A stretch of DNA of 64,000 nucleotides from Thermococcus zilligii AN1 (lineage in GTDB: Archaea > Methanobacteriota_B > Thermococci > Thermococcales > Thermococcaceae). The translations under genes and the position numbers were made by a program. Each line of letters begins with the position of its first letter. The stretch's first letter is position 1. The DNA is taken from contig NZ_AJLF01000001.1 in NCBI RefSeq assembly GCF_000258515.1, forward strand, positions 992,001 to 1,056,000, in the 5' to 3' direction. The notes beneath the pieces were generated by a model. It saw nothing but the letters and a program-made list of their open reading frames with translations. It was not told where the DNA came from and searched no databases. Shown piece by piece: positions 1 through 64,000 of the stretch.

Positions 1-1
1 G

Positions 2-619
2 ATGGTTATTGCGGCAGTTGTTTTTGACGAGGATAGCATACCCAACCTGAAAGCACTTGGGGTTAGAGACTCGAAAAAGCTGACCCCCAGGAGAAGAGAA
101 AAACTCTTCGATGAAATCCTTGGAATAGCGGACGATTACGTCATCCTCGAGCTCTCCCCGGAGGAGATAGATTCCAGGGAAGGAACGCTCAACGAATTCG
201 AGGTGAACAACTTCGCAAAGGCCCTCAACTCCCTTAAAGTTAAACCGGACGTTATCTACATAGACGCCGCGGATGTCAGGGAAGAGCGGTTTGGAGAAGA
301 AATAGGGAAGTTCCTCAACTTTAAGGCCGAGATAATAGCGGAGCACAAGGCCGACGACAAGTTTCCTCCAGTTTCGGCCGCTTCGATACTGGCAAAAGTC
401 ACCCGCGACAGGGCGATAGAGCGGCTCAGGGAGGAGTACGGCGAGATAGGGAGCGGATACCCCAGTGATCCAAGGACAAGAGAGTTTTTGATGGGCTACT
501 ACAAAAAGCACGGAGAGTTCCCACCAGTAGTCAGAAGGACATGGGAGACCCTCAAAAAGATCAAGGTGGCTGAACAGCCGAGCATAGAGGAGTTTTTGAA
601 GGGGAAAAGAAAGAACTAA
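2..619 (+). CDS. rnhB: Ribonuclease HII, 5' part outside window
   Basis: Endoribonuclease that cuts the RNA strand of RNA-DNA hybrids and removes single ribonucleotides from DNA. The 205 visible residues match archaeal RNase HII along their length: the VRDSKKLTP segment, the IDAADV segment, HKADDKFPPVSAASILAKVTRDR and the SGYPSDPRT block. The first methionine here is internal. The usual N-terminal IAGIDEAGRG segment with the first catalytic Asp-Glu lies upstream of base 1, so about 17 residues are missing only because the window starts here. It ends four bases past the end of the convergent glycosyltransferase gene. Identification is firm; completeness cannot be judged. Confidence 0.93.
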   Translation: MVIAAVVFDEDSIPNLKALGVRDSKKLTPRRREKLFDEILGIADDYVILELSPEEIDSREGTLNEFEVNNFAKALNSLKVKPDVIYIDAADVREERFGEEIGKFLNFKAEIIAEHKADDKFPPVSAASILAKVTRDRAIERLREEYGEIGSGYPSDPRTREFLMGYYKKHGEFPPVVRRTWETLKKIKVAEQPSIEEFLKGKRKN

Positions 620-2355
620 CCGGACTTCCTTGGGAGTCCCCCTTCTCTGGTTCGGATTGAAGTCTTCTTTGGCTTTCTAACGCCTTCTCTGGCCCGGACA
701 GTCGGTGGGAGCGGGAGGGAAGGCACATGAACCCCTCCAAGGATTTTCTGGCTCTTTCTGAGGTTATTCTCAGCGTATTCAACAAAGCGCTTCACCTTTA
801 GGACTCTGCCGAGCCAGAGGAGGTAGGTGAGGAGGGACTCCTCGAAGGCCTCCCACTTTACAAGGTCGTAGAGGAACACGCCCATTATAACCGTCGCCTC
901 GGGAACCAGGGCTGTGGCGTAGAAGCTGAACTGGGTTTTGCCACCCATAGCGTACTGGAGGGCGAAGAGGAGGACAGTGCTCCAGAACACTCCAAAGGGT
1001 ATAAGGGCACCTTCACCACGCCTCCTCCAGACGTAGGGAACCGCAAAGACAGCGACCACGGTGAAGAGCATAAGGGTTGGATTGGTGCTGGCAACTATAT
1101 CGGGATTGAAGTGGAAGTGGAAGGGATTGGCGTTGTAGAACCATTCCCAGAAGGGGGACGTCCATGGGTTTTCACCCTTGTAGCTGAGGTGCCACTTGAA
1201 GCTCCCGAGGAAGTCCCTCAGCCACGGATCAAGGCCCTGAACCTTTATTATTGGGATCTCCGGGATCAGGAAGCCCAGGAGCGGAAGGAAAACTGCCACG
1301 GTGACGAGATACGCTAAATCTCTGACCGCGTCTCTGCTTGAATACAAGAACTCTGCAAGGGCCACAGCAGTGAGAACAAGCAAAACCAGGAAGTAGCTTT
1401 TATCCCAGTAGGCGGCCCGGTACTCGGCGTAGGCAACTATCGTGCCTCCAATGAGCGCAGTTACGATTATTATCCTGGCGAGCTTCTTCCAGTCAACGCT
1501 CAGAGCGAGGTCTCTAACCAGCTTCAGGAAGAAGATCGGATAGCCAAAGGCACCGCTGACCTTGGAAGCTCCGGCAAGTCCGGCGGAGAATCCCGCGCCC
1601 ATGTCCCGTGAATAAACCAGGAGGAACACGAAGAGGGCAACAAAGAAGGCAACGTAGATGTCCAGCATTGCGGTAACTGCGGTGGCCTGCAGGAGCGGAT
1701 CAATGGCCGCGAAGAACAGGGCAATCAGGGAAGCGATGTAACTGCGAGTTATCCTGTAAGCAGTCAGCAGAACGAGGAGCTGGAGAAGACCGTAGAGAAT
1801 TATCCCGGGAATCCTCCATGCTATGGGTCTGTCCCCGCCGAGGATCATGGCCAGCATTATGAAATCCTTTCCGAGGAAGGGATGTTCAGTGTTGAGGTAG
1901 TTCTGTATCCCCTCAGCGTCGGGATACCTGAAGCCGGTGACCACGTAAAAGTTATCCTGCGGTATCTTTTCCTCCAGATAAGCGAGAAAATCATCCAAGT
2001 TCTTCTGAGGGATTTCAACGTACACTGCCGGGAACTTCTGGTAGTTAACCTTGGCTGAGAAGTTGCCTTTAAACTTCAACATGGCGCCTTCGACCACGTA
2101 CTGGTAGCGAAGCTTTGCCTCATTGTCCTTGAAGATGACGTTAACTCCCTCGTAGCCGTTGTGGACGTAATGCAACTGAAAGCCGAGCCTGTGAAGGACG
2201 TTCCGCGAAGCAGAGACGTACCAGACTTCATCTCCAACGTAGTCGACCAGGTCTGCCCTGGATGCGGTGCCGTAAGCGTACCAGAGGGAAGCCCCCATCA
2301 TGCCGATTGCGAGGACAAGAAAAACAACGAATTTTATTTTGCCAGTCCGATCCAT
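616..2355 (-). CDS. PMT/ArnT-like membrane glycosyltransferase (GT-C fold)
   Basis: Predicted 579-residue integral membrane glycosyltransferase of the dolichyl-phosphate-mannose:protein mannosyltransferase type, which moves a sugar from a polyprenyl-phosphate carrier to an acceptor outside the membrane. One N-terminal membrane segment is followed by an Asp-Glu pair (VGDEVWYV), typical of the first loop of GT-C enzymes. The motif TEHPFLGK near residue 150 resembles the EHPPLGK motif of the family, and many hydrophobic segments follow. A second large extracytoplasmic loop (about residues 375-430) is rich in Trp and Phe, and the C-terminal tail is basic. The start was set at ATG 2355 because GGTGGT precedes it. 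The acceptor is unknown; N- or O-glycosylation of surface proteins is a guess. Confidence 0.72.
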   Translation of the reverse strand: MDRTGKIKFVVFLVLAIGMMGASLWYAYGTASRADLVDYVGDEVWYVSASRNVLHRLGFQLHYVHNGYEGVNVIFKDNEAKLRYQYVVEGAMLKFKGNFSAKVNYQKFPAVYVEIPQKNLDDFLAYLEEKIPQDNFYVVTGFRYPDAEGIQNYLNTEHPFLGKDFIMLAMILGGDRPIAWRIPGIILYGLLQLLVLLTAYRITRSYIASLIALFFAAIDPLLQATAVTAMLDIYVAFFVALFVFLLVYSRDMGAGFSAGLAGASKVSGAFGYPIFFLKLVRDLALSVDWKKLARIIIVTALIGGTIVAYAEYRAAYWDKSYFLVLLVLTAVALAEFLYSSRDAVRDLAYLVTVAVFLPLLGFLIPEIPIIKVQGLDPWLRDFLGSFKWHLSYKGENPWTSPFWEWFYNANPFHFHFNPDIVASTNPTLMLFTVVAVFAVPYVWRRRGEGALIPFGVFWSTVLLFALQYAMGGKTQFSFYATALVPEATVIMGVFLYDLVKWEAFEESLLTYLLWLGRVLKVKRFVEYAENNLRKSQKILGGVHVPSLPLPPTVRAREGVRKPKKTSIRTREGGLPRKSG

Positions 2356-2440
2356 GTTACCACCTACCAGTCGTTGGAACAATGACTTTTAAGCTTCTTG
2401 CCCCGCGCAAGCTTTAAAATGTCTCCGCCTATCTGGGACG

Positions 2441-3589
2441 ATGATGGAGATAAACGAAGAACTGATACGGCTGGCGGAAGAACTAATAAGGAAAGGTTAC
2501 GGTGAGAAAAAGCTCCGGGCCAGCCTGGGGAAGGACTGGAAGCTCATAGCGGAGATAGCCAGCGCCAGAATAAGGGCAAGGGACAAGTTCTCCAGGAACG
2601 ACCTTTGGATGGATCTGGAAGGGCTCCGCTATGCAACGCACGAGGTCGTGGCAAAATACCGGGCTGAGAGGCTTAAGGAGTTTGGGATTAAAAGCGTCGC
2701 CGATGTGTCCTGTGGGGTGGGGATTCAGGTAATCTTCTATGCCATGAAAGTTGACAGGGCCTATGGGATTGACATTGACCCCCTCAAGGTAGAGTTCGCC
2801 AGGAGAAACGCCGAAAAATACGGTGTTTCAAACATCGAGTTCATAAACGCCGACTCACTGGCTCCCGAAACCATCAAGAGAATTGACGCTGAGGTCGTTT
2901 TCTCTGACCCGGCCAGACCCCCGGAAATGCCCGAGAGAAGGCTTGAAGACCTCCTCCCCAGCCCCCTCGAGGTTTACACCGCCTACAAAAAGAAAACCGA
3001 CGCCTTTATCTTTGACCTGCCCCCGCAGATTAGGCGGGAGAAAGTGCCCTGGAAGGGCGAGTTCGAGTACATAGACCTCTTTGGAGCGCTCAACCGGCTT
3101 ACGTTCTACACGGAACCCCTGGCAAAGGCGGAGAGAAGCGCGGTTATCCTGCCGGAGGGGGTAAGAATCGAAAGCAACCCGAACCTGGAGAACATTGTGG
3201 AGTGGGCAACAGAACCGGGGGAATACATCTACGAGATACCGCAGAGCGTGGACTACGCCGATCTAATAAACGAACTCCTTCACGCCCTCCCGGTTGAAGC
3301 AAAAATGCTCACAAGGGAGAAAAGGCGCGTTTTAGCAACTGGAAACGAAGAAGCAAAAAGTCCCTACCTCAAGAGAACATACCACGTCGCAGGCGTTCTT
3401 CCATTCCATCCGGTCAGAATAAACGACTTCCTGAGGAAAGAGGGCTTTGGGAGGGCAACGTTAAGAATAAGCGTTCCAGAGAGCGAATACTGGGGAATCA
3501 GGAGGAAGATCGAGGAAAATCTGAAGGGAGAAAGAAGGGCGTTCGTCTTTAAAATCGGAGAAAAGGCCGTGATAGCGGAAGAGCTATAA
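2441..3589 (+). CDS. Class I SAM methyltransferase with THUMP-like C-terminus
   Basis: Predicted 382-residue SAM-dependent methyltransferase. An alpha-helical N-terminal domain (1-80) is followed by a Rossmann domain with SAM motif [11 protein letters not shown] (about residue 87), the acidic ribose-binding motif GIDIDP, and motif IV as SDPARPP. The DPAR form is found in a family whose C-terminus carries a THUMP-like domain, and the last 75 residues ([16 protein letters not shown] onward) fit it. A nucleic acid or tRNA substrate is therefore likely but not shown. A TATA-like TTTAAAA at about 2411-2417 lies roughly 27 bp before ATG 2441 with no ribosome binding site, so the message is probably leaderless. 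The 3' end overlaps the next convergent gene by 6 bp. Confidence 0.7.
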
Positions 3590-3775
3590 TTCCTCAATCT
3601 TTGCGTTTCGTATCTTTTTTGACCCGATGCGGAGCTGTTTGAAGTAAGCAACGTGCTCAGCTGGGAGAAAAGCGTCCAGACTGGTCTCCTTCAGGCGCTT
3701 TTTTCTCTTTTCCGGTTCTTCCTCTTTCTTGACCGAGCCCCCGGCTTCTATGAACTCGTCTATCCTGCGGTACAT
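3584..3775 (-). CDS. Small conserved charged protein, 63 aa
   Basis: Not recognised by function. The protein has 63 residues: a short start [13 protein letters not shown], a very charged Lys/Glu/Arg middle (residues 15-30), and a hydrophobic/basic end with [16 protein letters not shown]. The start at ATG 3775 was chosen over longer frames because upstream residues are low-complexity and would run across an AT-rich promoter-like segment (TTTTATACCAAAATTTTACA, about 3800-3820). It lies between a methyltransferase (convergent) and pepQ (divergent). Confidence 0.5.
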
Positions 3776-3872
3776 GACTCCAACCGCCACAAAATGGTGT
3801 AAAATTTTGGTATAAAACTTTTCCGACGAAAGGGTTTTATCCCCCCAGCCAAACACCCGTCCGGTGATTAAG

Positions 3873-4919
3873 ATGAGGATCGAAAAGCTCAGGGAATTTA
3901 TGGAAGAGAAAGAGCTCGACGGGATTCTGATAACCCAGAAGCCCAACCTCTACTACTTCACGGGCTCCTCGCCGGTTCTCGGTGGCTACCTCGTTGTGAC
4001 GCCGGACGAGGCAACCTTCATAGTCCCGGAGCTTGAATACGAAGAGGCTAAAGAGACCTCGAAGGTGCCCGTTGAGAAGTTCAAGACCGGAAAGGAGCTC
4101 TACGAGAGGCTCTCCTCCTTCAAGCTCAGGAAGCTCGGAATAGAAGGGGGAACCAGCTTCTCCACAATACAGACGCTTAAGGAGAAGGCCAGCGTTGAGG
4201 ACTTCACGGCAGTGGATGACGTAATCAGGGAGCTCCGCATAATCAAAACTCCGGAGGAGCTGGAAATCATAGAAGAAGCCTGTAAGATAGCCGACCAGGC
4301 CATGCTCGTTGCCCTGGAGGAGATAGGCGAGGGCAAGCGCGAGAGGGAGATAGCGGCCAAGATGGAGTACGTCATGAAGATGAACGGCGCTGAAAAGCCT
4401 GCCTTCGACACGATAATAGCTAGCGGCTGGAGGTCAGCTTTACCGCATGGAGTGGCGAGCGACAGGAGGATAGAGCACGGTGACCTCGTCGTTATAGACG
4501 AAGGGGCGCTTTACAGGTACTACCACTCCGACATAACGAGGACGGTAGTCGTTGGCGCTCCCAGCGAGAAGCAGAAGGAAATCTACGAGATTGTTCTGGA
4601 AGCCCAGAAGAAGGGCGTTGAGGCGGCAAGGCCCGGGATTACGGCGAAAGAGCTCGACACCACAGTCAGGAACGTCATAGCGGAGTACGGCTACGGTGAC
4701 TACTTCATCCACTCCACCGGCCACGGCGTTGGCCTTGAGATACACGAGTGGCCGCGCGTTAGCCAGCAGGACGAGACGGTCCTTAAGCCGGGCATGGTGA
4801 TAACGATCGAGCCCGGAATCTACCTCCCGAAGTTCGGAGGCGTCAGAATAGAGGACACCGTGGTCATCACGGAGAACGGCGCTAAAAGGCTTACAAAGAC
4901 TGAAAGGGAGCTTATTTAG
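3873..4919 (+). CDS. pepQ: Xaa-Pro dipeptidase (prolidase)
   Basis: Cytosolic metallopeptidase releasing C-terminal proline from dipeptides, needed to finish peptide catabolism. It has 348 residues with an N-terminal creatinase-like domain (about 1-120) and a pita-bread catalytic domain. All five metal ligands are in place when counted from ATG 3873: Asp209, Asp220, His284, Glu313 and Glu327, the same numbering as the Pyrococcus furiosus enzyme. GGTGAT at 3863-3868 supports this ATG rather than the upstream GTG at 3864. The gene stands alone in its direction, followed by the convergent 31-residue microprotein gene. Confidence 0.95.
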
Positions 4920-4928
4920 GCCCAAAAA

Positions 4929-5024
4929 TTAACAAGCGTCTTCGGGCTTTAAGGTTTTCTTTTGAAGTTTTTCCCTCGCCTCGCGCTCAACAGTTATCAA
5001 CCACACGTACATGATCGGGGTCAT
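4929..5024 (-). CDS. 31-residue microprotein under TGM operators
   Basis: A 32-codon reading frame (ATG at 5024, TAA at 4931-4929) begins MTPIMYVWLITVEREAREKL and ends in ...KPEDAC. Evidence that it is real: a consensus ribosome binding site GGAGGTGAT (complement of 5030-5038) six bases before the ATG, a TATA-like element (complement of 5058-5068) at suitable distance, and two perfect TATCAC-N5-GTGATA operators around that promoter. The protein has a short hydrophobic N-terminus (MYVWLITV) followed by a charged helix, so membrane or protein association is possible. No family is recognised. It could alternatively be a translated leader of an RNA. Confidence 0.6.
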   Translation of the reverse strand: MTPIMYVWLITVEREAREKLQKKTLKPEDAC

Positions 5025-5028
5025 TGTA

Positions 5029-5045
5029 TATCACCTCCAGTGATA
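5029..5045. promoter_or_regulatory. TGM operator 1 (TrmBL1/Tgr site)
   Basis: Perfect TATCAC-CTCCA-GTGATA. This is the Thermococcales glycolytic motif, bound by the sugar-responsive regulator TrmBL1 (Pyrococcus) or Tgr (Thermococcus). It overlaps the Shine-Dalgarno sequence of the microprotein gene and the expected transcription start (about 25 bp downstream of the TATA at 5058-5068), a position that in this regulon goes with repression. Confidence 0.85.
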
Positions 5046-5080
5046 CATAGGTTTCCACCTTTAAAAACCTTTCGCTTATG

Positions 5081-5097
5081 TATCACCGCGAGTGATA
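5081..5097. promoter_or_regulatory. TGM operator 2 (TrmBL1/Tgr site)
   Basis: Perfect TATCAC-CGCGA-GTGATA, centred 52 bp from operator 1. For the minus-strand microprotein it lies upstream of the TATA box, the position seen in activated TGM promoters. For the plus strand it abuts the TATAAAAA box at 5096-5103 that would serve the pelota gene. It may therefore act on both directions. Confidence 0.82.
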
Positions 5098-5186
5098 TAA
5101 AAAAACCAATGGGCCTGTCCCGGGGGACAAAGGATAAAACTCCACCCGCGTATTACTGCAGGGCTTGAGGGCGATGAGGTGATACC

Positions 5187-6260
5187 ATGGAGATAATCGA
5201 GGAGAACGTCAAGGAGGGCAAGATAAAGGTCAAGGCCGAAACTTTGGACGACCTCTGGCACCTCTACCACATAATAGACCCGGGGGACACTGTTTACGCT
5301 AAAACCCTCCGCAAGCAGAGCCAGAGGAGCGATTCCCTGAGGGCGGAGAAGGTTGAGGCCATTCCGGTTTTCCTCGGGGTTAAAGCGGAAAAGATAAACT
5401 TCCACAGGTTCGCCAACCAGGTTCGAGTCACCGGGCCAATTGTTTATGCGAGCAGGGAGGATGTCCCCCTCGGCAAGTACCACACGATAGCGATTGAAGA
5501 AGGAACGGTTGTAACCATTGAGAAGCCCCGCTGGAAGGAGCACCACTTAGAGCGCCTTAAGGAGGCAGTTGAGGCGTCAAAGAGGGCAAGGGTGATGATA
5601 GTGGTTATCGACGATGGGGAGGCAGACATGGCGCTGGTGAGGGAGTACGGCGTTGAGGTACTCAGCAGCACGTCCCATAACCTCGGCGGGAAGCGCTACG
5701 ACACGGACAGGGAAAGCGAGGAGAAGAGGTTCTTCCACGACCTGGCAAAGACAATGGAGGAGGTTATGAACCGGGAAAGGGTCGAGAAGGCTATCGTGGC
5801 AGGCCCCGGCTTCGTCAAGGAGACCTTTTACAGGTTCCTGCAGGAAAACTACCCGGAGCTCGCAAAGAAGGTCGTTGTAGAGGACACGAGCGTGACGGGG
5901 AGGACCGGCATCTACGAGGTCATCAGGCGCGGAACTGTGGAGAAGGTCTACCACGAGAACAGGGTTGCAAAGGAAGTCCAGTTAGTCGAGAAGGTTCTGG
6001 AGAACATAGCCAAAAACAGCGGCTTAGCGGCGTACGGCCTCAGGGAGGTGGAGGAAGCTGTAAACTACGGTGCGGTGGAGACGCTCCTCGTTTTGGACGA
6101 ACTCCTCAAAGGGGAGCAGAGGGAGAAGGTAGAGGGGCTGATGGAGGCTGTCAGGTATTCGCGCGGCGAAGTGGTGGTCGTAAGCTCGGAGCATGAAGGG
6201 GGCGAGAAGCTGAAGGCACTGGGCGGTTTGGCGGCCCTGCTGAGGTTCAGGGTGAAGTGA
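5187..6260 (+). CDS. pelA: Pelota, mRNA surveillance protein
   Basis: Release-factor-like protein (357 residues) that recognises stalled ribosomes with an empty A site and, with the archaeal aEF1A-GTP complex and ABCE1, splits them for no-go or nonstop decay. The three domains are visible: an N-terminal Sm-like domain (to about residue 130, with DPGDTVYAKTLRK and SLRAEKVEAI), a central eRF1-like domain (about 131-250, KRYDTDRESEEKRFF) and a C-terminal L7Ae-like domain (251 to end, YGLREVEEAVNYGAVETLLVLD). The GGQ motif of true release factors is absent, as expected for pelota. The start is ATG 5187 after GAGGTGATACC. The promoter may share TGM operator 2. Confidence 0.95.
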   Translation: MEIIEENVKEGKIKVKAETLDDLWHLYHIIDPGDTVYAKTLRKQSQRSDSLRAEKVEAIPVFLGVKAEKINFHRFANQVRVTGPIVYASREDVPLGKYHTIAIEEGTVVTIEKPRWKEHHLERLKEAVEASKRARVMIVVIDDGEADMALVREYGVEVLSSTSHNLGGKRYDTDRESEEKRFFHDLAKTMEEVMNRERVEKAIVAGPGFVKETFYRFLQENYPELAKKVVVEDTSVTGRTGIYEVIRRGTVEKVYHENRVAKEVQLVEKVLENIAKNSGLAAYGLREVEEAVNYGAVETLLVLDELLKGEQREKVEGLMEAVRYSRGEVVVVSSEHEGGEKLKALGGLAALLRFRVK

Positions 6261-6341
6261 ATGTTCTATCAGCCCCCGGCACGACTCTGTTTCGTCTTTT
6301 ATCCCGCAGGCTAATCGAAACACGATTATCCCTAACCACGC

Positions 6342-7340
6342 TCATACACCGTAAAGCCCCACGTAAGGATCCTCTCTGAACTCCGGGAAAGGTTTTTCTT
6401 CATTGTTTTCGACCAAAATCCTGTCCTTCTCCTCCGTGAACTCCCCGAGCTCGAAGGCCAGGATTCCGTTTTTGGTTAATTCCACAATTAATGAATCCGC
6501 GTTTTCAGGAGGGGTTATCGCTATCAGCGTCCCCGTTGAGGAGACGCTCCAGGGCTCAAGGCCGTAAAAGGCTAAAACCTTCCCCACGAGGGGATCGAGG
6601 TGGAGCTTCTCCGCATAAACCCTGAACCCAACGCCGGAGTTGTCCGCTATCTCGTGCAAAGCCGTTAAGCCCCCCTCGGTTGCATCGTGCATTCCCCTGA
6701 CGTAGGGCCTTGCCACCAGGGCGTCGGGGACTGCAGTTTCGAAGTAGAACGAGCGCTTGAGGCGCATGAGCTCCTTCTTTGGGAGGATTTTCGAAAGCTC
6801 TCCTTCCCTAAAGTACGCCGCAGAGACCGCGAACTCAAGGCCAACTTTGGCCGTAACGATGATCTTGTCACCAGGCTTTGCCAGAGGGAGCTTAAGTTCG
6901 TGCTTTCTCACGACGCCAATCGCGGTGGTGGTTGAGGTAGGCTCCGAAACGCTCGGGTAGACTCCCGTGTGGCCCCCTATTATGGAGCTCCCGTACTTCA
7001 GGCACTCCCCGTGGAGGTCCTCCATTGCCGTCCTGAGGAATTCCCTGCCCGTGCCGGGGGGTAGGAGTAGGTCAACAACAAGCCACCTTGGGTTAGCCCC
7101 GAAAACCGCCACATCGCTCGAAGCGAAATGGTAGGTGAAGAAGCCGAAGGTTTCCCGTGGGACGCCAAGGGTTGGGTCTGTCGCTATCACCAGGTAGTGC
7201 TCATCGTCGTATTCCAGAACGGCCGAATCAAAGCCCTCCCTTGGCCCGTAGATCACCTTAGCATCCTCAACGCCGAGGTACGGAAAAACTACCTCTCTCA
7301 ACAGCTCATTCCTCAGCTTTCCAGGGGGTAGCTCAACCAT
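6342..7340 (-). CDS. AIR synthase/HypE/SelD-superfamily (PurM-like) protein
   Basis: A 332-residue ATP-dependent enzyme of the PurM-like fold, the superfamily of PurM, HypE, ThiL and SelD, which activate oxygen, sulfur or selenium atoms by phosphorylation. Visible features are an acidic DSAVLEYDD strand, an ATDPTLGVP segment, the Gly-rich GGHTGVYPSVSEPTSTTTAIG block (about residues 120-142), and the C-terminal domain segment MHDATEGGLTALHEIA, very typical of HypE-like proteins. It lacks the conserved C-terminal Cys of HypE and the selenium-binding Cys of SelD. Start ATG 7340 follows AGGTGATGCAA. It sits 22 bp downstream of a PP-loop ATPase gene on the same strand, so the two are likely co-transcribed. 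Substrate unknown. Confidence 0.72.
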   Translation of the reverse strand: MVELPPGKLRNELLREVVFPYLGVEDAKVIYGPREGFDSAVLEYDDEHYLVIATDPTLGVPRETFGFFTYHFASSDVAVFGANPRWLVVDLLLPPGTGREFLRTAMEDLHGECLKYGSSIIGGHTGVYPSVSEPTSTTTAIGVVRKHELKLPLAKPGDKIIVTAKVGLEFAVSAAYFREGELSKILPKKELMRLKRSFYFETAVPDALVARPYVRGMHDATEGGLTALHEIADNSGVGFRVYAEKLHLDPLVGKVLAFYGLEPWSVSSTGTLIAITPPENADSLIVELTKNGILAFELGEFTEEKDRILVENNEEKPFPEFREDPYVGLYGV

Positions 7341-7362
7341 TTGCATCACCTAAACTCCTCCG

Positions 7363-8133
7363 TTACCCGCCTGATTTCATCGATAGTTCGCTATCGCAGT
7401 TCCGGCACATCCCCTCAAAGCCCGGAACCCGGACGCTGACGCGGACTTTTCTCTCCCTGGCGATTTTGCTTACCTCGTAGTTCACCCTGTAGGCTAAGTC
7501 CATTAGCTCCGGCGTCACGGTTTCTTCCCTGTCGATGTATTGAAGCGGACAGCCCTCGCGCCACTGCCTCCTCCTCACGTGCTCGTACATGCGATAGGGC
7601 CTTATTCCAGCTTCATCCGCGAGGGCCTTGACTTGCTCCGCCGTGTACTTTATGAGGGGCCTGAGGGTGGGTATCCCTATCTTAGGAACCTCGCAGAGCC
7701 TTATATCGGTTTTACACTGGTCGAGCAAAGCCCCGATTATCTTGTCGTTGGCGTTGTCGCCCTTCGCTAAGACATCGAAGCCGTTGTTGAGGGCAAACCA
7801 CTTCGCGTTCCAGAGCATGACCTTTTTGCAGTTTATGCAGATCGGGCCTTTTCTCCCGGCGGCTTCCCTGAGGAGGCCGTCGGTGATATCAACGAGGAAG
7901 TGGTTGAGGTTGAGCTTTTTGGTGAACCCCATCGCCCACCTTAGGGTTTCCCTCCAGCTCCAGCGGTGGAAGAATGTTAAAGCCGAAACATCCAAACCGG
8001 CCTCTTTGAGCAGGTATAAAGCAAGAGAACTGTCCTTTCCGCCTGAAAACATGACGAGTATCCTCTTATCGAGAAGTCCGGCTTTCTCCGAGAAGTTCTT
8101 TATCTCCCCGATGGCATCCTCAAGAGCGGGCAT
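7363..8133 (-). CDS. PP-loop ATPase, TtuA/NcsA-like sulfurtransferase family
   Basis: A 256-residue adenylating enzyme of the N-type ATP pyrophosphatase fold. The PP-loop SGGKDSS lies at residues 30-36. Cys99-x2-Cys102 (CINC) and Cys195 (EGCPLQY) sit where TtuA/NcsA-type tRNA thiolases hold a [4Fe-4S] cluster. A further CxxC at 243/246 (CRNC) near the C-terminus could bind zinc. The N-terminal zinc ribbon of TtuA is missing, so this is a shorter relative rather than TtuA itself; some relatives are annotated as QueC-like. A TATA-like TTTTAAGC (complement of about 8152-8160) lies about 25 bp before the ATG and no ribosome binding site is seen, so the mRNA is probably leaderless. It heads a two-gene unit with the PurM-like protein. 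Confidence 0.72.
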   Translation of the reverse strand: MPALEDAIGEIKNFSEKAGLLDKRILVMFSGGKDSSLALYLLKEAGLDVSALTFFHRWSWRETLRWAMGFTKKLNLNHFLVDITDGLLREAAGRKGPICINCKKVMLWNAKWFALNNGFDVLAKGDNANDKIIGALLDQCKTDIRLCEVPKIGIPTLRPLIKYTAEQVKALADEAGIRPYRMYEHVRRRQWREGCPLQYIDREETVTPELMDLAYRVNYEVSKIARERKVRVSVRVPGFEGMCRNCDSELSMKSGG

Positions 8134-8283
8134 GGGGAAAAATAAATGGGGGTGCTTAAAAGTCTGAGCCTCAGGCCTTTCAAGCCACTCTTGTAGCGCT
8201 CGCCCCGGTCGGCCTTAACCGCCCCAAAGGATTTTGGAATGCCCCTGAACCAGAACCCTTCCGAGTTTGAACCGCTGAGTTTT

Positions 8284-8295
8284 GTTAGGCTAACC
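8284..8295. promoter_or_regulatory. DtxR/MDR1-type metal operator, upstream half-site pair
   Basis: GTTAGGCTAACC holds an 11-bp palindrome (GTTAG-G-CTAAC) directly before the A/T-rich TATA element AAATTTATTAAG (8297-8308) of the feo operon. TTAGG/CCTAA half sites are characteristic of DtxR-family iron-dependent repressors, which in Thermococcales (MDR1/SirR) control iron uptake genes. Confidence 0.65.
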
Positions 8296-8332
8296 AAAAA
8301 TTTATTAAGCCCTTTCTGGAAACCTCACTGGA

Positions 8333-8346
8333 TTAGGAAGACCTAA
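8333..8346. promoter_or_regulatory. DtxR/MDR1-type metal operator, downstream site
   Basis: TTAGG-AAGA-CCTAA is a perfect inverted repeat 25-40 bp downstream of the feoA TATA element, where a bound repressor would cover the transcription start. It carries the same half-site as the element at 8284-8295. Confidence 0.7.
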
Positions 8347-8357
8347 CGGTGATGATC

Positions 8358-8585
8358 ATGATTGTTCCGTTGAACTCCCTTCGGCCGGGCGAGGCTGGTA
8401 TCGTCGTGAACCTCCAGGGAGGGCCGAACTTCAGGAGCAGGCTCTACGCCATGGGCCTCGCCCCCGGTGCAGCGGTCAGAGTCGTCAGCGTCTACAGCTC
8501 CGGGCCGGTCGTGGTTGAGGTCGGGGGGACAAGGCTGGCCCTCGGGAGAGGAATGGCCTCAAAGGTTCTCGTGAGAAAGCTCTGA
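8358..8585 (+). CDS. feoA: FeoA, ferrous iron transport accessory protein
   Basis: A 75-residue SH3-like cytosolic protein that assists the FeoB iron channel. The typical pattern is visible: PLNSLRPGEAGIV, GGPNFRSRLYAMGLAPGAAVRVV and a final GTRLALGRGMASKVLVRKL. GGTGATGATC places the start at ATG 8358 rather than at the in-frame GTG or ATG just before. Its stop is 10 bp before feoB, and the operon is preceded by two TTAGG-type operators, so iron-dependent repression is likely. Confidence 0.92.
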   Translation: MIVPLNSLRPGEAGIVVNLQGGPNFRSRLYAMGLAPGAAVRVVSVYSSGPVVVEVGGTRLALGRGMASKVLVRKL

Positions 8586-8595
8586 GGTGGTAGAC

Positions 8596-10572
8596 ATGGC
8601 GATGAAGGTCATTGCCCTGGCTGGAAACCCCAACGTTGGTAAGACCACGGTATTCAACGCGCTCACGGGAATGAGGCAACACGTGGGCAACTGGCCCGGA
8701 GTAACAGTGGAGAAGAAGGAGGGAATTTTTGAGTATAAAGGTGAGCGCTTTTTAGTAGTTGACCTTCCGGGAACTTACTCCCTCACCGCCCATTCCGCTG
8801 ATGAGCTCGTTGCAAGGGACTTTCTCCTCAACGGAAACCCGGACGTTGTGGTAAACGTTGTCGACGCAACCTCCGTCCTCAGGAACCTGTATCTGACGAT
8901 GGAAATCTTTGAGATGGGCATTAAAAACGTCGTCATAGCCCTCAACAAGATAGACCTTGCCGAGAAGAAAGGCATAAAGATAGACGTCGGGAGGATGTCA
9001 AAGGTCCTCGGCGTCCCCGTCGTTGCCCTCAGTGCCCGGGAAGAAAGGGGCCTTGAGGGGCTGAAGGAGGCCATACTGAAGGTTGCCCACGGAGAAATCG
9101 CTGGCACCCCGGTCATACCCCAGTACGAGCCAGAGGTGGAGAGGGAGATAGAGCACATCTCACAATGCCTGGAAGAAACCAGGCTTGCCTCCCGCTATCC
9201 CCCGCGCTGGCTCGCGATAAAGCTCCTCCAGCGCGATGACGAAGTTATAAAGCTCGTGAAGAGGCATCTCGGGGAGGAAAAGCTCAACGAGATAATGACG
9301 CACATCGGCGAACTTGAGGAAAAGTACGGGAGGGCCATAGACCTCATAATAGCCGGCCAGAAGTTCGAGTTCATAGACAGGCTCACCCACGAGTTCATGA
9401 CCCATGAGCGGCTGAGGGAAGAGACCTTTACGGACCAGCTCGACAGGATCCTCATCCACCCGGTTTACGGGTTCGTGGCTATGGCGCTCGTCTTCTACGC
9501 CCTCTTCAAGTTCGTCTTTACCTTTGGCCTGCCATTGCAGGAAGCCCTTGACAACGCTTTCTCGTCCTTTGGGGAGTGGCTTGCACCTCAAATAGCGAAC
9601 GAGACGCTCAGTGGTCTGGTCGGTGGTATCATCAGTGGCGTCGGGATGGTACTCAGCTTTTTCCCGCTCGTCTTCCTCCTGTTTTTTGCCCTGAGCTTCC
9701 TCGAGGATTTAGGGTATATGGCAAGGGTGGCAGTCTTAATGGAGGGTATATTCCGGAGGTTCGGCCTTCCCGGAAAGGCAATAATACCCCTCATACTCGG
9801 GCTCGGCTGTAACGTTCCGGCAGTGATGGCGACCAGAACCCTCGATGAAGAGAAGGACAGACTGGTCACGATGTTCGTGAGCCCCTTCATCCCCTGCTCC
9901 GCCAGGCTGAGCGTTATAAGTTTCCTCGCCGGCACTTTCTTCGGCTCAAACCAGGCCCTCGTTGCCCTCAGTGTTTACCTGCTGGCCTTCGGCGTGGCCC
10001 TGCTTTCAGCGTGGATTGTGGGCCACTTTATTCAAGGGGAGGGCAGTCCGTTCGTCATAGAACTTCCCGAGTACAACATTCCGACCTGGAAAACCCTCCT
10101 CCTGCACTCCTGGGAGAGGAGCAAGGAGTTCGTGAAAAAAGCGGGCACCGTAATACTCGCGGGGGCAATCGCCATCTGGTACTTCAGCAACTTCCCGGCA
10201 CCCATGGGAACCGGTGAGAGCTACGCCGAAAAGCTTGGACACCTCTTTGAGCCCTACATCAGGCTGATGGGTCTCGACTGGAAGGCAGCAGTAAGCCTGC
10301 TCTTCGGCATAGTGGCGAAAGAGAACGTGATATCGACCTACGGCGTCCTCTACGGGAGCGAGGAAGCGATAAGGAACGCCCTAACTCCCCTCCAGGCGTA
10401 CGTCCTGGCGGTCGTTACGACCCTCTACATACCCTGTATAGCCACTGTAGGCGCCATAAGGGCAGAGAGCGGCTGGAAGTGGGCTACGGCGGTTACCCTC
10501 TACACGATAGGCGTGGCCTCGGTGATCGGCATTATCGTCTGGCACCTTGGCATTGCCCTGGGAGTTTCTTAA
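8596..10572 (+). CDS. feoB: FeoB, ferrous iron transporter with G domain
   Basis: A 658-residue inner-membrane Fe(II) transporter. The N-terminal G protein carries G1 GNPNVGKT (residues 10-17), G3 DLPG and G4 NKID, followed by a GDI-like helical segment (to about 260) and the membrane domain. Both gate repeats are seen: LGLGCNVPAVMATR near residue 405 with the adjacent FIPCSARLSV, and VVTTLYIPCIATVGA near 620. RBS GAGGTGGT precedes ATG 8596. The gene is intact and of normal length, lying between feoA and a feoC-like gene. Confidence 0.96.
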   Translation: MAMKVIALAGNPNVGKTTVFNALTGMRQHVGNWPGVTVEKKEGIFEYKGERFLVVDLPGTYSLTAHSADELVARDFLLNGNPDVVVNVVDATSVLRNLYLTMEIFEMGIKNVVIALNKIDLAEKKGIKIDVGRMSKVLGVPVVALSAREERGLEGLKEAILKVAHGEIAGTPVIPQYEPEVEREIEHISQCLEETRLASRYPPRWLAIKLLQRDDEVIKLVKRHLGEEKLNEIMTHIGELEEKYGRAIDLIIAGQKFEFIDRLTHEFMTHERLREETFTDQLDRILIHPVYGFVAMALVFYALFKFVFTFGLPLQEALDNAFSSFGEWLAPQIANETLSGLVGGIISGVGMVLSFFPLVFLLFFALSFLEDLGYMARVAVLMEGIFRRFGLPGKAIIPLILGLGCNVPAVMATRTLDEEKDRLVTMFVSPFIPCSARLSVISFLAGTFFGSNQALVALSVYLLAFGVALLSAWIVGHFIQGEGSPFVIELPEYNIPTWKTLLLHSWERSKEFVKKAGTVILAGAIAIWYFSNFPAPMGTGESYAEKLGHLFEPYIRLMGLDWKAAVSLLFGIVAKENVISTYGVLYGSEEAIRNALTPLQAYVLAVVTTLYIPCIATVGAIRAESGWKWATAVTLYTIGVASVIGIIVWHLGIALGVS

Positions 10573-10583
10573 CAGCTGGAGGG

Positions 10584-10853
10584 ATGAAAGTGGGAAAACT
10601 GGAGAAAGTCCTGGAATTGATCAAAGGGGGAACCACGAGGGAGGACGAGATAGCCGAAAAGCTGGGAATAGCACAGGAAGAGGTCGCTGGGATGATAAAA
10701 ATCCTTGAAAGCCTGGGCTACGTTGAGAGGGTCGAACACGGCGCGGAATCGTGCAAAACCTGCCCGCTGAATAAGATCTGCTGGGGGTCTTGCCTCAGGC
10801 CAGGCGTTGAGACGTTTAAACTGACGGACAAAGCTTTCTCCCTAAAAAAGTGA
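10584..10853 (+). CDS. feoC: FeoC-like winged-helix protein with four cysteines
   Basis: An 89-residue protein. Residues 1-50 form a winged helix (LEKVLELIKGGTTREDEIAEKLG); residues 57-70 hold CKTC-x5-C-x3-C, an arrangement suited to an iron-sulfur cluster or zinc, as in FeoC proteins that couple iron or redox state to FeoB stability or transcription. GGAGGG precedes ATG 10584, 11 bp after the feoB stop, so it is the third gene of the operon. The gene symbol is assigned by position and architecture, not by strong sequence identity. Confidence 0.7.
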   Translation: MKVGKLEKVLELIKGGTTREDEIAEKLGIAQEEVAGMIKILESLGYVERVEHGAESCKTCPLNKICWGSCLRPGVETFKLTDKAFSLKK

Positions 10854-10875
10854 AACCCATTGCTCACCGAGAGGG

Positions 10876-10901
10876 ATATATTTTACGGCCGTAAAATATA
10901 T
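10876..10901. promoter_or_regulatory. 26-bp perfect palindrome at nucleotidyltransferase promoter
   Basis: Two 13-base arms, ATATATTTTACGG and CCGTAAAATATAT, form an uninterrupted palindrome. The right arm runs into AATATATAAGC, a good TATA box for the gene starting at 10937, so a dimeric regulator bound here would block TBP. As RNA it would also form a hairpin and could end the feo transcript. The role is inferred. Confidence 0.6.
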
Positions 10902-10936
10902 AAGCCCCGGAAGATAAGGCTATAGTGGTGGGGATC

Positions 10937-12178
10937 ATGAAAGCGGTTATTCTAGCCGGTGGTTTTGGAACCCGCCTGAGGCCGATATCCTCAACGAGAC
11001 CGAAGCCGATGGTGCCCGTTCTCGGAAAGCCCAACCTGCAGTACATCCTGGAGACCATCGAGAAGATCCCGGAAATAGATGAGGTCATACTTTCCGTTCA
11101 CTACATGCGCGGCGAGATAAGGGAGTTCATAGACGAGAAGATGGCCGACTATCCCAAGGACATACGCTTTGTAAACGACCCGATGCCCCTCGAAACGGGC
11201 GGTGCCCTCAAGAACGTTGAGAACTACGTTGACGGGGACTTCCTGGTAATTTACAGCGACGTCTTCACGAACTTCAACTTCAGGGAGCTCATAGATGCCC
11301 ACAAGAACAACGGTGGCTTAATAACGGTTGCCGTGACCAAAGTCTACGAGCCAGAGCGCTTCGGTGTTGTCGAGGCCGATAACGATGGCAAAGTCACCCA
11401 CTTTGAGGAAAAGCCCAAGCGGCCCAAGAGCAACCTGGTTGATGCGGGGATCTACATGGTGAACAGGAAAGTCCTCGAGGAAATTCCCGCTGGAAAGGAG
11501 GTCTACTTTGAAAGGGAAGTGCTTCCAAAGTTTGTCGCCAGAGGAGAAGTCTATGCCTACAAGATGCCGAAGGATTACTACTGGATCGACCTCGGCACCC
11601 CGGAGGATCTCTTCTACGCCCACCAGATAGCCATGGATGAGATAGCCAAGAACAACGGCTACATTACCGTCAGGGAGAACGCCGAAGTTCCCGAGGACGT
11701 CGAGATCCAGGGGCCGGTTTACATCGATGAGGGGGCTAAGATAGGCCACGGGGTTAAGATCAAGTCCTACACCTACATCGGGCCCAACACCATAGTGGAA
11801 GACAAAGCCTACTTCAAGCGCGCGATCCTCATCGGGAGCAACATAGTCAAGTCCGGGGCGGAGATAAAGGACAGCATCCTCGGCGAAGGCGTTGTGGTTG
11901 GAAAGAACGTCCTCATCAAAGAGAACGCCGTGGTCGGCGACTACGCGAGGATAAGCGATGACCTCGTAATCTACGGCGCCAAGGTGCTCCCCTGGAAGAA
12001 GGTGGATGAGTACGAAGCGTACATAAAGGTAAAGCTCGACCCCACAAAGGTAAGGCCCGGCCAGTACCCTGACCGCTGCCCGCTCGGCCTGCCGGAGTGC
12101 ATCTACAAGAAGTTCAAGGCCATAGCCAGCGAGAAGCCGCCCTGCGATGAATGCATAGAGAACCAGTGGCTGTTCTGA
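10937..12178 (+). CDS. Sugar-1-phosphate nucleotidyltransferase with LbH and Cys-rich tail
   Basis: A 413-residue enzyme predicted to join a sugar-1-phosphate to an NTP. The N-terminal GT-A-like domain has the activation loop AGGFGTRLRPIS, a PKPM segment, the IYSDVFTN strand, FEEKPKRP and the YYWIDLGTPEDL block. Residues about 245-360 are left-handed beta-helix hexapeptide repeats (GPVYIDEGAKIGHGVKIKS onward). It resembles GDP-mannose/UDP-GlcNAc pyrophosphorylases of archaea; mannose-1-phosphate guanylyltransferase is the usual annotation. An unusual tail carries four cysteines as C-x6-C and C-x2-C, possibly a metal site. GGTGGGGATC supports ATG 10937. Confidence 0.8.
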   Translation: MKAVILAGGFGTRLRPISSTRPKPMVPVLGKPNLQYILETIEKIPEIDEVILSVHYMRGEIREFIDEKMADYPKDIRFVNDPMPLETGGALKNVENYVDGDFLVIYSDVFTNFNFRELIDAHKNNGGLITVAVTKVYEPERFGVVEADNDGKVTHFEEKPKRPKSNLVDAGIYMVNRKVLEEIPAGKEVYFEREVLPKFVARGEVYAYKMPKDYYWIDLGTPEDLFYAHQIAMDEIAKNNGYITVRENAEVPEDVEIQGPVYIDEGAKIGHGVKIKSYTYIGPNTIVEDKAYFKRAILIGSNIVKSGAEIKDSILGEGVVVGKNVLIKENAVVGDYARISDDLVIYGAKVLPWKKVDEYEAYIKVKLDPTKVRPGQYPDRCPLGLPECIYKKFKAIASEKPPCDECIENQWLF

Positions 12179-12285
12179 GCTTTTTACCCTTTGCCCTTTT
12201 TACTGCTCTCTGGGATGTAGAGGTCAGACGCTAACGTCTTCTCTCTAAGGGGGATGCGAGAATTACCGGAGATCTGTGGATACAA

Positions 12286-12441
12286 TAGTCCTGGGGCCTG
12301 CTTGCTGGCAGTCCTCTTTTCCTATTTGATATAGCTCATGGCAACCCCCCATCAGCGCCGGTGGGCGTTGCCGTGGCCTTGATTCCCTACTTAACCACGC
12401 TGAGTTCACGAAAGTCCCATGGGGATGGTGTCCAAGTATAG
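12286..12441 (+). pseudogene. Remnant of a hydrophobic protein gene
   Basis: Between two stops (12286-12288 and 12439-12441) a frame reads a hydrophobic stretch, SWGLLAGSPLFLFDIAHGN followed by VGVAVALIPYLTTL, then a basic end. There is no start codon, and neighbouring frames hold equally short hydrophobic pieces (SPGACLLAVLFSYLI). The frame ends overlapping the start of the next gene, as if it were the tail of an upstream operon partner whose beginning is lost. The rest of 12179-12420 shows nothing else I can name. Confidence 0.3.
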
Positions 12442-13787
12442 AGAGGCCAGGGAATACTCCAAACTCCGCGGAATCGAGGAGGCGCAATCTTTGCCCTCGT
12501 CTCAATACTAATTGCTTCCACGCTCGCTTTAGTGTTGTTAGTGGCGGTCTTCACTGACGCATATATAGGCTTCAATTACACAGAGACCAAGGTGGTAAAA
12601 AGGGATGGCTTGTAGTTAAGTCCAGTTTGCTAAAGTTCTGGGATTCAGGAAATACAGTCAAAATACCACTCTCCGATGAAAAGTTTCAGTCTGTCCTTGA
12701 TGAATGGAAGAAGGCCCATCCCAAGGGTGTTGGCTCTTCACTGATGATCTCCGTCTGGGTTCTGGACCACGAAAATGGGAAGCTTTACCGGGGTTTCGCC
12801 GTGGTTAACTACGACACTGCCGAGGTCTCAAAGGGCATCGAGAAGACCGTGAAGATCAACATAAACAAATTACCCTCATCCCCCATTGTAGCCAGCACGA
12901 AGAGCGATAGTGTGACGCCCTTGTATTCCAACAAGCATTTCTTCTACTGGAAGACCGACTGGAGCCTATCCTGGAGACCCTCAGACTACATCGAAGTGCC
13001 TGTTCTTATCGTGGACAATAAATATTCTAATTCCGGTGTTATTAACGCATGGATAGACATTATCAAGGAGTACTACACCAGATTTGGACTTACCGTAGCT
13101 TATGGCTACAAGATTTCAGAGAAGAGCACTCCAAGTTTAGACATCTACGGGAACGACTTCTACACAATGACAGGTAGGTATTACTTCTCGCGTAGCATTC
13201 TCCTCGCACCTAACCAGAAGGGTTATATTTACATACGTGCAAAACCATACCATTTGCACCAGAAAGAATACTTCTGCACTGCCAGTCTAAACAAGTGCGT
13301 CCCAACTGGAGAGGAGCGCGTTCAGGAAGGCATCAATAACATAGAGACCACAGTAGAGAATTATATCGCAGGGGGAAGCAGGAATGGACTGCCAGACTCA
13401 GAGATTATGAGATGGATATACAGTGGGACTGATATGAGATACGGCACCATCCTTAGAGTTGGAGACTCAAAAAGTCTTGCCCAACTGATTTCGGGTGCTT
13501 CCGGGGCATGTTCAGTGAATTTTGGGATTGGGATTCCGGTAGGTGCCCTCGCAGTGGCATTAAGCGGTGGGGCCGTTCCTCCATGGGCCGCAGGGTTGAG
13601 CGCAGGTATATACTACACCTCTTCGAGCTCTCTTAATGTATACGGGGGGATTCAGAATTATGGGAAGTGGAATGGCGTTGGCCAGGACATTTCAGAATAC
13701 ATCTATTTGGGAACCAGCACATACACCTACCATGTAGGGGCCTGCGATACGAAAGTCCCAATCGGTATCTACATTGAAAGTGATTGA
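12419..13787 (+). pseudogene. Membrane-anchored surface protein gene with two frameshifts
   Basis: Not recognised by family. A short basic start (ATG 12419 or 12425: MVSKYREAREYSKLRG) reads in one frame, a transmembrane segment (GGAIFALVSILIASTLALVL) in the next, and about 390 residues in a third. Adding one base near 12475 and one A to the A-run at 12597-12601 gives one continuous type II membrane protein of roughly 450 residues. The long part is rich in Tyr, Ser and aromatic beta-strand patterns. It holds FCTASLNKC and a Gly/Ala-rich hydrophobic C-terminal block (VNFGIGIPVGALAVALSGG, about 13520-13580). It may be a decayed gene or two sequencing indels. The secreted protein at 14120 follows on the same strand. 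Confidence 0.5.
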
Positions 13788-14119
13788 ACACTTGGCTTCA
13801 TGGTGGCCGAGGAGAGGGAAGACAAAATCACAAAGTTGTCATTGTGGCCCACCTTGTATGTATAAACAATTTCTGCTTTTTTCTTAGAGTTGCGTAATTC
13901 CAACGGCGGTTTTGCCAACTGCTTGATGAAGATAAGGGAGAGCAAACATGAGTGCCATGACCGGTGGTTCGGCCACAAGAAGCTTTAGGTAGCTTTCTTC
14001 CCCGCGCAGTCATTCTGGGTACCGTACTTTTGCCGTTATGTTGCCTTAGATGTCTTCAAATCACGTTTTGTAGAAAGACTTATAAAGACTACAGTGAACA
14101 GTTATATTTGGGCGATATT
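13788..14119. other. 332-bp gap between accessory surface-protein genes
   Basis: I see no intact gene. On the minus strand a 34-residue frame without a start codon (about 13885-13990) reads KLLVAEPPVMALMFALPYLH and ends in a stop, possibly a membrane-protein scrap. A plausible TATA (AGACTTATAAAGAC, about 14078-14091) precedes the gene at 14120 by about 30 bp. Confidence 0.4.
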
Positions 14120-15670
14120 ATGAGAAGAATCCTCATAATACTGGCCATGGTGTTATTACTGGGAAGTGCGGTTTTAGGGGCGGCTGTATATAGCATCCCC
14201 GTGGATTCTAAGGAATACCTTGGAGCAAAAGTTGAGTACAGGCAGAGCTTTATATTCGGCCCTAACTTTGAAATCGAGCTTCCCCAGAAAGGATACGGAA
14301 TCGTCACGGTGTCCCTTCTGCTTCCCAACGGTTCTCTAATGGATCTTGGAACGTTCTCTGGGCGGGATAAGATAAAAATAAGCTACGGCAGGCTTGTAAA
14401 AGCCACGGAAATCTGGGATCTTTACCTGAAAACTGCGAATATCAATTCCAGCGCGGTGTCTCCCTCTCTGTTGCTAATGGGAACACTTCAAGACGAAAAC
14501 GGCAACGTAAAATATTTCATAAAAGCCGTGCCTATTAACGTGGGGAAAGTGCTCGAGGGGAGAAGCATCCAGGTGAAGCTACCCAGGGAGAGCTCCAAAA
14601 CCCTCTACAGCGGGGCACAAATAAGGGAGAAGTTTAGACCTGCCGGGCCCCAAAAAGCTAATGGAGACGCAGCTTCGGCAGCTACCGAAAACTGGCCGCC
14701 AGGCTTTGACTATGATCAGTGCTACCCGAAATGTAACCCCTGGACGGGAATTTGTTACCTCCTCTGCCTTGTGTGGAAACTTGAAGAAGTCATAACCTCG
14801 GCCCCTAACACAATCATCCCCCTGGCGGCTTTCCAGGTTACTGGAGATACCAACGCAATATACGCAGTTTTGATCACGGCACTGTACAAACAAAAAACGG
14901 TACAAAACCTTGAGCTCTCATTCTCTGCAGCGGCTGCTGTGGAAAAAGGTGGTAGCAGCTCTTCAATTGAAGCAGAGGTTGCGGGCTTTTCATACACAAT
15001 CAACACAAAGGATTTGAGCATCCCCGGTTCAGACACCCTGATCTGGGGGTCGAGTATTACAAGTCCTTCTGTGATCGGAGCAGGGATAAAGGGAAACGTG
15101 GTACTGGCAAAGTACCGTCTTTACTTGTGGGATGGCTTCTCCTCCCTACCCCTTGGTGATGTCGCATACGTAATCCTTGGAAAGCCAGACGAGAGAGATA
15201 TGAATCTTAGAAGTTTTGTGGAACCGGGATGGCCCGGTCAGGACGGGGGGATAATGAGAAAGACCATGTGGTTTGTCCACAGTTACTGGGAGCCTTCGTT
15301 TTACAAAGAGCAAGCAGGACGTTTGGTAGTATATGACCTGAACTATGTTCAAAGTACCCAGACTCTCCCCCTATTCGCCGCCTCAGCAGCTGTGCTTGGG
15401 ACCCTTAGTTACAGCAACCTTGAACTTGCGCCTTTCATTATGGCAGTTGGAGTAGGATTCAAAACAGACAGCGTGCAATATTCTTTAATTCACGTCGCTT
15501 TCCTGCTGAAAGAGGAGTACAAAGATGGACTCGTGACGGGAAAAGTGTATTCGAGCAAAATCAAGTTCCACTACAATGGTAACGAGTACAAACTGGCGGG
15601 TATGTATGGGGACGTCTATGTCAGCACCGGTGGAAACTTGCCGCCTTATGACAATTCCAGCGGCCAGTAA
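14120..15670 (+). CDS. Unrecognised secreted protein, 516 aa
   Basis: The start MRRILIILAMVLLLGSAVLGA is a clear signal peptide or anchor, so the protein acts outside the cell. The mature part has beta-rich segments, a central cysteine cluster (CYPKCNPWTGICYLLC, about residues 202-217) that could form two disulfides, several Ser/Gly- and Ala-rich patches (SAAAAVEKGGSSSS) and a C-terminal region of alternating hydrophobic residues. No CGP-CTERM tail, catalytic motif or known domain is seen. ATG 14120 lies about 30 bp after a TATA-like TTATAAAG and lacks a strong ribosome binding site. Its neighbour at 12419 has a similar style (anchored, Tyr-rich, late hydrophobic block), so the two may work together. 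Confidence 0.6.
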   Translation: MRRILIILAMVLLLGSAVLGAAVYSIPVDSKEYLGAKVEYRQSFIFGPNFEIELPQKGYGIVTVSLLLPNGSLMDLGTFSGRDKIKISYGRLVKATEIWDLYLKTANINSSAVSPSLLLMGTLQDENGNVKYFIKAVPINVGKVLEGRSIQVKLPRESSKTLYSGAQIREKFRPAGPQKANGDAASAATENWPPGFDYDQCYPKCNPWTGICYLLCLVWKLEEVITSAPNTIIPLAAFQVTGDTNAIYAVLITALYKQKTVQNLELSFSAAAAVEKGGSSSSIEAEVAGFSYTINTKDLSIPGSDTLIWGSSITSPSVIGAGIKGNVVLAKYRLYLWDGFSSLPLGDVAYVILGKPDERDMNLRSFVEPGWPGQDGGIMRKTMWFVHSYWEPSFYKEQAGRLVVYDLNYVQSTQTLPLFAASAAVLGTLSYSNLELAPFIMAVGVGFKTDSVQYSLIHVAFLLKEEYKDGLVTGKVYSSKIKFHYNGNEYKLAGMYGDVYVSTGGNLPPYDNSSGQ

Positions 15671-15695
15671 ATTCTTCAAAATTTTAAATTTTCAA

Positions 15696-15994
15696 TTAAA
15701 GCACCCTCTTCCTGAACAGCAGCACGAGCGGGAGTAACCAAGCGAAGTGGGCCACAACGGCGACTGGGAAATCCAGGTAGTTGTTAATTGGAATGCCTTC
15801 AAAGACCCCGTAGAGCCAGTAAGTTGGTAGAAATGCCGTGAATTTCACGAGTATTTTGACCGTTGTGGTCTTTCCAGCGCCGTTCGGCCCAAGGAAGCCG
15901 TAGATTTCCCCGCCCCCACCGAGAAGCTGAGCCCATCAACGCCCCTCACATCGCCGTAGTACTTCCTAACGTTCTCAACCTCTATGGCCGACAT
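15696..15994 (-). pseudogene. ABC transporter remnant: ATPase head fused to permease tail
   Basis: ATG 15994 with GGTGAAAAC before it opens an ABC-2-type ATPase: MSAIEVENVRKYYGDVRGVDGLSFSV. One G is missing from a G-run (about 15914-15917). Past it the other frame continues EIYGFLGPNGAGKTTTVKIL, including the Walker A motif. Immediately after this the frame turns into the last segment of an ABC-2 permease (YWLYGVFEGIPINN to LLPLVLLFRKRVL, stop at 15696). An internal deletion has thus joined the first quarter of the ATPase to the end of its neighbouring permease. It cannot encode a working transporter. Confidence 0.75.
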
Positions 15995-16039
15995 GTTTTC
16001 ACCGGTTTAGGGTACGCGCTTGGTGTAGTTATAGTTAGC

Positions 16040-16055
16040 CCCGCACATGTGCGGG
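16040..16055. promoter_or_regulatory. 16-bp perfect palindrome upstream of ABC remnant
   Basis: CCCGCACATGTGCGGG lies between a TATA-like TTTTAAACTTTT (complement of about 16060-16072) and the ATG at 15994. The position suits an operator of the former ABC operon; a stable RNA hairpin in its leader is an alternative. Confidence 0.45.
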
Positions 16056-16078
16056 TTTGGAAAAGTTTAAAAGAGACC

Positions 16079-16477
16079 TCAGGTCTTAGCGGGCTTCTCT
16101 GCGAGAACCATGATCTCGATGTCGTCGAAGTCCACCTTTCTCTTTCCCCACCTCCCGGCGGTGCCATCCCAACGTGCTCCCTTATAGGAAATTTCGTCCC
16201 ATCCGGTGCCTCAATCTCCTCGAAGAATGTCATAGGGTTTGGATCAAAGAGGCCTTTCTCTATGTCCACCCCGGTGACCCTGTATCCCCTCCTTGCCAGC
16301 TCTATGGAGTGTCTCCCAACACCACAGCCCACATCCAAAATCTTCGCACCGGCGGGAAGCCTAAACTCCCGCATTATAAACTCAATTTCCTCCTTTGTGT
16401 TCTTTGTAAAAGGCTCGTCCCGATAGCAGGGTGCCTCGATATCAAAAAAATTCTTCCCATACGCTCTTTTTCATCAT
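16079..16477 (-). pseudogene. SAM methyltransferase remnant with internal deletions
   Basis: The start MMKKSVWEEFF (ATG 16477 or 16474) is thrown out of frame by a T7 run (16444-16450 on the plus strand as A7; six would keep the frame). The next frame reads EAPCYRDEPFTKNTKEEIEF, then the SAM motif ILDVGCGVGRHSIELARRG and VTGVDIEKG. It then jumps directly to FDPNPMTFFEEIEAPDGTKF, a segment that in full-length relatives lies about 90 residues later. After PIREH a second jump and shift leads to GTAGRWGKRKVDFDD and the end EIMVLAEKPAKT. The catalytic core is therefore gone. It ends next to the ABC remnant and starts 10 bp after the stop of the HTH-10 regulator on the same strand. Confidence 0.72.
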
Positions 16478-16486
16478 TTCTCTCCC

Positions 16487-17143
16487 CTATTCAATAACTT
16501 CCTCAAGTATCTTCCTCAGCGCTTTTCTTAGGTGCTCCTTCACGGTGGAAGGGCTCAGGCCGAGCATCTGGGAGAACTCCCTGAGGGTCACGCGCCTCGG
16601 ATTGTCGAAGTAGCCGCTCTTGTAGGCCAGAAGGAGAACCTCGAACTGCCTCCCGGTTAGCTTCAGAAGGAGATTTTTCTCAGGAGTGTACTCCTCAACG
16701 CTGACCACTCTGGCCCCGTAAACCTCCTTAACCGCCGAGATTACGTCCCCGAGGAGGCCTTCCTCACAGACGACGTAGATGTAAACCAACTCCGTGCTGA
16801 AGGTGCTCTTCTCAAAGACCACCATGCCCCTTTTCTGTACTTCCAGGAACCGGGAGACGTCCTCCGGGAGGGGCACATGGAGAAGGCTCGCCCTCACGCA
16901 GAGCAGGTAGTGATCGTTCTTCGGGATGAGCTTTGCGTCCTTCACGTAGGGAATTTCGAGCAGCTCGCCGAGAACCTCCTCCGGCTTCACGCCCTCCCTG
17001 AACTTGACCTCCACCAGCTTGACCACGTCGCTTCCGAGAAGGAAGTAAGTATCTCCATAACCCCACTCCACGGCCTCCAGGAAGCCCCTGAAGGCATTGA
17101 AATAGTCAAGGCTGATCGGGATGGAGAACTTTATCCTCTTCAT
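16487..17143 (-). CDS. HTH-10 (Bat-like) family transcriptional regulator
   Basis: A 218-residue archaeal regulator. Residues 1-150 form an alpha/beta sensor region of unknown ligand. Residues 160-218 form the HTH-10 domain first described in the bacterio-opsin activator: LTGRQFEVLLLAYKSGYFDNPRRVTL followed by the recognition part FSQMLGLSPSTVKEHLRKALRKI. The start at ATG 17143 follows GGTGCCCC. It is divergent from tldD (about 200 bp between starts), so control of tldDE is possible but unproven. The two genes downstream in its direction are both remnants. Confidence 0.75.
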   Translation of the reverse strand: MKRIKFSIPISLDYFNAFRGFLEAVEWGYGDTYFLLGSDVVKLVEVKFREGVKPEEVLGELLEIPYVKDAKLIPKNDHYLLCVRASLLHVPLPEDVSRFLEVQKRGMVVFEKSTFSTELVYIYVVCEEGLLGDVISAVKEVYGARVVSVEEYTPEKNLLLKLTGRQFEVLLLAYKSGYFDNPRRVTLREFSQMLGLSPSTVKEHLRKALRKILEEVIE

Positions 17144-17287
17144 GGGGCACCAAAGGAAGTAGGAACAGGTTGTTATTAGGGTTTCTGAAAAAACAAACTG
17201 GCAGGTACACCAAAACAGCAAAAGCTGAGGGCAACGGCAACTGATCCATTTCACCCGTTTTGACTCCCACCAAAGCCCTCACAAGAC

Positions 17288-17297
17288 TTTTATAGGT
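17288..17297 (+). promoter_or_regulatory. TATA promoter element of tldD
   Basis: CTTTTATAGG, with a purine-rich run just before it, lies about 45 bp upstream of the tldD start at 17340, leaving a leader of roughly 20 bp that contains GGTGGT. Confidence 0.5.
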
Positions 17298-17339
17298 TGC
17301 TTTCCACCCGTCAATGGACAAAAGTAATCGGTGGTGGCC

Positions 17340-18707
17340 ATGGAAGCGCTCGAAAGGGCCCTCAGATGGGCCGAGGAAAACCTGAAGGCCGAGTACATTG
17401 AGCTCCGCTACGAGGATCTAAGAAAGACCACTTTGGGCCTCAAGGACGGCGTTTTTACGAGCTTTACAGGAAAGCTCCACAGGGGAGTCGCCATAAGGGT
17501 TCTGGAAGACGGCGCCTGGGGCTTCTCTTCAACCAGCGACCTTTCAAACCTCGAGAAGAAGATTGAAGAGGCCTACAAACTGGCAAAGGCCGTGGCCGGA
17601 ACAAAGAAAGAAAAGATAGAGCTGGCAGAGATAAAGCCAGTCGAGGACTTCGTTAAGAGCAGGATGCGGGTTAAGCCCGGCGAGGTGGACATCGGGGAGA
17701 AGGTGAACCATCTCAGGGAGCTGGAGAAGCTCCTTAAAGAGAATGAGGCCGTCAAAAGCGTCCAGCTTCGCTACGAGGACGGCGGTGGGAGAAAGCTCCT
17801 CCTGACCAGCGAGGGGACGAGGATAGAGTGGGACTACAACTACCTCTACCAGGGAGTATACGTCACGGGCAAGGCCGACGGAAAGCTGGCAATGGCGAGG
17901 GACAGCATAGGAGCGGTTGACTACGGCTGGGAGCTCATGACCGAGAGGGAGCCCAACGAGAAAGTCGCCGGGAGGGTGTTGAGGAAGATGCACAGCCAGC
18001 TTGAGGGCGTTGCACCGAAGCGCGGCGAATGGCCGATCGTTGCGGGCCCGATAGTGGTTGGCATCATCGCCCACGAGGCGCTTGGACACCTTGCGGAGGC
18101 CGACTTAACGATAAACTCGCCTTTCAAAGACCTGATCGGAAAGCAGATAGCCCCCGAGTACGTCACCATGAGCGAGCGCCACGTTGAGGGCGGCTTTGGA
18201 AACGACAGGTACGACGATGAAGGCGTCCCAGTAAGGGACATCCACATAATCGAGAACGGTATCCTCAAGGAAATCATGCTGAACAGGGAATACGCGGCGA
18301 AGTGGGGCATGGAGCCGAATGGCCACGCCAGAGCCGAGAGCTACCGCCATGCCCCGATAATCAGGATGAGGAACACTATCTTCGAGCCCGGCGACCATTC
18401 CTTCGAGGAGCTGATAGAGGACATCAAGTTCGGCTACTACGTCGTCGACTTCCGCGGCGGCCAGGCCCAGCTCAACTCGGCCTTCCAGGTCGGAATCCAG
18501 GAGGGCTACGTCATCAGGGACGGGGAGATAGCCGAGCCGATACGGGACACCTCCATCACTGGGGTTGCCATCGAAGCCCTCAAGAAGATCTCAGCGGTCG
18601 GCAACGACTTCGGCCTCGAGACCGGCTTCTGCGGCAAGGGGCAGACGGCCTTCGTGAGTTCAGGCGGCCCACACATGCGCTTTGATGGAGGGATCCTGAT
18701 CGGGTGA
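17340..18707 (+). CDS. tldD: TldD, metalloprotease subunit
   Basis: A 455-residue zinc peptidase subunit that works as a TldD/TldE heterodimer. In bacteria the pair removes leader peptides (microcin B17) and degrades unfolded peptides. The zinc motif HEALGH is at residues 245-250 (His245, Glu246, His249/250 region), and the C-terminal part ends with the family's GLETGFCGKGQ and GGPHMRFDGG segments. The start ATG 17340 follows GGTGGT. tldE starts 11 bp after its stop. The archaeal substrate is not known. Confidence 0.93.
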   Translation: MEALERALRWAEENLKAEYIELRYEDLRKTTLGLKDGVFTSFTGKLHRGVAIRVLEDGAWGFSSTSDLSNLEKKIEEAYKLAKAVAGTKKEKIELAEIKPVEDFVKSRMRVKPGEVDIGEKVNHLRELEKLLKENEAVKSVQLRYEDGGGRKLLLTSEGTRIEWDYNYLYQGVYVTGKADGKLAMARDSIGAVDYGWELMTEREPNEKVAGRVLRKMHSQLEGVAPKRGEWPIVAGPIVVGIIAHEALGHLAEADLTINSPFKDLIGKQIAPEYVTMSERHVEGGFGNDRYDDEGVPVRDIHIIENGILKEIMLNREYAAKWGMEPNGHARAESYRHAPIIRMRNTIFEPGDHSFEELIEDIKFGYYVVDFRGGQAQLNSAFQVGIQEGYVIRDGEIAEPIRDTSITGVAIEALKKISAVGNDFGLETGFCGKGQTAFVSSGGPHMRFDGGILIG

Positions 18708-18717
18708 GGTGGTGGAA

Positions 18718-20043
18718 ATGGAGAACCTCCTACGCTTCGGCGAGAAGCTTTTCGACGAGCTTGAAATAGCGGTTTACCGCTCCAGGAATGTCAGCGCGAG
18801 CGTTGAGTTGAACGAGATTTCGATGGCCTCGACGAGGAGCGGCGCTGTAACTGTAATCCGGGGGATAAAGGACAAGCGCCTTGGCATTGCGATCGTTGAC
18901 AGCGACGAGCCTGAAAGGATTAGGGAGGCAATAGAGCAGGCCGCGAAGATGTCGAAGCTCAACGGCAGAGATGAGAGGTGGGTCTCCCTCCCCGAGCCCG
19001 GAAAGTACAGGGAAAGGCAGAGGCCAAACTACGAGCTTGAGGAGGCTTCCCCGGACATACTCGTCGAGAAGCTCGTCCACGGGATAAAACTTGTCCGTGA
19101 GAAAGATAAGAGCGCGGTAGTTGCAGGTGGAGCCGGTGGTGTTTCCTGGGAGGAGAGGCACATCATCAACTCCCATGGCGTTGACGTCTCCCAGGAGGGC
19201 GGAGCTGCTTACGTGTACTTTGAGCTCGTCGGGAGGAAAGAAGGCGTAGTAACTCCGGGTATCTTCGACTTCGACGCCAGGAGAGACCTCAACCTCGACG
19301 TTGAAGGAACAGTTGAGAGGGCCGTCCAGAAGGTTAAGTGGGCCTACAGCGTCAAAGCCAGCAGGAACGAGGACGTCCCGGTTATACTCAGCCCGTGGGC
19401 AATAGCCGAGCTCTTCAGCTACGCCCTTCTTCCGGCCTTCAGCGGTGAACGCCTGGTCAAGGAGACCACCCCGCTCGCCGGAAAGATCGGAGAGAAGATA
19501 GCGAGTGACGTTTTGACCCTCTATGACGACCCGTTCCACCCCCTGTCGCTTGAGCCAGCCATAGCCGACGGCGAAGGTGTTCCAACGAGGAAGAACGTCC
19601 TTATCGAGGAGGGGACTTTCAGGGGCTTCGTCTGGGACAACTACTGGGCCAGGGTTTACGGAACCGAGAGCACCGGGAACGGTAAGAGAGACCTGGGGAG
19701 CGGTGGCATAAACATAGGCTTCCACAACGTGGTCATAGAGAACGGAAAGCGCTCCCTTGAAGACCTCATAGCGGAGATAGACCGCGGCTACCTCGTCGAC
19801 GGCCTTCAGGGTGCACATTCAAGCAACCCGGACAACGGAAACTTTGCCGTGACCGCCAACCCGGCATTCCTCATCGAGGACGGAGAAGTCAAGGGCGCGA
19901 GCGTGTTCCTTATTGCAGGAAACGTCTACGAGCTTCTTAAACAGGCGAGCGAGGTGACGGGGGAGCAGGCGGTTATACCCTTCATGACGACGATGATAGC
20001 GCCGCACGTAAAGTTCGAGAACGTGAAGATAGCCGGGAAGTGA
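18718..20043 (+). CDS. tldE: TldE/PmbA, non-catalytic partner of TldD
   Basis: A 441-residue paralogue of TldD without the HExxxH motif, as usual for TldE/PmbA. It forms a closed barrel with TldD. Typical segments are ISMASTRSGAVTVIRGIKDKRLG near the N-terminus, VIEGTFRGFVWDNYWARVYG-like text near residue 305 and VTANPAFLIEDGE near the end. RBS GAGGTGGT precedes ATG 18718. Co-transcribed with tldD. Confidence 0.92.
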   Translation: MENLLRFGEKLFDELEIAVYRSRNVSASVELNEISMASTRSGAVTVIRGIKDKRLGIAIVDSDEPERIREAIEQAAKMSKLNGRDERWVSLPEPGKYRERQRPNYELEEASPDILVEKLVHGIKLVREKDKSAVVAGGAGGVSWEERHIINSHGVDVSQEGGAAYVYFELVGRKEGVVTPGIFDFDARRDLNLDVEGTVERAVQKVKWAYSVKASRNEDVPVILSPWAIAELFSYALLPAFSGERLVKETTPLAGKIGEKIASDVLTLYDDPFHPLSLEPAIADGEGVPTRKNVLIEEGTFRGFVWDNYWARVYGTESTGNGKRDLGSGGINIGFHNVVIENGKRSLEDLIAEIDRGYLVDGLQGAHSSNPDNGNFAVTANPAFLIEDGEVKGASVFLIAGNVYELLKQASEVTGEQAVIPFMTTMIAPHVKFENVKIAGK

Positions 20044-20076
20044 TTTCCTTTTTCCCTTCAGCGTTTTGTTCAGGCA

Positions 20077-21069
20077 TCACAAAACCCTGAAGTCAATCGC
20101 GATGTTGACCTGCCTCGGCGCGTAGGGGCGCACCTTTCTACTGTCGAGAAACTCAACTGAAAGGCCGAGTTCCCTCGCAGCCGCCTTTATCTTTGCCCCG
20201 TGCTCGGAAAACGGGTCTTCTTCCGGGCCGAAGCCGTAGTAATGGATAACCCCACCTGGCCTGACGCTCATCATTGCCTCCCTCAAAAAGCGGTCGGCGA
20301 ACCTCGGGAGGTTCATAATCACGCGGTCGGCCTTGATTTTTCCGGCCACCCTTCTGACATCGCCCAAAATCGGGACGACGTTGTCGGCCCTGTTCAGGCG
20401 TATGTTCTCCTCAAGGTATCTCACCGCCCACGGGTTTATGTCGCAGGCGAAGACCAGCTTTGCCTTCTTTGCAAGAAGTATTGAGTAGGGGCCTACACCG
20501 GAGAACATGTCGAAGACGACCTCTCCTGCCCGAGTCTTCTCAAAAACCCTCATCCTCTCGGTGGCGAGCCTGGGGGTGTAGTAGACTTTAGCCACGTCGA
20601 GCTTCAACCTTATCCCGTTCTCGCGGTGTACAGTTTCAGTCCTTTTTTCGCCAGCGAGGTGCACCAGCTCCCTCACACGGTATTCGCCCTCAACTTTGCT
20701 CCCCTTGGCGAAGACCGCCTTTATGTTACGGTGGACTTTCAGAATGGCCTCTCCAATGGCCCTTCCGTGGGGCATCAGCTCCCCGGGGAGTTCAATTATT
20801 GCTATGTCTCCAACGATGTCGAAGGAACTCGGAAGGAGCGGCCGGAGCTCTTTTGGAACACCAACAACCTCGCGGTAGCTGTGGGGTCTCCTTTCCAGCC
20901 TCTCAAACTCGGCCTCAACGAGCTCGAAGCCTTCAACGGGCTTTGTAACTGGGAACAGGATAAACTCACCCTCGCGTTTCACGGCGTAACCTTCGGCAAG
21001 AACGCCGAGTTCGAGGAGTTGCCTTCTGACCCTTTCTGCCTCTCGTTTTGGGACCTTTACGGCGAGCAT
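20077..21069 (-). CDS. trm5b: tRNA (guanine-N1)-methyltransferase, Trm5 family
   Basis: A 330-residue enzyme methylating N1 of G37 next to the tRNA anticodon, which prevents frameshifting and in archaea is a step toward wyosine. An N-terminal D1 domain (1-70) is followed by the D2 region (LPSSFDIVGDIAIIELP, HRENGIRLKLDVAKVYYTPRLATER) and the SAM domain (VVFDMFSGVGPYSILLAKKA, ACDINPWAV) with motif IV VIMNLPRFA. The start is ATG 21069; no Shine-Dalgarno is seen and TTTAAAAATC (complement of about 21113-21122) lies 45-55 bp upstream, so a short leader is possible. It is divergent from tRNA-Glu. The b subtype is a guess from the short D1. Confidence 0.85.
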   Translation of the reverse strand: MLAVKVPKREAERVRRQLLELGVLAEGYAVKREGEFILFPVTKPVEGFELVEAEFERLERRPHSYREVVGVPKELRPLLPSSFDIVGDIAIIELPGELMPHGRAIGEAILKVHRNIKAVFAKGSKVEGEYRVRELVHLAGEKRTETVHRENGIRLKLDVAKVYYTPRLATERMRVFEKTRAGEVVFDMFSGVGPYSILLAKKAKLVFACDINPWAVRYLEENIRLNRADNVVPILGDVRRVAGKIKADRVIMNLPRFADRFLREAMMSVRPGGVIHYYGFGPEEDPFSEHGAKIKAAARELGLSVEFLDSRKVRPYAPRQVNIAIDFRVL

Positions 21070-21146
21070 CGGTGGTGCTTCATCTTCGAATTCAAAAACG
21101 TTGCCCTGCGAAAGATTTTTAAATCCCCACCCTTCCCTAATATCGG

Positions 21147-21224
21147 GCCCCGGTGGTGTAGCCCGGTCAAACATGCGGGCCTTTCGAGCCCGCGCCCCGG
21201 GTTCAAATCCCGGCCGGGGCACCA
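21147..21224 (+). tRNA. tRNA-Glu (anticodon TTC)
   Basis: Acceptor GCCCCGG (21147-21153) pairs with CCGGGGC before A-CCA (21221-21224); anticodon stem CGGGC/GCCCG encloses loop CTTTCGA, giving TTC. The T arm is CCGGG-TTCAAAT-CCCGG. CCA is encoded. A/T-rich TTTTTAAAT at 21115-21123 is a fitting promoter about 25 bp before the 5' end. Confidence 0.95.
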
Positions 21225-21374
21225 GAACAGCCCTTCTCAGAACTTTACACCCCTTTTAGGGCTGAGTTATTACATTTCCAAGCCAGGCTTGCTTGAGAGC
21301 AACACCAGCCCTGGCGAATCCAAAAGAAAAAGCTTTTATGCAAATTTCAGGAAATTCAATGTGGGGGTTATCCT

Positions 21375-21743
21375 ATGGAGCCCCATGAATTCAAGCTGAC
21401 CGAAGAGGGACTTAAGGCAGTCTTACCTCCTATGGAAGCGGATATAATGGAGTATATGTGGAGAGTAAAAGTCGCCACCGCCGGGGAAGTTTACGAACAC
21501 CTAAAGCCCAAGTATCCCGAGATGCGTCGTTCAACCGTGAGCATACTAATGAACCGCCTCTGCGATAAAGGCCTTCTCAAGAGGAGTATTGACCACGGAA
21601 AGGGCGGAATGAGGTATGTTTATTCAGTCACAACAACCAGAGAAGAGTTTGAAAAGAAAATAGTCCAGAAGATACTCGACGCCCTCATGAGCAACTTCAG
21701 AGAAGCCACATATGCCTACCTCTCCAACATAAAGGGGAGATGA
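21375..21743 (+). CDS. BlaI/MecI-like winged-helix regulator
   Basis: A 122-residue DNA-binding protein of the penicillinase repressor (BlaI/MecI/CopY) fold. The pattern MEADIMEYMWRVKVATAGEVYEHL (residues 16-39) and RRSTVSILMNRLCDKGLLKRSID, then a wing with RYVYSVTTTREEF, is diagnostic. The C-terminal helix would dimerise. It is followed after 6 bp by an M48-type membrane peptidase, a pairing that recalls bacterial BlaI-BlaR1, where the peptidase inactivates the repressor. Lactam resistance is not expected here, so the signal would be something else. Confidence 0.78.
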   Translation: MEPHEFKLTEEGLKAVLPPMEADIMEYMWRVKVATAGEVYEHLKPKYPEMRRSTVSILMNRLCDKGLLKRSIDHGKGGMRYVYSVTTTREEFEKKIVQKILDALMSNFREATYAYLSNIKGR

Positions 21744-21749
21744 GGGAAA

Positions 21750-22553
21750 ATGCGCTTTCTCCTCCCCATAGGCCTGATGTTCGCACTTGCATACTTGGCC
21801 CATGGAGAAGCTGGAGTTCTTGCGGGGCTGGTTGTCCTCGCATCCGTCCTAATGGTTGGGGCCATGAGTCTGCCCCGTCTTAACAGCGGTTACTCCCCCC
21901 TTGAAACCGTTAATCCACCCCTCTGGGAAAAAATTCAGGAATTGACCAAAAAGCTCGGCCTCAGGAACGTTAAAGTCTATGTCTTAGATGCCTACATTCC
22001 AAACGCCTACTCCTTCAGGAGAAACGTCGTGCTGTCCCTCGGCCTGTTTGAGGTTCTCGACGAGGATGAAATCGTAGCTATCGCCGCCCACGAGATTGGC
22101 CATATCAAGAACAGGGACACGGTCCTGTTCCCCCTGCTGGCTTACCTTAGAATCTTCTCGTTTATAATGCCCTTTGCCATACTGGCACTCAGCGGCAGTC
22201 TGGTTCTCTTCATGTTATCACTTTCGCTGTACCTCTGGTATGAGCTTGAGAGATCATCATGTCTCAAGGGCAGGGAGTTTAAAGCCGACGACGTGGCCGT
22301 CAGGATTTTGAACGTGCCATTTAGCCTGAAGAGGGCCCTGGAAGAGCTAAAGTACTACGAAGACCTGATGTCGCAGGTTAGAAAACATGCTCTGCCCGGT
22401 ATAGAACCTGCCATGGAGAGAAAACCGCCTGAAAGAACATACTGGACGCCAAGTTTTCTCTTCCTTCCAACCCACCCACCCTACGACGACAGGATCTTCA
22501 GAATAGTCTCGCTTATAGAAGCAAACGAGACCAGAAGAAAACGCTCTAACTGA
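21750..22553 (+). CDS. M48-family membrane metallopeptidase (HtpX/BlaR1-like)
   Basis: A 267-residue peptidase. Two N-terminal membrane segments (residues 3-17 and 21-40) are followed by a soluble segment and the zinc motif HEIGH (His114, Glu115, His118), then another hydrophobic hairpin (about 126-165). The likely third ligand glutamate lies in KGREFKADDVAV near residue 178. Length and layout match HtpX-like M48 proteins, also related to the M56 domain of BlaR1. ATG 21750 follows GATGAGGG. It is in one unit with the upstream BlaI-like gene and perhaps the following dCMP deaminase. Confidence 0.8.
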   Translation: MRFLLPIGLMFALAYLAHGEAGVLAGLVVLASVLMVGAMSLPRLNSGYSPLETVNPPLWEKIQELTKKLGLRNVKVYVLDAYIPNAYSFRRNVVLSLGLFEVLDEDEIVAIAAHEIGHIKNRDTVLFPLLAYLRIFSFIMPFAILALSGSLVLFMLSLSLYLWYELERSSCLKGREFKADDVAVRILNVPFSLKRALEELKYYEDLMSQVRKHALPGIEPAMERKPPERTYWTPSFLFLPTHPPYDDRIFRIVSLIEANETRRKRSN

Positions 22554-22568
22554 GGGAGGGCTCCCGCG

Positions 22569-23102
22569 ATGGAAGTGGAAATAGTCCTGGACAAGGAAAA
22601 GGCCGAGAGGATAAAAAAGATCCGCCCGACGAAGGACGAGTACTTTATGCTAATAGCGAAGCTCGTCTCGCTGAGGGCAACCTGTCCCCGGCTTCGAGTA
22701 GGGGCCGTTGCCGTTAAAGATGGCTACATCCTCGCCACGGGTTACAACGGTGCCCCGAGGGGGATGGACCACTGTATCGATGTGGGGTGTCTCATAGTGG
22801 ATGGCCACTGCCACAGAGCCGTTCACGCGGAACAGAACGTCATAGCGATGGCCGCCAGAAAGGGCATAAGCCTCGAAGGCGCCACGCTCTACGTTACCCA
22901 CTTCCCATGTGACACCTGCTTTAAACTTCTCGTCAATGCCGGCATTAGGGAGATAGTCTACGAGGAAATGTACCCCAACAGAGCAACTGAGATACTACTC
23001 AAAGAAGCCCAGGAGAAGGGCATAATAAAAATCAGGCAGTTCAGGCTAAAGAAAGAAAGGGTCAAGGCATTTCTGGAAGAACTCTTCAGGGAGGACTTCT
23101 GA
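22569..23102 (+). CDS. dCMP deaminase family protein
   Basis: A 177-residue zinc-dependent deaminase converting dCMP to dUMP, the precursor of dTMP. The zinc site is complete: HAEQN (His and catalytic Glu) and PCDTC. The upstream substrate loop GYNGAPRGMDHC with nearby Cys/His residues is typical of dCMP deaminases/ComEB. The N-terminus has an extra charged helix of about 20 residues. Start ATG 22569 lies 15 bp after the peptidase stop. Converges with the DUF2304 gene with no gap. Confidence 0.88.
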   Translation: MEVEIVLDKEKAERIKKIRPTKDEYFMLIAKLVSLRATCPRLRVGAVAVKDGYILATGYNGAPRGMDHCIDVGCLIVDGHCHRAVHAEQNVIAMAARKGISLEGATLYVTHFPCDTCFKLLVNAGIREIVYEEMYPNRATEILLKEAQEKGIIKIRQFRLKKERVKAFLEELFREDF

Positions 23103-23465
23103 TTATCCCTCCTTATTCTTCTCCAGCCTTTCGTTGATCTCCTTCAGTTCGATGCCGACTTTTCTGGTTAGCTCCGTTATCTCCCTCTCCACCCTGTCGA
23201 TCTTGGCGTAGAGCTCGAACACAAGGAGGAAGAGAAGCCCTATTGAAACCACAAAGAGGGCATCAAGACCCCTGCCAAGCCCGAGCAAGTCCTTGATTTC
23301 CGCGGAAATGGAGAGGGGAAAGAGTGCAACCAGTATAAAAACCCCAATCACAAGCCCCCAGGATAAAAAGCCCTGCCAGTCGATCTTTCCCGCGCTGTAG
23401 TCCCTGTAAACCCTAAACAGCAGATACGCGAGGACAAGTATCGCAACGAATTGAACCGCGTACAT
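23103..23465 (-). CDS. DUF2304 membrane protein
   Basis: A 120-residue protein with three hydrophobic segments (residues 3-18, 35-52, 70-88), then a charged coiled-coil tail (KIDRVEREITELTRKVGIELKEI). This layout is that of DUF2304, a family found beside GT2 glycosyltransferases of the polyprenyl-phosphate sugar synthase type. GGAGGTGATGGATC precedes the ATG. It lies 6 bp downstream of a HAD-GT2 fusion gene on the same strand, and probably acts with it at the membrane. Confidence 0.75.
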   Translation of the reverse strand: MYAVQFVAILVLAYLLFRVYRDYSAGKIDWQGFLSWGLVIGVFILVALFPLSISAEIKDLLGLGRGLDALFVVSIGLLFLLVFELYAKIDRVEREITELTRKVGIELKEINERLEKNKEG

Positions 23466-23471
23466 GATCCA

Positions 23472-24794
23472 TCACCTCCACCTATCAAACAGGAGGTTTA
23501 GGGCTATCTTTATACCCTCCTTAACGTTTGTCCCCTTTCTCATGGAGTAGTCAGTATAAACAGCCTTGATCGGAACCTCGGCAATTCTGCAGCCGTTTTT
23601 GGTGACCTCAACGATGATCTCGCTTGAAACCGCGTACCTATCGCATGTTATCCTGATCCGGGAGGCGCATTCACCGCTGAAGCATCTCAATCCGCTCTGA
23701 CTGTCGCTCACGTATTTACGGGCAAATACAGCCGTTATCACGTCGAGAACAAAGTTTCCGAACTTCTTTACGAAGGGCATCTGACTGGTGTCTCCCTTCA
23801 AACGGGAGCCAACGGCAAAGTCGGCTTTCCCCTCGACAACGGGCTTCATAACGCGAAGGGCGTCCTCTACGAGGTGCTGACCATCGGCGTCGAAGGTTAT
23901 AATAATTTTGGCACCCTTTCTTACGGCATAGGCAAGTCCAGTGCCGAGAGCCCCCCCAAGTCCACGGTTTATCAGATGGGTGATAACGTGGACACCGAAT
24001 GACCGCGCTATCTCCCCCGTTCTATCCCGCGACCCGTCGTTTACCACCACTATCTCATTTCGTCTGAAATAGCGAAGAAGGCCCGAAAGGACGGCGCCAA
24101 CGGTCAGTTCCTCGTTGTAAGCAGGAACGACGACGTAAGTCGAGAGCAGTTTTTCCATGAAGGGAACGAACTCCTCCATCGTTGGTATCTCAAAATCAGG
24201 GGTAACGTCGACTGAGAAGCTCATTCTGCCGGAGTCGTGTGAGGTAATGAGGACGCTCAGGGCACCTGCTTTCCTTGCGGCAATGACATCATAGCCGTGG
24301 TCGCCCACGACGAGGGTTTTCTCAGGTGGGATTTTCAGTTCATCGAGGACCCTCTTTATCTGTCCCCCTTCGGGCTTTAGCTCATCCGGTGGAACGTCCT
24401 CCCTCGCAACCACAGCGTCAAAGTACTCCGCAATGTCGTTCTTTTCAAGGGCCAGGAGGGCGGCTTTCCTGGAGCTTCTTGTGACGATTGCCATTTTAAT
24501 TCCCCTGTCCCTGAGGAACCGGAGGGACTCAACCACGCCGGGAAAGAGAAAGCTGTCCTTCATCCTTTCGACTTCGAGCTCAACCTGGTGGGAGTGAAGT
24601 TCCTCAAAGGGGATCCCTGTTTCCCGGGAAATCCTGAGAAGGGACTCGTACATCGGGCTCAGGTTTCCCATTAAATCGTCGCTTACGCCAGCCTGGAGGA
24701 GTCGTTTTCTGAGTTTGTCCTTCAGCTCTGAAAATGATTCCTTCGCCCCGATTAACGTGCCATCGAGGTCGAAAACAACCAGCCTTACGTCCAT
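23472..24794 (-). CDS. HAD phosphatase fused to GT2 dolichyl-phosphate sugar synthase
   Basis: A 440-residue two-domain protein. Residues 1-220 form a HAD hydrolase: motif I VVFDLDGTLIG, motif II IVTRSSR, motif III Lys and motif IV VVGDHGYDV. Residues 223-440 form a family 2 glycosyltransferase: VVVPAYNEELTVGAVLSGL, VNDGSRDRTGEIA and the metal motif TFDADGQHL, then GSRLKGD and a QSGLRCF block as in dolichyl-phosphate mannose/glucose synthases. The product would be a polyprenyl-phosphate sugar for glycosylation. GGGGTGGCAG precedes ATG 24794; the start overlaps the 3' end of an Lrp-type regulator gene by 10 bp. The HAD role (self-regulation or precursor dephosphorylation) is open. Confidence 0.8.
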   Translation of the reverse strand: MDVRLVVFDLDGTLIGAKESFSELKDKLRKRLLQAGVSDDLMGNLSPMYESLLRISRETGIPFEELHSHQVELEVERMKDSFLFPGVVESLRFLRDRGIKMAIVTRSSRKAALLALEKNDIAEYFDAVVAREDVPPDELKPEGGQIKRVLDELKIPPEKTLVVGDHGYDVIAARKAGALSVLITSHDSGRMSFSVDVTPDFEIPTMEEFVPFMEKLLSTYVVVPAYNEELTVGAVLSGLLRYFRRNEIVVVNDGSRDRTGEIARSFGVHVITHLINRGLGGALGTGLAYAVRKGAKIIITFDADGQHLVEDALRVMKPVVEGKADFAVGSRLKGDTSQMPFVKKFGNFVLDVITAVFARKYVSDSQSGLRCFSGECASRIRITCDRYAVSSEIIVEVTKNGCRIAEVPIKAVYTDYSMRKGTNVKEGIKIALNLLFDRWR

Positions 24795-25267
24795 CTGCCA
24801 CCCCTCTTGCCGACTTCTATCCAGCACTCTTTGAAGACATCGTAGATCGCGCTCCATTCTATGTATTCAAGGGAGTTGCCCAGGGCCTTTCTAAGCCGCG
24901 ATGCAAAAGCCTTCATCTCGTCCATGTCTTCAAACTCCGCTATTATAACAGCATGAGTTCTCCCGCTCGTCCTGAAGATGGATTCAACGTTTTCATAAGC
25001 CGCGAATTTCTCAAGGATAAGATCTATATCAGGCCCCTCAACTTTCAGTTTCAGCAGAAAGAGGACTTTAACGTACTTATCGAGGAAAGCCGGGTCGACA
25101 ACAGCGGAATAGCCCTTTACTGCCCCGAGTTTCTCCAGCTTCTCAAGCCTGTTTCTGACGCTCGCAGGCGAAAGGTTCACTTTCCTGCCTAACTCAGTCA
25201 GGGTAATCCTCCCCTCCTTTCTAAGGATTCTGAGTATCTCCCTGTCCTTCTCGTCAATACCGGGCAT
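24785..25267 (-). CDS. Lrp/AsnC-family transcriptional regulator
   Basis: A 160-residue regulator. An N-terminal helix-turn-helix (LRKEGRITLTELGRKVNLSPASVRNRLEKLEKLGAVKGY, residues 13-51) is followed by a RAM ligand-binding domain (about 70-150). GGTGAAGACA precedes ATG 25267. It overlaps the HAD-GT2 gene by 10 bp and starts 30 bp after the tyrS stop, so all four genes from tyrS to DUF2304 may be one transcript. Target and ligand cannot be read from the sequence. Confidence 0.85.
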   Translation of the reverse strand: MPGIDEKDREILRILRKEGRITLTELGRKVNLSPASVRNRLEKLEKLGAVKGYSAVVDPAFLDKYVKVLFLLKLKVEGPDIDLILEKFAAYENVESIFRTSGRTHAVIIAEFEDMDEMKAFASRLRKALGNSLEYIEWSAIYDVFKECWIEVGKRGGRWT

Positions 25268-25296
25268 TGTCTTCACCAGAAATGAAGAAGATAAAA

Positions 25297-26424
25297 TCAG
25301 CGGGTTATCTTAACCTGGTTCATCAGCTCAAGTGGCTCCGGGTTCTTCTCAAAGTAGTCCCTGATCGGCCTGAGAAGCTCGATGAGGTACTCCGCAACGG
25401 CGTTCTTGAGGTCAAGCGGGTGGATCTTCCCCTCGGCGAAGTCCCTCTTGAGCTCCTCGAAGGTGGTGTAGGTTACATCGCCCCCGAACTTTGCTGGCCT
25501 GTGGATGGTGAACTCAGTGGGCTCCTCGCGGAAGATTATGTACTCGGCCCAATCTAAGACCGGGTTGTATTTGACCTCCTTAGCTGGACAGAAGGCATTT
25601 CTGAGCTTCTGCCTGATCTCTTCCGGCGTGTCGTGGATGAACACGGCAGAGTAGGGCTTGCTCTTGCTCATCTTCATCTGGGTCTTCAGCTCCTTGAACT
25701 GCTCCTCGCTCTCTATAGGCCAGACTGGAGGCTCCTGCAGGCCGAGGAGGAGGTGGTGGTGCAGGGCGACCGGCTTGAGCTTCTCCCCCTTCCACTCGAG
25801 GGGGTGGTATTTCAGCTTCTGGGCCACCTCAATCGCTATAACGTGGGCCTTCCTCTGGTCGAGGCCGGCGTGAGCTATTGTAACGCCCTGGTAGAATATG
25901 TCCGCCACCTGCATCGCCGGGTAAATCAGCTTGGCGAAGTCTATTGTCTCCCCCATCTGGCGGCCCATAATCGTGATGGAGCGCATCATCCTTGCCAGGG
26001 TAACGTTCTTGGAAATGTCAATGACTGTCCGCCAGTAGTCGCCCTTCTCAAGTATCTCGCTCGCCAAGACGAACTCGACCTTATCTGGGTCGCCGCCCAT
26101 GACCTTTATGCTCTGCTTCATGCCCTCCTTGAAGTAGGTCAGCGCAACCTTCTGGATGGTCTCAAGGTCTCCCCCGAGCTTGTCGTTTATCCAGCTGTGC
26201 CAGTCGGCCAGAAAGACCCTCGTTTTAACCCCCGCCTTCTGGAGGTCGGCTATTTTAGCACCGGCCATTAGCCCGGTTCCGAGGTGAATGTAACCGCTTA
26301 TTTCAAACCCTATGTAGTGCTGTAGGGGTGCACCGACCTCAAAGAGGTGTCTGAGGTTTTCCTCGGTTAGGAGCTCTTCCGTGGGCTTCTTCTTTATGAG
26401 TTCTATCCTGCTCTCAATGTCCAT
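25297..26424 (-). CDS. tyrS: Tyrosyl-tRNA synthetase, archaeal type
   Basis: A 375-residue class I synthetase charging tRNA-Tyr. The HIGH-like motif is GYIHLGTG (about residue 46) and the second signature is KMSKS (about residue 247). The tyrosine pocket segments PAMQVADIFYQGV and AGLDQRKAHVIAIEV are present. RBS GGTGGTAGGG precedes ATG 26424. Complete and of usual archaeal length, without the bacterial S4-like domain. Confidence 0.95.
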   Translation of the reverse strand: MDIESRIELIKKKPTEELLTEENLRHLFEVGAPLQHYIGFEISGYIHLGTGLMAGAKIADLQKAGVKTRVFLADWHSWINDKLGGDLETIQKVALTYFKEGMKQSIKVMGGDPDKVEFVLASEILEKGDYWRTVIDISKNVTLARMMRSITIMGRQMGETIDFAKLIYPAMQVADIFYQGVTIAHAGLDQRKAHVIAIEVAQKLKYHPLEWKGEKLKPVALHHHLLLGLQEPPVWPIESEEQFKELKTQMKMSKSKPYSAVFIHDTPEEIRQKLRNAFCPAKEVKYNPVLDWAEYIIFREEPTEFTIHRPAKFGGDVTYTTFEELKRDFAEGKIHPLDLKNAVAEYLIELLRPIRDYFEKNPEPLELMNQVKITR

Positions 26425-26531
26425 CCCTACCACCTTAGAGAAAGAACGGCCATCAGTTTAAGGGCTTTGCGGCCGAAAGGTTAATTAGGCCCCACAACTA
26501 TACCCGTCTGAACGTTGAGGAGGTGTTTGAC

Positions 26532-27032
26532 ATGAAGGTGCTGTTTCTGAGCGCAGACGGTTTTGAGGATCTGGAGCTGATCTACCCGCTCCACAGGATA
26601 AGAGAAGAGGGCCACGAGGTCTATGTGGCGAGCTTCCAGAGGGGCAAGATAACGGGCAAGCACGGCTATTCCGTCAACGTTGACCTTGCGTTTGACGAGG
26701 TTGATCCAGAGGAGTTCGACGCGCTTGTCCTCCCAGGTGGAAGGGCGCCCGAAATAGTGAGGCTCAACGAGAAGGCCGTCTCAATAGTTAGGAAGATGTT
26801 CGAGGACGGAAAGCCCGTCGCCAGCATCTGCCACGGGCCACAGATACTCATCTCGGCAGGAGTTCTGAAGGGCAGGAAGGGCACGAGCACGGTAACCATA
26901 AGGGACGACGTGAAGAACGCTGGAGCAGAGTGGGTGGACGAAGAGGTTGTAGTGGACGGCAACTGGGTCAGCTCCAGGCACCCGGGAGACCTCTACGCAT
27001 GGATGAGGGAGTTCGTGAAACTTCTGAAATGA
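26532..27032 (+). CDS. pfpI: PfpI/DJ-1 family intracellular protease
   Basis: A 166-residue subunit of the hexameric PfpI protease/deglycase. The catalytic set fits exactly: nucleophile Cys100 followed by His101 (SICHGPQ), and Glu74 from the neighbouring subunit. The start VLFLSADGFEDLELIYPLHR is the family signature. GGAGGTGTTTGAC precedes ATG 26532. Monocistronic; homologues are abundant cytosolic proteins in Pyrococcus. Confidence 0.95.
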   Translation: MKVLFLSADGFEDLELIYPLHRIREEGHEVYVASFQRGKITGKHGYSVNVDLAFDEVDPEEFDALVLPGGRAPEIVRLNEKAVSIVRKMFEDGKPVASICHGPQILISAGVLKGRKGTSTVTIRDDVKNAGAEWVDEEVVVDGNWVSSRHPGDLYAWMREFVKLLK

Positions 27033-27088
27033 TAGTTTTGATTTTTCCAAGACTTGGCCGAGGCGCCCTCTGAAAGATGGAGAAGAAA

Positions 27089-28414
27089 TCAGGGCTCCTT
27101 CTCTATTAAAGCATAGAAGAAGCCTATCGTCCTATGCCTGTGGGGCCACGCCCTCATCGTCCCTTCGAGGAAGCCCGGGTCATAGGGCCCGTTTAGGGGT
27201 ATCAGCCGCGCGTCCTCGTGTCTCTCGAGGAACCATTCCACGACTTCCTCGTTCTCCTCGGGAAGCATGGAACAGGTTGAATACAGCATCCTGCCCCCTG
27301 GCTTCAAAAGCCGCCAGGCACTCTCAACGAGCTCCTTCTGGAGGGCAACCACTTTTGGGATGTTCTTTTCCAGAAGGCGCCACCTGAGCTCGGGGTTCTT
27401 CGCTATCGTTCCATCGCTCGTGCAGGGGGCGTCGAGCATGACCCTGTCGGCTATGCCCTCGCCGAGCATCTCGGGGGCCTTCCTGCCATCGGCGGTGATG
27501 GTCTCGGCTATCTCAACGCCCGCCCTCCTTAAGACTTCGTCCATGCGCTTTACCCTCGCTTTGTCAACGTCGAAGGCGTAGATTTTCCCCTTGTTCTCCA
27601 TAAGCTCCGCCATGTGGGCCGTCTTCCCACCCGGAGCCGCCGCGAGGTCAACCACTGTCTCCCCGGGCTCTGGCGAGAGGACGAGCGAAGCAACCGCCGC
27701 TGCCTCCTCCTGAGCTATGGCCCATCCCCTGTTGAAGAGCCACTCTGGATTGAAGGGGTCGAGGATTCTGATGATGGTGTCAACCCTCTCACTTCTCTCA
27801 AAGCGGACGTTCTTACTCCTCAGGTATTCCTCCACATCCTCAAGGCTCACCTTCAGCCTGTTCACCCTTATGCTCGTCGGGAGGGTCTCGTTTAGTGCTT
27901 TTAAGAGTTCCTCGGCCTCGTTCCCTGCGAGGTTCCTCATGCGCGCTATGAACCACTCCGGGAACAGGTAGTCCCACTTCAGCCTCTTCTCCTCGGAGTC
28001 TATAACGGGAACGTATTCGAGGATCCTGGGGAGGAGCTCATAGTAGTAATAGCCAGCGTAGGGGTGGGTCTGCTTTGACAGAAACTGTGCGAGGCCCTTC
28101 AGGTGTTGCCGCGTTTTCTCTCCCGGGTCACGGAATACGGCGACCTCAACGGCGACCCTCAGAGTTGCCCTCAGCCAGGGGTCGAGGATGAGGGGGGAGA
28201 CGCCGACGAGCTCTTCAATTATTTCGTCTATGAGGCCAAGTCTTCGCTGGATGGAGTAGAATATTCCAGTCAGCTTGGAGTTCTCCCAGCCCTCGATTTT
28301 GTACTTGGCAAAGGCCTTTCTCTTCGCCTGCTGGCTCGGCTTCACCTCTTCGCCGAGCTTGACCGCCTCTATGAGTGCGTAGAGCTGTCTGTCAGTCAGC
28401 TTCAGCTTTCCCAT
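27089..28414 (-). CDS. RsmB/NOP2-family RNA m5C methyltransferase
   Basis: A 441-residue enzyme. The N-terminal NusB-like helical domain (1-160) is followed by a SAM domain with AAAPGGKTAHMAELM (motif I), FDVDKARVKRMDEVL, motif IV LDAPCTSDGT and motif VI YSTCSMLPEENEEV holding the catalytic cysteine. It would methylate C5 of cytosine in rRNA or tRNA. GGTTGGAA precedes ATG 28414. It overlaps the METTL5-like gene by 23 bp, so the two methyltransferases are translationally linked. Confidence 0.88.
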   Translation of the reverse strand: MGKLKLTDRQLYALIEAVKLGEEVKPSQQAKRKAFAKYKIEGWENSKLTGIFYSIQRRLGLIDEIIEELVGVSPLILDPWLRATLRVAVEVAVFRDPGEKTRQHLKGLAQFLSKQTHPYAGYYYYELLPRILEYVPVIDSEEKRLKWDYLFPEWFIARMRNLAGNEAEELLKALNETLPTSIRVNRLKVSLEDVEEYLRSKNVRFERSERVDTIIRILDPFNPEWLFNRGWAIAQEEAAAVASLVLSPEPGETVVDLAAAPGGKTAHMAELMENKGKIYAFDVDKARVKRMDEVLRRAGVEIAETITADGRKAPEMLGEGIADRVMLDAPCTSDGTIAKNPELRWRLLEKNIPKVVALQKELVESAWRLLKPGGRMLYSTCSMLPEENEEVVEWFLERHEDARLIPLNGPYDPGFLEGTMRAWPHRHRTIGFFYALIEKEP

Positions 28415-29024
28415 TTCCAACCCTCTCGAACCTGTATACGTCAACCATAATTCTTTCCAGCCTCTTTCTGTGGAAGTCGAACTGGGCGGGGATTTCAAAC
28501 GGCAGGGTTAGGTGGTGCGTGATTTTAAACCCGTTGTCCCGCGTGAAAGCCTCTATAAAGTCCCTGACCTCCGGCTTTGAAAGGTGTATCGAATAAACCA
28601 CATCGCTCACCTCGAAGGCCTTGAGGAGGAAAGGCCTGTCCGCATGCTTTACCTGGCTCCCGAAGGGCGGGTTCATTATTACCACCCCAACCCTCCCGGA
28701 GAACTCCGAAACATCCTCCAACAGGAACTCTATATTGTCCAACCCAAGGGATTCGGCGTTTTTTCTTGCGAGAGCGAGGGCTTCGGGATCAATCTCGACT
28801 GCATAGACCTTCTCCACGCCCAACAGGGCAGCACCGATGGAAAGAACTCCAGTTCCCGCACCGAGATCCGCCACTGTCTTCCCCCTAAGATCCCCCAGAG
28901 AATACGCTAACCAGAGCAGTTCTGCTGCCACGTTGCCAGGAGTCCTGTACTGTTCCAGCCAGGGCTTTGGATTTCTAAACCCCTCAAGTTTCGAAAGGAG
29001 CATCGCGAGATGTTTTTTCTTCAT
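28392..29024 (-). CDS. METTL5-like N6-adenine methyltransferase
   Basis: A 210-residue class I methyltransferase. SAM motif VADLGAGTGVLSIGAALLG and VEIDPEAL are followed by catalytic NPPFG (VIMNPPFGSQVKHADRPFL), the exact pattern of METTL5, which in eukaryotes methylates one 18S rRNA adenosine. The N-terminal LEGFRNPKPWLEQYRTPG is also family-typical. The C-terminal end overlaps the RsmB-like gene. The rRNA target in archaea is inferred. Confidence 0.85.
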   Translation of the reverse strand: MKKKHLAMLLSKLEGFRNPKPWLEQYRTPGNVAAELLWLAYSLGDLRGKTVADLGAGTGVLSIGAALLGVEKVYAVEIDPEALALARKNAESLGLDNIEFLLEDVSEFSGRVGVVIMNPPFGSQVKHADRPFLLKAFEVSDVVYSIHLSKPEVRDFIEAFTRDNGFKITHHLTLPFEIPAQFDFHRKRLERIMVDVYRFERVGNGKAEAD

Positions 29025-29131
29025 GCCAACTGCAAAAATAGAGCAGCGTATTTATAGTTTGCGCGAAAGCACACCCCAACACACCGCACCTCTTCCCAGC
29101 CCTGAAGGGGGAGGTTTTCAAAAAGTAAAGA

Positions 29132-29410
29132 TCAGACAAGTCCGAACTCACCCGGAACTTCGACTATTGAAAAACTGCCCTTCTCATTTCTTTTGACGGC
29201 CGATATCATGACCGGAAGGAGCTTGTAAGTGTGCCCGCCGATTATTTTGACGAGGAGTTTTTCAAAGGCCTCCATCTCAGCCCTATCAGAAAACTCGACT
29301 CTGGCTATAAAGTCGTACTCTCCGTAGAGCCACTCTCCCCTAACGGGGAGCCTTTCGAGCACTTCGTCCCTAACCCCCCAGACCAGGAGTATGGCCTCCG
29401 TTTTTATCAC
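29132..29410 (-). CDS. Stand-alone RAM/Lrp-ligand-binding domain protein
   Basis: A 92-residue protein with the beta-alpha-beta layout of the RAM domain of Lrp/AsnC regulators (AILLVWGVRDEVLERLP, GEYDFIARVEFSDRAEMEAFEKLL, YKLLPVMISAVKR) but no helix-turn-helix. Such SRAM proteins bind amino acids and may form mixed oligomers with full Lrp proteins. The start GTG at 29410 has GGGTGAT around it; a TATA-like AAATCTTTATTGG lies on the minus strand about 30 bp before. Divergent from the HAD gene at 29558. Confidence 0.65.
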   Translation of the reverse strand: MIKTEAILLVWGVRDEVLERLPVRGEWLYGEYDFIARVEFSDRAEMEAFEKLLVKIIGGHTYKLLPVMISAVKRNEKGSFSIVEVPGEFGLV

Positions 29411-29462
29411 CCATGCAATAAACCCGGATGTCCAATAAAGATTTTTCGGATAAAAATTCGTC

Positions 29463-29483
29463 TTTTTGTCCGTATGACAAAAA
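29463..29483. promoter_or_regulatory. Perfect inverted repeat in divergent promoter region
   Basis: Arms TTTTTGTC and GACAAAAA are separated by 5 bp (CGTAT). It lies between the divergent SRAM and HAD genes, about 55 bp from one start and 75 bp from the other. The size and spacing fit a dimeric HTH regulator. Which gene it controls is not known. Confidence 0.55.
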
Positions 29484-29557
29484 ACTTCTGCCCCCGAATT
29501 GGAGAGATGACGGAAGAAGTTTTAAAGATCCCCGCCGAACTTCAAGGGGTGAGCGCC

Positions 29558-30271
29558 ATGATAAGGGGGGTCTTTTTCGACTTCGTCGGAACACTGATAA
29601 CCAAATCGGGGGAAAACGTCACCCACCAGAACATCATCAAAGAGACCCTGAGAAGGGCCGGAAGAGAAGACCTGGACTGCATTAAACTCTGGGAGGAGTA
29701 CGAGGAGGAGAGCTCGGCTCTCTTTAGAGAACTCGCGGGGAAACCCTATGTGAAAATAAGGGATGTGGATACCGAGGCCATAGAAAGGGTTGCCAGAAGG
29801 CACGGTTTTGATGTCCCGGAAGACTTCTGGACAATAAACGTCGAAATGCACAAAAAGTATGGAGAGCTGTTCCCAGACGCAAAGGAAACAATCATGGCAC
29901 TGAAATCCCTGGGTCTCCACGTGGGCATAATTACAGATTCGGACAACGACTACATAAAGGCCCACTTAGAGGCCCTGGGAATCTACGACCTTTTCGACAG
30001 CATAACAACGAGTGAAGACGCCGGCTTCTACAAGCCCCACGAGAGACCGTTCCTCTTAGCACTGGAAAAGGCCGGAATCAAACCAGGGGAGGCCATCTAC
30101 ATAGGGGATAACCCCGCGAAAGACTGCGTCGGGGCGAAGAAAGTTGGAATGTACTCAGTCCTGCTGGATCCGGAATCATCAAAGAGAGCGCTCTGGGAAA
30201 ACTGCGATTTCATAGTCTCAAGGCTGAAAGACGTCGTGGAAATAGTTCAGGGGCTCAGCGCTCAAATTTAA
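29558..30271 (+). CDS. HAD-superfamily hydrolase (TON_0338-like)
   Basis: A 237-residue HAD phosphatase with a cap domain. Motif I is FFDFVGTLIT, motif II IITDSDN, motif III SEDAGFYKPH and motif IV IYIGDNPAKDC. The cap (about 20-95) is helical, as in subfamily IA phosphatases. Motif I has Phe-Val between the two positions that usually read Asp-x-Asp, so the second Asp of the DxD pair is a Val; the first Asp is kept. That would weaken or alter phosphatase chemistry. GGGGTGAGCGCC precedes ATG 29558. Confidence 0.78.
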   Translation: MIRGVFFDFVGTLITKSGENVTHQNIIKETLRRAGREDLDCIKLWEEYEEESSALFRELAGKPYVKIRDVDTEAIERVARRHGFDVPEDFWTINVEMHKKYGELFPDAKETIMALKSLGLHVGIITDSDNDYIKAHLEALGIYDLFDSITTSEDAGFYKPHERPFLLALEKAGIKPGEAIYIGDNPAKDCVGAKKVGMYSVLLDPESSKRALWENCDFIVSRLKDVVEIVQGLSAQI

Positions 30272-30288
30272 AAACATCTGCAAAGGGC

Positions 30289-31122
30289 CTAAGCCCTTCC
30301 GATTATTTCCAAACTCACGTCGAAGTTTTTCACGGAGTGGGTCAGATGGCCGAGGCTTATGACGTCTATGTCGAGCCTGGCGTATTCCTCTATGTTTTCG
30401 GGCGTTATTCCCCCTGAAACCTCGATTTTGACCCTATCGCGAAGGCCTTCGCGCTTTAATGCCTCCAAAGTCCTGGAGATCTCCACCGGGTTCATGTTGT
30501 CGAGCATCACCACGTCCGCCCCGGCCTTCGCGGCCCTGAGAGCGTCCTCCAGGCTCTCCACCTCAACCTCGACGACCTTGTAAAGGCTGAACTCTTTCGC
30601 GCGCTTTATGGCCTCCTCCAGCGGAACCAGGGCAAGATGGTTGTCCTTTATGAGTATTGCATCGCTGAGGGAAAAGCGGTGGGGCTCGCCGCCGCCGATG
30701 AGGATCGCCCTCTTGTCTATCTGTCTGAGGAGGGTTTTGCGCGTTCCTGCAACGCGAACCTTTGGGTTCACCGCTTTAACCTTCTCTACGAGCCTCCTTA
30801 CCTCCGTGGCGATGCCGCTCATCCTACCCATGACGTTCAGCGCGGTTCTCTCGACGAGTAAAATAGCCCTCGCGTTGCCCTCGAGCTCAAGGATTATGTC
30901 ACCCTTCTTAACCTCCTCGCCGTCGCGCTTTTTAACATCAACCGAAACCCCAAAGTGCTCGAAGAGGGCCCTGGCCTCCTCAACGCCGGCGATAATGCCA
31001 CTGGCTTTCGCTATGATGATGGCCTTCGCCTTCATGTCCTCAGGAATAACTGCCTCGCTCGTGAGGTCTCCAAAGGGCGCGTCCTCCTGGATGAACCGGA
31101 GCAGGTACTCGAGCGGAACCAT
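30289..31122 (-). CDS. nadC: Nicotinate-nucleotide pyrophosphorylase (quinolinate PRTase)
   Basis: A 277-residue enzyme turning quinolinate and PRPP into nicotinate mononucleotide. Seen: EDAPFGDLTSEAV at the N-terminus, ERTALNVMGRMSGIAT, AGTRKTLLRQIDK, GGGEPHRFSLSDAILIKDNH and the C-terminal VMLDNMNPVEI and VSGGITPENI. All are key substrate-binding blocks of NadC. GGTGAAAGC precedes ATG 31122. nadA lies 1.4 kb away on the same strand and nadB at 48.2 kb. Confidence 0.94.
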   Translation of the reverse strand: MVPLEYLLRFIQEDAPFGDLTSEAVIPEDMKAKAIIIAKASGIIAGVEEARALFEHFGVSVDVKKRDGEEVKKGDIILELEGNARAILLVERTALNVMGRMSGIATEVRRLVEKVKAVNPKVRVAGTRKTLLRQIDKRAILIGGGEPHRFSLSDAILIKDNHLALVPLEEAIKRAKEFSLYKVVEVEVESLEDALRAAKAGADVVMLDNMNPVEISRTLEALKREGLRDRVKIEVSGGITPENIEEYARLDIDVISLGHLTHSVKNFDVSLEIIGRA

Positions 31123-31237
31123 GCTTTCACCATGACTACCTGGGAACCGGGCTTTATTTTGCTTTCCATGGACATGTGTCACTCCCGGTGAAAAAATTCC
31201 TTTTATTCTCCGAGGCGAGCATTTAACGGGGAAAGCT

Positions 31238-32479
31238 ATGATAAAGAAAGCGGTCATTCCCATAGGGGGCGAAGCTACCAGGCTGAGGCCCCTCACGATT
31301 GAGACATCGAAAGGCCTCGTGAGGCTCCTCAACAAGCCCATCCTCGAGCACTCGATTCTGAGCCTGGCAAAGGACGGCATCGAGGAGGTGTACCTCGGGG
31401 TAAAGGGCTACGTGAACTACACCTCGCTCTTTGACTACTTCCGCGAGGGCTACTGGCTCAAAGAGAAGTACGGGCTTGAGAAAGAAGTGAGGATTCGTTA
31501 CATGCCGCGCTACGAGAGCACCACCAACGGCGACGCTGTGTGGTATACAATGCAGTACTACGGCATAAAAGAACCCGTTGTGGTGATCCAGGGGGATAAC
31601 GTATACCAGCTGAACATTCAGGAGATGTTCGAGTGGCACAGGAAGAAAAAGGCCTTCATCACCATAGCGCTCCAGCGCGTTGGGGACGTTACAGGCTTCG
31701 GCGTCGCGAAGATTGACGGCGACTACAGAATAGAGTACTTCGTCGAGAAGCCCAGGCCCGAGGAGGCCCCGAGCAACCTGGCAAATACGGGGATATACAT
31801 CCTCTCGGAGAACTTCTGGAAGTTTTTAGAGGAGGACTGGGCGAAGGACATGAGGGAAAGAAAAACCCTCGACTTCGGCGGCGATATAATCCCTGCCCTC
31901 ATAGAGCACGGCTACGACGTCTACGGCTATCCAATGGAAGGCTACTGGTTTGACGTCGGGACACCAGAGCGCTACCTTGGCGCGGCCATGTACCTGCTCC
32001 ACCACCTCTCCCCCGAGGAGATGGAGGCTGTGGAGGTGACCCAGGAGGTCTATATGCAGGGGAAATCGGAGATGTCGGAGGACCTCAGGAGAAAAATCAG
32101 GGATGCGATAAAGCGCGGTGAGCTCCTCGTTGATGGCAAGGTTCTCCTCGGGAGGCACATCTCGATCGGTAGCGGAACCACCCTTGAGGATGCAATCATA
32201 GACAACTACTCCGTAATCGGCAGAGGGTGCGAGATCCTCCACTCCGTAGTGATGGACAGGGTAAAGCTCGGGGACAACGTGAGGGTAATTAACTCGATAG
32301 TAGGCCGCCACGTCGAGATAGGGGACAACGTGAGGATAGTGAACTCCGTCATAGGGGACAACGCGGTGATAAGCGACAACGTGAGGATGTACAACGTCAA
32401 GATATGGCCCCACGAATTCGTTGAGAAGGGAGCAACGCTGGAGCACTACACCGTCAGAAGTGCAGTTCCAAAGAGGTGA
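31238..32479 (+). CDS. Sugar nucleotidyltransferase with left-handed beta-helix
   Basis: A 413-residue enzyme related to glucose-1-phosphate thymidylyl/uridylyltransferases. The nucleotide loop is PIGGEATRLRPLTIETSK; it differs from the common GGxGTRL by an Ala for Gly. QGDNVYQLN, FVEKPRPEEA and YWFDVGTPERY follow. Residues 280-410 are hexapeptide repeats (IGSGTTLEDAIIDNYSVIGRGCEI onward). Same length as the enzyme at 10937 but only distantly similar, so it probably has a different sugar or role. It lies between nadC and nadA but on the opposite strand. Confidence 0.8.
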   Translation: MIKKAVIPIGGEATRLRPLTIETSKGLVRLLNKPILEHSILSLAKDGIEEVYLGVKGYVNYTSLFDYFREGYWLKEKYGLEKEVRIRYMPRYESTTNGDAVWYTMQYYGIKEPVVVIQGDNVYQLNIQEMFEWHRKKKAFITIALQRVGDVTGFGVAKIDGDYRIEYFVEKPRPEEAPSNLANTGIYILSENFWKFLEEDWAKDMRERKTLDFGGDIIPALIEHGYDVYGYPMEGYWFDVGTPERYLGAAMYLLHHLSPEEMEAVEVTQEVYMQGKSEMSEDLRRKIRDAIKRGELLVDGKVLLGRHISIGSGTTLEDAIIDNYSVIGRGCEILHSVVMDRVKLGDNVRVINSIVGRHVEIGDNVRIVNSVIGDNAVISDNVRMYNVKIWPHEFVEKGATLEHYTVRSAVPKR

Positions 32480-32485
32480 TAGGGA

Positions 32486-33394
32486 TTAGCCCATCTCCAG
32501 CATCCTTTCTATCGCCTTTCTTGCCTTCTCCGCTATCTCCCCGGGGACCTCAACTTTGTACTTCATATCGCGGAGCGACTCGTAGATGTGGTTCAGAGTT
32601 ATGGCCTTCATCCCGACGCAGGTGGCGTCCCCTCTGGCGGGGTGGAACCTGATGTCTGGATAGAGTTTACTCAGCCTGTAGACCATCTCCCTCTCCGTGA
32701 AGACGACCCACTCGTCCCACTCGGGGGCGCGCTTTATCATCCCGCCGGTTGAGACGATTATGTCAGCCCTCTCCTGAACCTCTGGATTGCACTCTGGGTG
32801 CACCATGAGCTTGGCGTTTGGATATAGCTTTTTCGCGCGCTCTACGTCTTCAACGGTGAACTTCCTGTGGACGTAGCAGTGGCCCCCCTCGGGGACGGGT
32901 ATTACGGTCTTGCCAGTCTTTTTCGCCACGTAGTGGGCGAGGTTCTTGTCTGGCCCGAAGATTACAACGTCAGAGTCAAGCTTTTCGACGATTTTGACGG
33001 CGTTGGCCGAAGTGACCGTGACGTCGGCGTAGGCCTTGCATTCGGCCGAGCTGTTAACGTAGAGAACAACCGGGGCGTTTGGATACCTCTTCTTCGCCTC
33101 GAGGATGTGCTCCGGTTTGAGCATGTTGGCCATGGCGCAGGTTGCCCTCCTCGTCGGGAGCAGGACAGTTTTTTCTGGGTTGAGGATTTTGGCAGTTTCC
33201 GCCATGAAATCAACGCCAGCAAAAACTATGACGTCGGCATCAACGTTCACCGCTTTCCTTGCGAGCTCGAGGCTGTCCCCTAAAAAGTCCGCTATATCCT
33301 GAACCTCCGGCAGCTGGTAGTTGTGGGCCAGGATTATCGCGTTGCGCTCCTCCTTAAGCCTGAGGATTTCGTCAATGAGTTTTCCTTTCTCCAT
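32486..33394 (-). CDS. nadA: Quinolinate synthase
   Basis: A 302-residue [4Fe-4S] enzyme that condenses iminoaspartate with dihydroxyacetone phosphate to quinolinate. The three cluster cysteines are in the segments [17 protein letters not shown] and [27 protein letters not shown] at the N-terminus and STGGMIKRA are also diagnostic. The short archaeal form (about 300 residues) has three pseudo-repeated domains. GGTGGTTGTT precedes ATG 33394. Confidence 0.95.
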
Positions 33395-33569
33395 AACAAC
33401 CACCAGCTCTGAGTCGGGGATACACTAAAAGAATTTTTCGGGTAAAGTTTGCGAAGCCACTCCGGCTGAAGGGCGCAAGCGGAATCTCTCAAATGCTGTC
33501 GGAAGAATGATGAAAGTGAACGGGACTGAGGTCGGGAGAAAAGAGTAGCAAAATCCTTCAGGGATTTCT

Positions 33570-33588
33570 TTTTTCTACGGTAGAAAAA
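33570..33588. promoter_or_regulatory. Palindromic operator of the TA-like module
   Basis: TTTTTCTAC, a central G, then GTAGAAAAA form a 19-bp perfect palindrome overlapping the TATA element AAAATTTATAAG (33585-33596). The half-site TTTCTAC recurs at 33604-33610. Overlap with the core promoter suggests autorepression, as is usual for toxin-antitoxin operons. Confidence 0.62.
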
Positions 33589-33628
33589 TTTATAAGGCAC
33601 GAATTTCTACAGTCTAACAGTGAAGCCA

Positions 33629-33829
33629 ATGCTCAAGGTTCGGGTTCGCAAGCAAGTCAAGAGGCAGAAGAAGAGGGGCAAAGTCTATAATGTTGAGCAG
33701 AGGCTTATTTACATCCCGTCCAAGGCTGAACTTCCAGATGAAGTTTACATCCTAACTCCTGAGGAGCTTAAAGAGATCGCCGAGCTGATCCCACAGGAAA
33801 AGAGGCCGAGCTGGCTGGTGATGGAATGA
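33629..33829 (+). CDS. Small basic protein, possible antitoxin
   Basis: A 66-residue protein with a very basic start (MLKVRVRKQVKRQKKRGK), then YIPSKAELPDEVYILTPEEL and an acidic helical end. Family not recognised. The last codons overlap the next gene start (ATGA at 33826-33829), and the promoter carries a palindrome, an arrangement common for type II toxin-antitoxin operons. The basic end may bind DNA. ATG 33629 was chosen over GTG 33620 because it is closer to typical spacing from the TATA and keeps the conserved-looking part. Confidence 0.5.
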   Translation: MLKVRVRKQVKRQKKRGKVYNVEQRLIYIPSKAELPDEVYILTPEELKEIAELIPQEKRPSWLVME

Positions 33830-34282
33830 GTTGGTTAATCTTCGTGGACAAATCAGACGACAGGCACATCTCCTATGTTTCCCTTCTGATAATCGCGGAC
33901 TCGAATAAGACCCGTATTTACGATAACATAGTTAAATGGGTCAAACACTCTAAGAAGCTCGGAAAGGAGAAAACCAGTTACTTTAACGATTTCCCCGCGA
34001 GATATTCCCAAATTATGCCGTTTATTGAAGCATCGAGGGTCTTTTCATATCTCAAAGATCCCACAGGTTCTCTTTTCAACCATCGAAGCTTATGTTGGTG
34101 ATTACCCCATCTTTGTTATAGATGATAAACTCGTTAAGGCTCTCCAGAAGCGATATCCGAGCCACACGGTTCTTGTAGAAGGAAAATTAACAGACAGGCA
34201 GCTCAAGAAAATTATGGAGCTTGCCGACAACCTGTGTAACTATTTAAGGCTTAAAAAGAACCTCAATGGCGTTTGGAAATGA
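33826..34282 (+). pseudogene. Partner of the TA-like pair, frameshifted
   Basis: Reading begins MSWLIFVDKSDDRHISYVSL and keeps one frame to about 34057 (ASRVFSYLK), then continues one frame over as IPQVLFSTIEAYVGDYPIF, VIDDKLVKALQKRYP and so on to a stop at 34282. Dropping one A from the AAA at 34055-34057 restores a protein of about 151 residues. The start with a VD-x-S strand and the later VIDD recall RNase H-like DUF3800 proteins, but I am not certain of that. Four-base overlap with the upstream gene. Confidence 0.55.
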
Positions 34283-34515
34283 GTAAAAGAAGCCGCCAAC
34301 TCCGTCCCCAACGGGACTTCATGCTCATGCGGCTCATCGCCCGATCATTCTCACGGGCTCATCACATTATATATAATCGTTGATATATAAAGATTTCTCG
34401 TGGCAACTGGCCGACTTCCTGACCATCAACAAAGAACCCGCCCGACCTTCCTCCAGGCTTGATATCACCCTCAGTCCATCATCACACTGGTGGGACAAAG
34501 TGGGCCGTCATATAG
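34283..34515. other. AT-rich gap with imperfect repeats
   Basis: No intact gene is seen. Two similar units, TCAT-N8-GGCTCATC (34319-34338) and TCAT-N7-GGCTCATC (34345-34363), lie next to a TATATATAA run (34370-34392). A frame from 34380 to 34577 has no ribosome binding site and no recognisable similarity. The area looks like the edge of a degraded insertion. Confidence 0.35.
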
Positions 34516-34693
34516 CAGGGCTCTCAAAGGAAATCTGCCCAGAAAAGGCGAAAGAAACACGTTCATTTATACCTTGATAAAGAAGTGGTCGGGGGCCTCA
34601 GGGCAGAGAGATACAACCTGTCGGCTCTCGCAAATAAGCTTTTATGGGAGCATTTGGATAAGGTGAAGCGTATGGAAGCGGTTGTTTCAAGAA
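34516..34693 (+). pseudogene. Antitoxin-like fragment abutting tRNA-Arg
   Basis: After a stop at 34513-34515 one frame reads KKHVHLYLDKEVVGGLRAERYNL (split by short text) and then SALANKLLWEHLDKVKRMEAVV, a ribbon-helix-helix-like antitoxin pattern. No start codon precedes it; the only candidates are internal GTGs. The frame runs straight into the antisense of tRNA-Arg, so its true end is lost. I read it as a leftover of an element that recombined at the 3' end of the tRNA gene. Confidence 0.42.
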
Positions 34694-34770
<77 letters not shown>

Positions 34771-34958
34771 ACGCAATTGATAGAACTGAAATGCATTTTT
34801 AAGCTTTGCCCTGTAGGGTGAACCTGCCTAAAAACAGCCCGTATAGGACGCCTTAAGGAGAGCAAGCGTTCGAGGGCATCTAATGAGTAAACCCCCAGGG
34901 TTTGAGTTTTCAGAAGGCACTCAATCTTCCGCCAGCGCCTTCGTCAGAAAGGGCTGTA

Positions 34959-35036
34959 TGGCGCCCGGGCCGGGATTTGAACCCGGGTCACGGGAGTGAC
35001 AGTCCCGTATGATAGACCGGGCTACACCACCCGGGC
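34959..35036 (-). tRNA. tRNA-Asp (anticodon GTC)
   Basis: Acceptor GCCCGGG pairs with CCCGGGC before G-CCA; the anticodon stem CGGGA/TCCCG encloses CTGTCAC, anticodon GTC. T arm CCGGG-TTCAAAT-CCCGG. It starts about 10 bp after the 3' end of the 5S rRNA gene with no promoter between, so it is very likely cut from a joint 5S-tRNA transcript. Confidence 0.94.
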
Positions 35037-35046
35037 GCTTGATAAT

Positions 35047-35169
35047 GGCCGGCGGCGTTCCCGGTTTCCCGCCCCCTTCCGGAGGGCAGTACACCCGGGA
35101 ACGCGGGCGGGCTTAACTTCCGGGATCGAAACGAGACCGGGTGTGACCCCGCCGCTATGACCGCCGCAC
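35047..35169 (-). rRNA. rrf: 5S ribosomal RNA
   Basis: The minus strand reads GGCGGTCATAGCGGCGGGG, then CACACCCGGTCTCGTTTCGA, ATCCCGGAAGTTAAGCCCG, and near the end GTACTGCCCTCCGG and GGGAAACCGGGAACGCCGCC. These are the conserved loops and helices of archaeal 5S rRNA. The length is about 121-123 nt; the exact ends are estimated from helix I and the promoter TTTATAAACC (complement of 35195-35204). No 16S or 23S genes are in the window, so this 5S is unlinked. Confidence 0.92.
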
Positions 35170-35194
35170 CAATAAACACCACCCAAAAAGGGTT

Positions 35195-35204
35195 TATAAA
35201 CTTT
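35195..35204 (-). promoter_or_regulatory. TATA promoter of the 5S rRNA-tRNA-Asp unit
   Basis: GTTTATAAAC (palindromic TATA core) lies about 27 bp before the 5S 5' end on the minus strand; no other promoter-like element is seen before tRNA-Asp. Confidence 0.65.
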
Positions 35205-35227
35205 ACGGTCAGAGGAAAAGGGAGACC

Positions 35228-35842
35228 TCACCAGGTGAAGTCCCCCGTGAAGTCCTCACCCGTAACCTCCTGCCGGGGCATTCTTCTGCTGATCTCCCGG
35301 GGCAGGTTGGAGAACGCCAGTATCCGGTATATTGCCGATACCAGGAGCAGTATAAACCCTACCAGGATTATGAGGGTAAGAACACCCCACCAGAGGAAGT
35401 CCGCAGTCTTTTTGAACTCCTGCACCCCGGTTATCTCGTACATCGCCTCCCACGCCTTCTTCTGGAAATAAGCTCCGAGTATAACTGCCACAATGATAAC
35501 AGCGATTCCCGCGAAAATGAGGCCCAGATTCTGCTCGTGCCGAACAACACCGCCGGCGGAATGTACTACAAAAGCGCTGAGTACTATGATTGCCGCGACG
35601 ATAACTCCGGCAAGGATTATTATGAACCCCTTGAGGTAGTTCCTGAACGGCCTCTCGTCCCCGAGCTTGTTCCCTATCCCGTGGAGGGCTATCAAAATCA
35701 GGATAAACCCAAGGAGGCTCAGTATGTTGCCAATGTACGGAATAAAGCCCAGGAGCTCGATTATGGACCCTATAAGGCCCATCATTCTCTCCGTGCCTAT
35801 ATCAACTGCACCACCGGGCAGAGTTGGGGGGTAAGACTCCAT
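35228..35842 (-). CDS. DUF996 membrane protein
   Basis: A 204-residue membrane protein with about five hydrophobic segments: GSIIELLGFIPYIGNILSLLGFILILIAL is the DUF996 signature (split across residues 23-52), then segments near 75-95, 110-130 and 155-178. The charged C-terminal tail (PREISRRMPRQEVTGED) is cytoplasmic by the positive-inside rule. GGTGGTGCATCC precedes ATG 35842. Function unknown for the family. Divergent from the DUF63 gene with about 100 bp between. Confidence 0.72.
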   Translation of the reverse strand: MESYPPTLPGGAVDIGTERMMGLIGSIIELLGFIPYIGNILSLLGFILILIALHGIGNKLGDERPFRNYLKGFIIILAGVIVAAIIVLSAFVVHSAGGVVRHEQNLGLIFAGIAVIIVAVILGAYFQKKAWEAMYEITGVQEFKKTADFLWWGVLTLIILVGFILLLVSAIYRILAFSNLPREISRRMPRQEVTGEDFTGDFTW

Positions 35843-35943
35843 TGGATGCACCACCGTTGGAGATAACGAGGAAGACCTTAAAAAGTTGTTCCAAGCTCCA
35901 CAAAGCTTATTAATCACAAGGGGCACCCGAAGGGGGTGATGGG

Positions 35944-36732
35944 ATGCTGGAATCTGTGTGGCAGTTTCTGAACCAGTACTTCATCGAGCCCATGTACACA
36001 AGGGAGGGATACAACGCCGTAAACACCTTCGTCTACGCGCTGCTCTTCGGGCTGGGCGTCATATATTCGTACAGGTACATAATCAAACCCCTCAGGATCA
36101 AGGTGGACGGGAGGCTCTTCTGGGCGGTTACCCCGATGGTAGTATTCGGGGCGACGGTGAGGGCCCTGGTGGATGGCAACGTCCTAAAACCAAACTTCTG
36201 GATTCTAACACCGGGCATATTCTTCACGGCATTTATCCTTATAGTCCCCGCCCTGATAGCCGATGCCAAACTGAAGACTTACCCCAAGGTAACGGTGGTA
36301 TGGGGCACGGTTCTGGCACTCTGGGCCAACTACCTGCTTATCACAAACGCAAAGGGGTGGAGGCCCTACGAGCTCACCATGATCCACACCGTAATCTCCT
36401 GGGCCGCTGTACTCGCGTACTACAGGTGGAGACCGTTTGATAAGCTTTATCTCTACGCCGTCCTGGCCCACATGTATGACATGGGATCAACCGTAGTGGG
36501 GATACACTACTACGGCTACCATGAGGTTCACTGGATAGAGAACCACCTCGTGCAGTGGTTCGGGGCGTACTTCTACTACCCCTGGATAACGCTGATCCTC
36601 ATAGTGGTCTACTACGGCCTCCAGCGCCTCGTCCCAGACGAAGAAGAGCGCCGCTTCTGGTATTTAGCTATATACGTACTCGGACTCGGGCCCGCGGTTA
36701 GGGATCCAGCCCAGATGGTTCTCCAGGTTTAG
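35944..36732 (+). CDS. DUF63 membrane protein
   Basis: A 262-residue polytopic membrane protein with about seven segments. The pattern matches archaeal DUF63: FIEPMYTREGYNAVNTFVYALLFG split at the start, RALVDGNVLKP, the conserved HMYDMGSTVVGIHYYGYHEVH loop (about residues 177-197) and a final RDPAQMVLQV. The conserved His, Asp and Glu of that loop suggest metal binding or catalysis, but no function is established. GGGGGTGATGGG precedes ATG 35944. Confidence 0.78.
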   Translation: MLESVWQFLNQYFIEPMYTREGYNAVNTFVYALLFGLGVIYSYRYIIKPLRIKVDGRLFWAVTPMVVFGATVRALVDGNVLKPNFWILTPGIFFTAFILIVPALIADAKLKTYPKVTVVWGTVLALWANYLLITNAKGWRPYELTMIHTVISWAAVLAYYRWRPFDKLYLYAVLAHMYDMGSTVVGIHYYGYHEVHWIENHLVQWFGAYFYYPWITLILIVVYYGLQRLVPDEEERRFWYLAIYVLGLGPAVRDPAQMVLQV

Positions 36733-36863
36733 GGGCTCTTTCTGCCCCCAATTCCTTTATACAGGCCGAGTAAAAGTCCGGTGTCTGTTATCAGGGGCCA
36801 CTCGTTCCCGTCAGGGACAGTTAAAGTTATAACCTCCTGCCCATTAAATTTCCCGGTGATACC

Positions 36864-37925
36864 ATGAGGAAGGCCGCAATAATGATGGTGGCGTTTGTTC
36901 TCTTTGGTTTGTTTGGGTTTGCCATGGCCAGCGCCGCAACGGTTGGCATTGACCTCGCCCACGGCGAAAACGACAAGGGCCTGACAGTCCTCACGGACAA
37001 GAACGGAACAGTCCTCGTCGAGGGAATCCTCAAGAAGATAGGAGACGTCACCTGGGTCTACATCGGGCCCGGCGACAAGGCAGACACCCTCGGCATCCAG
37101 CAAGCAGGAGAAAGCATAACCTACGATGCAATAAAGAACATCAACTTCCTCATCATCGGCCAGCCAACCCAGCCCCTCAGCCCCGACGAAATCAACGCCC
37201 TCAAACAGTGGTGGAACGACGGCAACAGAATCCTCTGGATTGCGGGTGATAGCGACTACGGAAGCGGCGTCCAGACAATAAACAACGTTAACGCCATTCT
37301 CGACGCCCTCGGTGTCAATCTAAGGCTCGACCAGTGCTCAGCAGAGGACTCCCAGAGCAACGCCGGAGCCGGCTACCGTGTGGTTGGCATCGTCAACCCG
37401 GACGACAAGACCCCAAACAAGGATGACATCACCAAGGACTTCCAGAACGGCGGAAAAGTCCTCTTCCACGGGCCTGGAGTTGTCGCTTACGTTGATGGTA
37501 ATGGCAACTGGAAGGCCCTCGGGCCGAACGCTGGAATGGAGAACGTCTACGTTATTGTCACCACCAGCGAGAACGGACAGATCGTCGAGAACAGCGAGCC
37601 GGCTGCCAACGCTTACACTGTGGGCGACACTGGCAGGTTCCCGCTTCTGGCTGTCCAAATCTTCCCGGACAAGAAGAACGTTCTCATAGTTAGCGGTGAG
37701 ACCCCCTACGGTGGCTATGAGCCCATATGGTCCCCGCTGTATTACGGAGTCAAGCTCGACGGCCCAACGTTTATCACAAACTTCATCCACTGGGCAATAA
37801 AGGTTCAGGCCCAGCTCGGAACAGCAAAGACCACAACCACTACCAGCAAGGGCGGCGGAATCTGCGGCCCAGCAACAATAATCGGCCTGGCGATAGTACC
37901 TCTCCTCCTCGTGAGAAGGAAGTGA
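36864..37925 (+). CDS. CGP-CTERM surface protein, GIFT/DUF4350-like
   Basis: A 353-residue exported protein. Signal peptide at 1-24 (VFALFGLF-type, ending MASAAT). The mature domain (about 25-325) has alternating strands and helices: IDLAHGENDKGL, NFLIIGQPTQPLSPDEINAL, WNDGNRILWIAGDSDYG, KVLFHGPGVVAYV and NVLIVSGETPYGG. This fits the class I glutamine amidotransferase-like fold of DUF4350/GIFT proteins. A Thr/Ser linker leads to the CGP-CTERM tail (GGICGPATI, hydrophobic segment, RRK), whose Cys is presumed to be processed and lipid-anchored. GGTGATACC precedes ATG 36864. It lies directly before the ABC importer. Confidence 0.78.
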   Translation: MRKAAIMMVAFVLFGLFGFAMASAATVGIDLAHGENDKGLTVLTDKNGTVLVEGILKKIGDVTWVYIGPGDKADTLGIQQAGESITYDAIKNINFLIIGQPTQPLSPDEINALKQWWNDGNRILWIAGDSDYGSGVQTINNVNAILDALGVNLRLDQCSAEDSQSNAGAGYRVVGIVNPDDKTPNKDDITKDFQNGGKVLFHGPGVVAYVDGNGNWKALGPNAGMENVYVIVTTSENGQIVENSEPAANAYTVGDTGRFPLLAVQIFPDKKNVLIVSGETPYGGYEPIWSPLYYGVKLDGPTFITNFIHWAIKVQAQLGTAKTTTTTSKGGGICGPATIIGLAIVPLLLVRRK

Positions 37926-37974
37926 GCCGTTCTTCCTTTTTATTTTCATTGAACAGCATTCGCGGGGGATGAAG

Positions 37975-39402
37975 ATGAGGAAGGTCGCCTCCATTGGGGT
38001 TGTGCTGCTTCTCGCCCTCAGCGTCGTGGCAAGCGGCTGTATCAGCGGCGGTGGCGAGAGTGGTATAACCCTCGTCATCCTCACAAGGCACGATGCAACC
38101 ATCCAGTATATGGCGAAGCAGCTGTTCCTCAAGAGCGACATAGCGAAGGAGTACCACATCACTGACCTGAAGTTTATCAAAGTGTCGGAGAGCCTCTGGC
38201 CGAGCTATGTGGAGAAAGGGGCCGACGTCGGCTGGGGAGGGGGGCCTACTCTCTTTGATGACCTTTATAACACCGGGAATCTCCGCCCTATAACCGACCA
38301 AAAGGTTCTCAAGCTCATAGGCAACCAGATACCGACAGAGATGGCAGGAATGCCCATGGTCAGGAAGGACGATAGGGGTAACGTATACTGGATAGCAGCG
38401 GCATTATCATCCTTCGGTTTCACGGTCAACAAGAAGCAGTTAGCCAGGTGGAACCTGCCCGTTCCCCAGAAGTGGGAGGACATAGCGAGCGAGGCCTGGG
38501 CCGTTGATCCGCCCCAGTACGGAATAGCCGACCCAACCCAGAGCACATCCAACACGAGGATATACCAGATCATCCTCCAGGCCTTCGGCTGGGACCAGGG
38601 GTGGAGGATACTGACTCTCATAGCCGCCAACTCAAGGGTGTACATGCAGAGCGACGCGGTTAGAGATGCCGTCATAAACGGCGAGATAGCGGCCGGAAAC
38701 ACAATCGACTTCTACGGATACACCGCCATGCAGCAGAGCCCGGACTGCGAGTATATTATTCCCAGCGGAGAGAGCATCATAAACGGCGACCCGATAGCGC
38801 TCCTTAAGAACGCCCAACACCCGGAGGCGGCTCAGGCGTTCATCTACTGGGTGCTCACCGAGGGCCAGGCGATCTGGATGAGCCCCGACGTCAACAGGCT
38901 CCCGGTTAATCCCGAAGTGTTCAACATGAAGGTGAGCAACGAAGCCGCTGAGATAGTATTCAAGGGCCAGTACGCAGGGCAGACCTACGGCCAGGCGAGA
39001 CCGAGCCTCAAAAAGGCATACGACGATGTCACTAAGGCCCAGGGAATACCGTTCGATGACAATAGTGCCCTTAAGACGGTATACGCCCTCCAGTACTACT
39101 TCAGGGCCACCCTCGTTGATGAGAACCAGAAGCTCCACGACACATGGGTTTCCCTGGTCAGGGCCTATAAAGATGGAAAGATCAGCGAGGAGAAATTCAA
39201 AGAGCTAAAGGACAAGCTCACCGCCCCGGTACAGTTCAAGGATCCAGAAACCGGGCAGATTGTTACCTTCACCGAGGACTACGCCAAGAGAATCAATGAC
39301 AGGATCTCACAGGACAGGAACTTCCAGGGCCAGCTCATACAGATATGGCGCCAGGCCGCGGTAAACAAGTACAACGAAGTCCGCAACGAGATAGGCGGAT
39401 GA
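37975..39402 (+). CDS. ABC transporter solute-binding lipoprotein
   Basis: A 475-residue extracellular binding protein. The lipobox SVVASGC ends at Cys22, followed by a Gly/Ser linker. The fold is that of the type 2 binding proteins used for Fe(III), thiamine, spermidine or phosphonate (VGWGGGPTLFDDLYNTGNLRP, LPVPQKWEDIASEAW, IDFYGYTAMQQSPDCEYIIPSGESIINGDPIALLK split, NAQHPEAAQAFIYWVLTEG). The extra C-terminal 100 residues are helical. GGGGGATGAAG favours ATG 37975 over 37969. Followed by a fused permease and an ATPase. The substrate cannot be told from sequence. Confidence 0.85.
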   Translation: MRKVASIGVVLLLALSVVASGCISGGGESGITLVILTRHDATIQYMAKQLFLKSDIAKEYHITDLKFIKVSESLWPSYVEKGADVGWGGGPTLFDDLYNTGNLRPITDQKVLKLIGNQIPTEMAGMPMVRKDDRGNVYWIAAALSSFGFTVNKKQLARWNLPVPQKWEDIASEAWAVDPPQYGIADPTQSTSNTRIYQIILQAFGWDQGWRILTLIAANSRVYMQSDAVRDAVINGEIAAGNTIDFYGYTAMQQSPDCEYIIPSGESIINGDPIALLKNAQHPEAAQAFIYWVLTEGQAIWMSPDVNRLPVNPEVFNMKVSNEAAEIVFKGQYAGQTYGQARPSLKKAYDDVTKAQGIPFDDNSALKTVYALQYYFRATLVDENQKLHDTWVSLVRAYKDGKISEEKFKELKDKLTAPVQFKDPETGQIVTFTEDYAKRINDRISQDRNFQGQLIQIWRQAAVNKYNEVRNEIGG

Positions 39403-39529
39403 TTCCAGCATTTTCCTATCCTTTTCTTTGCCCGCACTCCGCAGGGGTTCAACCCGCAGATTTCAAAAACTTTTAAATAGCCTTCGCAAAGACCGAGAAG
39501 GGATGAAGAACCAAGGGAGGTATCATCCA

Positions 39530-41368
39530 ATGAAGGTCAGCAAGTGGAGCGAGAACTTTTTTGGAACCCCCGTTTTCGACCCCGTGGTCGTGGCCTCGTT
39601 CCTGTTCCCACTCCTATACCTGATAGCGTTCCTAATAATCCCAGTCCTGGCCATGCTCGCCATAGCCTTCGAGTATAACGGGCACCTGTCCCTCCACTGG
39701 TTCAGCAGCCTGCTGGACAGGTACTACATAAGCCTTCCCCCCAGCGGAGAGTTCGCCAGGATAATAACCACGGGCACGGGGGAGAAGATATACTACATCC
39801 AGGGCGTCGACTTCGGCGTTATCCTGAATTCTATACTCGTCTCGATCAGCGTCATGATCCTCACGACCATATTAGGGACGATCTTTGCCTTCATCATGGC
39901 AAGGTACGACTTTCCCGGCAAAAACATCGTCAGGGTTCTGCTCTTCGTGCCCCTCCTCGTGACGCCCTTCGTCAACGTTTTCATCGTGAAGAAGATGTTC
40001 CTCCCCGACGGGATAATCAACTGGCTTTTCTACGATGTTCTCCACCTGTTCCCCTACAGGGTCCAGATAGATGGCCTGGTCGGTGTTATAATAGCCCAGA
40101 CCATGACTTACTACCCGATAGTCTACCTCAACGCCTACGCGAGCTTCATCAACATCGACCCCACCCTTGAGGAGCAGGCGGAGAACCTCGGAAGCGGCGG
40201 CTTCCGCCTCTTCAGGACCGTCACGTTCCCGCTCGCCCTCCCGGGGATAGCGGCTGGGGCTACCCTTGTTGGAATATTCAGCCTTGAGGATCTCGCCGCT
40301 CCGATAGTTTTCCAGGGCAACGGCCTCGCCAGAAAGCTCATGTCCTTCCAGATCTACAGCGCCTTCACGAGCGGTTTTAACGTTGGCAGTCCACAGCTCG
40401 CCGCGCTTGCGCTCGTGATGCTGGCCATAGCGATCCTCATGTTCTTAGGGATAAGGAAGTACGTCAGTATGAGGCAGTACGCGATGCTGAGCAAAGGCGG
40501 AAGATGGAAGCCCCGCGTTGCCAAGCCCAGGCCCTGGCAGGCGGTTCTCATATACTTTGTTGTCCTCCCGGTTCTCCTCCTCTCCGTATTCCCCCAGATC
40601 GGAGTCGTTCTCCTCGCGTTCAGCGAGCGCTGGAGCGGGACCTGGCCTTCTGGCTTCACGACGAAGTACGTGGAGAGCATCCTCACCCAGCCGGACATCG
40701 AGAGGGTCATAATAAACAGCGTGATGTACTCAACGATAGCTGTCATCGTTATAATCCTCCTCTCCCTGACAGCTTCCTACACCACCAGCAGGTTCATGAA
40801 GAGCAAGCTGGGCCCGGTACTGGACAGCCTCTCCACGATGCCGATAGCGATTCCCGGAATAGTTATAGCGATGGGCTATTTCTTCTTCTTTGCGAGGGTG
40901 TTCCCGAACACACCCCTCGACCCAACCAACCTCCTCGGGTTCAACCCCGCCATGGTGCTCATCTTAGCGTACTCGATAAGGCGTCTCCCCTTCGCCGCCC
41001 GTTCAATCGCCGCGGGAATACAGCAGATACATGTCTCCCTGGAGGAGGTTGCGCTGAACCTCGGCGCCAGCAGGTGGAAGGCGCTAACGGGGATACTGAT
41101 GCCGCTCATCCTCCTGAACCTCCTCGGTGGAGCCATGCTGAGCTTTGTTTACTGCATGAGCGAGACCAGCGTGGGCATCACCCTCGGGTCAATCAACCCG
41201 GAATATTACCCGATAACTGCCAGAATGGTCGAGCTCATGACGAGCGCCGTTGGAAGTGCCAACCTCGCGGCCGCTCTGGGTGTGTTCCTCATGGCTGTAC
41301 AGATAATCGCAATAGTCCTCGTGAACGTGATAACCAAGCAGAGGTACTCCTTCATAGGCCTCACGTGA
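39530..41368 (+). CDS. ABC transporter permease, two domains fused
   Basis: A 612-residue membrane protein of about 12 segments in two halves (about 30-310 and 345-612). Each half has the BPD-type EAA loop contacting the ATPase: ENLGSGGFRLFRTVTFPLALPGI in the first and LNLGASRWKALTGILMPLILLNLL in the second. Fused permeases of this kind serve Fe(III), thiamine and related importers (FbpB/ThiP). GGGAGGTATC precedes ATG 39530. A TATA-like CTTTTAAATAG at 39470-39480 suggests a second promoter inside the operon. Confidence 0.88.
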   Translation: MKVSKWSENFFGTPVFDPVVVASFLFPLLYLIAFLIIPVLAMLAIAFEYNGHLSLHWFSSLLDRYYISLPPSGEFARIITTGTGEKIYYIQGVDFGVILNSILVSISVMILTTILGTIFAFIMARYDFPGKNIVRVLLFVPLLVTPFVNVFIVKKMFLPDGIINWLFYDVLHLFPYRVQIDGLVGVIIAQTMTYYPIVYLNAYASFINIDPTLEEQAENLGSGGFRLFRTVTFPLALPGIAAGATLVGIFSLEDLAAPIVFQGNGLARKLMSFQIYSAFTSGFNVGSPQLAALALVMLAIAILMFLGIRKYVSMRQYAMLSKGGRWKPRVAKPRPWQAVLIYFVVLPVLLLSVFPQIGVVLLAFSERWSGTWPSGFTTKYVESILTQPDIERVIINSVMYSTIAVIVIILLSLTASYTTSRFMKSKLGPVLDSLSTMPIAIPGIVIAMGYFFFFARVFPNTPLDPTNLLGFNPAMVLILAYSIRRLPFAARSIAAGIQQIHVSLEEVALNLGASRWKALTGILMPLILLNLLGGAMLSFVYCMSETSVGITLGSINPEYYPITARMVELMTSAVGSANLAAALGVFLMAVQIIAIVLVNVITKQRYSFIGLT

Positions 41369-41378
41369 GGTGGTTGAG

Positions 41379-42443
41379 ATGGTGGAAGTCAGGATTGAAA
41401 ACCTCGTTAAGACCTTTGGTGAGACCGTTGCACTCAGGGGCGTAAACCTTCACATAAAGCACGGGGAACTCTTCACGCTCCTCGGGCCGAGCGGTTGCGG
41501 AAAATCAACGACCCTCAGGGCGATAGCGGGCCTTGACTACCCCGACAGCGGGCACATCTACTTTGGGGATGAGGACGTCACATATCAGCACCCCAGCAAG
41601 AGGGGTGCAGTCCTCGTCTTTCAGAACTACGCCCTCTGGCCCCACATGACGGTCTTTGACAACGTCGCCTACGGCCTGAAGCTGAGGAAGGTTCCAAAGG
41701 AGGAGATAGAGAAAAAGGTCAAGTGGGCCCTCGAGCTGGTAAAGCTCAAGGGCTTCGAGAACCGTTACCCGACCCAGCTGAGCGGTGGGCAGCAGCAGCG
41801 TGTGGCCATAGCCAGGGCCCTCGTCGTTGAGCCGAGGGTTCTCCTCCTCGATGAGCCGCTCAGCAACCTCGACGCAAAGCTCAGGCTTGAGATGCGCTCG
41901 GAGATAAGGAGAATACAGCGCGAGCTCGGGATCACCGTCATCTACGTTACCCACGACCAGGAGGAGGCAATGGCCATAAGCGACAGGATAGCGGTCATGA
42001 ACGTCGGAACCGTGGAGCAGGTGGGAACCCCCAAGGAGATATACGAGACGCCCAGGACGGAGTTCGTAGCCAGTTTCATGGGCAAGACAAACGTCATCCC
42101 GGCGAAAGTGGTGGAAAGGAACGGGGATAAGGTCACAGTTGAATTCGAGGGCATAACCCTCGACGGTCTTAGCTACACGGAGAAAAGCGACAACGTGGTC
42201 ATCGTTATAAGGCCGGAGAGGATAAAGCTCAAACCCGTTGAAAACGCGGTGTCCTTCACGGGAACGGTTGACCTCATTGAGTACTACGGGTTCTTCATAG
42301 AGGTCGTCGGCCTCTTCGGGGACACCAGGATCATAGCGAGAACCATAAGCGACAGGGAAGTCTCTCACCTCAAGCCGCTCCAGGAGGTCACGTTCTACGT
42401 TGATAGGGACGACATCATAGTCCTCCCGCGGCAAGGGCTTTAA
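41379..42443 (+). CDS. ABC transporter ATP-binding protein
   Basis: A 354-residue ATPase. Walker A GPSGCGKST (about 35), Q-loop FQNYALWPHM, signature LSGGQQQR, Walker B VLLLDEPLSNLD and the switch VTHDQEEA are all present. The C-terminal MOP/TOBE domain (about 240-354) holds VIRPERIKL, seen in FbpC, PotA and MalK. GAGGTGGT precedes ATG 41379, 10 bp after the permease stop. Energises the importer encoded upstream. Confidence 0.92.
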   Translation: MVEVRIENLVKTFGETVALRGVNLHIKHGELFTLLGPSGCGKSTTLRAIAGLDYPDSGHIYFGDEDVTYQHPSKRGAVLVFQNYALWPHMTVFDNVAYGLKLRKVPKEEIEKKVKWALELVKLKGFENRYPTQLSGGQQQRVAIARALVVEPRVLLLDEPLSNLDAKLRLEMRSEIRRIQRELGITVIYVTHDQEEAMAISDRIAVMNVGTVEQVGTPKEIYETPRTEFVASFMGKTNVIPAKVVERNGDKVTVEFEGITLDGLSYTEKSDNVVIVIRPERIKLKPVENAVSFTGTVDLIEYYGFFIEVVGLFGDTRIIARTISDREVSHLKPLQEVTFYVDRDDIIVLPRQGL

Positions 42444-42473
42444 GTCCTCCCACCTTCTTTTTTTGGTGGTCAC

Positions 42474-43103
42474 ATGGGGCTTTTGGACACGCTCCAGGAG
42501 GGGAAAGTCTACGAGGTTCTGCTCATAACCCGCTCAAACGTCACACCCGTGGGGGTGGTCAGGCGGGGGAATAGGCTTTTCTTCAAGCTCTTCGGGGGCA
42601 GGAGCGCCGGGGAACTTAAGTCCTGCCCCTATGCTTCAATCCAGTTCACGAACGACGTTGAATCCATCGTAAAGCTGGCCCTCAACCTGCCCCTGAGACT
42701 GGAGTTCGATGGGAACGGGGAGCACAGATGGATAAAGGGCCTCCCAGGGGTTTACGGCACCGTTGAAGCAAAAGAAGAGGAACACGAAGACGAGCTGGGA
42801 AAAACGGTCGTTTTAAAGTGCTCCCTCCAGCCGGCGGGGGAAACCCCTGGAACTCTGCCACCGCTCCCCCCAAGCCGCGCCGATTTTTATCTTATGGAGA
42901 TGGGCGTGGACATAACAAGGCTTCTGGTAGCCGTCAGGAAGGGGCTCGATGACGTTGCCAAAGGGTTGCGCGAGCGCATACTCACTAATTACCGGATGTA
43001 TTCCCGCCTCGGGGGAAAGTCAAAGCTCGCGGAGGTCATCCTCAAAATGGCGGCCGATCCTTATAGTCCTCCCCAAGTTGCTCCACCGGAAGAAGACTTA
43101 TAA
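42474..43103 (+). CDS. DUF447 family flavin-binding-like protein
   Basis: A 209-residue protein matching DUF447, a family with a split-barrel FMN-binding fold: GKVYEVLLITRSNVTPVGVVRRG at the N-terminus, FGGRSAGELKSCPYASIQFTNDVE, and a helical C-terminal half with LLVAVRKGLDDVAKGLRERI. GGTGGTCAC precedes ATG 42474. A role in transport or metal metabolism is not established; it lies 30 bp after the ABC ATPase and may belong to that operon. Confidence 0.72.
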   Translation: MGLLDTLQEGKVYEVLLITRSNVTPVGVVRRGNRLFFKLFGGRSAGELKSCPYASIQFTNDVESIVKLALNLPLRLEFDGNGEHRWIKGLPGVYGTVEAKEEEHEDELGKTVVLKCSLQPAGETPGTLPPLPPSRADFYLMEMGVDITRLLVAVRKGLDDVAKGLRERILTNYRMYSRLGGKSKLAEVILKMAADPYSPPQVAPPEEDL

Positions 43104-43135
43104 CGGCTTCCCGGTCAATTCATGCCGGTGATACC

Positions 43136-45157
43136 ATGCTCGGAAGAAGGGCCCTGGTATTCCTCCTGGTGTTGATGGCAACAGCGGCTTTTGTATTCCC
43201 CCAAGTCAGAGTCCAAGCGGCTGGCAACGTCGTAACCCCGGGCCAGGTAATTCTCGACCCCCTTCCGGGAACACCGGCAATAGGCCTCCCGGGCGATACG
43301 ATCGAGGTTTATCCGGCCGAGGGCGTTAGCGTTCAGTCCCTCCAGATAGTATCGATACTCCACGGTCCCTACGACCTCCAGATCGTCGGAACCGAAGGGG
43401 GTGTGGTCAGGGCTAAGATACCCTATGAGGCGGTTCCGGACGTCTACTTCCTCGTCGTTAAGAGCAACAAAGGCGACGTAACTGTCCCCAACGGGGTCTG
43501 GGTCATGGAGAGGGCCCCCACGGTACTCAGGATAGCCCACGGAAGCGACCTTCACGTTACGAGCGGGTTCAAGATGGGCTTCGTGTGCGGGGACTACTTC
43601 CAGAAGAGCATCCCGGAGATACTTAAGTACTGCAACAATCCCATAGGAATGCACAGCTACACCGCCACAGAGAGCTTCATGACATACTACGCCATGGTCG
43701 GAAGCTGGGGCCAGAACGTTATAAACCTCATAATCAGCACGGGCGATGACGTTGATACCAACGGTGACCAGGAAGGGTACAAAATGCTCAACAGGGCCAT
43801 CCTCTACGCCACAGCGGCAGGGACTCCCCTAATAAGCATAAAGGGCAACCACGACCATCCACCGACCTATTACGGCAAGTACGTTGGCCCCAGATACTTC
43901 TACAGGGTCATCGGGGACTTCCTCATCATAGGCCTGGACAGCAGGGGCGAAGAGAGGCACCCGGAGATGGAGCAACTCCAGTGGATGGAGGACGTTCTCA
44001 AGGGCCACCCGAACAAGACGGTTATAGTCCTCGTCCACCACCCGTTCTGGTACAGCACCCCCGATGGGAAGTGGGGAGGGACTATAAAGGGCTACACTGC
44101 CTTTGACGACAGCGACTGGAAGGCCCTAACCAGGTTCGTCAGCTGGGACTGGGTGGGCAGGAAAGGCGAGTACGAAGATATAGCAAGGTACTTCCTCCAG
44201 ATGGTTGAAAAGTACAACATCAGGCTCGTCCTCTCGGGCCACATCCACAAAGATAAGCCGGTCCTGTACGTTGACAAGAACGGAAACGAGCACTGGTTCT
44301 GGACCCTTACGACAACGGGGGCACCTGACAAGACGAGCAACCCCCCGAGCGAAACGGATAAGGGCCTCGGCTATACGGTGCCAAGCTGGTACGGTTCGCA
44401 GGTTGTCTACCTATACTCCAACGGCACCGTTGAGTTCCCGCTGGCCGGGAACGTTCTCCGCGATGGGATAAGTTCACTGCCCGTGCCCCAGAAGTTCGTG
44501 GTCTTCAGGCAGGAGGGACAGGAAGGAACGGCCGTTCAGTTCTTCAACGAGCTTAACGAGAGCGTCAGCGGCCCGCTCGTCATAAGGATACCCGCGGGTG
44601 CTAACGTAGATCCAGAGGGCACGAACATAACCTACAGAGTCGTCGCCGAGAGAGAAATTGCGGGAGAGAAATACATGCTGCTGAACGTCACAGTCCCCAG
44701 GGGAGTCGGCCAGATAACCGCAGTTACAAAAAAGGACACCAAACCGCCCGAGGTCTCGATAGGTTACATCACCCCGAGCAAGCCCAAACCGGGCCAGAGG
44801 TTCTCGGTTTACATAAGCGCCGATGACAACGTGGGCATAAGGGCCATGAAGGTTCAGATAATCGTCGACGGAAAGGTAGTGAAAGAGCTCCCAGCCTTCT
44901 CCGTTAAGCCGTCCGAGGTCAAAGCAACTTACTTCACCGAAGTAGATGGTATTAACGCAACGACCTTCACCATAAAAGCCATAGCAACGGACTTCTACGG
45001 GAACACAAAGGAAGCAACCTACTCGGTTGGTACAAGCACCGCAACCACCGCAGCCACCACGACCGAAACCTCCAGCAATGAAGGAAAAGGGATCTGCGGG
45101 CCGGCCGCCATCCTTGCCCTCATAGCGCTCCCCAACCTGCTCCGTTGGAGGAAGTGA
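43136..45157 (+). CDS. Surface calcineurin-like metallophosphoesterase, CGP-CTERM
   Basis: A 673-residue exported phosphoesterase. Signal peptide at 1-28. All five metallophosphoesterase motifs are present: AHGSDLHVTS, STGDDVDTNGD, KGNHDHPP, VLVHHPFWY and LSGHIHKDK (about residues 135-375). An Ig-like domain follows (about 540-625, PPEVSIGYITPSKPKPGQ), then a Thr-rich linker and the CGP-CTERM tail GICGPAAILALIALP-NLLRWRK. It acts at the cell surface on unknown phosphoesters. GGTGATACC precedes the ATG. Its last 38 bp overlap the end of the convergent helicase gene. Confidence 0.88.
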   Translation: MLGRRALVFLLVLMATAAFVFPQVRVQAAGNVVTPGQVILDPLPGTPAIGLPGDTIEVYPAEGVSVQSLQIVSILHGPYDLQIVGTEGGVVRAKIPYEAVPDVYFLVVKSNKGDVTVPNGVWVMERAPTVLRIAHGSDLHVTSGFKMGFVCGDYFQKSIPEILKYCNNPIGMHSYTATESFMTYYAMVGSWGQNVINLIISTGDDVDTNGDQEGYKMLNRAILYATAAGTPLISIKGNHDHPPTYYGKYVGPRYFYRVIGDFLIIGLDSRGEERHPEMEQLQWMEDVLKGHPNKTVIVLVHHPFWYSTPDGKWGGTIKGYTAFDDSDWKALTRFVSWDWVGRKGEYEDIARYFLQMVEKYNIRLVLSGHIHKDKPVLYVDKNGNEHWFWTLTTTGAPDKTSNPPSETDKGLGYTVPSWYGSQVVYLYSNGTVEFPLAGNVLRDGISSLPVPQKFVVFRQEGQEGTAVQFFNELNESVSGPLVIRIPAGANVDPEGTNITYRVVAEREIAGEKYMLLNVTVPRGVGQITAVTKKDTKPPEVSIGYITPSKPKPGQRFSVYISADDNVGIRAMKVQIIVDGKVVKELPAFSVKPSEVKATYFTEVDGINATTFTIKAIATDFYGNTKEATYSVGTSTATTAATTTETSSNEGKGICGPAAILALIALPNLLRWRK

Positions 45158-47675
45158 GGCTCCCTTCTTTCCTTTTCTCGCGCATCGTTTTGCCTTCCTC
45201 GATTTCCTCCTTCAGGGTTTTTGCCTCCTCCTCCGCGCTCCTGACGCGGAAGACCCTCGCTATCCTCTCTATTGCCTCAAGCTTCCTCACTATGCCATCG
45301 AGCCACGTGAAGACGTCGCCCGGGTAGACTATCAGCCCGTAAACCTTCCTGAAGTGCTCGGCTATCTGGGTGGGGTGCTTTCCGCTCCGCCTCAGCTCTA
45401 TTATCATGTTGCCAACCTTCCCCATGGCGTAGTCAGTACAGTCCTCTTCGCCGCACATGAAGAACTCCTGGTAGAGTGTGAAGAGCCTCTCAGCGGCGTT
45501 TGGGCTCAGCTCGGGAATGACCCTGTCAAGCTCCTGAAGTACGGACGCAAAGCTTGAAGAGAAGACGCTGGCGCTCAACCTGCCCTTTACAACTCTCTCA
45601 AGCTCCCTCTGGAGTGTCCCACTCAGGTAGAGGTTCTCAAAGGGAAGCAGTTTTACCGCCATCTCCCGGGCAGATTTCTTACCGAGGTTTTCGCGGATGA
45701 AAGCCGCTTCTTTTGGCAGCAAAAAGCTCATGCTCACGGCCCTTCCGTAGGGGGTGACCTCAACGAGGGAACCCCTGAGCCGGACGAAGTCGAACTCCTC
45801 CAGTTTTTTCAGAACTTTCTCGGCGCTCTGGTTTGCCCCGAGGCACCTCGACTGGACTTCTTCAATGACCTCAAGCCTGCTGAAGACGCAGGAATGGGCG
45901 AGAACGTTGTCCTGCTCGAGCTCATCGCTCCACTCTACGGTTACCGGCTCTATTGGAGCCGTCAAAAGCTTGAAGGCAACCTCGTCTTCACTACCTTCCA
46001 TCTGAGCAGAATACTTCCTCCCGGGCTCGACTATGAGGTAGACCTTCCCCTTCTCGTGGTAGAGTGGCCTCCCCGCCCTTCCGAGCATCTGGTGGAACTC
46101 CCTAACGCTGAGCCACTTGTTGCCCATCGCGAGGCTCTCAAAGATCACTTGAGAAGCGGGGAAATCAACTCCAGCCCCCAGGGCCGCGGTTGTAACGACG
46201 ACATCGAGCATCTGAGCTAAAAACTCCATCTCGGTGAGCTTCCTCTGGTTATAGGGCAGACCGGAGTGGTAGGGCTTCGCTTTGAGACCCTTACTCGTGA
46301 GGTAAGCGGCAAGCTCGTGAGTCCTCTTCCTTGAGAAGGTGAAGACTATGGTCTGGCCCCTGTAGCCCTGTTTCGACTTCCTGTTCGCTTCAGCTTTACA
46401 GAGGCTGGCTATATGGCTCCACTTCTCGCTTTCGCTTCTCGCTATGATGATGTGCCTCTCAAGGTCAACGGGCCTCTCGTCGTAGAGAACCAGCTTTAGG
46501 CCAAGTTCTTTTGCGAGTTCCCCGGGATTTCCGACCGTTGCGCTCAGACCTATGAACTGGGCGTGGGGATAGAGCATTCTCAGCCTCGCGATGAGGCCGT
46601 CCAGCCGGGGCCCGCGCTCCTCCTCGTCCAGCGTGTGGATCTCATCTATGACAACAGTCCCGACGTTGCCGATCTTTCTTCCGGCCCTGAGGAGGTAGTC
46701 AATCCCCTCGTAGGTTCCGACTATTATCTCGGCATCAATGTCGGTATCAACGACCACGAGCTCATCCTTCGTCTTTATCCTGCTCATGCCAACGCGTATG
46801 GCCACCCTGAGGCCGAGTTTGGAATACCTCCTTTTGAAGTCCTCGTACTTCTGGTTTGCGAGGGCCACCAGCGGCACAAGGAAGAGCATCTTTTTGCCTT
46901 CCATCGCCTTCGGAATCCCGGCCAGCTCGCCGATGAGCGTCTTACCGCTTGCAGTGGCGGAAACCACCAGCAGGTTCTCGCCATCGAGGAGGCCGTTCTT
47001 AACTGCCAGGCTCTGGACAGGGAGAAGCTCGGTTATGCCTTCACCCCTGAGGACTTCCCTGAACCTCTCCGGAAGGGGAAGCTCGTCGAGCCTAACTTTC
47101 TCAACCTTAACGTGCTTCGCCTTGAGCTCGTCCCACTTCGTTATCTCCGGATGCTTCGTCGGGTCAAAGCGCGGGTCGAAGGCGTAGAGGACTTTGTCGA
47201 GGTCTTTAAACCTCTCCAAAAGCTTCTTCGCCTGATCGAACATTGCCACGCTGTTGAAGCGGAAGCGGAGTTCTCTCTTGAGCTCTTCCTCGGCACAGCG
47301 CTCGCAGATGTACTCGTTGCGGTACTTTATCCTGTTGCCCTCCGTCAGTATCGTGATCCTGCCCTCGAGGAGACAGAGGCGGCAGAGTTCAGCCTTCTCA
47401 ACGTTTTTGTTCTGAAGGCGGTTCTTGAAGTAGTCCTCCCACTCGTCTTCCCCCACTAAAACGATTCTGGCCTGTCTTAACAGCTTCTCTATCTCCTTCG
47501 GGTTCTGATACTGGCTCCCTTCGAGGACCTTGAAGAGTCTCCCCTCGTGCATTATGAAGCGGTAAACCCTATCAGCCTTAAGCCCCTTAAGCTGGGAAAG
47601 TTTTTCAGGCTCTTTCTCGATGAAGAGGGCCTCAAGCTCGTTCTTCTTTCTCCCCGGTCTCACAACGAAGAGCAT
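45120..47675 (-). CDS. ASH-Ski2-like RNA helicase
   Basis: An 851-residue SF2 helicase. The N-terminal part has a four-cysteine zinc finger (Cys98, Cys101, Cys124, Cys127). The helicase core follows: Walker A VSATASGKT (about 240), VIDEIHTLDEEE (DEIH box), LSATVGNP (motif III) and HQMLGRAGRP (motif VI), then a winged helix and a helical C-terminal region. The zinc finger together with a Ski2-like core is the layout of ASH-Ski2 of Thermococcales, which associates with the 5' exonuclease aRNase J in RNA decay. Hel308 would have no such finger. Start ATG 47675 has GGTGGGAGGG before it. Adjacent to S8e on the other strand. Confidence 0.82.
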   Translation of the reverse strand: MLFVVRPGRKKNELEALFIEKEPEKLSQLKGLKADRVYRFIMHEGRLFKVLEGSQYQNPKEIEKLLRQARIVLVGEDEWEDYFKNRLQNKNVEKAELCRLCLLEGRITILTEGNRIKYRNEYICERCAEEELKRELRFRFNSVAMFDQAKKLLERFKDLDKVLYAFDPRFDPTKHPEITKWDELKAKHVKVEKVRLDELPLPERFREVLRGEGITELLPVQSLAVKNGLLDGENLLVVSATASGKTLIGELAGIPKAMEGKKMLFLVPLVALANQKYEDFKRRYSKLGLRVAIRVGMSRIKTKDELVVVDTDIDAEIIVGTYEGIDYLLRAGRKIGNVGTVVIDEIHTLDEEERGPRLDGLIARLRMLYPHAQFIGLSATVGNPGELAKELGLKLVLYDERPVDLERHIIIARSESEKWSHIASLCKAEANRKSKQGYRGQTIVFTFSRKRTHELAAYLTSKGLKAKPYHSGLPYNQRKLTEMEFLAQMLDVVVTTAALGAGVDFPASQVIFESLAMGNKWLSVREFHQMLGRAGRPLYHEKGKVYLIVEPGRKYSAQMEGSEDEVAFKLLTAPIEPVTVEWSDELEQDNVLAHSCVFSRLEVIEEVQSRCLGANQSAEKVLKKLEEFDFVRLRGSLVEVTPYGRAVSMSFLLPKEAAFIRENLGKKSAREMAVKLLPFENLYLSGTLQRELERVVKGRLSASVFSSSFASVLQELDRVIPELSPNAAERLFTLYQEFFMCGEEDCTDYAMGKVGNMIIELRRSGKHPTQIAEHFRKVYGLIVYPGDVFTWLDGIVRKLEAIERIARVFRVRSAEEEAKTLKEEIEEGKTMREKRKEGSLTSSNGAGWGAL

Positions 47676-47767
47676 TCACGCACCCTCCCACCGTTGAAGG
47701 TAGGAAAAGCTTATAAACGCACCCCTCAAAGTGGCGTTAGGTTTAGGGTTACCAAGAGGTGATAATG

Positions 47768-48160
47768 ATGGCCATCTGGCAGGGAAGATCACTTAAAAAG
47801 CCTTCAGGCGGGAGGATTGTCCTCGCCAGGAAAAAGAGGAAGAGGGAGCTCGGTAGAGAGCCGGCTAACACTAAGATTGCCGAAGAAAAGGAAAAGAGAA
47901 AGATAATCAGAACCTACGGCGGCAACAGGAAGATCCGCCTTATTGAGGCCCTCTACGCCAACGTCTTTGAGGGTGGAAAGGGCAGGAAGGCCAGGATCCT
48001 CAACGTCATCGAGAACCCTGCCAACAGGCAGTACGCGAGGAGGAACATAATCACCAAGGGCGCCATAATAAAGACAGAGATAGGAAAGGCCATCGTAACC
48101 AGCAGACCGGGCCAGGACGGCGTTGTCAACGCAGTCCTCATCAGGGAGGAGAACGCCTGA
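47768..48160 (+). CDS. rps8e: 30S ribosomal protein S8e
   Basis: A 130-residue small-subunit protein of the archaeal/eukaryotic S8e family. [17 protein letters not shown] at the start, [36 protein letters not shown] (split) and [15 protein letters not shown] are characteristic. GAGGTGAT precedes; ATG 47768 gives the conserved start, although an ATG three bases earlier is possible. Monocistronic. Confidence 0.97.
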
Positions 48161-48249
48161 TTTTTACTTTTGACCCCCTTCTCGGTTCACTCCTCTCCCG
48201 CAGCTTTTCATTCGTCGTTGGCGGCATAAAAAAGCAACGTGCCACTGAG

Positions 48250-49650
48250 CTAAAGCCTGCACCTTCCGTCAAAAAACGATGGCCTCTGGTAGGTTTTTCT
48301 CACAAGGGGGAAGTCCTCACGGTAGTGGCTTCCCCTGCTTTCCTCTCTGGCCAGGGCACATTCCAGAACTCCTCTGGCCAAAAGTTTGAGCCTTGGATCG
48401 GTTTCCACGGACTCGAGCTTTTTAATGCCCTCTTTCAGCCCTCTGCCATTTCTAACGATTCCAGCGTGATTCCAGAGGATTTCCCTCAGAGATTCAACGT
48501 CTCCAGCCTCGTACCCGTGGTAGGGCACATCTCTGACTTCCCCAGCGCGCGGTCTCTCCCTGGCGATCGTCCTGGCCACCTCCAGGCCTGAAACGACGCA
48601 TTCAAGAAGGGAGTTACTGGCCAGCCTGTTGGCACCGTGGAAACCGTTACTGGCGGCTTCACCTATTGCATAGAGGTTCTTTACGTTAGTTCTGTACCAC
48701 AGATCCGTGGCTATGCCTCCCATTGTGTAATGGGCAATGGGTGAAACCGGTATTAAGTCCTTTGACGGGTCAAGCCCCTCCTTAGCCAGAAAGGCGTAAA
48801 TCTGGGGGAACCTCCTCCTGAAGTCGGTTATGTCCCTTGCATCAAGGAAGACGCGTTTTCCTTCGAGCGTTTTCAGGTATATCGCCCTGGCGACAATATC
48901 CCTTGTTGAGAGTTCGTCCACGAAACGCTCCCCGTCTTCGGTTACCAGCTTCGCACCGGCACCGCGGACTGCTTCGCTTATAAGTTTAGTGCCGTTACTT
49001 CCGATAAAACCCGTTGGATGAAACTGAACGAACTCAAGATCCCTCGCAAAGGCCCCCTTCATAATCGCGTCCCCGATAAGAAAGCCCAGGTTGAGCGGCG
49101 ATCCTGCCGTGTACTTGAACAAACCGGCGAAACCTCCCGTCGCTATAACGGTCGCGTCAAACTTCATAAATTCTCCATCAACGAAAACACCATGGGCCCT
49201 TTTGTGCCTAACGGCAAGTTCCTCGGCCCAGCCTTTGACGAAGTTAATTCCTGACTCCTCCGCGTGAAGGTAGAGGGTTTTAATAATGTGCTTTCCGGTC
49301 TCGTTCTTTATCGTGAACACCCTCGGAAAGGAGTGACCGCCTTCGGTTTCGTTCCCCTCAAACTTCAGGCCAAGCGAGAGAAAGAAATCGTAAACCTCAG
49401 AAGATTTTGAAACGACGTTCCAGACCACCTCCTCGTCGTTGAGGTATCTCCCCGCGCGCATTGTGTCAGAAACGTGAAGCTCTGGAGAATCGCCCTCAAG
49501 GATGGACAGCGCTATTCCCGCCTGAGCCCAGTAGGAGTTTGTGGCCTCTATCCCGGCATGAATTACAGTGACTTCGTGACCTCTACTGGAGAGGGCCAGG
49601 GCGGCAGTTAAGCCGGCTATTCCACCCCCGATTATGCCAACTGAAACCAT
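48250..49650 (-). CDS. nadB: L-aspartate oxidase
   Basis: A 466-residue flavoenzyme oxidising aspartate to iminoaspartate, the substrate of NadA. FAD motif VGIIGGGIAGLTAALALSSRG at the N-terminus, TGGFAGLFKYTAGSPLN, LEFVQFHPTGF, RGAGAKLV and SPIAHYTMGGIATD follow; GEAASNGFHGANRLASNSLLE is the second flavin/substrate segment. Length is that of the short archaeal form. GGTGGTTTG precedes ATG 49650. nadA and nadC are 16-18 kb away, so the pathway is split in this genome. Confidence 0.95.
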   Translation of the reverse strand: MVSVGIIGGGIAGLTAALALSSRGHEVTVIHAGIEATNSYWAQAGIALSILEGDSPELHVSDTMRAGRYLNDEEVVWNVVSKSSEVYDFFLSLGLKFEGNETEGGHSFPRVFTIKNETGKHIIKTLYLHAEESGINFVKGWAEELAVRHKRAHGVFVDGEFMKFDATVIATGGFAGLFKYTAGSPLNLGFLIGDAIMKGAFARDLEFVQFHPTGFIGSNGTKLISEAVRGAGAKLVTEDGERFVDELSTRDIVARAIYLKTLEGKRVFLDARDITDFRRRFPQIYAFLAKEGLDPSKDLIPVSPIAHYTMGGIATDLWYRTNVKNLYAIGEAASNGFHGANRLASNSLLECVVSGLEVARTIARERPRAGEVRDVPYHGYEAGDVESLREILWNHAGIVRNGRGLKEGIKKLESVETDPRLKLLARGVLECALAREESRGSHYREDFPLVRKTYQRPSFFDGRCRL

Positions 49651-49850
49651 CAAACCACCGTTCACGGGTGGGAGGAACATCTTAAAAATTTGCCCCGTTG
49701 GGGTTCTGCCCGTGCCGACCCATGAGCACCCGGAGATATTTGGCAGATGTTCAAAAAATCCCTGTTTTTCTGTTAATTTTCTGCCAGATTTGCAACAATA
49801 ATTCCGAAAAAGTCAAATACCCCAAGGCCCACTTTACTGCGGTGATGCCC

Positions 49851-50199
49851 ATGAAAGGCAACGGACGAATTTTGGAGAACATAGGAGGAAAAGCCGGAAG
49901 GGGGGAGGGAGAAACCGTACGGAAGTGAAAGGGAAGAAATACTGTTTGAGATACTGAAAGAAGGTCTGTTCTGGGCCGCATGGGGCTGTCCTTCTGAGGT
50001 GATGCCGTTTTTGAGGGGCAAACTTTTAGACAACGGTCCCAGCGACAGGGCCAAACAAGAACTCCAGTGGCTTCTCAACAAGCTTGAGGCCTACTACAGC
50101 TACGTCGCAAGCAAAAGCAGCGTTGAGGAAAAACACCTGCAGGCCATGAAATCCTTTTACAGGGAAATCCTCATGGTTCTGTCCCTCGACAGGGCTTAG
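49851..50199 (+). pseudogene. Small helical protein gene, frameshifted
   Basis: ATG 49851 with GGTGATGCCC before it opens MKGNGRILENIGGKAG, which soon stops. The adjacent frame continues without a start as GSEREEILFEILKEGLFWAAWG, then MPFLRGKLLDNGPSDRAKQELQ and a helical end to 50199. Removing one G from the G6 run at 49900-49905 joins the two into about 115 residues. Alternatively translation starts at GTG 49999 or ATG 50002, but no properly spaced ribosome binding site supports that. Family unknown. Confidence 0.5.
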
Positions 50200-50327
50200 C
50201 TTTTTAACTCCACTTTTCTACTCTTCCCGGGATGATGTGGGAAGTTTCGCCTGAGCGGTGATGAAACTCGCATGGGCTGACCACCATATTTTTTAAGCGC
50301 CCTCCGTTTTCCAGAACGGGAAGACCC

Positions 50328-52044
50328 GTGGAAAGGGAACTCTCAACGTTCATTAACCGCCTCAAGGAACTGGTCGAGCTCGAGCGAAAGGCCGAGATAG
50401 AAGCCATGAGGGCAGAGATAAAACGCCTGTCGGGGAGAGAACGTGAGAAAGCTGGAAGGGCCATTCTGGATCTGAACGGTAAAATCATCGGCGAGGAACT
50501 GGGCTATTTTCTGGTTAGATACGGGCGTGAGAGAGAAATAAGAACCGAAATAAGCGTTGGAGACCTGGTAGTGATAAGCAGAAGGGATCCCCTTAAGAGC
50601 GACCTGGTCGGGACGGTTGTTGAAAAGGGTAAGAGGTTTATCACGGTCGCCCTCGAATCCGTTCCGGACTGGGCCTTTAAGGGAGTGAGGCTAGACCTCT
50701 ACGCCAACGACATAACCTTCAAGCGCTGGATCGAAAATCTGAACAATCTCCACGACAGCGGAAGAAAGGCAACGGAATTTTACCTGGGCCTGAGAGAACC
50801 GGAAGATAGTGAAAAAGTTGAAGACAAGAACACTGGCTGAACTCATAAGGCAGGAAGTTGAGAGGGGGAGCAAAGTTCTTGCAACGGCCGAAAGCAACGT
50901 GGCAGTTGACAACCTCGTTGAAAGACTTGCTGAGTCCGGCTTGAATATAGTACGGGTCGGCCATCCGAGCAGGGTTTCAAAGCAACTCCACGAGACGACC
51001 TTAGCTTACAAAATAACCCAGCATGAGCTCTACTGCGAGCTGAGGGAACTGAGGATCATCCACCAAAACCTTAAGGAGAAGAGGGACACCTTCGCGAAAC
51101 CCGGCCCAGAATACCGGAGAGGGTTAAGCGACAGGGAAATCCTCAGGCTGGCAGCCAGGGGGATTGGAACGAGGGGTGTTCCAGCAAGGATCGTCAGGGA
51201 GATGGCCGAGTGGATAAAGCTGAACGAACAGGTGAAGAAAACTCTCGATGACGCAATAAAACTGGAGGAAAGAATAGCCCGGGACGTAATAAGAGAGGCG
51301 GACGTTGTTTCGACAACGAACTCATCTTCGGGCCTTGATGTAGTTAACTACGGGGATTTCGATAAAACTCTGTTTGAGGGGCTTATAGAGCGCTATCCCA
51401 AAAAGTCGGAGATGCTCACGATTCAGTACCGCATGAATGAGAAGCTGATGGAGTTTCCGAGCAGGGAATTCTACTCCGGAAAGGTCAAAGCGGCCGAGAG
51501 CGTGAGGAACATAACGCTCGCAGACCTTGGAGTTGAAAATCACGCCCGGGAGAAGCCCTGGAGCGAAGTGCTCAATCCCGAGAACGTTTTAGTCTTCGTT
51601 GATACGTCCCAAAGAGAGGATCGTTTCGAGAAACAAAGAAAAGGCAGCGACAGCAGGGAGAACCCACTGGAGGCCAAAATAGTTGCCGAAATAGTCAAGC
51701 GTCTATTCGGGATCGGTCTGAAGCCAGAGTCCGTTGGTGTAATAACTCCCTACGACGACCAGAGAGACCTGCTAAGCACGCTTCTTCCGGAGGATGTTGA
51801 AGTCAAGACCGTGGATGGATACCAGGGAAGAGAGAAGGAGGCAATAGTGATTTCCTTCGTCCGTTCTAATCCCTGGGGAGAACTGGGTTTCCTCACCGAC
51901 TTAAGGAGACTGAACGTATCGCTAACCAGAGCCAGGAGGAAGCTAATAGCCGTGGGTGATGCCTCAACCCTGAGTTCACATCCCACCTACCGCAGGTTCC
52001 TGGAATTTGTCAGCAGGGAGGGTGTACTGGTGAGACTGCAATAA
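50328..52044 (+). pseudogene. SF1 helicase (IGHMBP2/Dna2-like) lacking Walker A and B
   Basis: Two frames encode pieces of one helicase of the SMUBP-2/NAM7 type. The first (GTG 50328 to about 50812) has the N-terminal barrel with GDLVVISRRDPLKSDLVGTV and LDLYANDITFKRW, breaking off at DSEKVE. The second resumes at KTRTLAELIRQEVERG (about 50824), immediately after where GPPGTGKT should stand: roughly 30-40 residues including the P-loop are gone. Further on, ADVVSTTNSSSGLDVV jumps to DFDKTLFEGLIERYP, skipping the DEAS Walker B box and the following motif III. Motifs IV-VI remain (MLTIQYRMNEKLM, VKTVDGYQGREKEAIV, LNVSLTRARRKLI). It cannot be an ATPase. Confidence 0.8.
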
Positions 52045-52258
52045 ATCCAACCGAACCAAAATTGAAACGCCCCAGAGTGCAATACGATATCGGGACTAGA
52101 CCGATTATCGGAGACTGCAAAAATGTGAGAACCTCGGAAAAATAACAAAACAGGTAACGAACCTTCGAAAAGTTTATATCCAGTGATGGCTCAAAAAGGT
52201 ACAAGATCGCTAAAAGGCAGAGGGCCTTAGGTAAATTACATTGAAGTGGGTGGTTATG

Positions 52259-53005
52259 ATGGCACCACATAATGTAGTCCGTGTTAAGTCCGGGATTCCG
52301 GGTCTGGATGACCTCATCCAGGGTGGATTTCCACAGGGCACCACTATTCTGGTCACCGGACCAACCGGTACAGGGAAGACAACGTTTGGGGCTCAGTTTG
52401 TTTACAAGGGTGCCGAACTGTATAATGAACCCGGTGTTATCGTCACCCTTGAGGAGCGAGTAAGCGACCTAAGAAAGGAAATGAAAAGCTTCGGGTGGGA
52501 CTTCCAGAAGTATGAAGACGAAGGAAAGATAGCCCTCATTGACGGAGTAAGCTCGGTGGCTGGACTCCCCAGTGAGGAGAGGTTCGTGCTGGAAGAGGGC
52601 CTCAATGTTGAGGGCTTTCTACGGTATATCTACCGGGTTATCAAGGCAATAAACGCCAAGAGAGTACTGATAGATTCGGTACCATCGATAGCAATAAGGC
52701 TCAGAGAGGAGAAAAACATCAGAGAACTCCTGCTCAGGCTCAACACGATACTCCTGGAGATGGGGGTTACAACGATCCTCACGACTGAGGCAGAGGATCC
52801 AAAGAGGGACAAGCTCAGCAGGTACGGCGTGGAAGAGTTCATAGCGAGGGGTGTTATTCTCCTCGATCTCGTTGAGAAGGACATCGAGCTTAAGAGGTAC
52901 ATTCTCATAAGGAAGATGAGAGAAACCAAGCATTCCATGAAGAAATATCCCTTTGAGATAACAGAGGAGGGCATAGTCGTCTATCCGAGCGGCGAGATAT
53001 ACTAA
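52259..53005 (+). CDS. KaiC-like RecA-superfamily ATPase 1
   Basis: A 248-residue single-domain KaiC-like ATPase. VKSGIPGLDDLIQGGFPQGT leads into Walker A GPTGTGKT (residues 34-41); VIVTLEERVSDLRKEMKSFGWD is the usual KaiC segment, and RVLIDSVPSIAI is Walker B. C-terminal KMRETKHSMKKYPFEITEEGIVVYP is the typical KaiC end. GGGTGGTT precedes the starts at 52256/52259. AAAAGTTTATATCC (about 52167-52180) is the promoter. Single-domain archaeal KaiCs are implicated in signalling, not clocks; its partner gene follows in 20 bp. Confidence 0.85.
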   Translation: MAPHNVVRVKSGIPGLDDLIQGGFPQGTTILVTGPTGTGKTTFGAQFVYKGAELYNEPGVIVTLEERVSDLRKEMKSFGWDFQKYEDEGKIALIDGVSSVAGLPSEERFVLEEGLNVEGFLRYIYRVIKAINAKRVLIDSVPSIAIRLREEKNIRELLLRLNTILLEMGVTTILTTEAEDPKRDKLSRYGVEEFIARGVILLDLVEKDIELKRYILIRKMRETKHSMKKYPFEITEEGIVVYPSGEIY

Positions 53006-53024
53006 AGGCCGGCGGTGATAAGGA

Positions 53025-53753
53025 GTGGTGGTCAACAGGATCAAGACCGGCGTGATAGATTCCCTTATCCAAGGTGGAGTACCCGAGGGAAGCGTTGTAC
53101 TGGTCATAGGGGACCCCAAATCGGGGAAGACAATCTTCCAGATGCAACTCCTTTACAACCAGGTCGTCCTGCATGGAATGCCCGGCCTCGTGGTTCTCGT
53201 TGACATGCCAAAGAAGGAGTTCCTCGAGATCTCAAAGGAGTTCGGCTGGGACTTCGCTCCAATACTCGACGAGTACCTTTACCTTGTCGATGCTTACTCT
53301 CACAGGATAAAGAGCGCCCCCAAGTTCTCGTTCTCAGAGGATGTTATAATAGACCCCTCCAGCCCGACCCAGATAGCAAAGTTCGTTAGAGATACCACCA
53401 CCAGCCTCGTCTCAAGCGGGCACACTGGCCAGATGGTCGGGGTCATAACGTCTATAACGCCCCTCTTTTTTGAGAGCGAGCGCTCTGAGATATACAAGTT
53501 CCTGGAGGAGCTCAAGGACATAGCCCACCGCTACAAGCAGATCTGGTTCATTGAGGTAAACACCGGCGTAGAAAGGCCAGAGGTCGAGGCCATGGTCAAG
53601 GCGATAGTCGACGGCATAATCGAGCTCAAGATGGTCGAGGAGGGCAGGGCACTCAGGCGCTACATACGCGTTTACGGAATGAGGAGAACCGCTCACTCCC
53701 TCTCCTGGTTCCCCTACGAGATAACGCCCAGCGGAATAGTACTCCGCGGCTGA
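53025..53753 (+). CDS. KaiC-like RecA-superfamily ATPase 2
   Basis: A 242-residue partner of the preceding ATPase. RIKTGVIDSLIQGGVPEGS precedes Walker A GDPKSGKT (29-36 region), then VVLVDMPKKEFLEISKEFGWD. The first glutamate-rich catalytic segment seen in ATPase 1 (TLEE) reads DMPK here, so the catalytic Glu may be missing. The C-terminus keeps RVYGMRRTAHSLSWFPYEITPSGI. The start is GTG 53025 with GGTGATAAGGA before it, or GTG 53028. Co-transcribed with ATPase 1; perhaps the non-hydrolysing half of a hetero-oligomer. Confidence 0.8.
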   Translation: MVVNRIKTGVIDSLIQGGVPEGSVVLVIGDPKSGKTIFQMQLLYNQVVLHGMPGLVVLVDMPKKEFLEISKEFGWDFAPILDEYLYLVDAYSHRIKSAPKFSFSEDVIIDPSSPTQIAKFVRDTTTSLVSSGHTGQMVGVITSITPLFFESERSEIYKFLEELKDIAHRYKQIWFIEVNTGVERPEVEAMVKAIVDGIIELKMVEEGRALRRYIRVYGMRRTAHSLSWFPYEITPSGIVLRG

Positions 53754-53809
53754 TGTTTTCCGACCCTAAAGAGTAAACTTTTTAAGGTTTCGGAAGTTTA
53801 GTATTATTG

Positions 53810-55000
53810 ATGGTCCAGAAGAAACTCCTCCAGGTAGTACTGATCGTGGGGGCCCTCCTCTCGGCGGCGGCCATGTACTCGGTCGCGCCCGGGGATAACG
53901 GCGGAGAAGTCTTTTTCGGGGTGTGCGTTAAATCTGGGGGTGGCTATTCGATACTCTTCAACGGATCCGGAACCGTTCTCGTGCCTTCCAACCTGGAGAT
54001 AGGGGCCGTGTACCGCATACGGGGTAAGGTGGAGGAAAGAGGAGGACTCCTCCGGGTTTCCGGTCAGTACAGGATAGAAAAAACCGACGAAATACCACCA
54101 CTGGCAGTTTCCCTAAAGGGTGCGTACTGGAAAAAGGGAGAAAATGCATACGTGCTTACCCCCGACTGGGTCGGCCTCGCAACACCATTAAACATCCCAA
54201 AGGGGGCCCGCGTTGTTGTGTACGGCCTCGAATACGGCTCAAAGTTCTACCCGGTTAAATATTCAGTGCTCAAAAACGCGTCGGGGAGTTTTGAAGACGG
54301 AATGCCAGTGATGTTCAAGGGCGTCGTGCTGGGCTATTTTGGAGCAAAAAACGAGGTCATAGTCTGGAACGGGAAGGAAAAGGTGTACGTTTATCTGCCC
54401 TACAACCATTCGGTGGGTATTGGAAAAACCGTGGAAATCCTCGGCAGAGCAAGGTTAACCTCAAGGGTCAACGTCTACGTCGACTCCAGCGAAGATGTCC
54501 GCGTTTTGGGTTACCCTGAGGCAGTTCCGATAAACGAGGCCTCGATCGGGGAGATAGGAGAAGGGATATGCACGGTAGTTAAGACCGGAAAAAGCGACTT
54601 CACCCTCAACTGTACAGATCTCAACCTCAGAGGGGTCCGGGCGAGAACTGGGGACACGCTAAAGGTAAAGGCCCTTAACACTGGCTCCCACCTTCTGTGC
54701 ATAGACTGCACCCTGGTAAGACCGCGGGAGGAGCTCCCCAACGGGATATGCAACCCAAAGGAGGGCGGTTTTTCTAAAATACAGGGGAAAGTTGAGTGGG
54801 TCAGGCTATACAAGAACGGCTTTGGGATAGCCAACGTGACGAATGGCTCCTGCTGGGTTCTTCTGAAGCTCCCGAAGTCCCTGGGCGTAAGCCTGCGGGA
54901 GGGGGAGCAGGTTACTGCCTACGGCTTCTTCACGACCTACCAAGGCAGAACAGCATTCGAAGTGGCATCGGGTGATGACGTTTGCTCTGGGAACTGCTGA
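53810..55000 (+). CDS. Exported multi-OB-fold-like protein
   Basis: A 396-residue protein with an N-terminal signal peptide or anchor (KKLLQVVLIVGALLSAAAM). The rest shows four to five repeated short beta-barrel-like units of the OB-fold style: YRIRGKVEERGGLLRVSGQYRIEK, VMFKGVVLGYFGAKNEVIVWNGKEKVYVYLP (split), VEILGRARLTSRVNVYVDS, and KIQGKVEWVRLYKNGFGIANV near the end. Paired cysteines (CTVV..LNC, LLCIDC, GICN, GSCW, DDVCSGNC) suggest disulfides outside the cell. TTTTTAAGG at about 53778 is a TATA box some 30 bp before ATG 53810. The 3' end overlaps the next gene by 19 bp. Ligand unknown. Confidence 0.62.
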   Translation: MVQKKLLQVVLIVGALLSAAAMYSVAPGDNGGEVFFGVCVKSGGGYSILFNGSGTVLVPSNLEIGAVYRIRGKVEERGGLLRVSGQYRIEKTDEIPPLAVSLKGAYWKKGENAYVLTPDWVGLATPLNIPKGARVVVYGLEYGSKFYPVKYSVLKNASGSFEDGMPVMFKGVVLGYFGAKNEVIVWNGKEKVYVYLPYNHSVGIGKTVEILGRARLTSRVNVYVDSSEDVRVLGYPEAVPINEASIGEIGEGICTVVKTGKSDFTLNCTDLNLRGVRARTGDTLKVKALNTGSHLLCIDCTLVRPREELPNGICNPKEGGFSKIQGKVEWVRLYKNGFGIANVTNGSCWVLLKLPKSLGVSLREGEQVTAYGFFTTYQGRTAFEVASGDDVCSGNC

Positions 55001-56100
55001 AGGGCCTCATCCTCGGAACTTTCACCGGCTTAACCCCCGGAATCCACGTTAATACCCTAGCGGAGATGGGAGGTTCTTTCTTTCTCCTCTTCGCCATGGG
55101 CCTGACCCACACTTTCATGGACGCATTCCCCTCAACTTTCCTCGGCGTCCCCGAGGAAGGGACGGCCCTTTCAGTCCTGCCGGCCCACAGGCTTGTTCTC
55201 AGCGGAAGGGGAGGAGAGGCGATTGAAATAGCCCTCTGGGCGAGCCTTCTGGCGGTTTTCTTTTCGATTCCCCTTTCTGTGATCTATCCCACGCTGGCGA
55301 AAGGATATAGCCCGGAGATAGGAAGAACCGCAGCTGGCCTCCTCCTGGTGTTCCTCCTTCTAACCGCGGGAAAGGGTAAGAAAACGAAGACCCTCGTCAT
55401 AATGGCCCTCTCCGGGCTCCTTGGGATAGCTGTCCTCCGAGGGTTCCCAGTGGAAGAGCCCTTCTATCACCTGTTCACGGGGCTTTTCGGGATTCCGATA
55501 ATCATAAGCGCCCTGGAGAGCCGGGATTTTCCGGAGCAGGAGGCCCAATGGGAGATCGACGTAGGGGCCCTGGCCGCTTTTTCCTTCGCCGGAACTCTGA
55601 TTGGAATGATTTCCTCTCTCCTTCCAGCTTTTACCGCTTCTATGGGGGCGGCCATAGCGACGGCATTCTCAAAAGGGGAGAGAAATTTCCTGGCGGCGGC
55701 CTACTCAATCAACACTGCCAACTTCTTCTTCGGAGTTATCAATTACTCCCTCACGGGAAGAACAAGGAACGGGGTCACTGTTGCGATGTCAAGAAACGGA
55801 GTCACCGTGCCTGGGTGTGATATTCTCTTTCTTTCAGCCCTGTTCGTGGGATTCCTGGCGGTTTTGGCTGGCATGGCACTGCTCGGGGTCTACGTGAAGT
55901 TCATTAGAATGATTCCCTACACCCACCTCAACCTTGCGGTCATCGTCCTCCTTATAGCCCTCTCCCTGTACTTCGATGGCCTCTCCGGCCTCTGGGTTCT
56001 GGCAACGTCTTCCCTCGTGGGCTACTTGGCGGGAGTATGGGGAGTGAGGAGAACGAGCTGCATGGCAGTCCTGATAGTCCCCCTCATCATTGGAGTGTAA
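54982..56100 (+). CDS. TctA/DUF112-like membrane protein
   Basis: A 372-residue polytopic membrane protein with about ten segments. LILGTFTGLTPGIHVNTLAEM near the N-terminus and the mid-protein FAGTLIGMISSLLPAFTASMGAA are the two symmetry-related Gly/Pro loops of the tripartite tricarboxylate transporter large subunit (TctA) and its archaeal DUF112 relatives. The start is TTG 54982 with GGTGATGACG seven bases away and a stop in frame just upstream. It overlaps the OB-fold-like gene by 19 bp, implying coupled translation. No TctB or TctC gene is near, so the substrate and mode of action are open. Confidence 0.75.
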   Translation: MLWELLKGLILGTFTGLTPGIHVNTLAEMGGSFFLLFAMGLTHTFMDAFPSTFLGVPEEGTALSVLPAHRLVLSGRGGEAIEIALWASLLAVFFSIPLSVIYPTLAKGYSPEIGRTAAGLLLVFLLLTAGKGKKTKTLVIMALSGLLGIAVLRGFPVEEPFYHLFTGLFGIPIIISALESRDFPEQEAQWEIDVGALAAFSFAGTLIGMISSLLPAFTASMGAAIATAFSKGERNFLAAAYSINTANFFFGVINYSLTGRTRNGVTVAMSRNGVTVPGCDILFLSALFVGFLAVLAGMALLGVYVKFIRMIPYTHLNLAVIVLLIALSLYFDGLSGLWVLATSSLVGYLAGVWGVRRTSCMAVLIVPLIIGV

Positions 56101-56106
56101 AGAAAA

Positions 56107-56415
56107 TCAGGGAGACCTCTCCTTCCGAATCTTCTGGAACGCCGAGTAATCCGTGACGATTTTCTTTCCATCCAGGGTTTCAAAGTAGACGTTCTTGACC
56201 TTGATTCTCTTAACATCGGTGTACTTCATCTCAGGTGGATCGTAGGAGCCGGGCTCGACAACCTCGTCCTCAATAACATAGGTCTTAAGTTCTGGTTGGC
56301 CAACGTACTTCCAAACCTCGTAGAAAACCTCGGGGTCAAGGTGGATTTCCTCCTCGACCTCTATCCAGTCGGCACCGATGTCTTCAAGAAACTCCTTAAC
56401 CACCTCAAAGTGCAT
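56107..56415 (-). CDS. Small acidic conserved protein, 102 aa
   Basis: No family recognised. The 102 residues are acidic and mixed alpha/beta: FEVVKEFLEDIGADWIEVEEEIHLD, then DPEVFYEVWKYVGQPELKTYVIEDEVV and VKNVYFETLDGKKIVTDYSAFQKI. It looks like a compact cytosolic protein. GGGGTGGTTCT precedes ATG 56415. Convergent with the TctA-like gene; 6 bp between stops. Confidence 0.6.
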   Translation of the reverse strand: MHFEVVKEFLEDIGADWIEVEEEIHLDPEVFYEVWKYVGQPELKTYVIEDEVVEPGSYDPPEMKYTDVKRIKVKNVYFETLDGKKIVTDYSAFQKIRKERSP

Positions 56416-56562
56416 AGAACCACCCCTAAGATATTACGCTCCAGAAGTTAAATACCTATCGCTGGGCAACCTTGAATGGGTTAAACCGGTGCCTACAGCT
56501 TGCTGAATTTCCAATCCACACAACCTTTTAAACCCAAAAATCAAGGCCCACTGGTGGTAACT

Positions 56563-57753
56563 ATGGCGAGGGTAATCGTTGACGCTCAAGCGGCGAGGGC
56601 AATAGGCAAAGGCGCGATGATAGTCTTCAAGAAGGGAGTCGTGAGAACGGAGGGAGACTTCAGCCCGGGCGATATAGTTGAGGTCTACACGAGGAGCGGC
56701 AAGTTCCTCGGCAAGGGCTTCGTCAACCCCAACTCCAACATAATGGTCAGGCTCATTACCAAGGACAAGGACACCGAAGTGAACAAGGAGCTCCTCCGGG
56801 AGAGGATCAGAAAGGCCAACGAGTACAGGAAGAAAGTCCTCGGCTACGACAAAGCCTACAGAATGGTTTACGGGGAGGCTGATTACCTGCCAGGCCTGAT
56901 AGTTGACCGCTTCAACGAGATAGCATCCCTCCAGATTTCGAGCGCTGGGATGGAGAGGTTCAAGCTCGACGTTGCTGAGGCCATAATGGAGGTCGAACCT
57001 GGGATAGAGACCGTCTTCGAGAAGAACACCGGGAGGTCAAGGAGAAGGGAGGGCTTGCCCGAGGTAGAGCGCGTCCTCCTCGGAAAGGAGAAGTATCGCA
57101 CCATAATAGAGGAAGGAAAGGCGAAGTTCATCGTTGACATGCGCGGGCAGAAGACCGGCTTCTTCCTCGACCAGAGGGAGAACAGGATCGCTTTGGAGAA
57201 GTACGTCAAGCCGGGGATGCGCGTTCTGGATGTTTTCACATATACGGGAGGCTTCGCAATACATGCAGCAGTTGCAGGGGCAGAAGAGGTCGTTGCAATC
57301 GATAAGTCCCCCTGGGCCATAGAAATGGTAAAGGAAAACGCCAGGCTCAACGGCGTCGAGGACAGAATGAAGTACATCGTTGGCTCGGCCTTCCCAGTTA
57401 TGGAGGAGATGATAAAGAAGGGCGAGAAGTTCGACGTAGTGATCCTCGATCCTCCGGCCTTCGTCCAGCACGAGAAGGACATCAAGCAGGGCCTTCGCGC
57501 CTACTTCAACGTAAACTACGCAGGCTTACAGCTCGTCAAAGAAGGTGGAATACTGGTTACCGCCTCCTGCTCCCAGCATGTGGACATGCAGACCTTCAAG
57601 GACATGGTCATCGCCGCGGCCGCGAAAGCCGGAAAGTTCCTCAAAATGCTCGAGCCCTACAGGACCCAGGCCCCCGACCACCCGATACTGATGGCCTCAA
57701 AGGACACCGAGTACCTTAAGGCGCTCTTCCTATACGTGGAGGACATGAAGTGA
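56563..57753 (+). CDS. PUA-domain RNA m5C methyltransferase (RlmI-like)
   Basis: A 396-residue methyltransferase. N-terminal PUA domain (1-75: AIGKGAMIVFKKGVVRTEGDFSPGDIVEV split), then an EEHEE-type region and the SAM domain: LDVFTYTGGFAIHAAVAGAEEVVAIDKS (motif I-II), VVILDPPAFV (motif IV) and TASCSQHVD with a cysteine. The layout is that of E. coli RlmI and Pyrococcus PH1915, which methylate C5 of cytosine in 23S rRNA. GGTGGTAACT precedes ATG 56563; a TATA-like CCTTTTAAACC lies at 56524-56534. Confidence 0.88.
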   Translation: MARVIVDAQAARAIGKGAMIVFKKGVVRTEGDFSPGDIVEVYTRSGKFLGKGFVNPNSNIMVRLITKDKDTEVNKELLRERIRKANEYRKKVLGYDKAYRMVYGEADYLPGLIVDRFNEIASLQISSAGMERFKLDVAEAIMEVEPGIETVFEKNTGRSRRREGLPEVERVLLGKEKYRTIIEEGKAKFIVDMRGQKTGFFLDQRENRIALEKYVKPGMRVLDVFTYTGGFAIHAAVAGAEEVVAIDKSPWAIEMVKENARLNGVEDRMKYIVGSAFPVMEEMIKKGEKFDVVILDPPAFVQHEKDIKQGLRAYFNVNYAGLQLVKEGGILVTASCSQHVDMQTFKDMVIAAAAKAGKFLKMLEPYRTQAPDHPILMASKDTEYLKALFLYVEDMK

Positions 57754-57804
57754 ACAAAGGCTCCTTTCCTTTAGCCTTCGAAGAATTGTCGGCGGAAACA
57801 AAAA

Positions 57805-58070
57805 CTATTTGTACACATTTTCACGCTTTCCAAATTTGAGCATCAGGATAAGAAGTTCCTTTTCCGGAGTTCATAGATAACTCGATAGTCGCCCAATCGA
57901 ACCCTAAATGTATTTTCCCTTCCTCTGAGCTTTTTGACGTCGAACTTTTCGGAGGGGACAGGGTTAAACTTGAGTTCTTCGACCAGCTCTCCAAATTTTT
58001 TACGCACGCTTTCGGGAGCATCTTTGAGTTCCCTCAGAACGTTTCTGTGAACAAGAACCTCGTAAGCCAT
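57805..58070 (-). pseudogene. relE: RelE toxin gene with C-terminal frameshift
   Basis: MAYEVLVHRNVLRELKDAPESV and KKLRGRENTFRVRLGDYRVIYEL are a clear RelE/ParE fold mRNA interferase. After ELRK the frame ends prematurely at 57843. With one more A in the A4 run near 57871-57874 the frame reads KKELLILMLKFGKRENVYK and stops at 57805, giving 88 residues, the normal RelE size, including the C-terminal strand that carries catalytic residues. As written, the toxin would be 75 residues with a wrong tail and probably inactive. GAGGTGCCCTGA precedes ATG 58070. Second gene of relBE. Confidence 0.72.
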
Positions 58071-58080
58071 TCAGGGCACC

Positions 58081-58299
58081 TCAAAGGTCCAGTTCCTTTT
58101 TAGCCTCTTCCCAGGGGACTCCGTTCTTTAGGGTTTCTCTGGAAAGTCTCTCGAGCTCCTCGAGTTCCTCTTCACTTACTTCCTCTTCCTCAAGCCTGCC
58201 GATCTTTAACTTGAGGAGCTCTTCCTCTATCTCGTCCAGTTTTTTCCTCATGATTTGAATATCACGGAGTATCAGGGAAATGTCAATGCTTTCCCCCAT
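58081..58299 (-). CDS. relB: RelB-like antitoxin
   Basis: A 72-residue acidic, helical protein (DISLILRDIQIMRKKLDEIEEELLKLKIG, split at residues 7-35, then an EEEEVSEEELEELERL stretch and VPWEEAKKELDL). It matches the antitoxins paired with archaeal RelE, which wrap around the toxin and bind the operon promoter through a dimer. GGGTGATTCG supports ATG 58299 rather than 58311. The relE start is 10 bp after its stop. Confidence 0.75.
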   Translation of the reverse strand: MGESIDISLILRDIQIMRKKLDEIEEELLKLKIGRLEEEEVSEEELEELERLSRETLKNGVPWEEAKKELDL

Positions 58300-58311
58300 C
58301 GAATCACCCAA

Positions 58312-58571
58312 TCAAAATTGGATTTTCAAAACTTAAACCTTGCGAGCCTTTCAGGTACATTCACTGGGGTTCACCATCTTCCTCGGCAGTCCCCACTCCT
58401 ACCGCCGCAGGGGAATCGGGGGGAATGGTCGCACCCAGATCTTCAGGACTTTCAGCAAGTCCTATTCGGGCTTACTATCACGCCAGTAGAAATCACAGCA
58501 CAAAAATTAAAAATTTCGCACCACAAACTTTAACACACTCCGGATCAAAACAAATGGGAGAGGAACGCCAC
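58312..58571. other. Non-coding stretch before the sRNA gene
   Basis: No supported gene. A/T-rich AAAAATTAAAAATTTCG (58501-58517) and CAAACTTTAACAC (58526-58538) are possible promoters for the C/D sRNA on the plus strand, and the former, read on the other strand, for nothing visible. The part 58330-58500 shows no pattern I can name. Confidence 0.35.
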
Positions 58572-58640
58572 GGGACAATGAAGAGAAAGCACCTCCTCTG
58601 AGACCGGCGTGAGTGCTGAGACGCCCACGGTCTGAGTCCC
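58572..58640 (+). ncRNA. C/D box sRNA (rRNA/tRNA 2'-O-methylation guide)
   Basis: All elements of an archaeal C/D guide RNA occur in order. Terminal stem GGGAC (58572-58576) pairs with GTCCC (58636-58640). Box C is ATGAAGA (58578-58584, one mismatch to RTGATGA), a 13-nt guide GAAAGCACCTCCT, box D' CTGA (58598-58601), an 11-nt spacer, box C' GTGCTGA (58613-58619, one mismatch), a 12-nt guide GACGCCCACGGT and box D CTGA (58632-58635). The guide lengths are those needed for fibrillarin placement, five nucleotides from D/D'. The targets would contain the complements AGGAGGTGCTTTC and ACCGTGGGCGTC; I cannot search for them here. Confidence 0.72.
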
Positions 58641-59383
58641 TAAAGCGCCAAGATCAGGCTGTGCCTCCACCTCGTTCCGGCCTTGAAGCGGACGTCTCTA
58701 ACCGAATAGCCCAGTTCTTCTCCCTTTTCCGTTAGAACCTTTATCAGGGGCCCCTTGTCCGGAAGAAAGAGCGCCACTTTTCCTCCGGGCCTCAAGTAGT
58801 CAAGCGCCTCCTCCATCAGCCTCACCGAAAACCCCTCACCGTACTCTCCCCCACCGACGCCCTCCCTTTCCGTTAAAACCCCCCTCGTAGGGGCCTCATA
58901 ATAGGGCGGGGCTGAGAAAATAACGTCAAATCTCTCGCCTTCCGGGATAACTCCCCGGATTATTCCGCCGTTGCTCCTAACCAGCTTCACCTTACCGTTA
59001 TTCCTCCCAACGTTCCTCCCCGCATACCCAAAGAACTCCTCATCGAGCTCCGTAGCGGTAACCTCGCAGCTAAAAATCTTTTCCGCCATGAGGGCCATTA
59101 AGGCTGTGTGCCCGGTGCCTATCTCCAGAACCCTTTCACCGCCCCGGAGGAACGTGTTAAGAAAGAGGTAGCGCGAAACCGGGGTGGTCACGAGGCCCCG
59201 CGGGTGGTATTCGATGTCTAACCCGAAGACGGCCTTCGCAATCGCCCTGTTGTAGAGTATCCTCGCTTCCCTGTTCGAGAGATCGAGCCTTCCGCGTTCG
59301 TCGAGGTATTTCTCAAGCTCGGGAAAGAGCTTAACAGCTTCCTTAACCGGCAACCCAAGCTTTCCGTCCTTCCAGGCGGGCAT
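58640..59383 (-). CDS. RlmF-related RNA methyltransferase
   Basis: A 247-residue class I methyltransferase similar to RlmF/METTL16-type N6-adenine enzymes. SAM motif VLEIGTGHTALMALMAEK, then ATELDEEFFGYAGRNVGRN and catalytic motif IV SAPPYYEAPT in place of NPPF. The following GGGEYGEGFSVRLMEEALDYLRPGGKVALF (split) also fits. The N-terminal 60 residues (LPVKEAVKLFPELEKYLDERG) form a helical domain. Motif IV with Ser-Ala-Pro-Pro is an altered NPPY, seen in a subset of relatives. Its stop codon touches the end of the C/D sRNA gene. Confidence 0.75.
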   Translation of the reverse strand: MPAWKDGKLGLPVKEAVKLFPELEKYLDERGRLDLSNREARILYNRAIAKAVFGLDIEYHPRGLVTTPVSRYLFLNTFLRGGERVLEIGTGHTALMALMAEKIFSCEVTATELDEEFFGYAGRNVGRNNGKVKLVRSNGGIIRGVIPEGERFDVIFSAPPYYEAPTRGVLTEREGVGGGEYGEGFSVRLMEEALDYLRPGGKVALFLPDKGPLIKVLTEKGEELGYSVRDVRFKAGTRWRHSLILAL

Positions 59384-59457
59384 GGAAAAAGTTGGGAAGA
59401 CTCTTTAAAAGCCCATTCCCCCTTTCCTTCCCACGAAGAGCTGAAAACGAAAAAAGC

Positions 59458-60726
59458 TCACAGAAGCGCCAGAGCGGCCATCACCTTCGCATCTTCCACC
59501 ATGTTGTCGATCCTGGCGTACTCGTCGGGCTGGTGGGCCATCTCGTCGAGGGTCGCCCAGACAACGGCTGGAATGCCGAGCTTTCTGAAGAAGGCCGCGA
59601 AGGTTCCGCCGCCTATACCACCGACTTTAGCGTCTTTGCCGCGGAGCTTCCTGAGTGCGTCCTTCAGGAGAACAACTATCTCGCTGTTAGGGTCGGTCGG
59701 GGCGGGGGCGTCGAGGCGCTGGAGAACCTCTATCCCTATCTCCGGAAGGATCTTCCCATCGATCTCCTTCCTGTATTTCTCCTTTACTTCCTCTGTGAGT
59801 CTTCCCACGTCTTCAAGGATTTCGTCGAGGCTGTAGTTGGGCAGAACCCTGCAGTCAAAGACCACCTCATGCTCTCCGGGCGCTATGTTGGGACTATTAG
59901 CGGGATTTTTGACCACGGTCGGCTCGAAGGTGCTCTCCGGCGGCTCGAACAGCTCGTTCCTCGTGGGATACTTCTCATGGAGGAGCCTGTCGAGGTGGTA
60001 AGCAAGGTCGAGGGCGACGCGGTGGGCGTTGAGGCCCTTGTGGGGCATGCTCGCGTGAACCTGCTTTCCCTTAACCCTGACCTTGAACCAGAGTATGCTC
60101 TTCTCTGCCACCTCTACGAAAGTTCCATCCTCTTTTCCGCCATCGGGAACTAAAACGAGGTCTTCCTTCTTAAAGAGCTCTGGGTGGTTCTTTATCAGCC
60201 ACTCAACGCCGTAGTGGCTTCCGGTTTCCTCATCGCTGACGAAGGCAAGGATTACCGTTCTCTTCGGCCTTATCCCGAGGTTCATCATGGCTTTAACTGC
60301 GTAAAGGGAAGAGACCAGGCTCTGGCCGTTGTCCTCGCTCCCCCTGCCGTAGACCTTTCCGTCCTTCACTAAGGGCTTGAAGGGCTCGGTAACCGTCCAC
60401 CTGCTCAAATCCCCCGGAGGAACCACGTCAAGGTGCGTCAGAATCCACAGTCTCTCGCTTTTCTCGCCCTTTTCGCCGTAGTAATAGGCCAGGATGCTCG
60501 GCCTGACGCCGTTCTTGGCCCTCCCGTCGGGAGCATTGTAGACCTCAACCTTATCAAAGGGCCAGTCCTTTATCATTTCGAGCAGTTTCTGGGCCTTGTC
60601 GTATTCACCTTCTCCGCCGTAGTCGGGGCTTATCGCCGGGATTTTTATGAGTTCGACGAGGGTTTCCACCATCTCGTCCCGGAGGTTTTCGATCTCCCGG
60701 GAGACCCTATCAAGGGTTTCGCCCAT
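59458..60726 (-). CDS. M20-family metallopeptidase (ArgE/DapE/CPG2-like)
   Basis: A 422-residue dizinc hydrolase. Metal and catalytic residues are in place: LTHLDVVPPGD (His and catalytic Asp), GRGSEDNGQSL (bridging Asp), VSDEETGSHYG (Glu-Glu base and ligand), ending with a His in DEMAHQPDEYARID. A dimerisation domain (about 190-310) interrupts the catalytic domain, as usual. It would cleave di- or acyl-amino acids or small peptides. GGTGGTGACTGAA precedes ATG 60726, one base after the PqqD-like stop. Third gene of an OPT-PqqD-M20 unit. Confidence 0.85.
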   Translation of the reverse strand: MGETLDRVSREIENLRDEMVETLVELIKIPAISPDYGGEGEYDKAQKLLEMIKDWPFDKVEVYNAPDGRAKNGVRPSILAYYYGEKGEKSERLWILTHLDVVPPGDLSRWTVTEPFKPLVKDGKVYGRGSEDNGQSLVSSLYAVKAMMNLGIRPKRTVILAFVSDEETGSHYGVEWLIKNHPELFKKEDLVLVPDGGKEDGTFVEVAEKSILWFKVRVKGKQVHASMPHKGLNAHRVALDLAYHLDRLLHEKYPTRNELFEPPESTFEPTVVKNPANSPNIAPGEHEVVFDCRVLPNYSLDEILEDVGRLTEEVKEKYRKEIDGKILPEIGIEVLQRLDAPAPTDPNSEIVVLLKDALRKLRGKDAKVGGIGGGTFAAFFRKLGIPAVVWATLDEMAHQPDEYARIDNMVEDAKVMAALALL

Positions 60727-60727
60727 T

Positions 60728-61075
60728 TCAGTCACCACCTTGGACTATATCCTCATCCCTTTTAAACCCAACCAGGTACCTTTTCCTCAGTTCTAAAAGA
60801 AACGTCACCAGGCGCTCGTAGAGGGGCTCAACTTCCTCCCCAAAGCGCGCCTTCAGGGCCTTTCCTATCTCCGCAACGGTTCTTCTACCATCGCAGAGCT
60901 CCCAGATGTAAGCCCCCACTTCGTCAAGCTCTATCCTCCTGTAGTCCCCGTGGAGTTTCCTGGCTAAAAAGTCGAGCTTTGACTCCATAGGGATGAGGAG
61001 GTAGTACTTTCCCTCGACCTTCCTGAGCTGGACTTTCCCGTTGCGAACCGGAACAAGGTTCAGATACTCTTCCAT
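60728..61075 (-). CDS. PqqD-like (RRE fold) protein
   Basis: A 115-residue protein whose centre reads IELDEVGAYIWELCDGRRTVAEIGKALKARFG (split at residues 48-79), the hallmark of the PqqD family, i.e. the RiPP recognition element that binds leader peptides. The N-terminal half has strand pairs (VPVRNGKVQLRKVEGKYYLLIP). PqqD proteins normally serve a radical SAM enzyme; none is visible here. Instead the gene lies between an oligopeptide transporter (52 bp upstream) and an M20 peptidase (1 bp downstream). The presumed job is to bind a peptide. Confidence 0.78.
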   Translation of the reverse strand: MEEYLNLVPVRNGKVQLRKVEGKYYLLIPMESKLDFLARKLHGDYRRIELDEVGAYIWELCDGRRTVAEIGKALKARFGEEVEPLYERLVTFLLELRKRYLVGFKRDEDIVQGGD

Positions 61076-61127
61076 GATCGTTCCTCCGGAGCCTGAAATT
61101 TAAAGGTGGGGAAGAAAAGGAAAGGGC

Positions 61128-63005
61128 TCACTTCTTCTTGCCGGTAATGTAGAGCCAGGCCGCTATTGCAACCAGGAGGATGACTCCTAAGAGGTCGCTG
61201 CTGAAGCCGACGCTGGGTGCAGCCCCTGCAACGATAAGAGCAGCGAAGATGATGCCCATGAGAGCCTCACCGGCTATGAGTCCTGCCGCACCGAGGACGC
61301 CCGGATCGGTCGGGTTCTCCGCACCCTCTTTCCTGACCCTGATGACGAAGTGCCTGACGAGACCGCCGAAGAATATCGGCACGCCGAGGCTGAACGGCAG
61401 GTAGATTCCAACCGCTACCGGCATGACGGGGGTTCTGAATTTCGAGCCCTTCTTTGCGAGTATCTCGTCGAGGATTATGAGGACAACCGCTATGCCTGCG
61501 CCAATGAAGACCATGTTCCATTCAAGGGTCCCCTTGAAAACACCCTGGGTAACCTTGGTCATGAGGAAGGCCTGCGGGGCCGCGAGGGCGTTCTCTTTGG
61601 CCGTTGGGGTTCCAGCGATACCGTAGGCCTGGATTAGGAGGTTGAGCACGGGGACCATGACGAGGGCGGCGAAGAAGGTGCCTATTATCTCAAAGACCTG
61701 CTGCCTCCTGGGGGTCGCACCGACGAGGTAACCTGTTGCAAGATCCTGCATGGTATCCCCTGCTATAGCGGCTGCCGTGCACACGACCGCCGCCACGAGG
61801 ATCGTAGCCACCATTCCCTCCGTGCCGGAGAAGCCAAGGGCCTTGAGTATAAGGGCCGTGAAGAGGAGGCTCATGATGGTGATTCCCGAGACGGGGTTGT
61901 TCGAGGAACCAACGACACCGGCGAGGTAGCCGGCTATCGCGCTTCCGAAGAAGCCGAGGATGAGCATCAGGACGGCCATTATTGCCGCAATCCCTATTGA
62001 GTTAAGGACGTGAGCATAGAGGAGGAACATTGGAATCACGAAGGCCACTATGAGTATCAGGACGTAGTTGAGCGGTAAATCCTCCTCTGTCCTCGGGAGG
62101 GTTCCTCCGGCCTGTCTGTGCTTGGCCGCCTCAAGTCCAGCCCTGATGCCCCTCAATATCGGCCCCCTGAGCTTGACGAGGCTCCAGAGGCCGCCGACGA
62201 CCATCGCACCGACGCCCATGTATCTTATTTTGGTGCTCCAGATGGTCCAGGCAAGGTCTAAGGCGCTCAGACCCTCGGGGTTACCCATCTTAGCCGCGTA
62301 GATAGGAATTGCTATGAACCAGGCAATGGCACCGCCGAGGAAGACGAGGAAAGCTATGTTGAGGCCGACGATGTAGCCAACGCTTATGAGTGCAGCGGAG
62401 AGGTCGCTTCCGAAGTAGAGGACCCTTCTCCCAAAGAACTTGGCGGTCTCAACGGTTCCTGCCCAGAGGCCGGAGCTGCCGAGGAGCTTAAAGACACCTC
62501 CAAAGATTCCGCCCCAGAGTATAGGCTTAGCGTGGCTTCCACCTTTGTCCCCCGCTATAAGGACTTCGGCACACGCAGTGCCCTCTGGGTAGGGGAGCTT
62601 CTCCTCGACTATGAACGCCCTCCTGAGCACTACGGTGAAGAGGGCACCGAGGGAGCCGCCCAGGGCCGCTATGATGGTCACCAAGTAGTACGGGAAGGTC
62701 GTGTAATATTCGAGCACTACTAAAGCCGGGAACGTGAAGATAACTCCGGCCGCGAGGGACTCACCGGCGGAAGCAGCGGTCTGTACCATGTTGTTCTCGA
62801 GGATGTTCCTGTCCTTGAAGGCAAAGAGTATCGCCATCGATATAACGGCCGCGGGGATGCTGGCGCTGACTGTCATGCCAGCGTACAATCCAAGGTAGGC
62901 GTTTGCCGCGCCCATTATAATCGAAAGCAAAACACCAAGAACAAACGCCTTAACGGTGTACTCAGGCAGGGATTCTTCAGGGGGTACGTAGGGTTTGAAC
63001 TCCAC
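61128..63005 (-). CDS. OPT-family oligopeptide transporter
   Basis: A 625-residue transporter with about 16 membrane segments. YTVKAFVLGVLLSIIMGAANAYLGLYAGMTVSASIPAAVISM (split) at the start, PYPEGTACAEVL, and SNNPVSGITIMSLLFTALI, plus AGDTMQDLATGYLVGATPRRQQ, are the OPT signatures. OPT proteins import oligopeptides or metal-chelates using the proton or sodium gradient. The start is GTG 63005 with GGAGGTGAAGG before it. An 11-bp inverted repeat lies 180 bp upstream. First gene of the unit with PqqD-like and M20 genes. Confidence 0.9.
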   Translation of the reverse strand: MEFKPYVPPEESLPEYTVKAFVLGVLLSIIMGAANAYLGLYAGMTVSASIPAAVISMAILFAFKDRNILENNMVQTAASAGESLAAGVIFTFPALVVLEYYTTFPYYLVTIIAALGGSLGALFTVVLRRAFIVEEKLPYPEGTACAEVLIAGDKGGSHAKPILWGGIFGGVFKLLGSSGLWAGTVETAKFFGRRVLYFGSDLSAALISVGYIVGLNIAFLVFLGGAIAWFIAIPIYAAKMGNPEGLSALDLAWTIWSTKIRYMGVGAMVVGGLWSLVKLRGPILRGIRAGLEAAKHRQAGGTLPRTEEDLPLNYVLILIVAFVIPMFLLYAHVLNSIGIAAIMAVLMLILGFFGSAIAGYLAGVVGSSNNPVSGITIMSLLFTALILKALGFSGTEGMVATILVAAVVCTAAAIAGDTMQDLATGYLVGATPRRQQVFEIIGTFFAALVMVPVLNLLIQAYGIAGTPTAKENALAAPQAFLMTKVTQGVFKGTLEWNMVFIGAGIAVVLIILDEILAKKGSKFRTPVMPVAVGIYLPFSLGVPIFFGGLVRHFVIRVRKEGAENPTDPGVLGAAGLIAGEALMGIIFAALIVAGAAPSVGFSSDLLGVILLVAIAAWLYITGKKK

Positions 63006-63311
63006 CTTCCTTCACCTCCTGGATGGAAGAGGCAGGAACATCTTCGCACTTCGTGTTAAAAACGTTTCGAAAATTGAACCACCATAACGCTCGTTCTGCC
63101 TTTTATGGACATTTGTAACGATATGCTACACCCAATATGCCACATTTTTGCCACCAGCACAATAAAGTATAACCGCACGTTAACTCAAAAGTGTACAAAC
63201 CAGCATTTTTATGCATGGATGTACACTTTTTCCGGCGCTACCCCGGCCAATGGCCTTATATATGGAGGAAGGCAATACTCCTACGTCTGCAAAAGAAACG
63301 GGGGTGGAGAG
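63006..63311. other. 306-bp divergent intergenic region
   Basis: Between OPT (minus) and the MBL gene (plus). It holds an inverted repeat (63187-63230), a TATA-like CCTTATATATGG at 63253-63264 for the MBL gene, and the AT-rich TTTATGGACATTTG / CACAATAAAGTATAACC area (63100-63175) that likely contains the OPT promoter. No coding potential beyond short frames. Confidence 0.5.
63187..63230. promoter_or_regulatory. 11-bp inverted repeat, possible operator of OPT operon
   Basis: AAAAGTGTACA (63187-63197) and TGTACACTTTT (63220-63230) are perfect inverted copies 22 bp apart; each contains the self-complementary TGTACA. Between them GCAT-TTTT-ATGC is a further small palindrome. Such spacing (33 bp centre to centre, three helical turns) suits two dimers on one DNA face. 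Confidence 0.6.
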
Positions 63312-64000
63312 TTGATAGAGATAACCTTCCTCGGGAGCGGAGGGGGGCGCTTCATAACCATAACCCAGTTCCGCTCCACGGGGGGTTTCCACATACAGGC
63401 CAGCAGGAACGTGCACGTCGACCCGGGACCGGGGGCCCTCCTGAGGAGCTGGAGGTACAAGCTCGACCCAAGGAAGCTCGACGCCATCTTCGTCTCCCAC
63501 AGGCACGTCGACCACTGCAACGACCTCGAGGTCATGGTTGAAGCTATGACCGGCGGAGCCCTCAAGAAGAGGGGGGCGCTGATAGCATCGAAGAGCGTGG
63601 TCTACGGCGACGAGACCCACACGCCTGCCATAGGCAGGTACCACCTTGACGTGCTTGAGAGCGTCCACATACCAGAGCCGGGAAGCAGGATACCCCTCGG
63701 GGAGGAGGAGCTCATAATAACGCCCAGCCAGCACTCGGACCCAACGACCATCGGCTTCCGCATGAAGACCAGGTTCGGCGACATCTCGTACATACCCGAC
63801 ACGGCCTACTTCGATGAGCTGGTCAGATGGCACGACGGCGCGAGGCTCATCATAGCGGCGGTGACGAGGCCGAGGGACATGGGGATTCCTTACCACCTCA
63901 GCACCGATAACGCCGTGGAGATGCTCAAAAACATGGAGAAAAAGCCCGAGGCTTTGGTAATGACCCACATCGGCATGAAGATGCACCTCGCCAACCCCTA
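63312..64000 (+). CDS. MBL-fold metallohydrolase, 3' part outside window
   Basis: About 229 residues are visible with no stop. The start is TTG 63312, chosen because GGTGGAGAG lies directly before it and no ATG or GTG fits. ITFLGSGGGRFITITQ opens the fold; the zinc motif HRHVDH is at residues 63-68 (His63, His65, Asp67, His68). SQHSDPTTIGFRM, ISYIPDTAYFDEL (Asp ligand) and VMTHIGMKMH near the end give the remaining ligands. It resembles RNase Z/UlaG-like cytosolic hydrolases rather than beta-lactamases. Divergent from the OPT operon. Function not identified. Confidence 0.78.
   Translation, partial: MIEITFLGSGGGRFITITQFRSTGGFHIQASRNVHVDPGPGALLRSWRYKLDPRKLDAIFVSHRHVDHCNDLEVMVEAMTGGALKKRGALIASKSVVYGDETHTPAIGRYHLDVLESVHIPEPGSRIPLGEEELIITPSQHSDPTTIGFRMKTRFGDISYIPDTAYFDELVRWHDGARLIIAAVTRPRDMGIPYHLSTDNAVEMLKNMEKKPEALVMTHIGMKMHLANP

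Follow-up and report, generated by a model that had tools for sequence, protein, structure and literature searches.

A probable 31-codon microgene of the glycolytic regulon with its promoter between two perfect TGM operators in Thermococcus zilligii

Upstream of the pelota gene of Thermococcus zilligii AN1, the stretch of DNA analysed here (64,000 nucleotides; hereafter, the window) carries two perfect palindromic TGM operators (TATCAC-N5-GTGATA) whose centres lie 52 bp apart, with the core promoter of a 31-codon open reading frame (ORF) between them. The ORF is very probably a gene, given the conservation of its frame as a protein, and its place as a new member of the known glycolytic (TGM) regulon is well supported by the sequence features described below. 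Taking the account as a whole, we consider it reasonably probable that this is a genuine microgene of the regulon, whose two operators are both bound by the TrmB-family regulator TrmBL1/Tgr in a bridged, repressing arrangement that is released by sugar. With this locus, the best-studied carbon regulon of archaea gains a microprotein that is conserved and probably unannotated, as well as a natural promoter in which two perfect operators keep a fixed helical distance. Two ideas thereby become testable in archaea, namely that an oligomerising TrmBL1/Tgr acts through two sites at once and that sugar-responsive small proteins tune metabolism. Small proteins of the latter kind are known in bacteria; we know of none in the Thermococcales.

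Two operators around one core promoter

The preliminary description of this DNA had reported two perfect sites, 52 bp apart, on both sides of the promoter of a tiny gene with a consensus Shine-Dalgarno (SD) sequence, a view that both the sequence and the conservation of the frame support. A motif scan of the window confirmed the two sites as perfect 12/12 palindromes (positions 5029-5045 and 5081-5097). Such sites occur far above chance when the chance rate is computed from the half-site frequencies in the window, with 2 observed vs. 0.004 expected in the window and 3 observed vs. 0.11 (~0.1) expected in the 1.76 Mb genome, and the odds of another perfect TGM within 52 bp of a given one are about 6e-6. 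The right half of the downstream TGM (GTGAT) doubles as SD sequence and thus partly comes for free; the expectation for GAGGTGATA with an in-register TATCAC before it is still only ~0.03 per genome.

On the minus strand, the promoter elements, as read from the sequence, follow each other in the order of a BRE-like GCGAAAGG (about 5068-5075), a TATA-box-like TTTTTAAA immediately below it (5067-5060), 14 nt, the downstream TGM (TATCACTGGAGGTGATA on this strand; 5029-5045), which contains the consensus SD GGAGGTGAT (5030-5038), and the ATG at 5024 of the ORF MTPIMYVWLITVEREAREKLQKKTLKPEDAC, whose TAA stop ends at 4929. An in-frame TGA 9 nt upstream of the ATG closes the frame, and the ORF (4929-5024) therefore cannot be extended. 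Archaeal transcription generally starts ~25 nt below the TATA box, which puts the predicted start of the microgene inside the downstream TGM. Consequently, this operator is predicted to cover both the transcription start and the SD, in line with the original description, and the other one (5081-5097) lies upstream and adjoins the BRE. A TGM downstream of BRE/TATA is the layout also of this genome's glycolytic genes.

The downstream TGM with its embedded SD is perfect and identical in each of the four carriers of the ORF (the window genome, G000, and G036, G007, and G022), and its distance from the TATA-like element is the same in G022. The upstream TGM is perfect in G000, G036, and G007 (the close trio) and absent in G022; hence, it is not essential to the unit. 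Within the trio, the N5 spacer of the upstream TGM varies (TCGCG vs. TTGTG) and the centre-to-centre spacing is constant at 52 bp (3/3 genomes with both operators), which corresponds to approximately five turns of B-DNA. Across 94 Thermococcaceae genomes, a search limited to perfect TGM pairs 22-52 bp apart recovered only these three promoters, and no second TGM (<=2 mismatches) was found within the roughly 1.5 kb around each of the remaining TGM loci in the window genome. Pairs of operators that are not both perfect may occur in other places, as L230 (G133:C2:89600-91000) suggests; here, divergent sugar genes have between them two neighbouring TGM-like sites, one of them perfect and the other with one mismatch.

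Another 15 TGM positions (<=1 mismatch) occur in the window genome, and most of them front sugar genes according to products read by eye, i.e., enolase, triosephosphate isomerase (TPI), ADP-dependent sugar kinase, phosphosugar mutase, glucan phosphorylase, aldolase/phosphatase, glycoside hydrolases (amylases), and a sugar-binding lipoprotein. The TrmB effector domain is present in two proteins of the genome. One of them, the candidate regulator, has 341 aa from its likely start, the Pfam domains TrmB and Regulator_TrmB, and Tyr49-Asp50, and its gene shares a contig with the TGM-fronted gene of an apparent sugar-binding protein; the other, of 338 aa, is encoded beside an ABC ATPase gene, where one would expect TrmB. 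The length of TrmBL1/Tgr and its DNA-contact residues Tyr49-Asp50 are tabulated in PMC4158304, and the likeness of the candidate to PF0124/TK1769 is drawn from these tabulated features.

The locus thus resembles the glycolytic regulon of the Thermococcales (Tgr in T. kodakarensis, TrmBL1 in P. furiosus) in having a perfect TGM that immediately follows BRE/TATA and covers the predicted start, and a 341-aa TrmB-family regulator encoded in the same genome, but it differs in that the target is a 31-residue protein instead of an enzyme or transporter and in the two operators around one promoter. SecG is a small protein, and the earlier view that established TGM targets include no small protein was too strong. 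Specifically, the TrmBL1 targets identified by ChIP-seq in P. furiosus include secG (PF2016) and the hypothetical PF1085.1n (PMC4706686), non-classical targets that also have the TGM downstream of the promoter, and for which no homology to the microprotein is claimed.

Proposed regulation and the role of the upstream operator

In P. furiosus, a TGM downstream of BRE/TATA leads to repression and one upstream to activation in vitro, and TrmBL1 occupies its sites under gluconeogenic growth, with no enriched site under glycolytic growth (PMC4706686); the protein assembles into tetramers/octamers (PMC4158304). If TrmBL1 is on its sites only when sugar is absent, both operators of the microgene should be filled or empty together and, when they are filled, the downstream TGM should repress. 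By analogy with these characterised TGM promoters, from which we infer the binding, the direction of regulation, and the inducer at the microgene, repression in gluconeogenesis that is released by maltodextrins appears to be the likeliest logic. Specifically, Tgr/TrmBL1 would bind both operators while the cells grow on peptides or other substrates of gluconeogenesis, and the downstream operator, lying over the predicted start and the SD, would block RNA polymerase. The upstream operator, 52 bp or about five helical turns off and hence on the same DNA face, would allow the oligomeric regulator to grip the promoter from both sides, which would tighten the repression. Once maltodextrins or related sugars become available, the regulator would leave, and the 31-residue helical protein would be made alongside the sugar-uptake and glycolytic enzymes.

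Since TrmBL1 oligomerises and the two sites are on one face of the DNA, bridging would be the simplest role for the upstream site. We infer this bridging only from the spacing, as observed in three related genomes that probably inherited it from one ancestral promoter. If bridging is true, the twin-TGM promoter would represent an archaeal counterpart of bacterial dual-operator repression.

Alternatively, the upstream TGM might serve mainly the divergent neighbour, pelota (5187-6260, plus strand; an archaeal release factor homologue for ribosome rescue, Pfam eRF1_1/2/3), and activate it in gluconeogenic growth, with the downstream TGM independently repressing the microgene, that is, two opposite outputs from the same region. 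We regard this as a real but minor possibility. The upstream TGM precedes the apparent TATA box of pelota (GATAAAAC, 5133-5140, plus strand; read from the sequence and conserved in G036 and G007) by ~35 bp, a distance within the range of activating TGMs (up to 156 bp), and the operator was maintained in the three genomes though its N5 spacer changed. Further, the PF1538-PF1535/PF1539 region of P. furiosus has been proposed to undergo repression in one direction and activation in the other (PMC4706686); this region, like the window locus, where binding is predicted, has TrmBL1 binding between oppositely transcribed genes, but at the window locus two operators enclose the core promoter of the microgene. 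On the other hand, the upstream TGM is much closer to the microgene's own BRE/TATA, and its distance to pelota shifts by ~20 bp between G000 and G036/G007, whereas the spacing of the two operators is constant. Among the pelota upstream regions listed for other relatives, the trio excepted, no TGM was found, and there is no obvious need for carbon control of pelota. We therefore favor bridged repression of the microgene as the main role of the upstream operator, an effect on pelota being possible from the arrangement of the elements.

It is unlikely, in our view, that the upstream TGM truly activates the microgene and that sugar state toggles the promoter between an activated and a repressed condition, as the preliminary description had proposed. 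TGMs on the upstream side of BRE/TATA do activate in vitro, but TrmBL1 is on its sites only in the gluconeogenic state (PMC4706686), so the two operators would fill together and the downstream one would block the recruitment of polymerase. A switch of this kind would need very different affinities or a second regulator, and both sites are perfect.

Conservation and predicted structure of the 31-codon frame

Loss of the frame in relatives had been named at the outset as a result that would speak against a gene, and we found the frame kept: the ORF is intact in the gap between pepQ and pelota of four Thermococcus genomes (G000, G036, G007, and G022). The peptides of G036 and G007 are 93% and 87% identical, respectively, to that of the window, and dN is lower than dS within the trio, on few changes (G036 and G007 differ by 1 synonymous and 2 nonsynonymous codons, so that dN/dS rests on very few changes). 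The G022 copy (a Thermococcaceae metagenome-assembled genome (MAG), JASGLT010000003), MSVSVAYVWLLAREREAMEELRERRKKPSVREDY, is 42% identical, and its local alignment to the window peptide reaches z = 10.6 over shuffles. Over a 22-codon core, 27/66 nucleotides differ between the two copies, and the BLOSUM62 score is 65 in the coding frame vs. <=23 in the five other frames; of 20,000 runs of random mutation, ~6,600 gave sequences free of stop codons, and 0 of these reached the observed score, with unweighted random substitutions serving as a simple neutral null. That is, the frame is conserved as a protein across divergent genomes.

The family is narrow, with carriers making up 4/94 Thermococcaceae genomes, three of them close relatives, and a profile search found no more carriers among the 94 Thermococcaceae genomes or among 115 genomes of the class. 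Weak, partial profile matches in G127, G010, G024, and G043 (E about 0.01-0.07 for a single genome over 94 genomes) were attributed to chance. The microprotein had no match in Pfam and NCBIfam up to E = 10, and its best match among PDB sequences (E = 0.78) was likewise taken as chance.

A reading in which the operators are real but serve a small non-coding RNA or decoy whose 31-codon frame is incidental is very improbable. The very short frame, its narrow distribution, and the lack of a family match in Pfam, NCBIfam or PDB would all fit this reading, but the protein-level conservation to G022 goes far beyond neutral, the SD and the start codon are conserved, and a known RNA or structured leader was rejected based on the lack of an Rfam match and a predicted RNA fold whose stability did not exceed that of shuffled sequences (z = -0.11).

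For the protein product that we favor, AlphaFold2 (run on a two-sequence alignment) predicts a single helix over residues 2-24 (mean pLDDT 81, pTM 0.40), hydrophobic on its N-terminal side and charged on its C-terminal side, a model that says little on the function of the microprotein. It is speculative that the peptide works as a small, helical binding partner for a protein of sugar metabolism or transport; SgrT in enterobacteria provides the comparison case for a peptide acting on sugar transport. Tentative and rather doubtful is the fuller proposal of an undescribed Thermococcus microprotein family, induced by sugar through an oligomeric TrmBL1/Tgr that bridges two operators, with a peptide acting on a sugar-transport or glycolytic protein.

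Occupants of the pepQ-pelota gap and a second microgene

The convergent neighbour of the microgene encodes a Xaa-Pro dipeptidase/prolidase of family M24 (pepQ; 3864-4919, plus strand; Pfam Peptidase_M24 and Creatinase_N) with 9 bp between its end and the stop of the microgene. Only ~60 bp separate pepQ and pelota in many Thermococcus genomes, and in others the gap is filled by a ParE/RelE-like toxin gene with its probable partner, by a lone antitoxin-like ORF, or by a different two-ORF insert; hence, the gap seems prone to insertions, with the microgene as one of its several alternative occupants. The pelota tree, considered for one gain vs. transfer, has mostly unsupported forks. A degenerate toxin-antitoxin remnant was rejected as an origin of the microgene, given that the ParE/RelE-like pair in the gap of relatives is on the other strand and unlike the microgene ORF, and so was a mobile origin, with no relative found in viral contigs or plasmids.

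The ParE/RelE-like toxin gene with a small probable antitoxin occurs at L016 (G013; Pfam ParE_toxin, E = 4.5e-10), L022 (G027), L036 (G020), L047 (G060), L064 (the second copy in G051), and others, and the antitoxin-like ORF alone at L014, L020, L026, L042, and L044; it is striking that a gene for ribosome rescue should have a possible toxin gene as its neighbour. At L024, L035, L037, L043, and L060, a gap of ~770 bp holds two conserved ORFs (~68 and 135 aa), the larger of which had no Pfam match above the cut-off. There are apparently two pelota copies in G051 (L010 and L064, on two contigs), 91% and 90% identical to the window copy and with different upstream gaps, which may reflect a strain mixture (an assembly of 90 contigs).

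Finally, a second TGM-linked microgene is present at a different locus in G005 (contig C92, JALSNG010000092; L236, about 4147-4271, minus strand) and G039 (JAGHBN010000018; L161, G039:C82:9453-9577, minus strand), where a perfect TGM that carries the SD within it (TATCACTGGAGGTGATA or TATCACTAGAGGTGATA) is followed by a conserved ORF of 34-35 codons. Its 34-aa peptide, MPEAVVDGSVAL.W.QAE...RPRWPD, differs from that of the window, and we claim no homology between the two (z between -0.6 and 3.6). A PIN-domain (VapC) N-terminus, which the segment VVDGSVALRW had brought to mind, found no Pfam match and no support. The G005 and G039 peptides are 68% identical to each other, in frame, with dN lower than dS, and, judging by this parallel case, microgenes under TGM control may have originated repeatedly.
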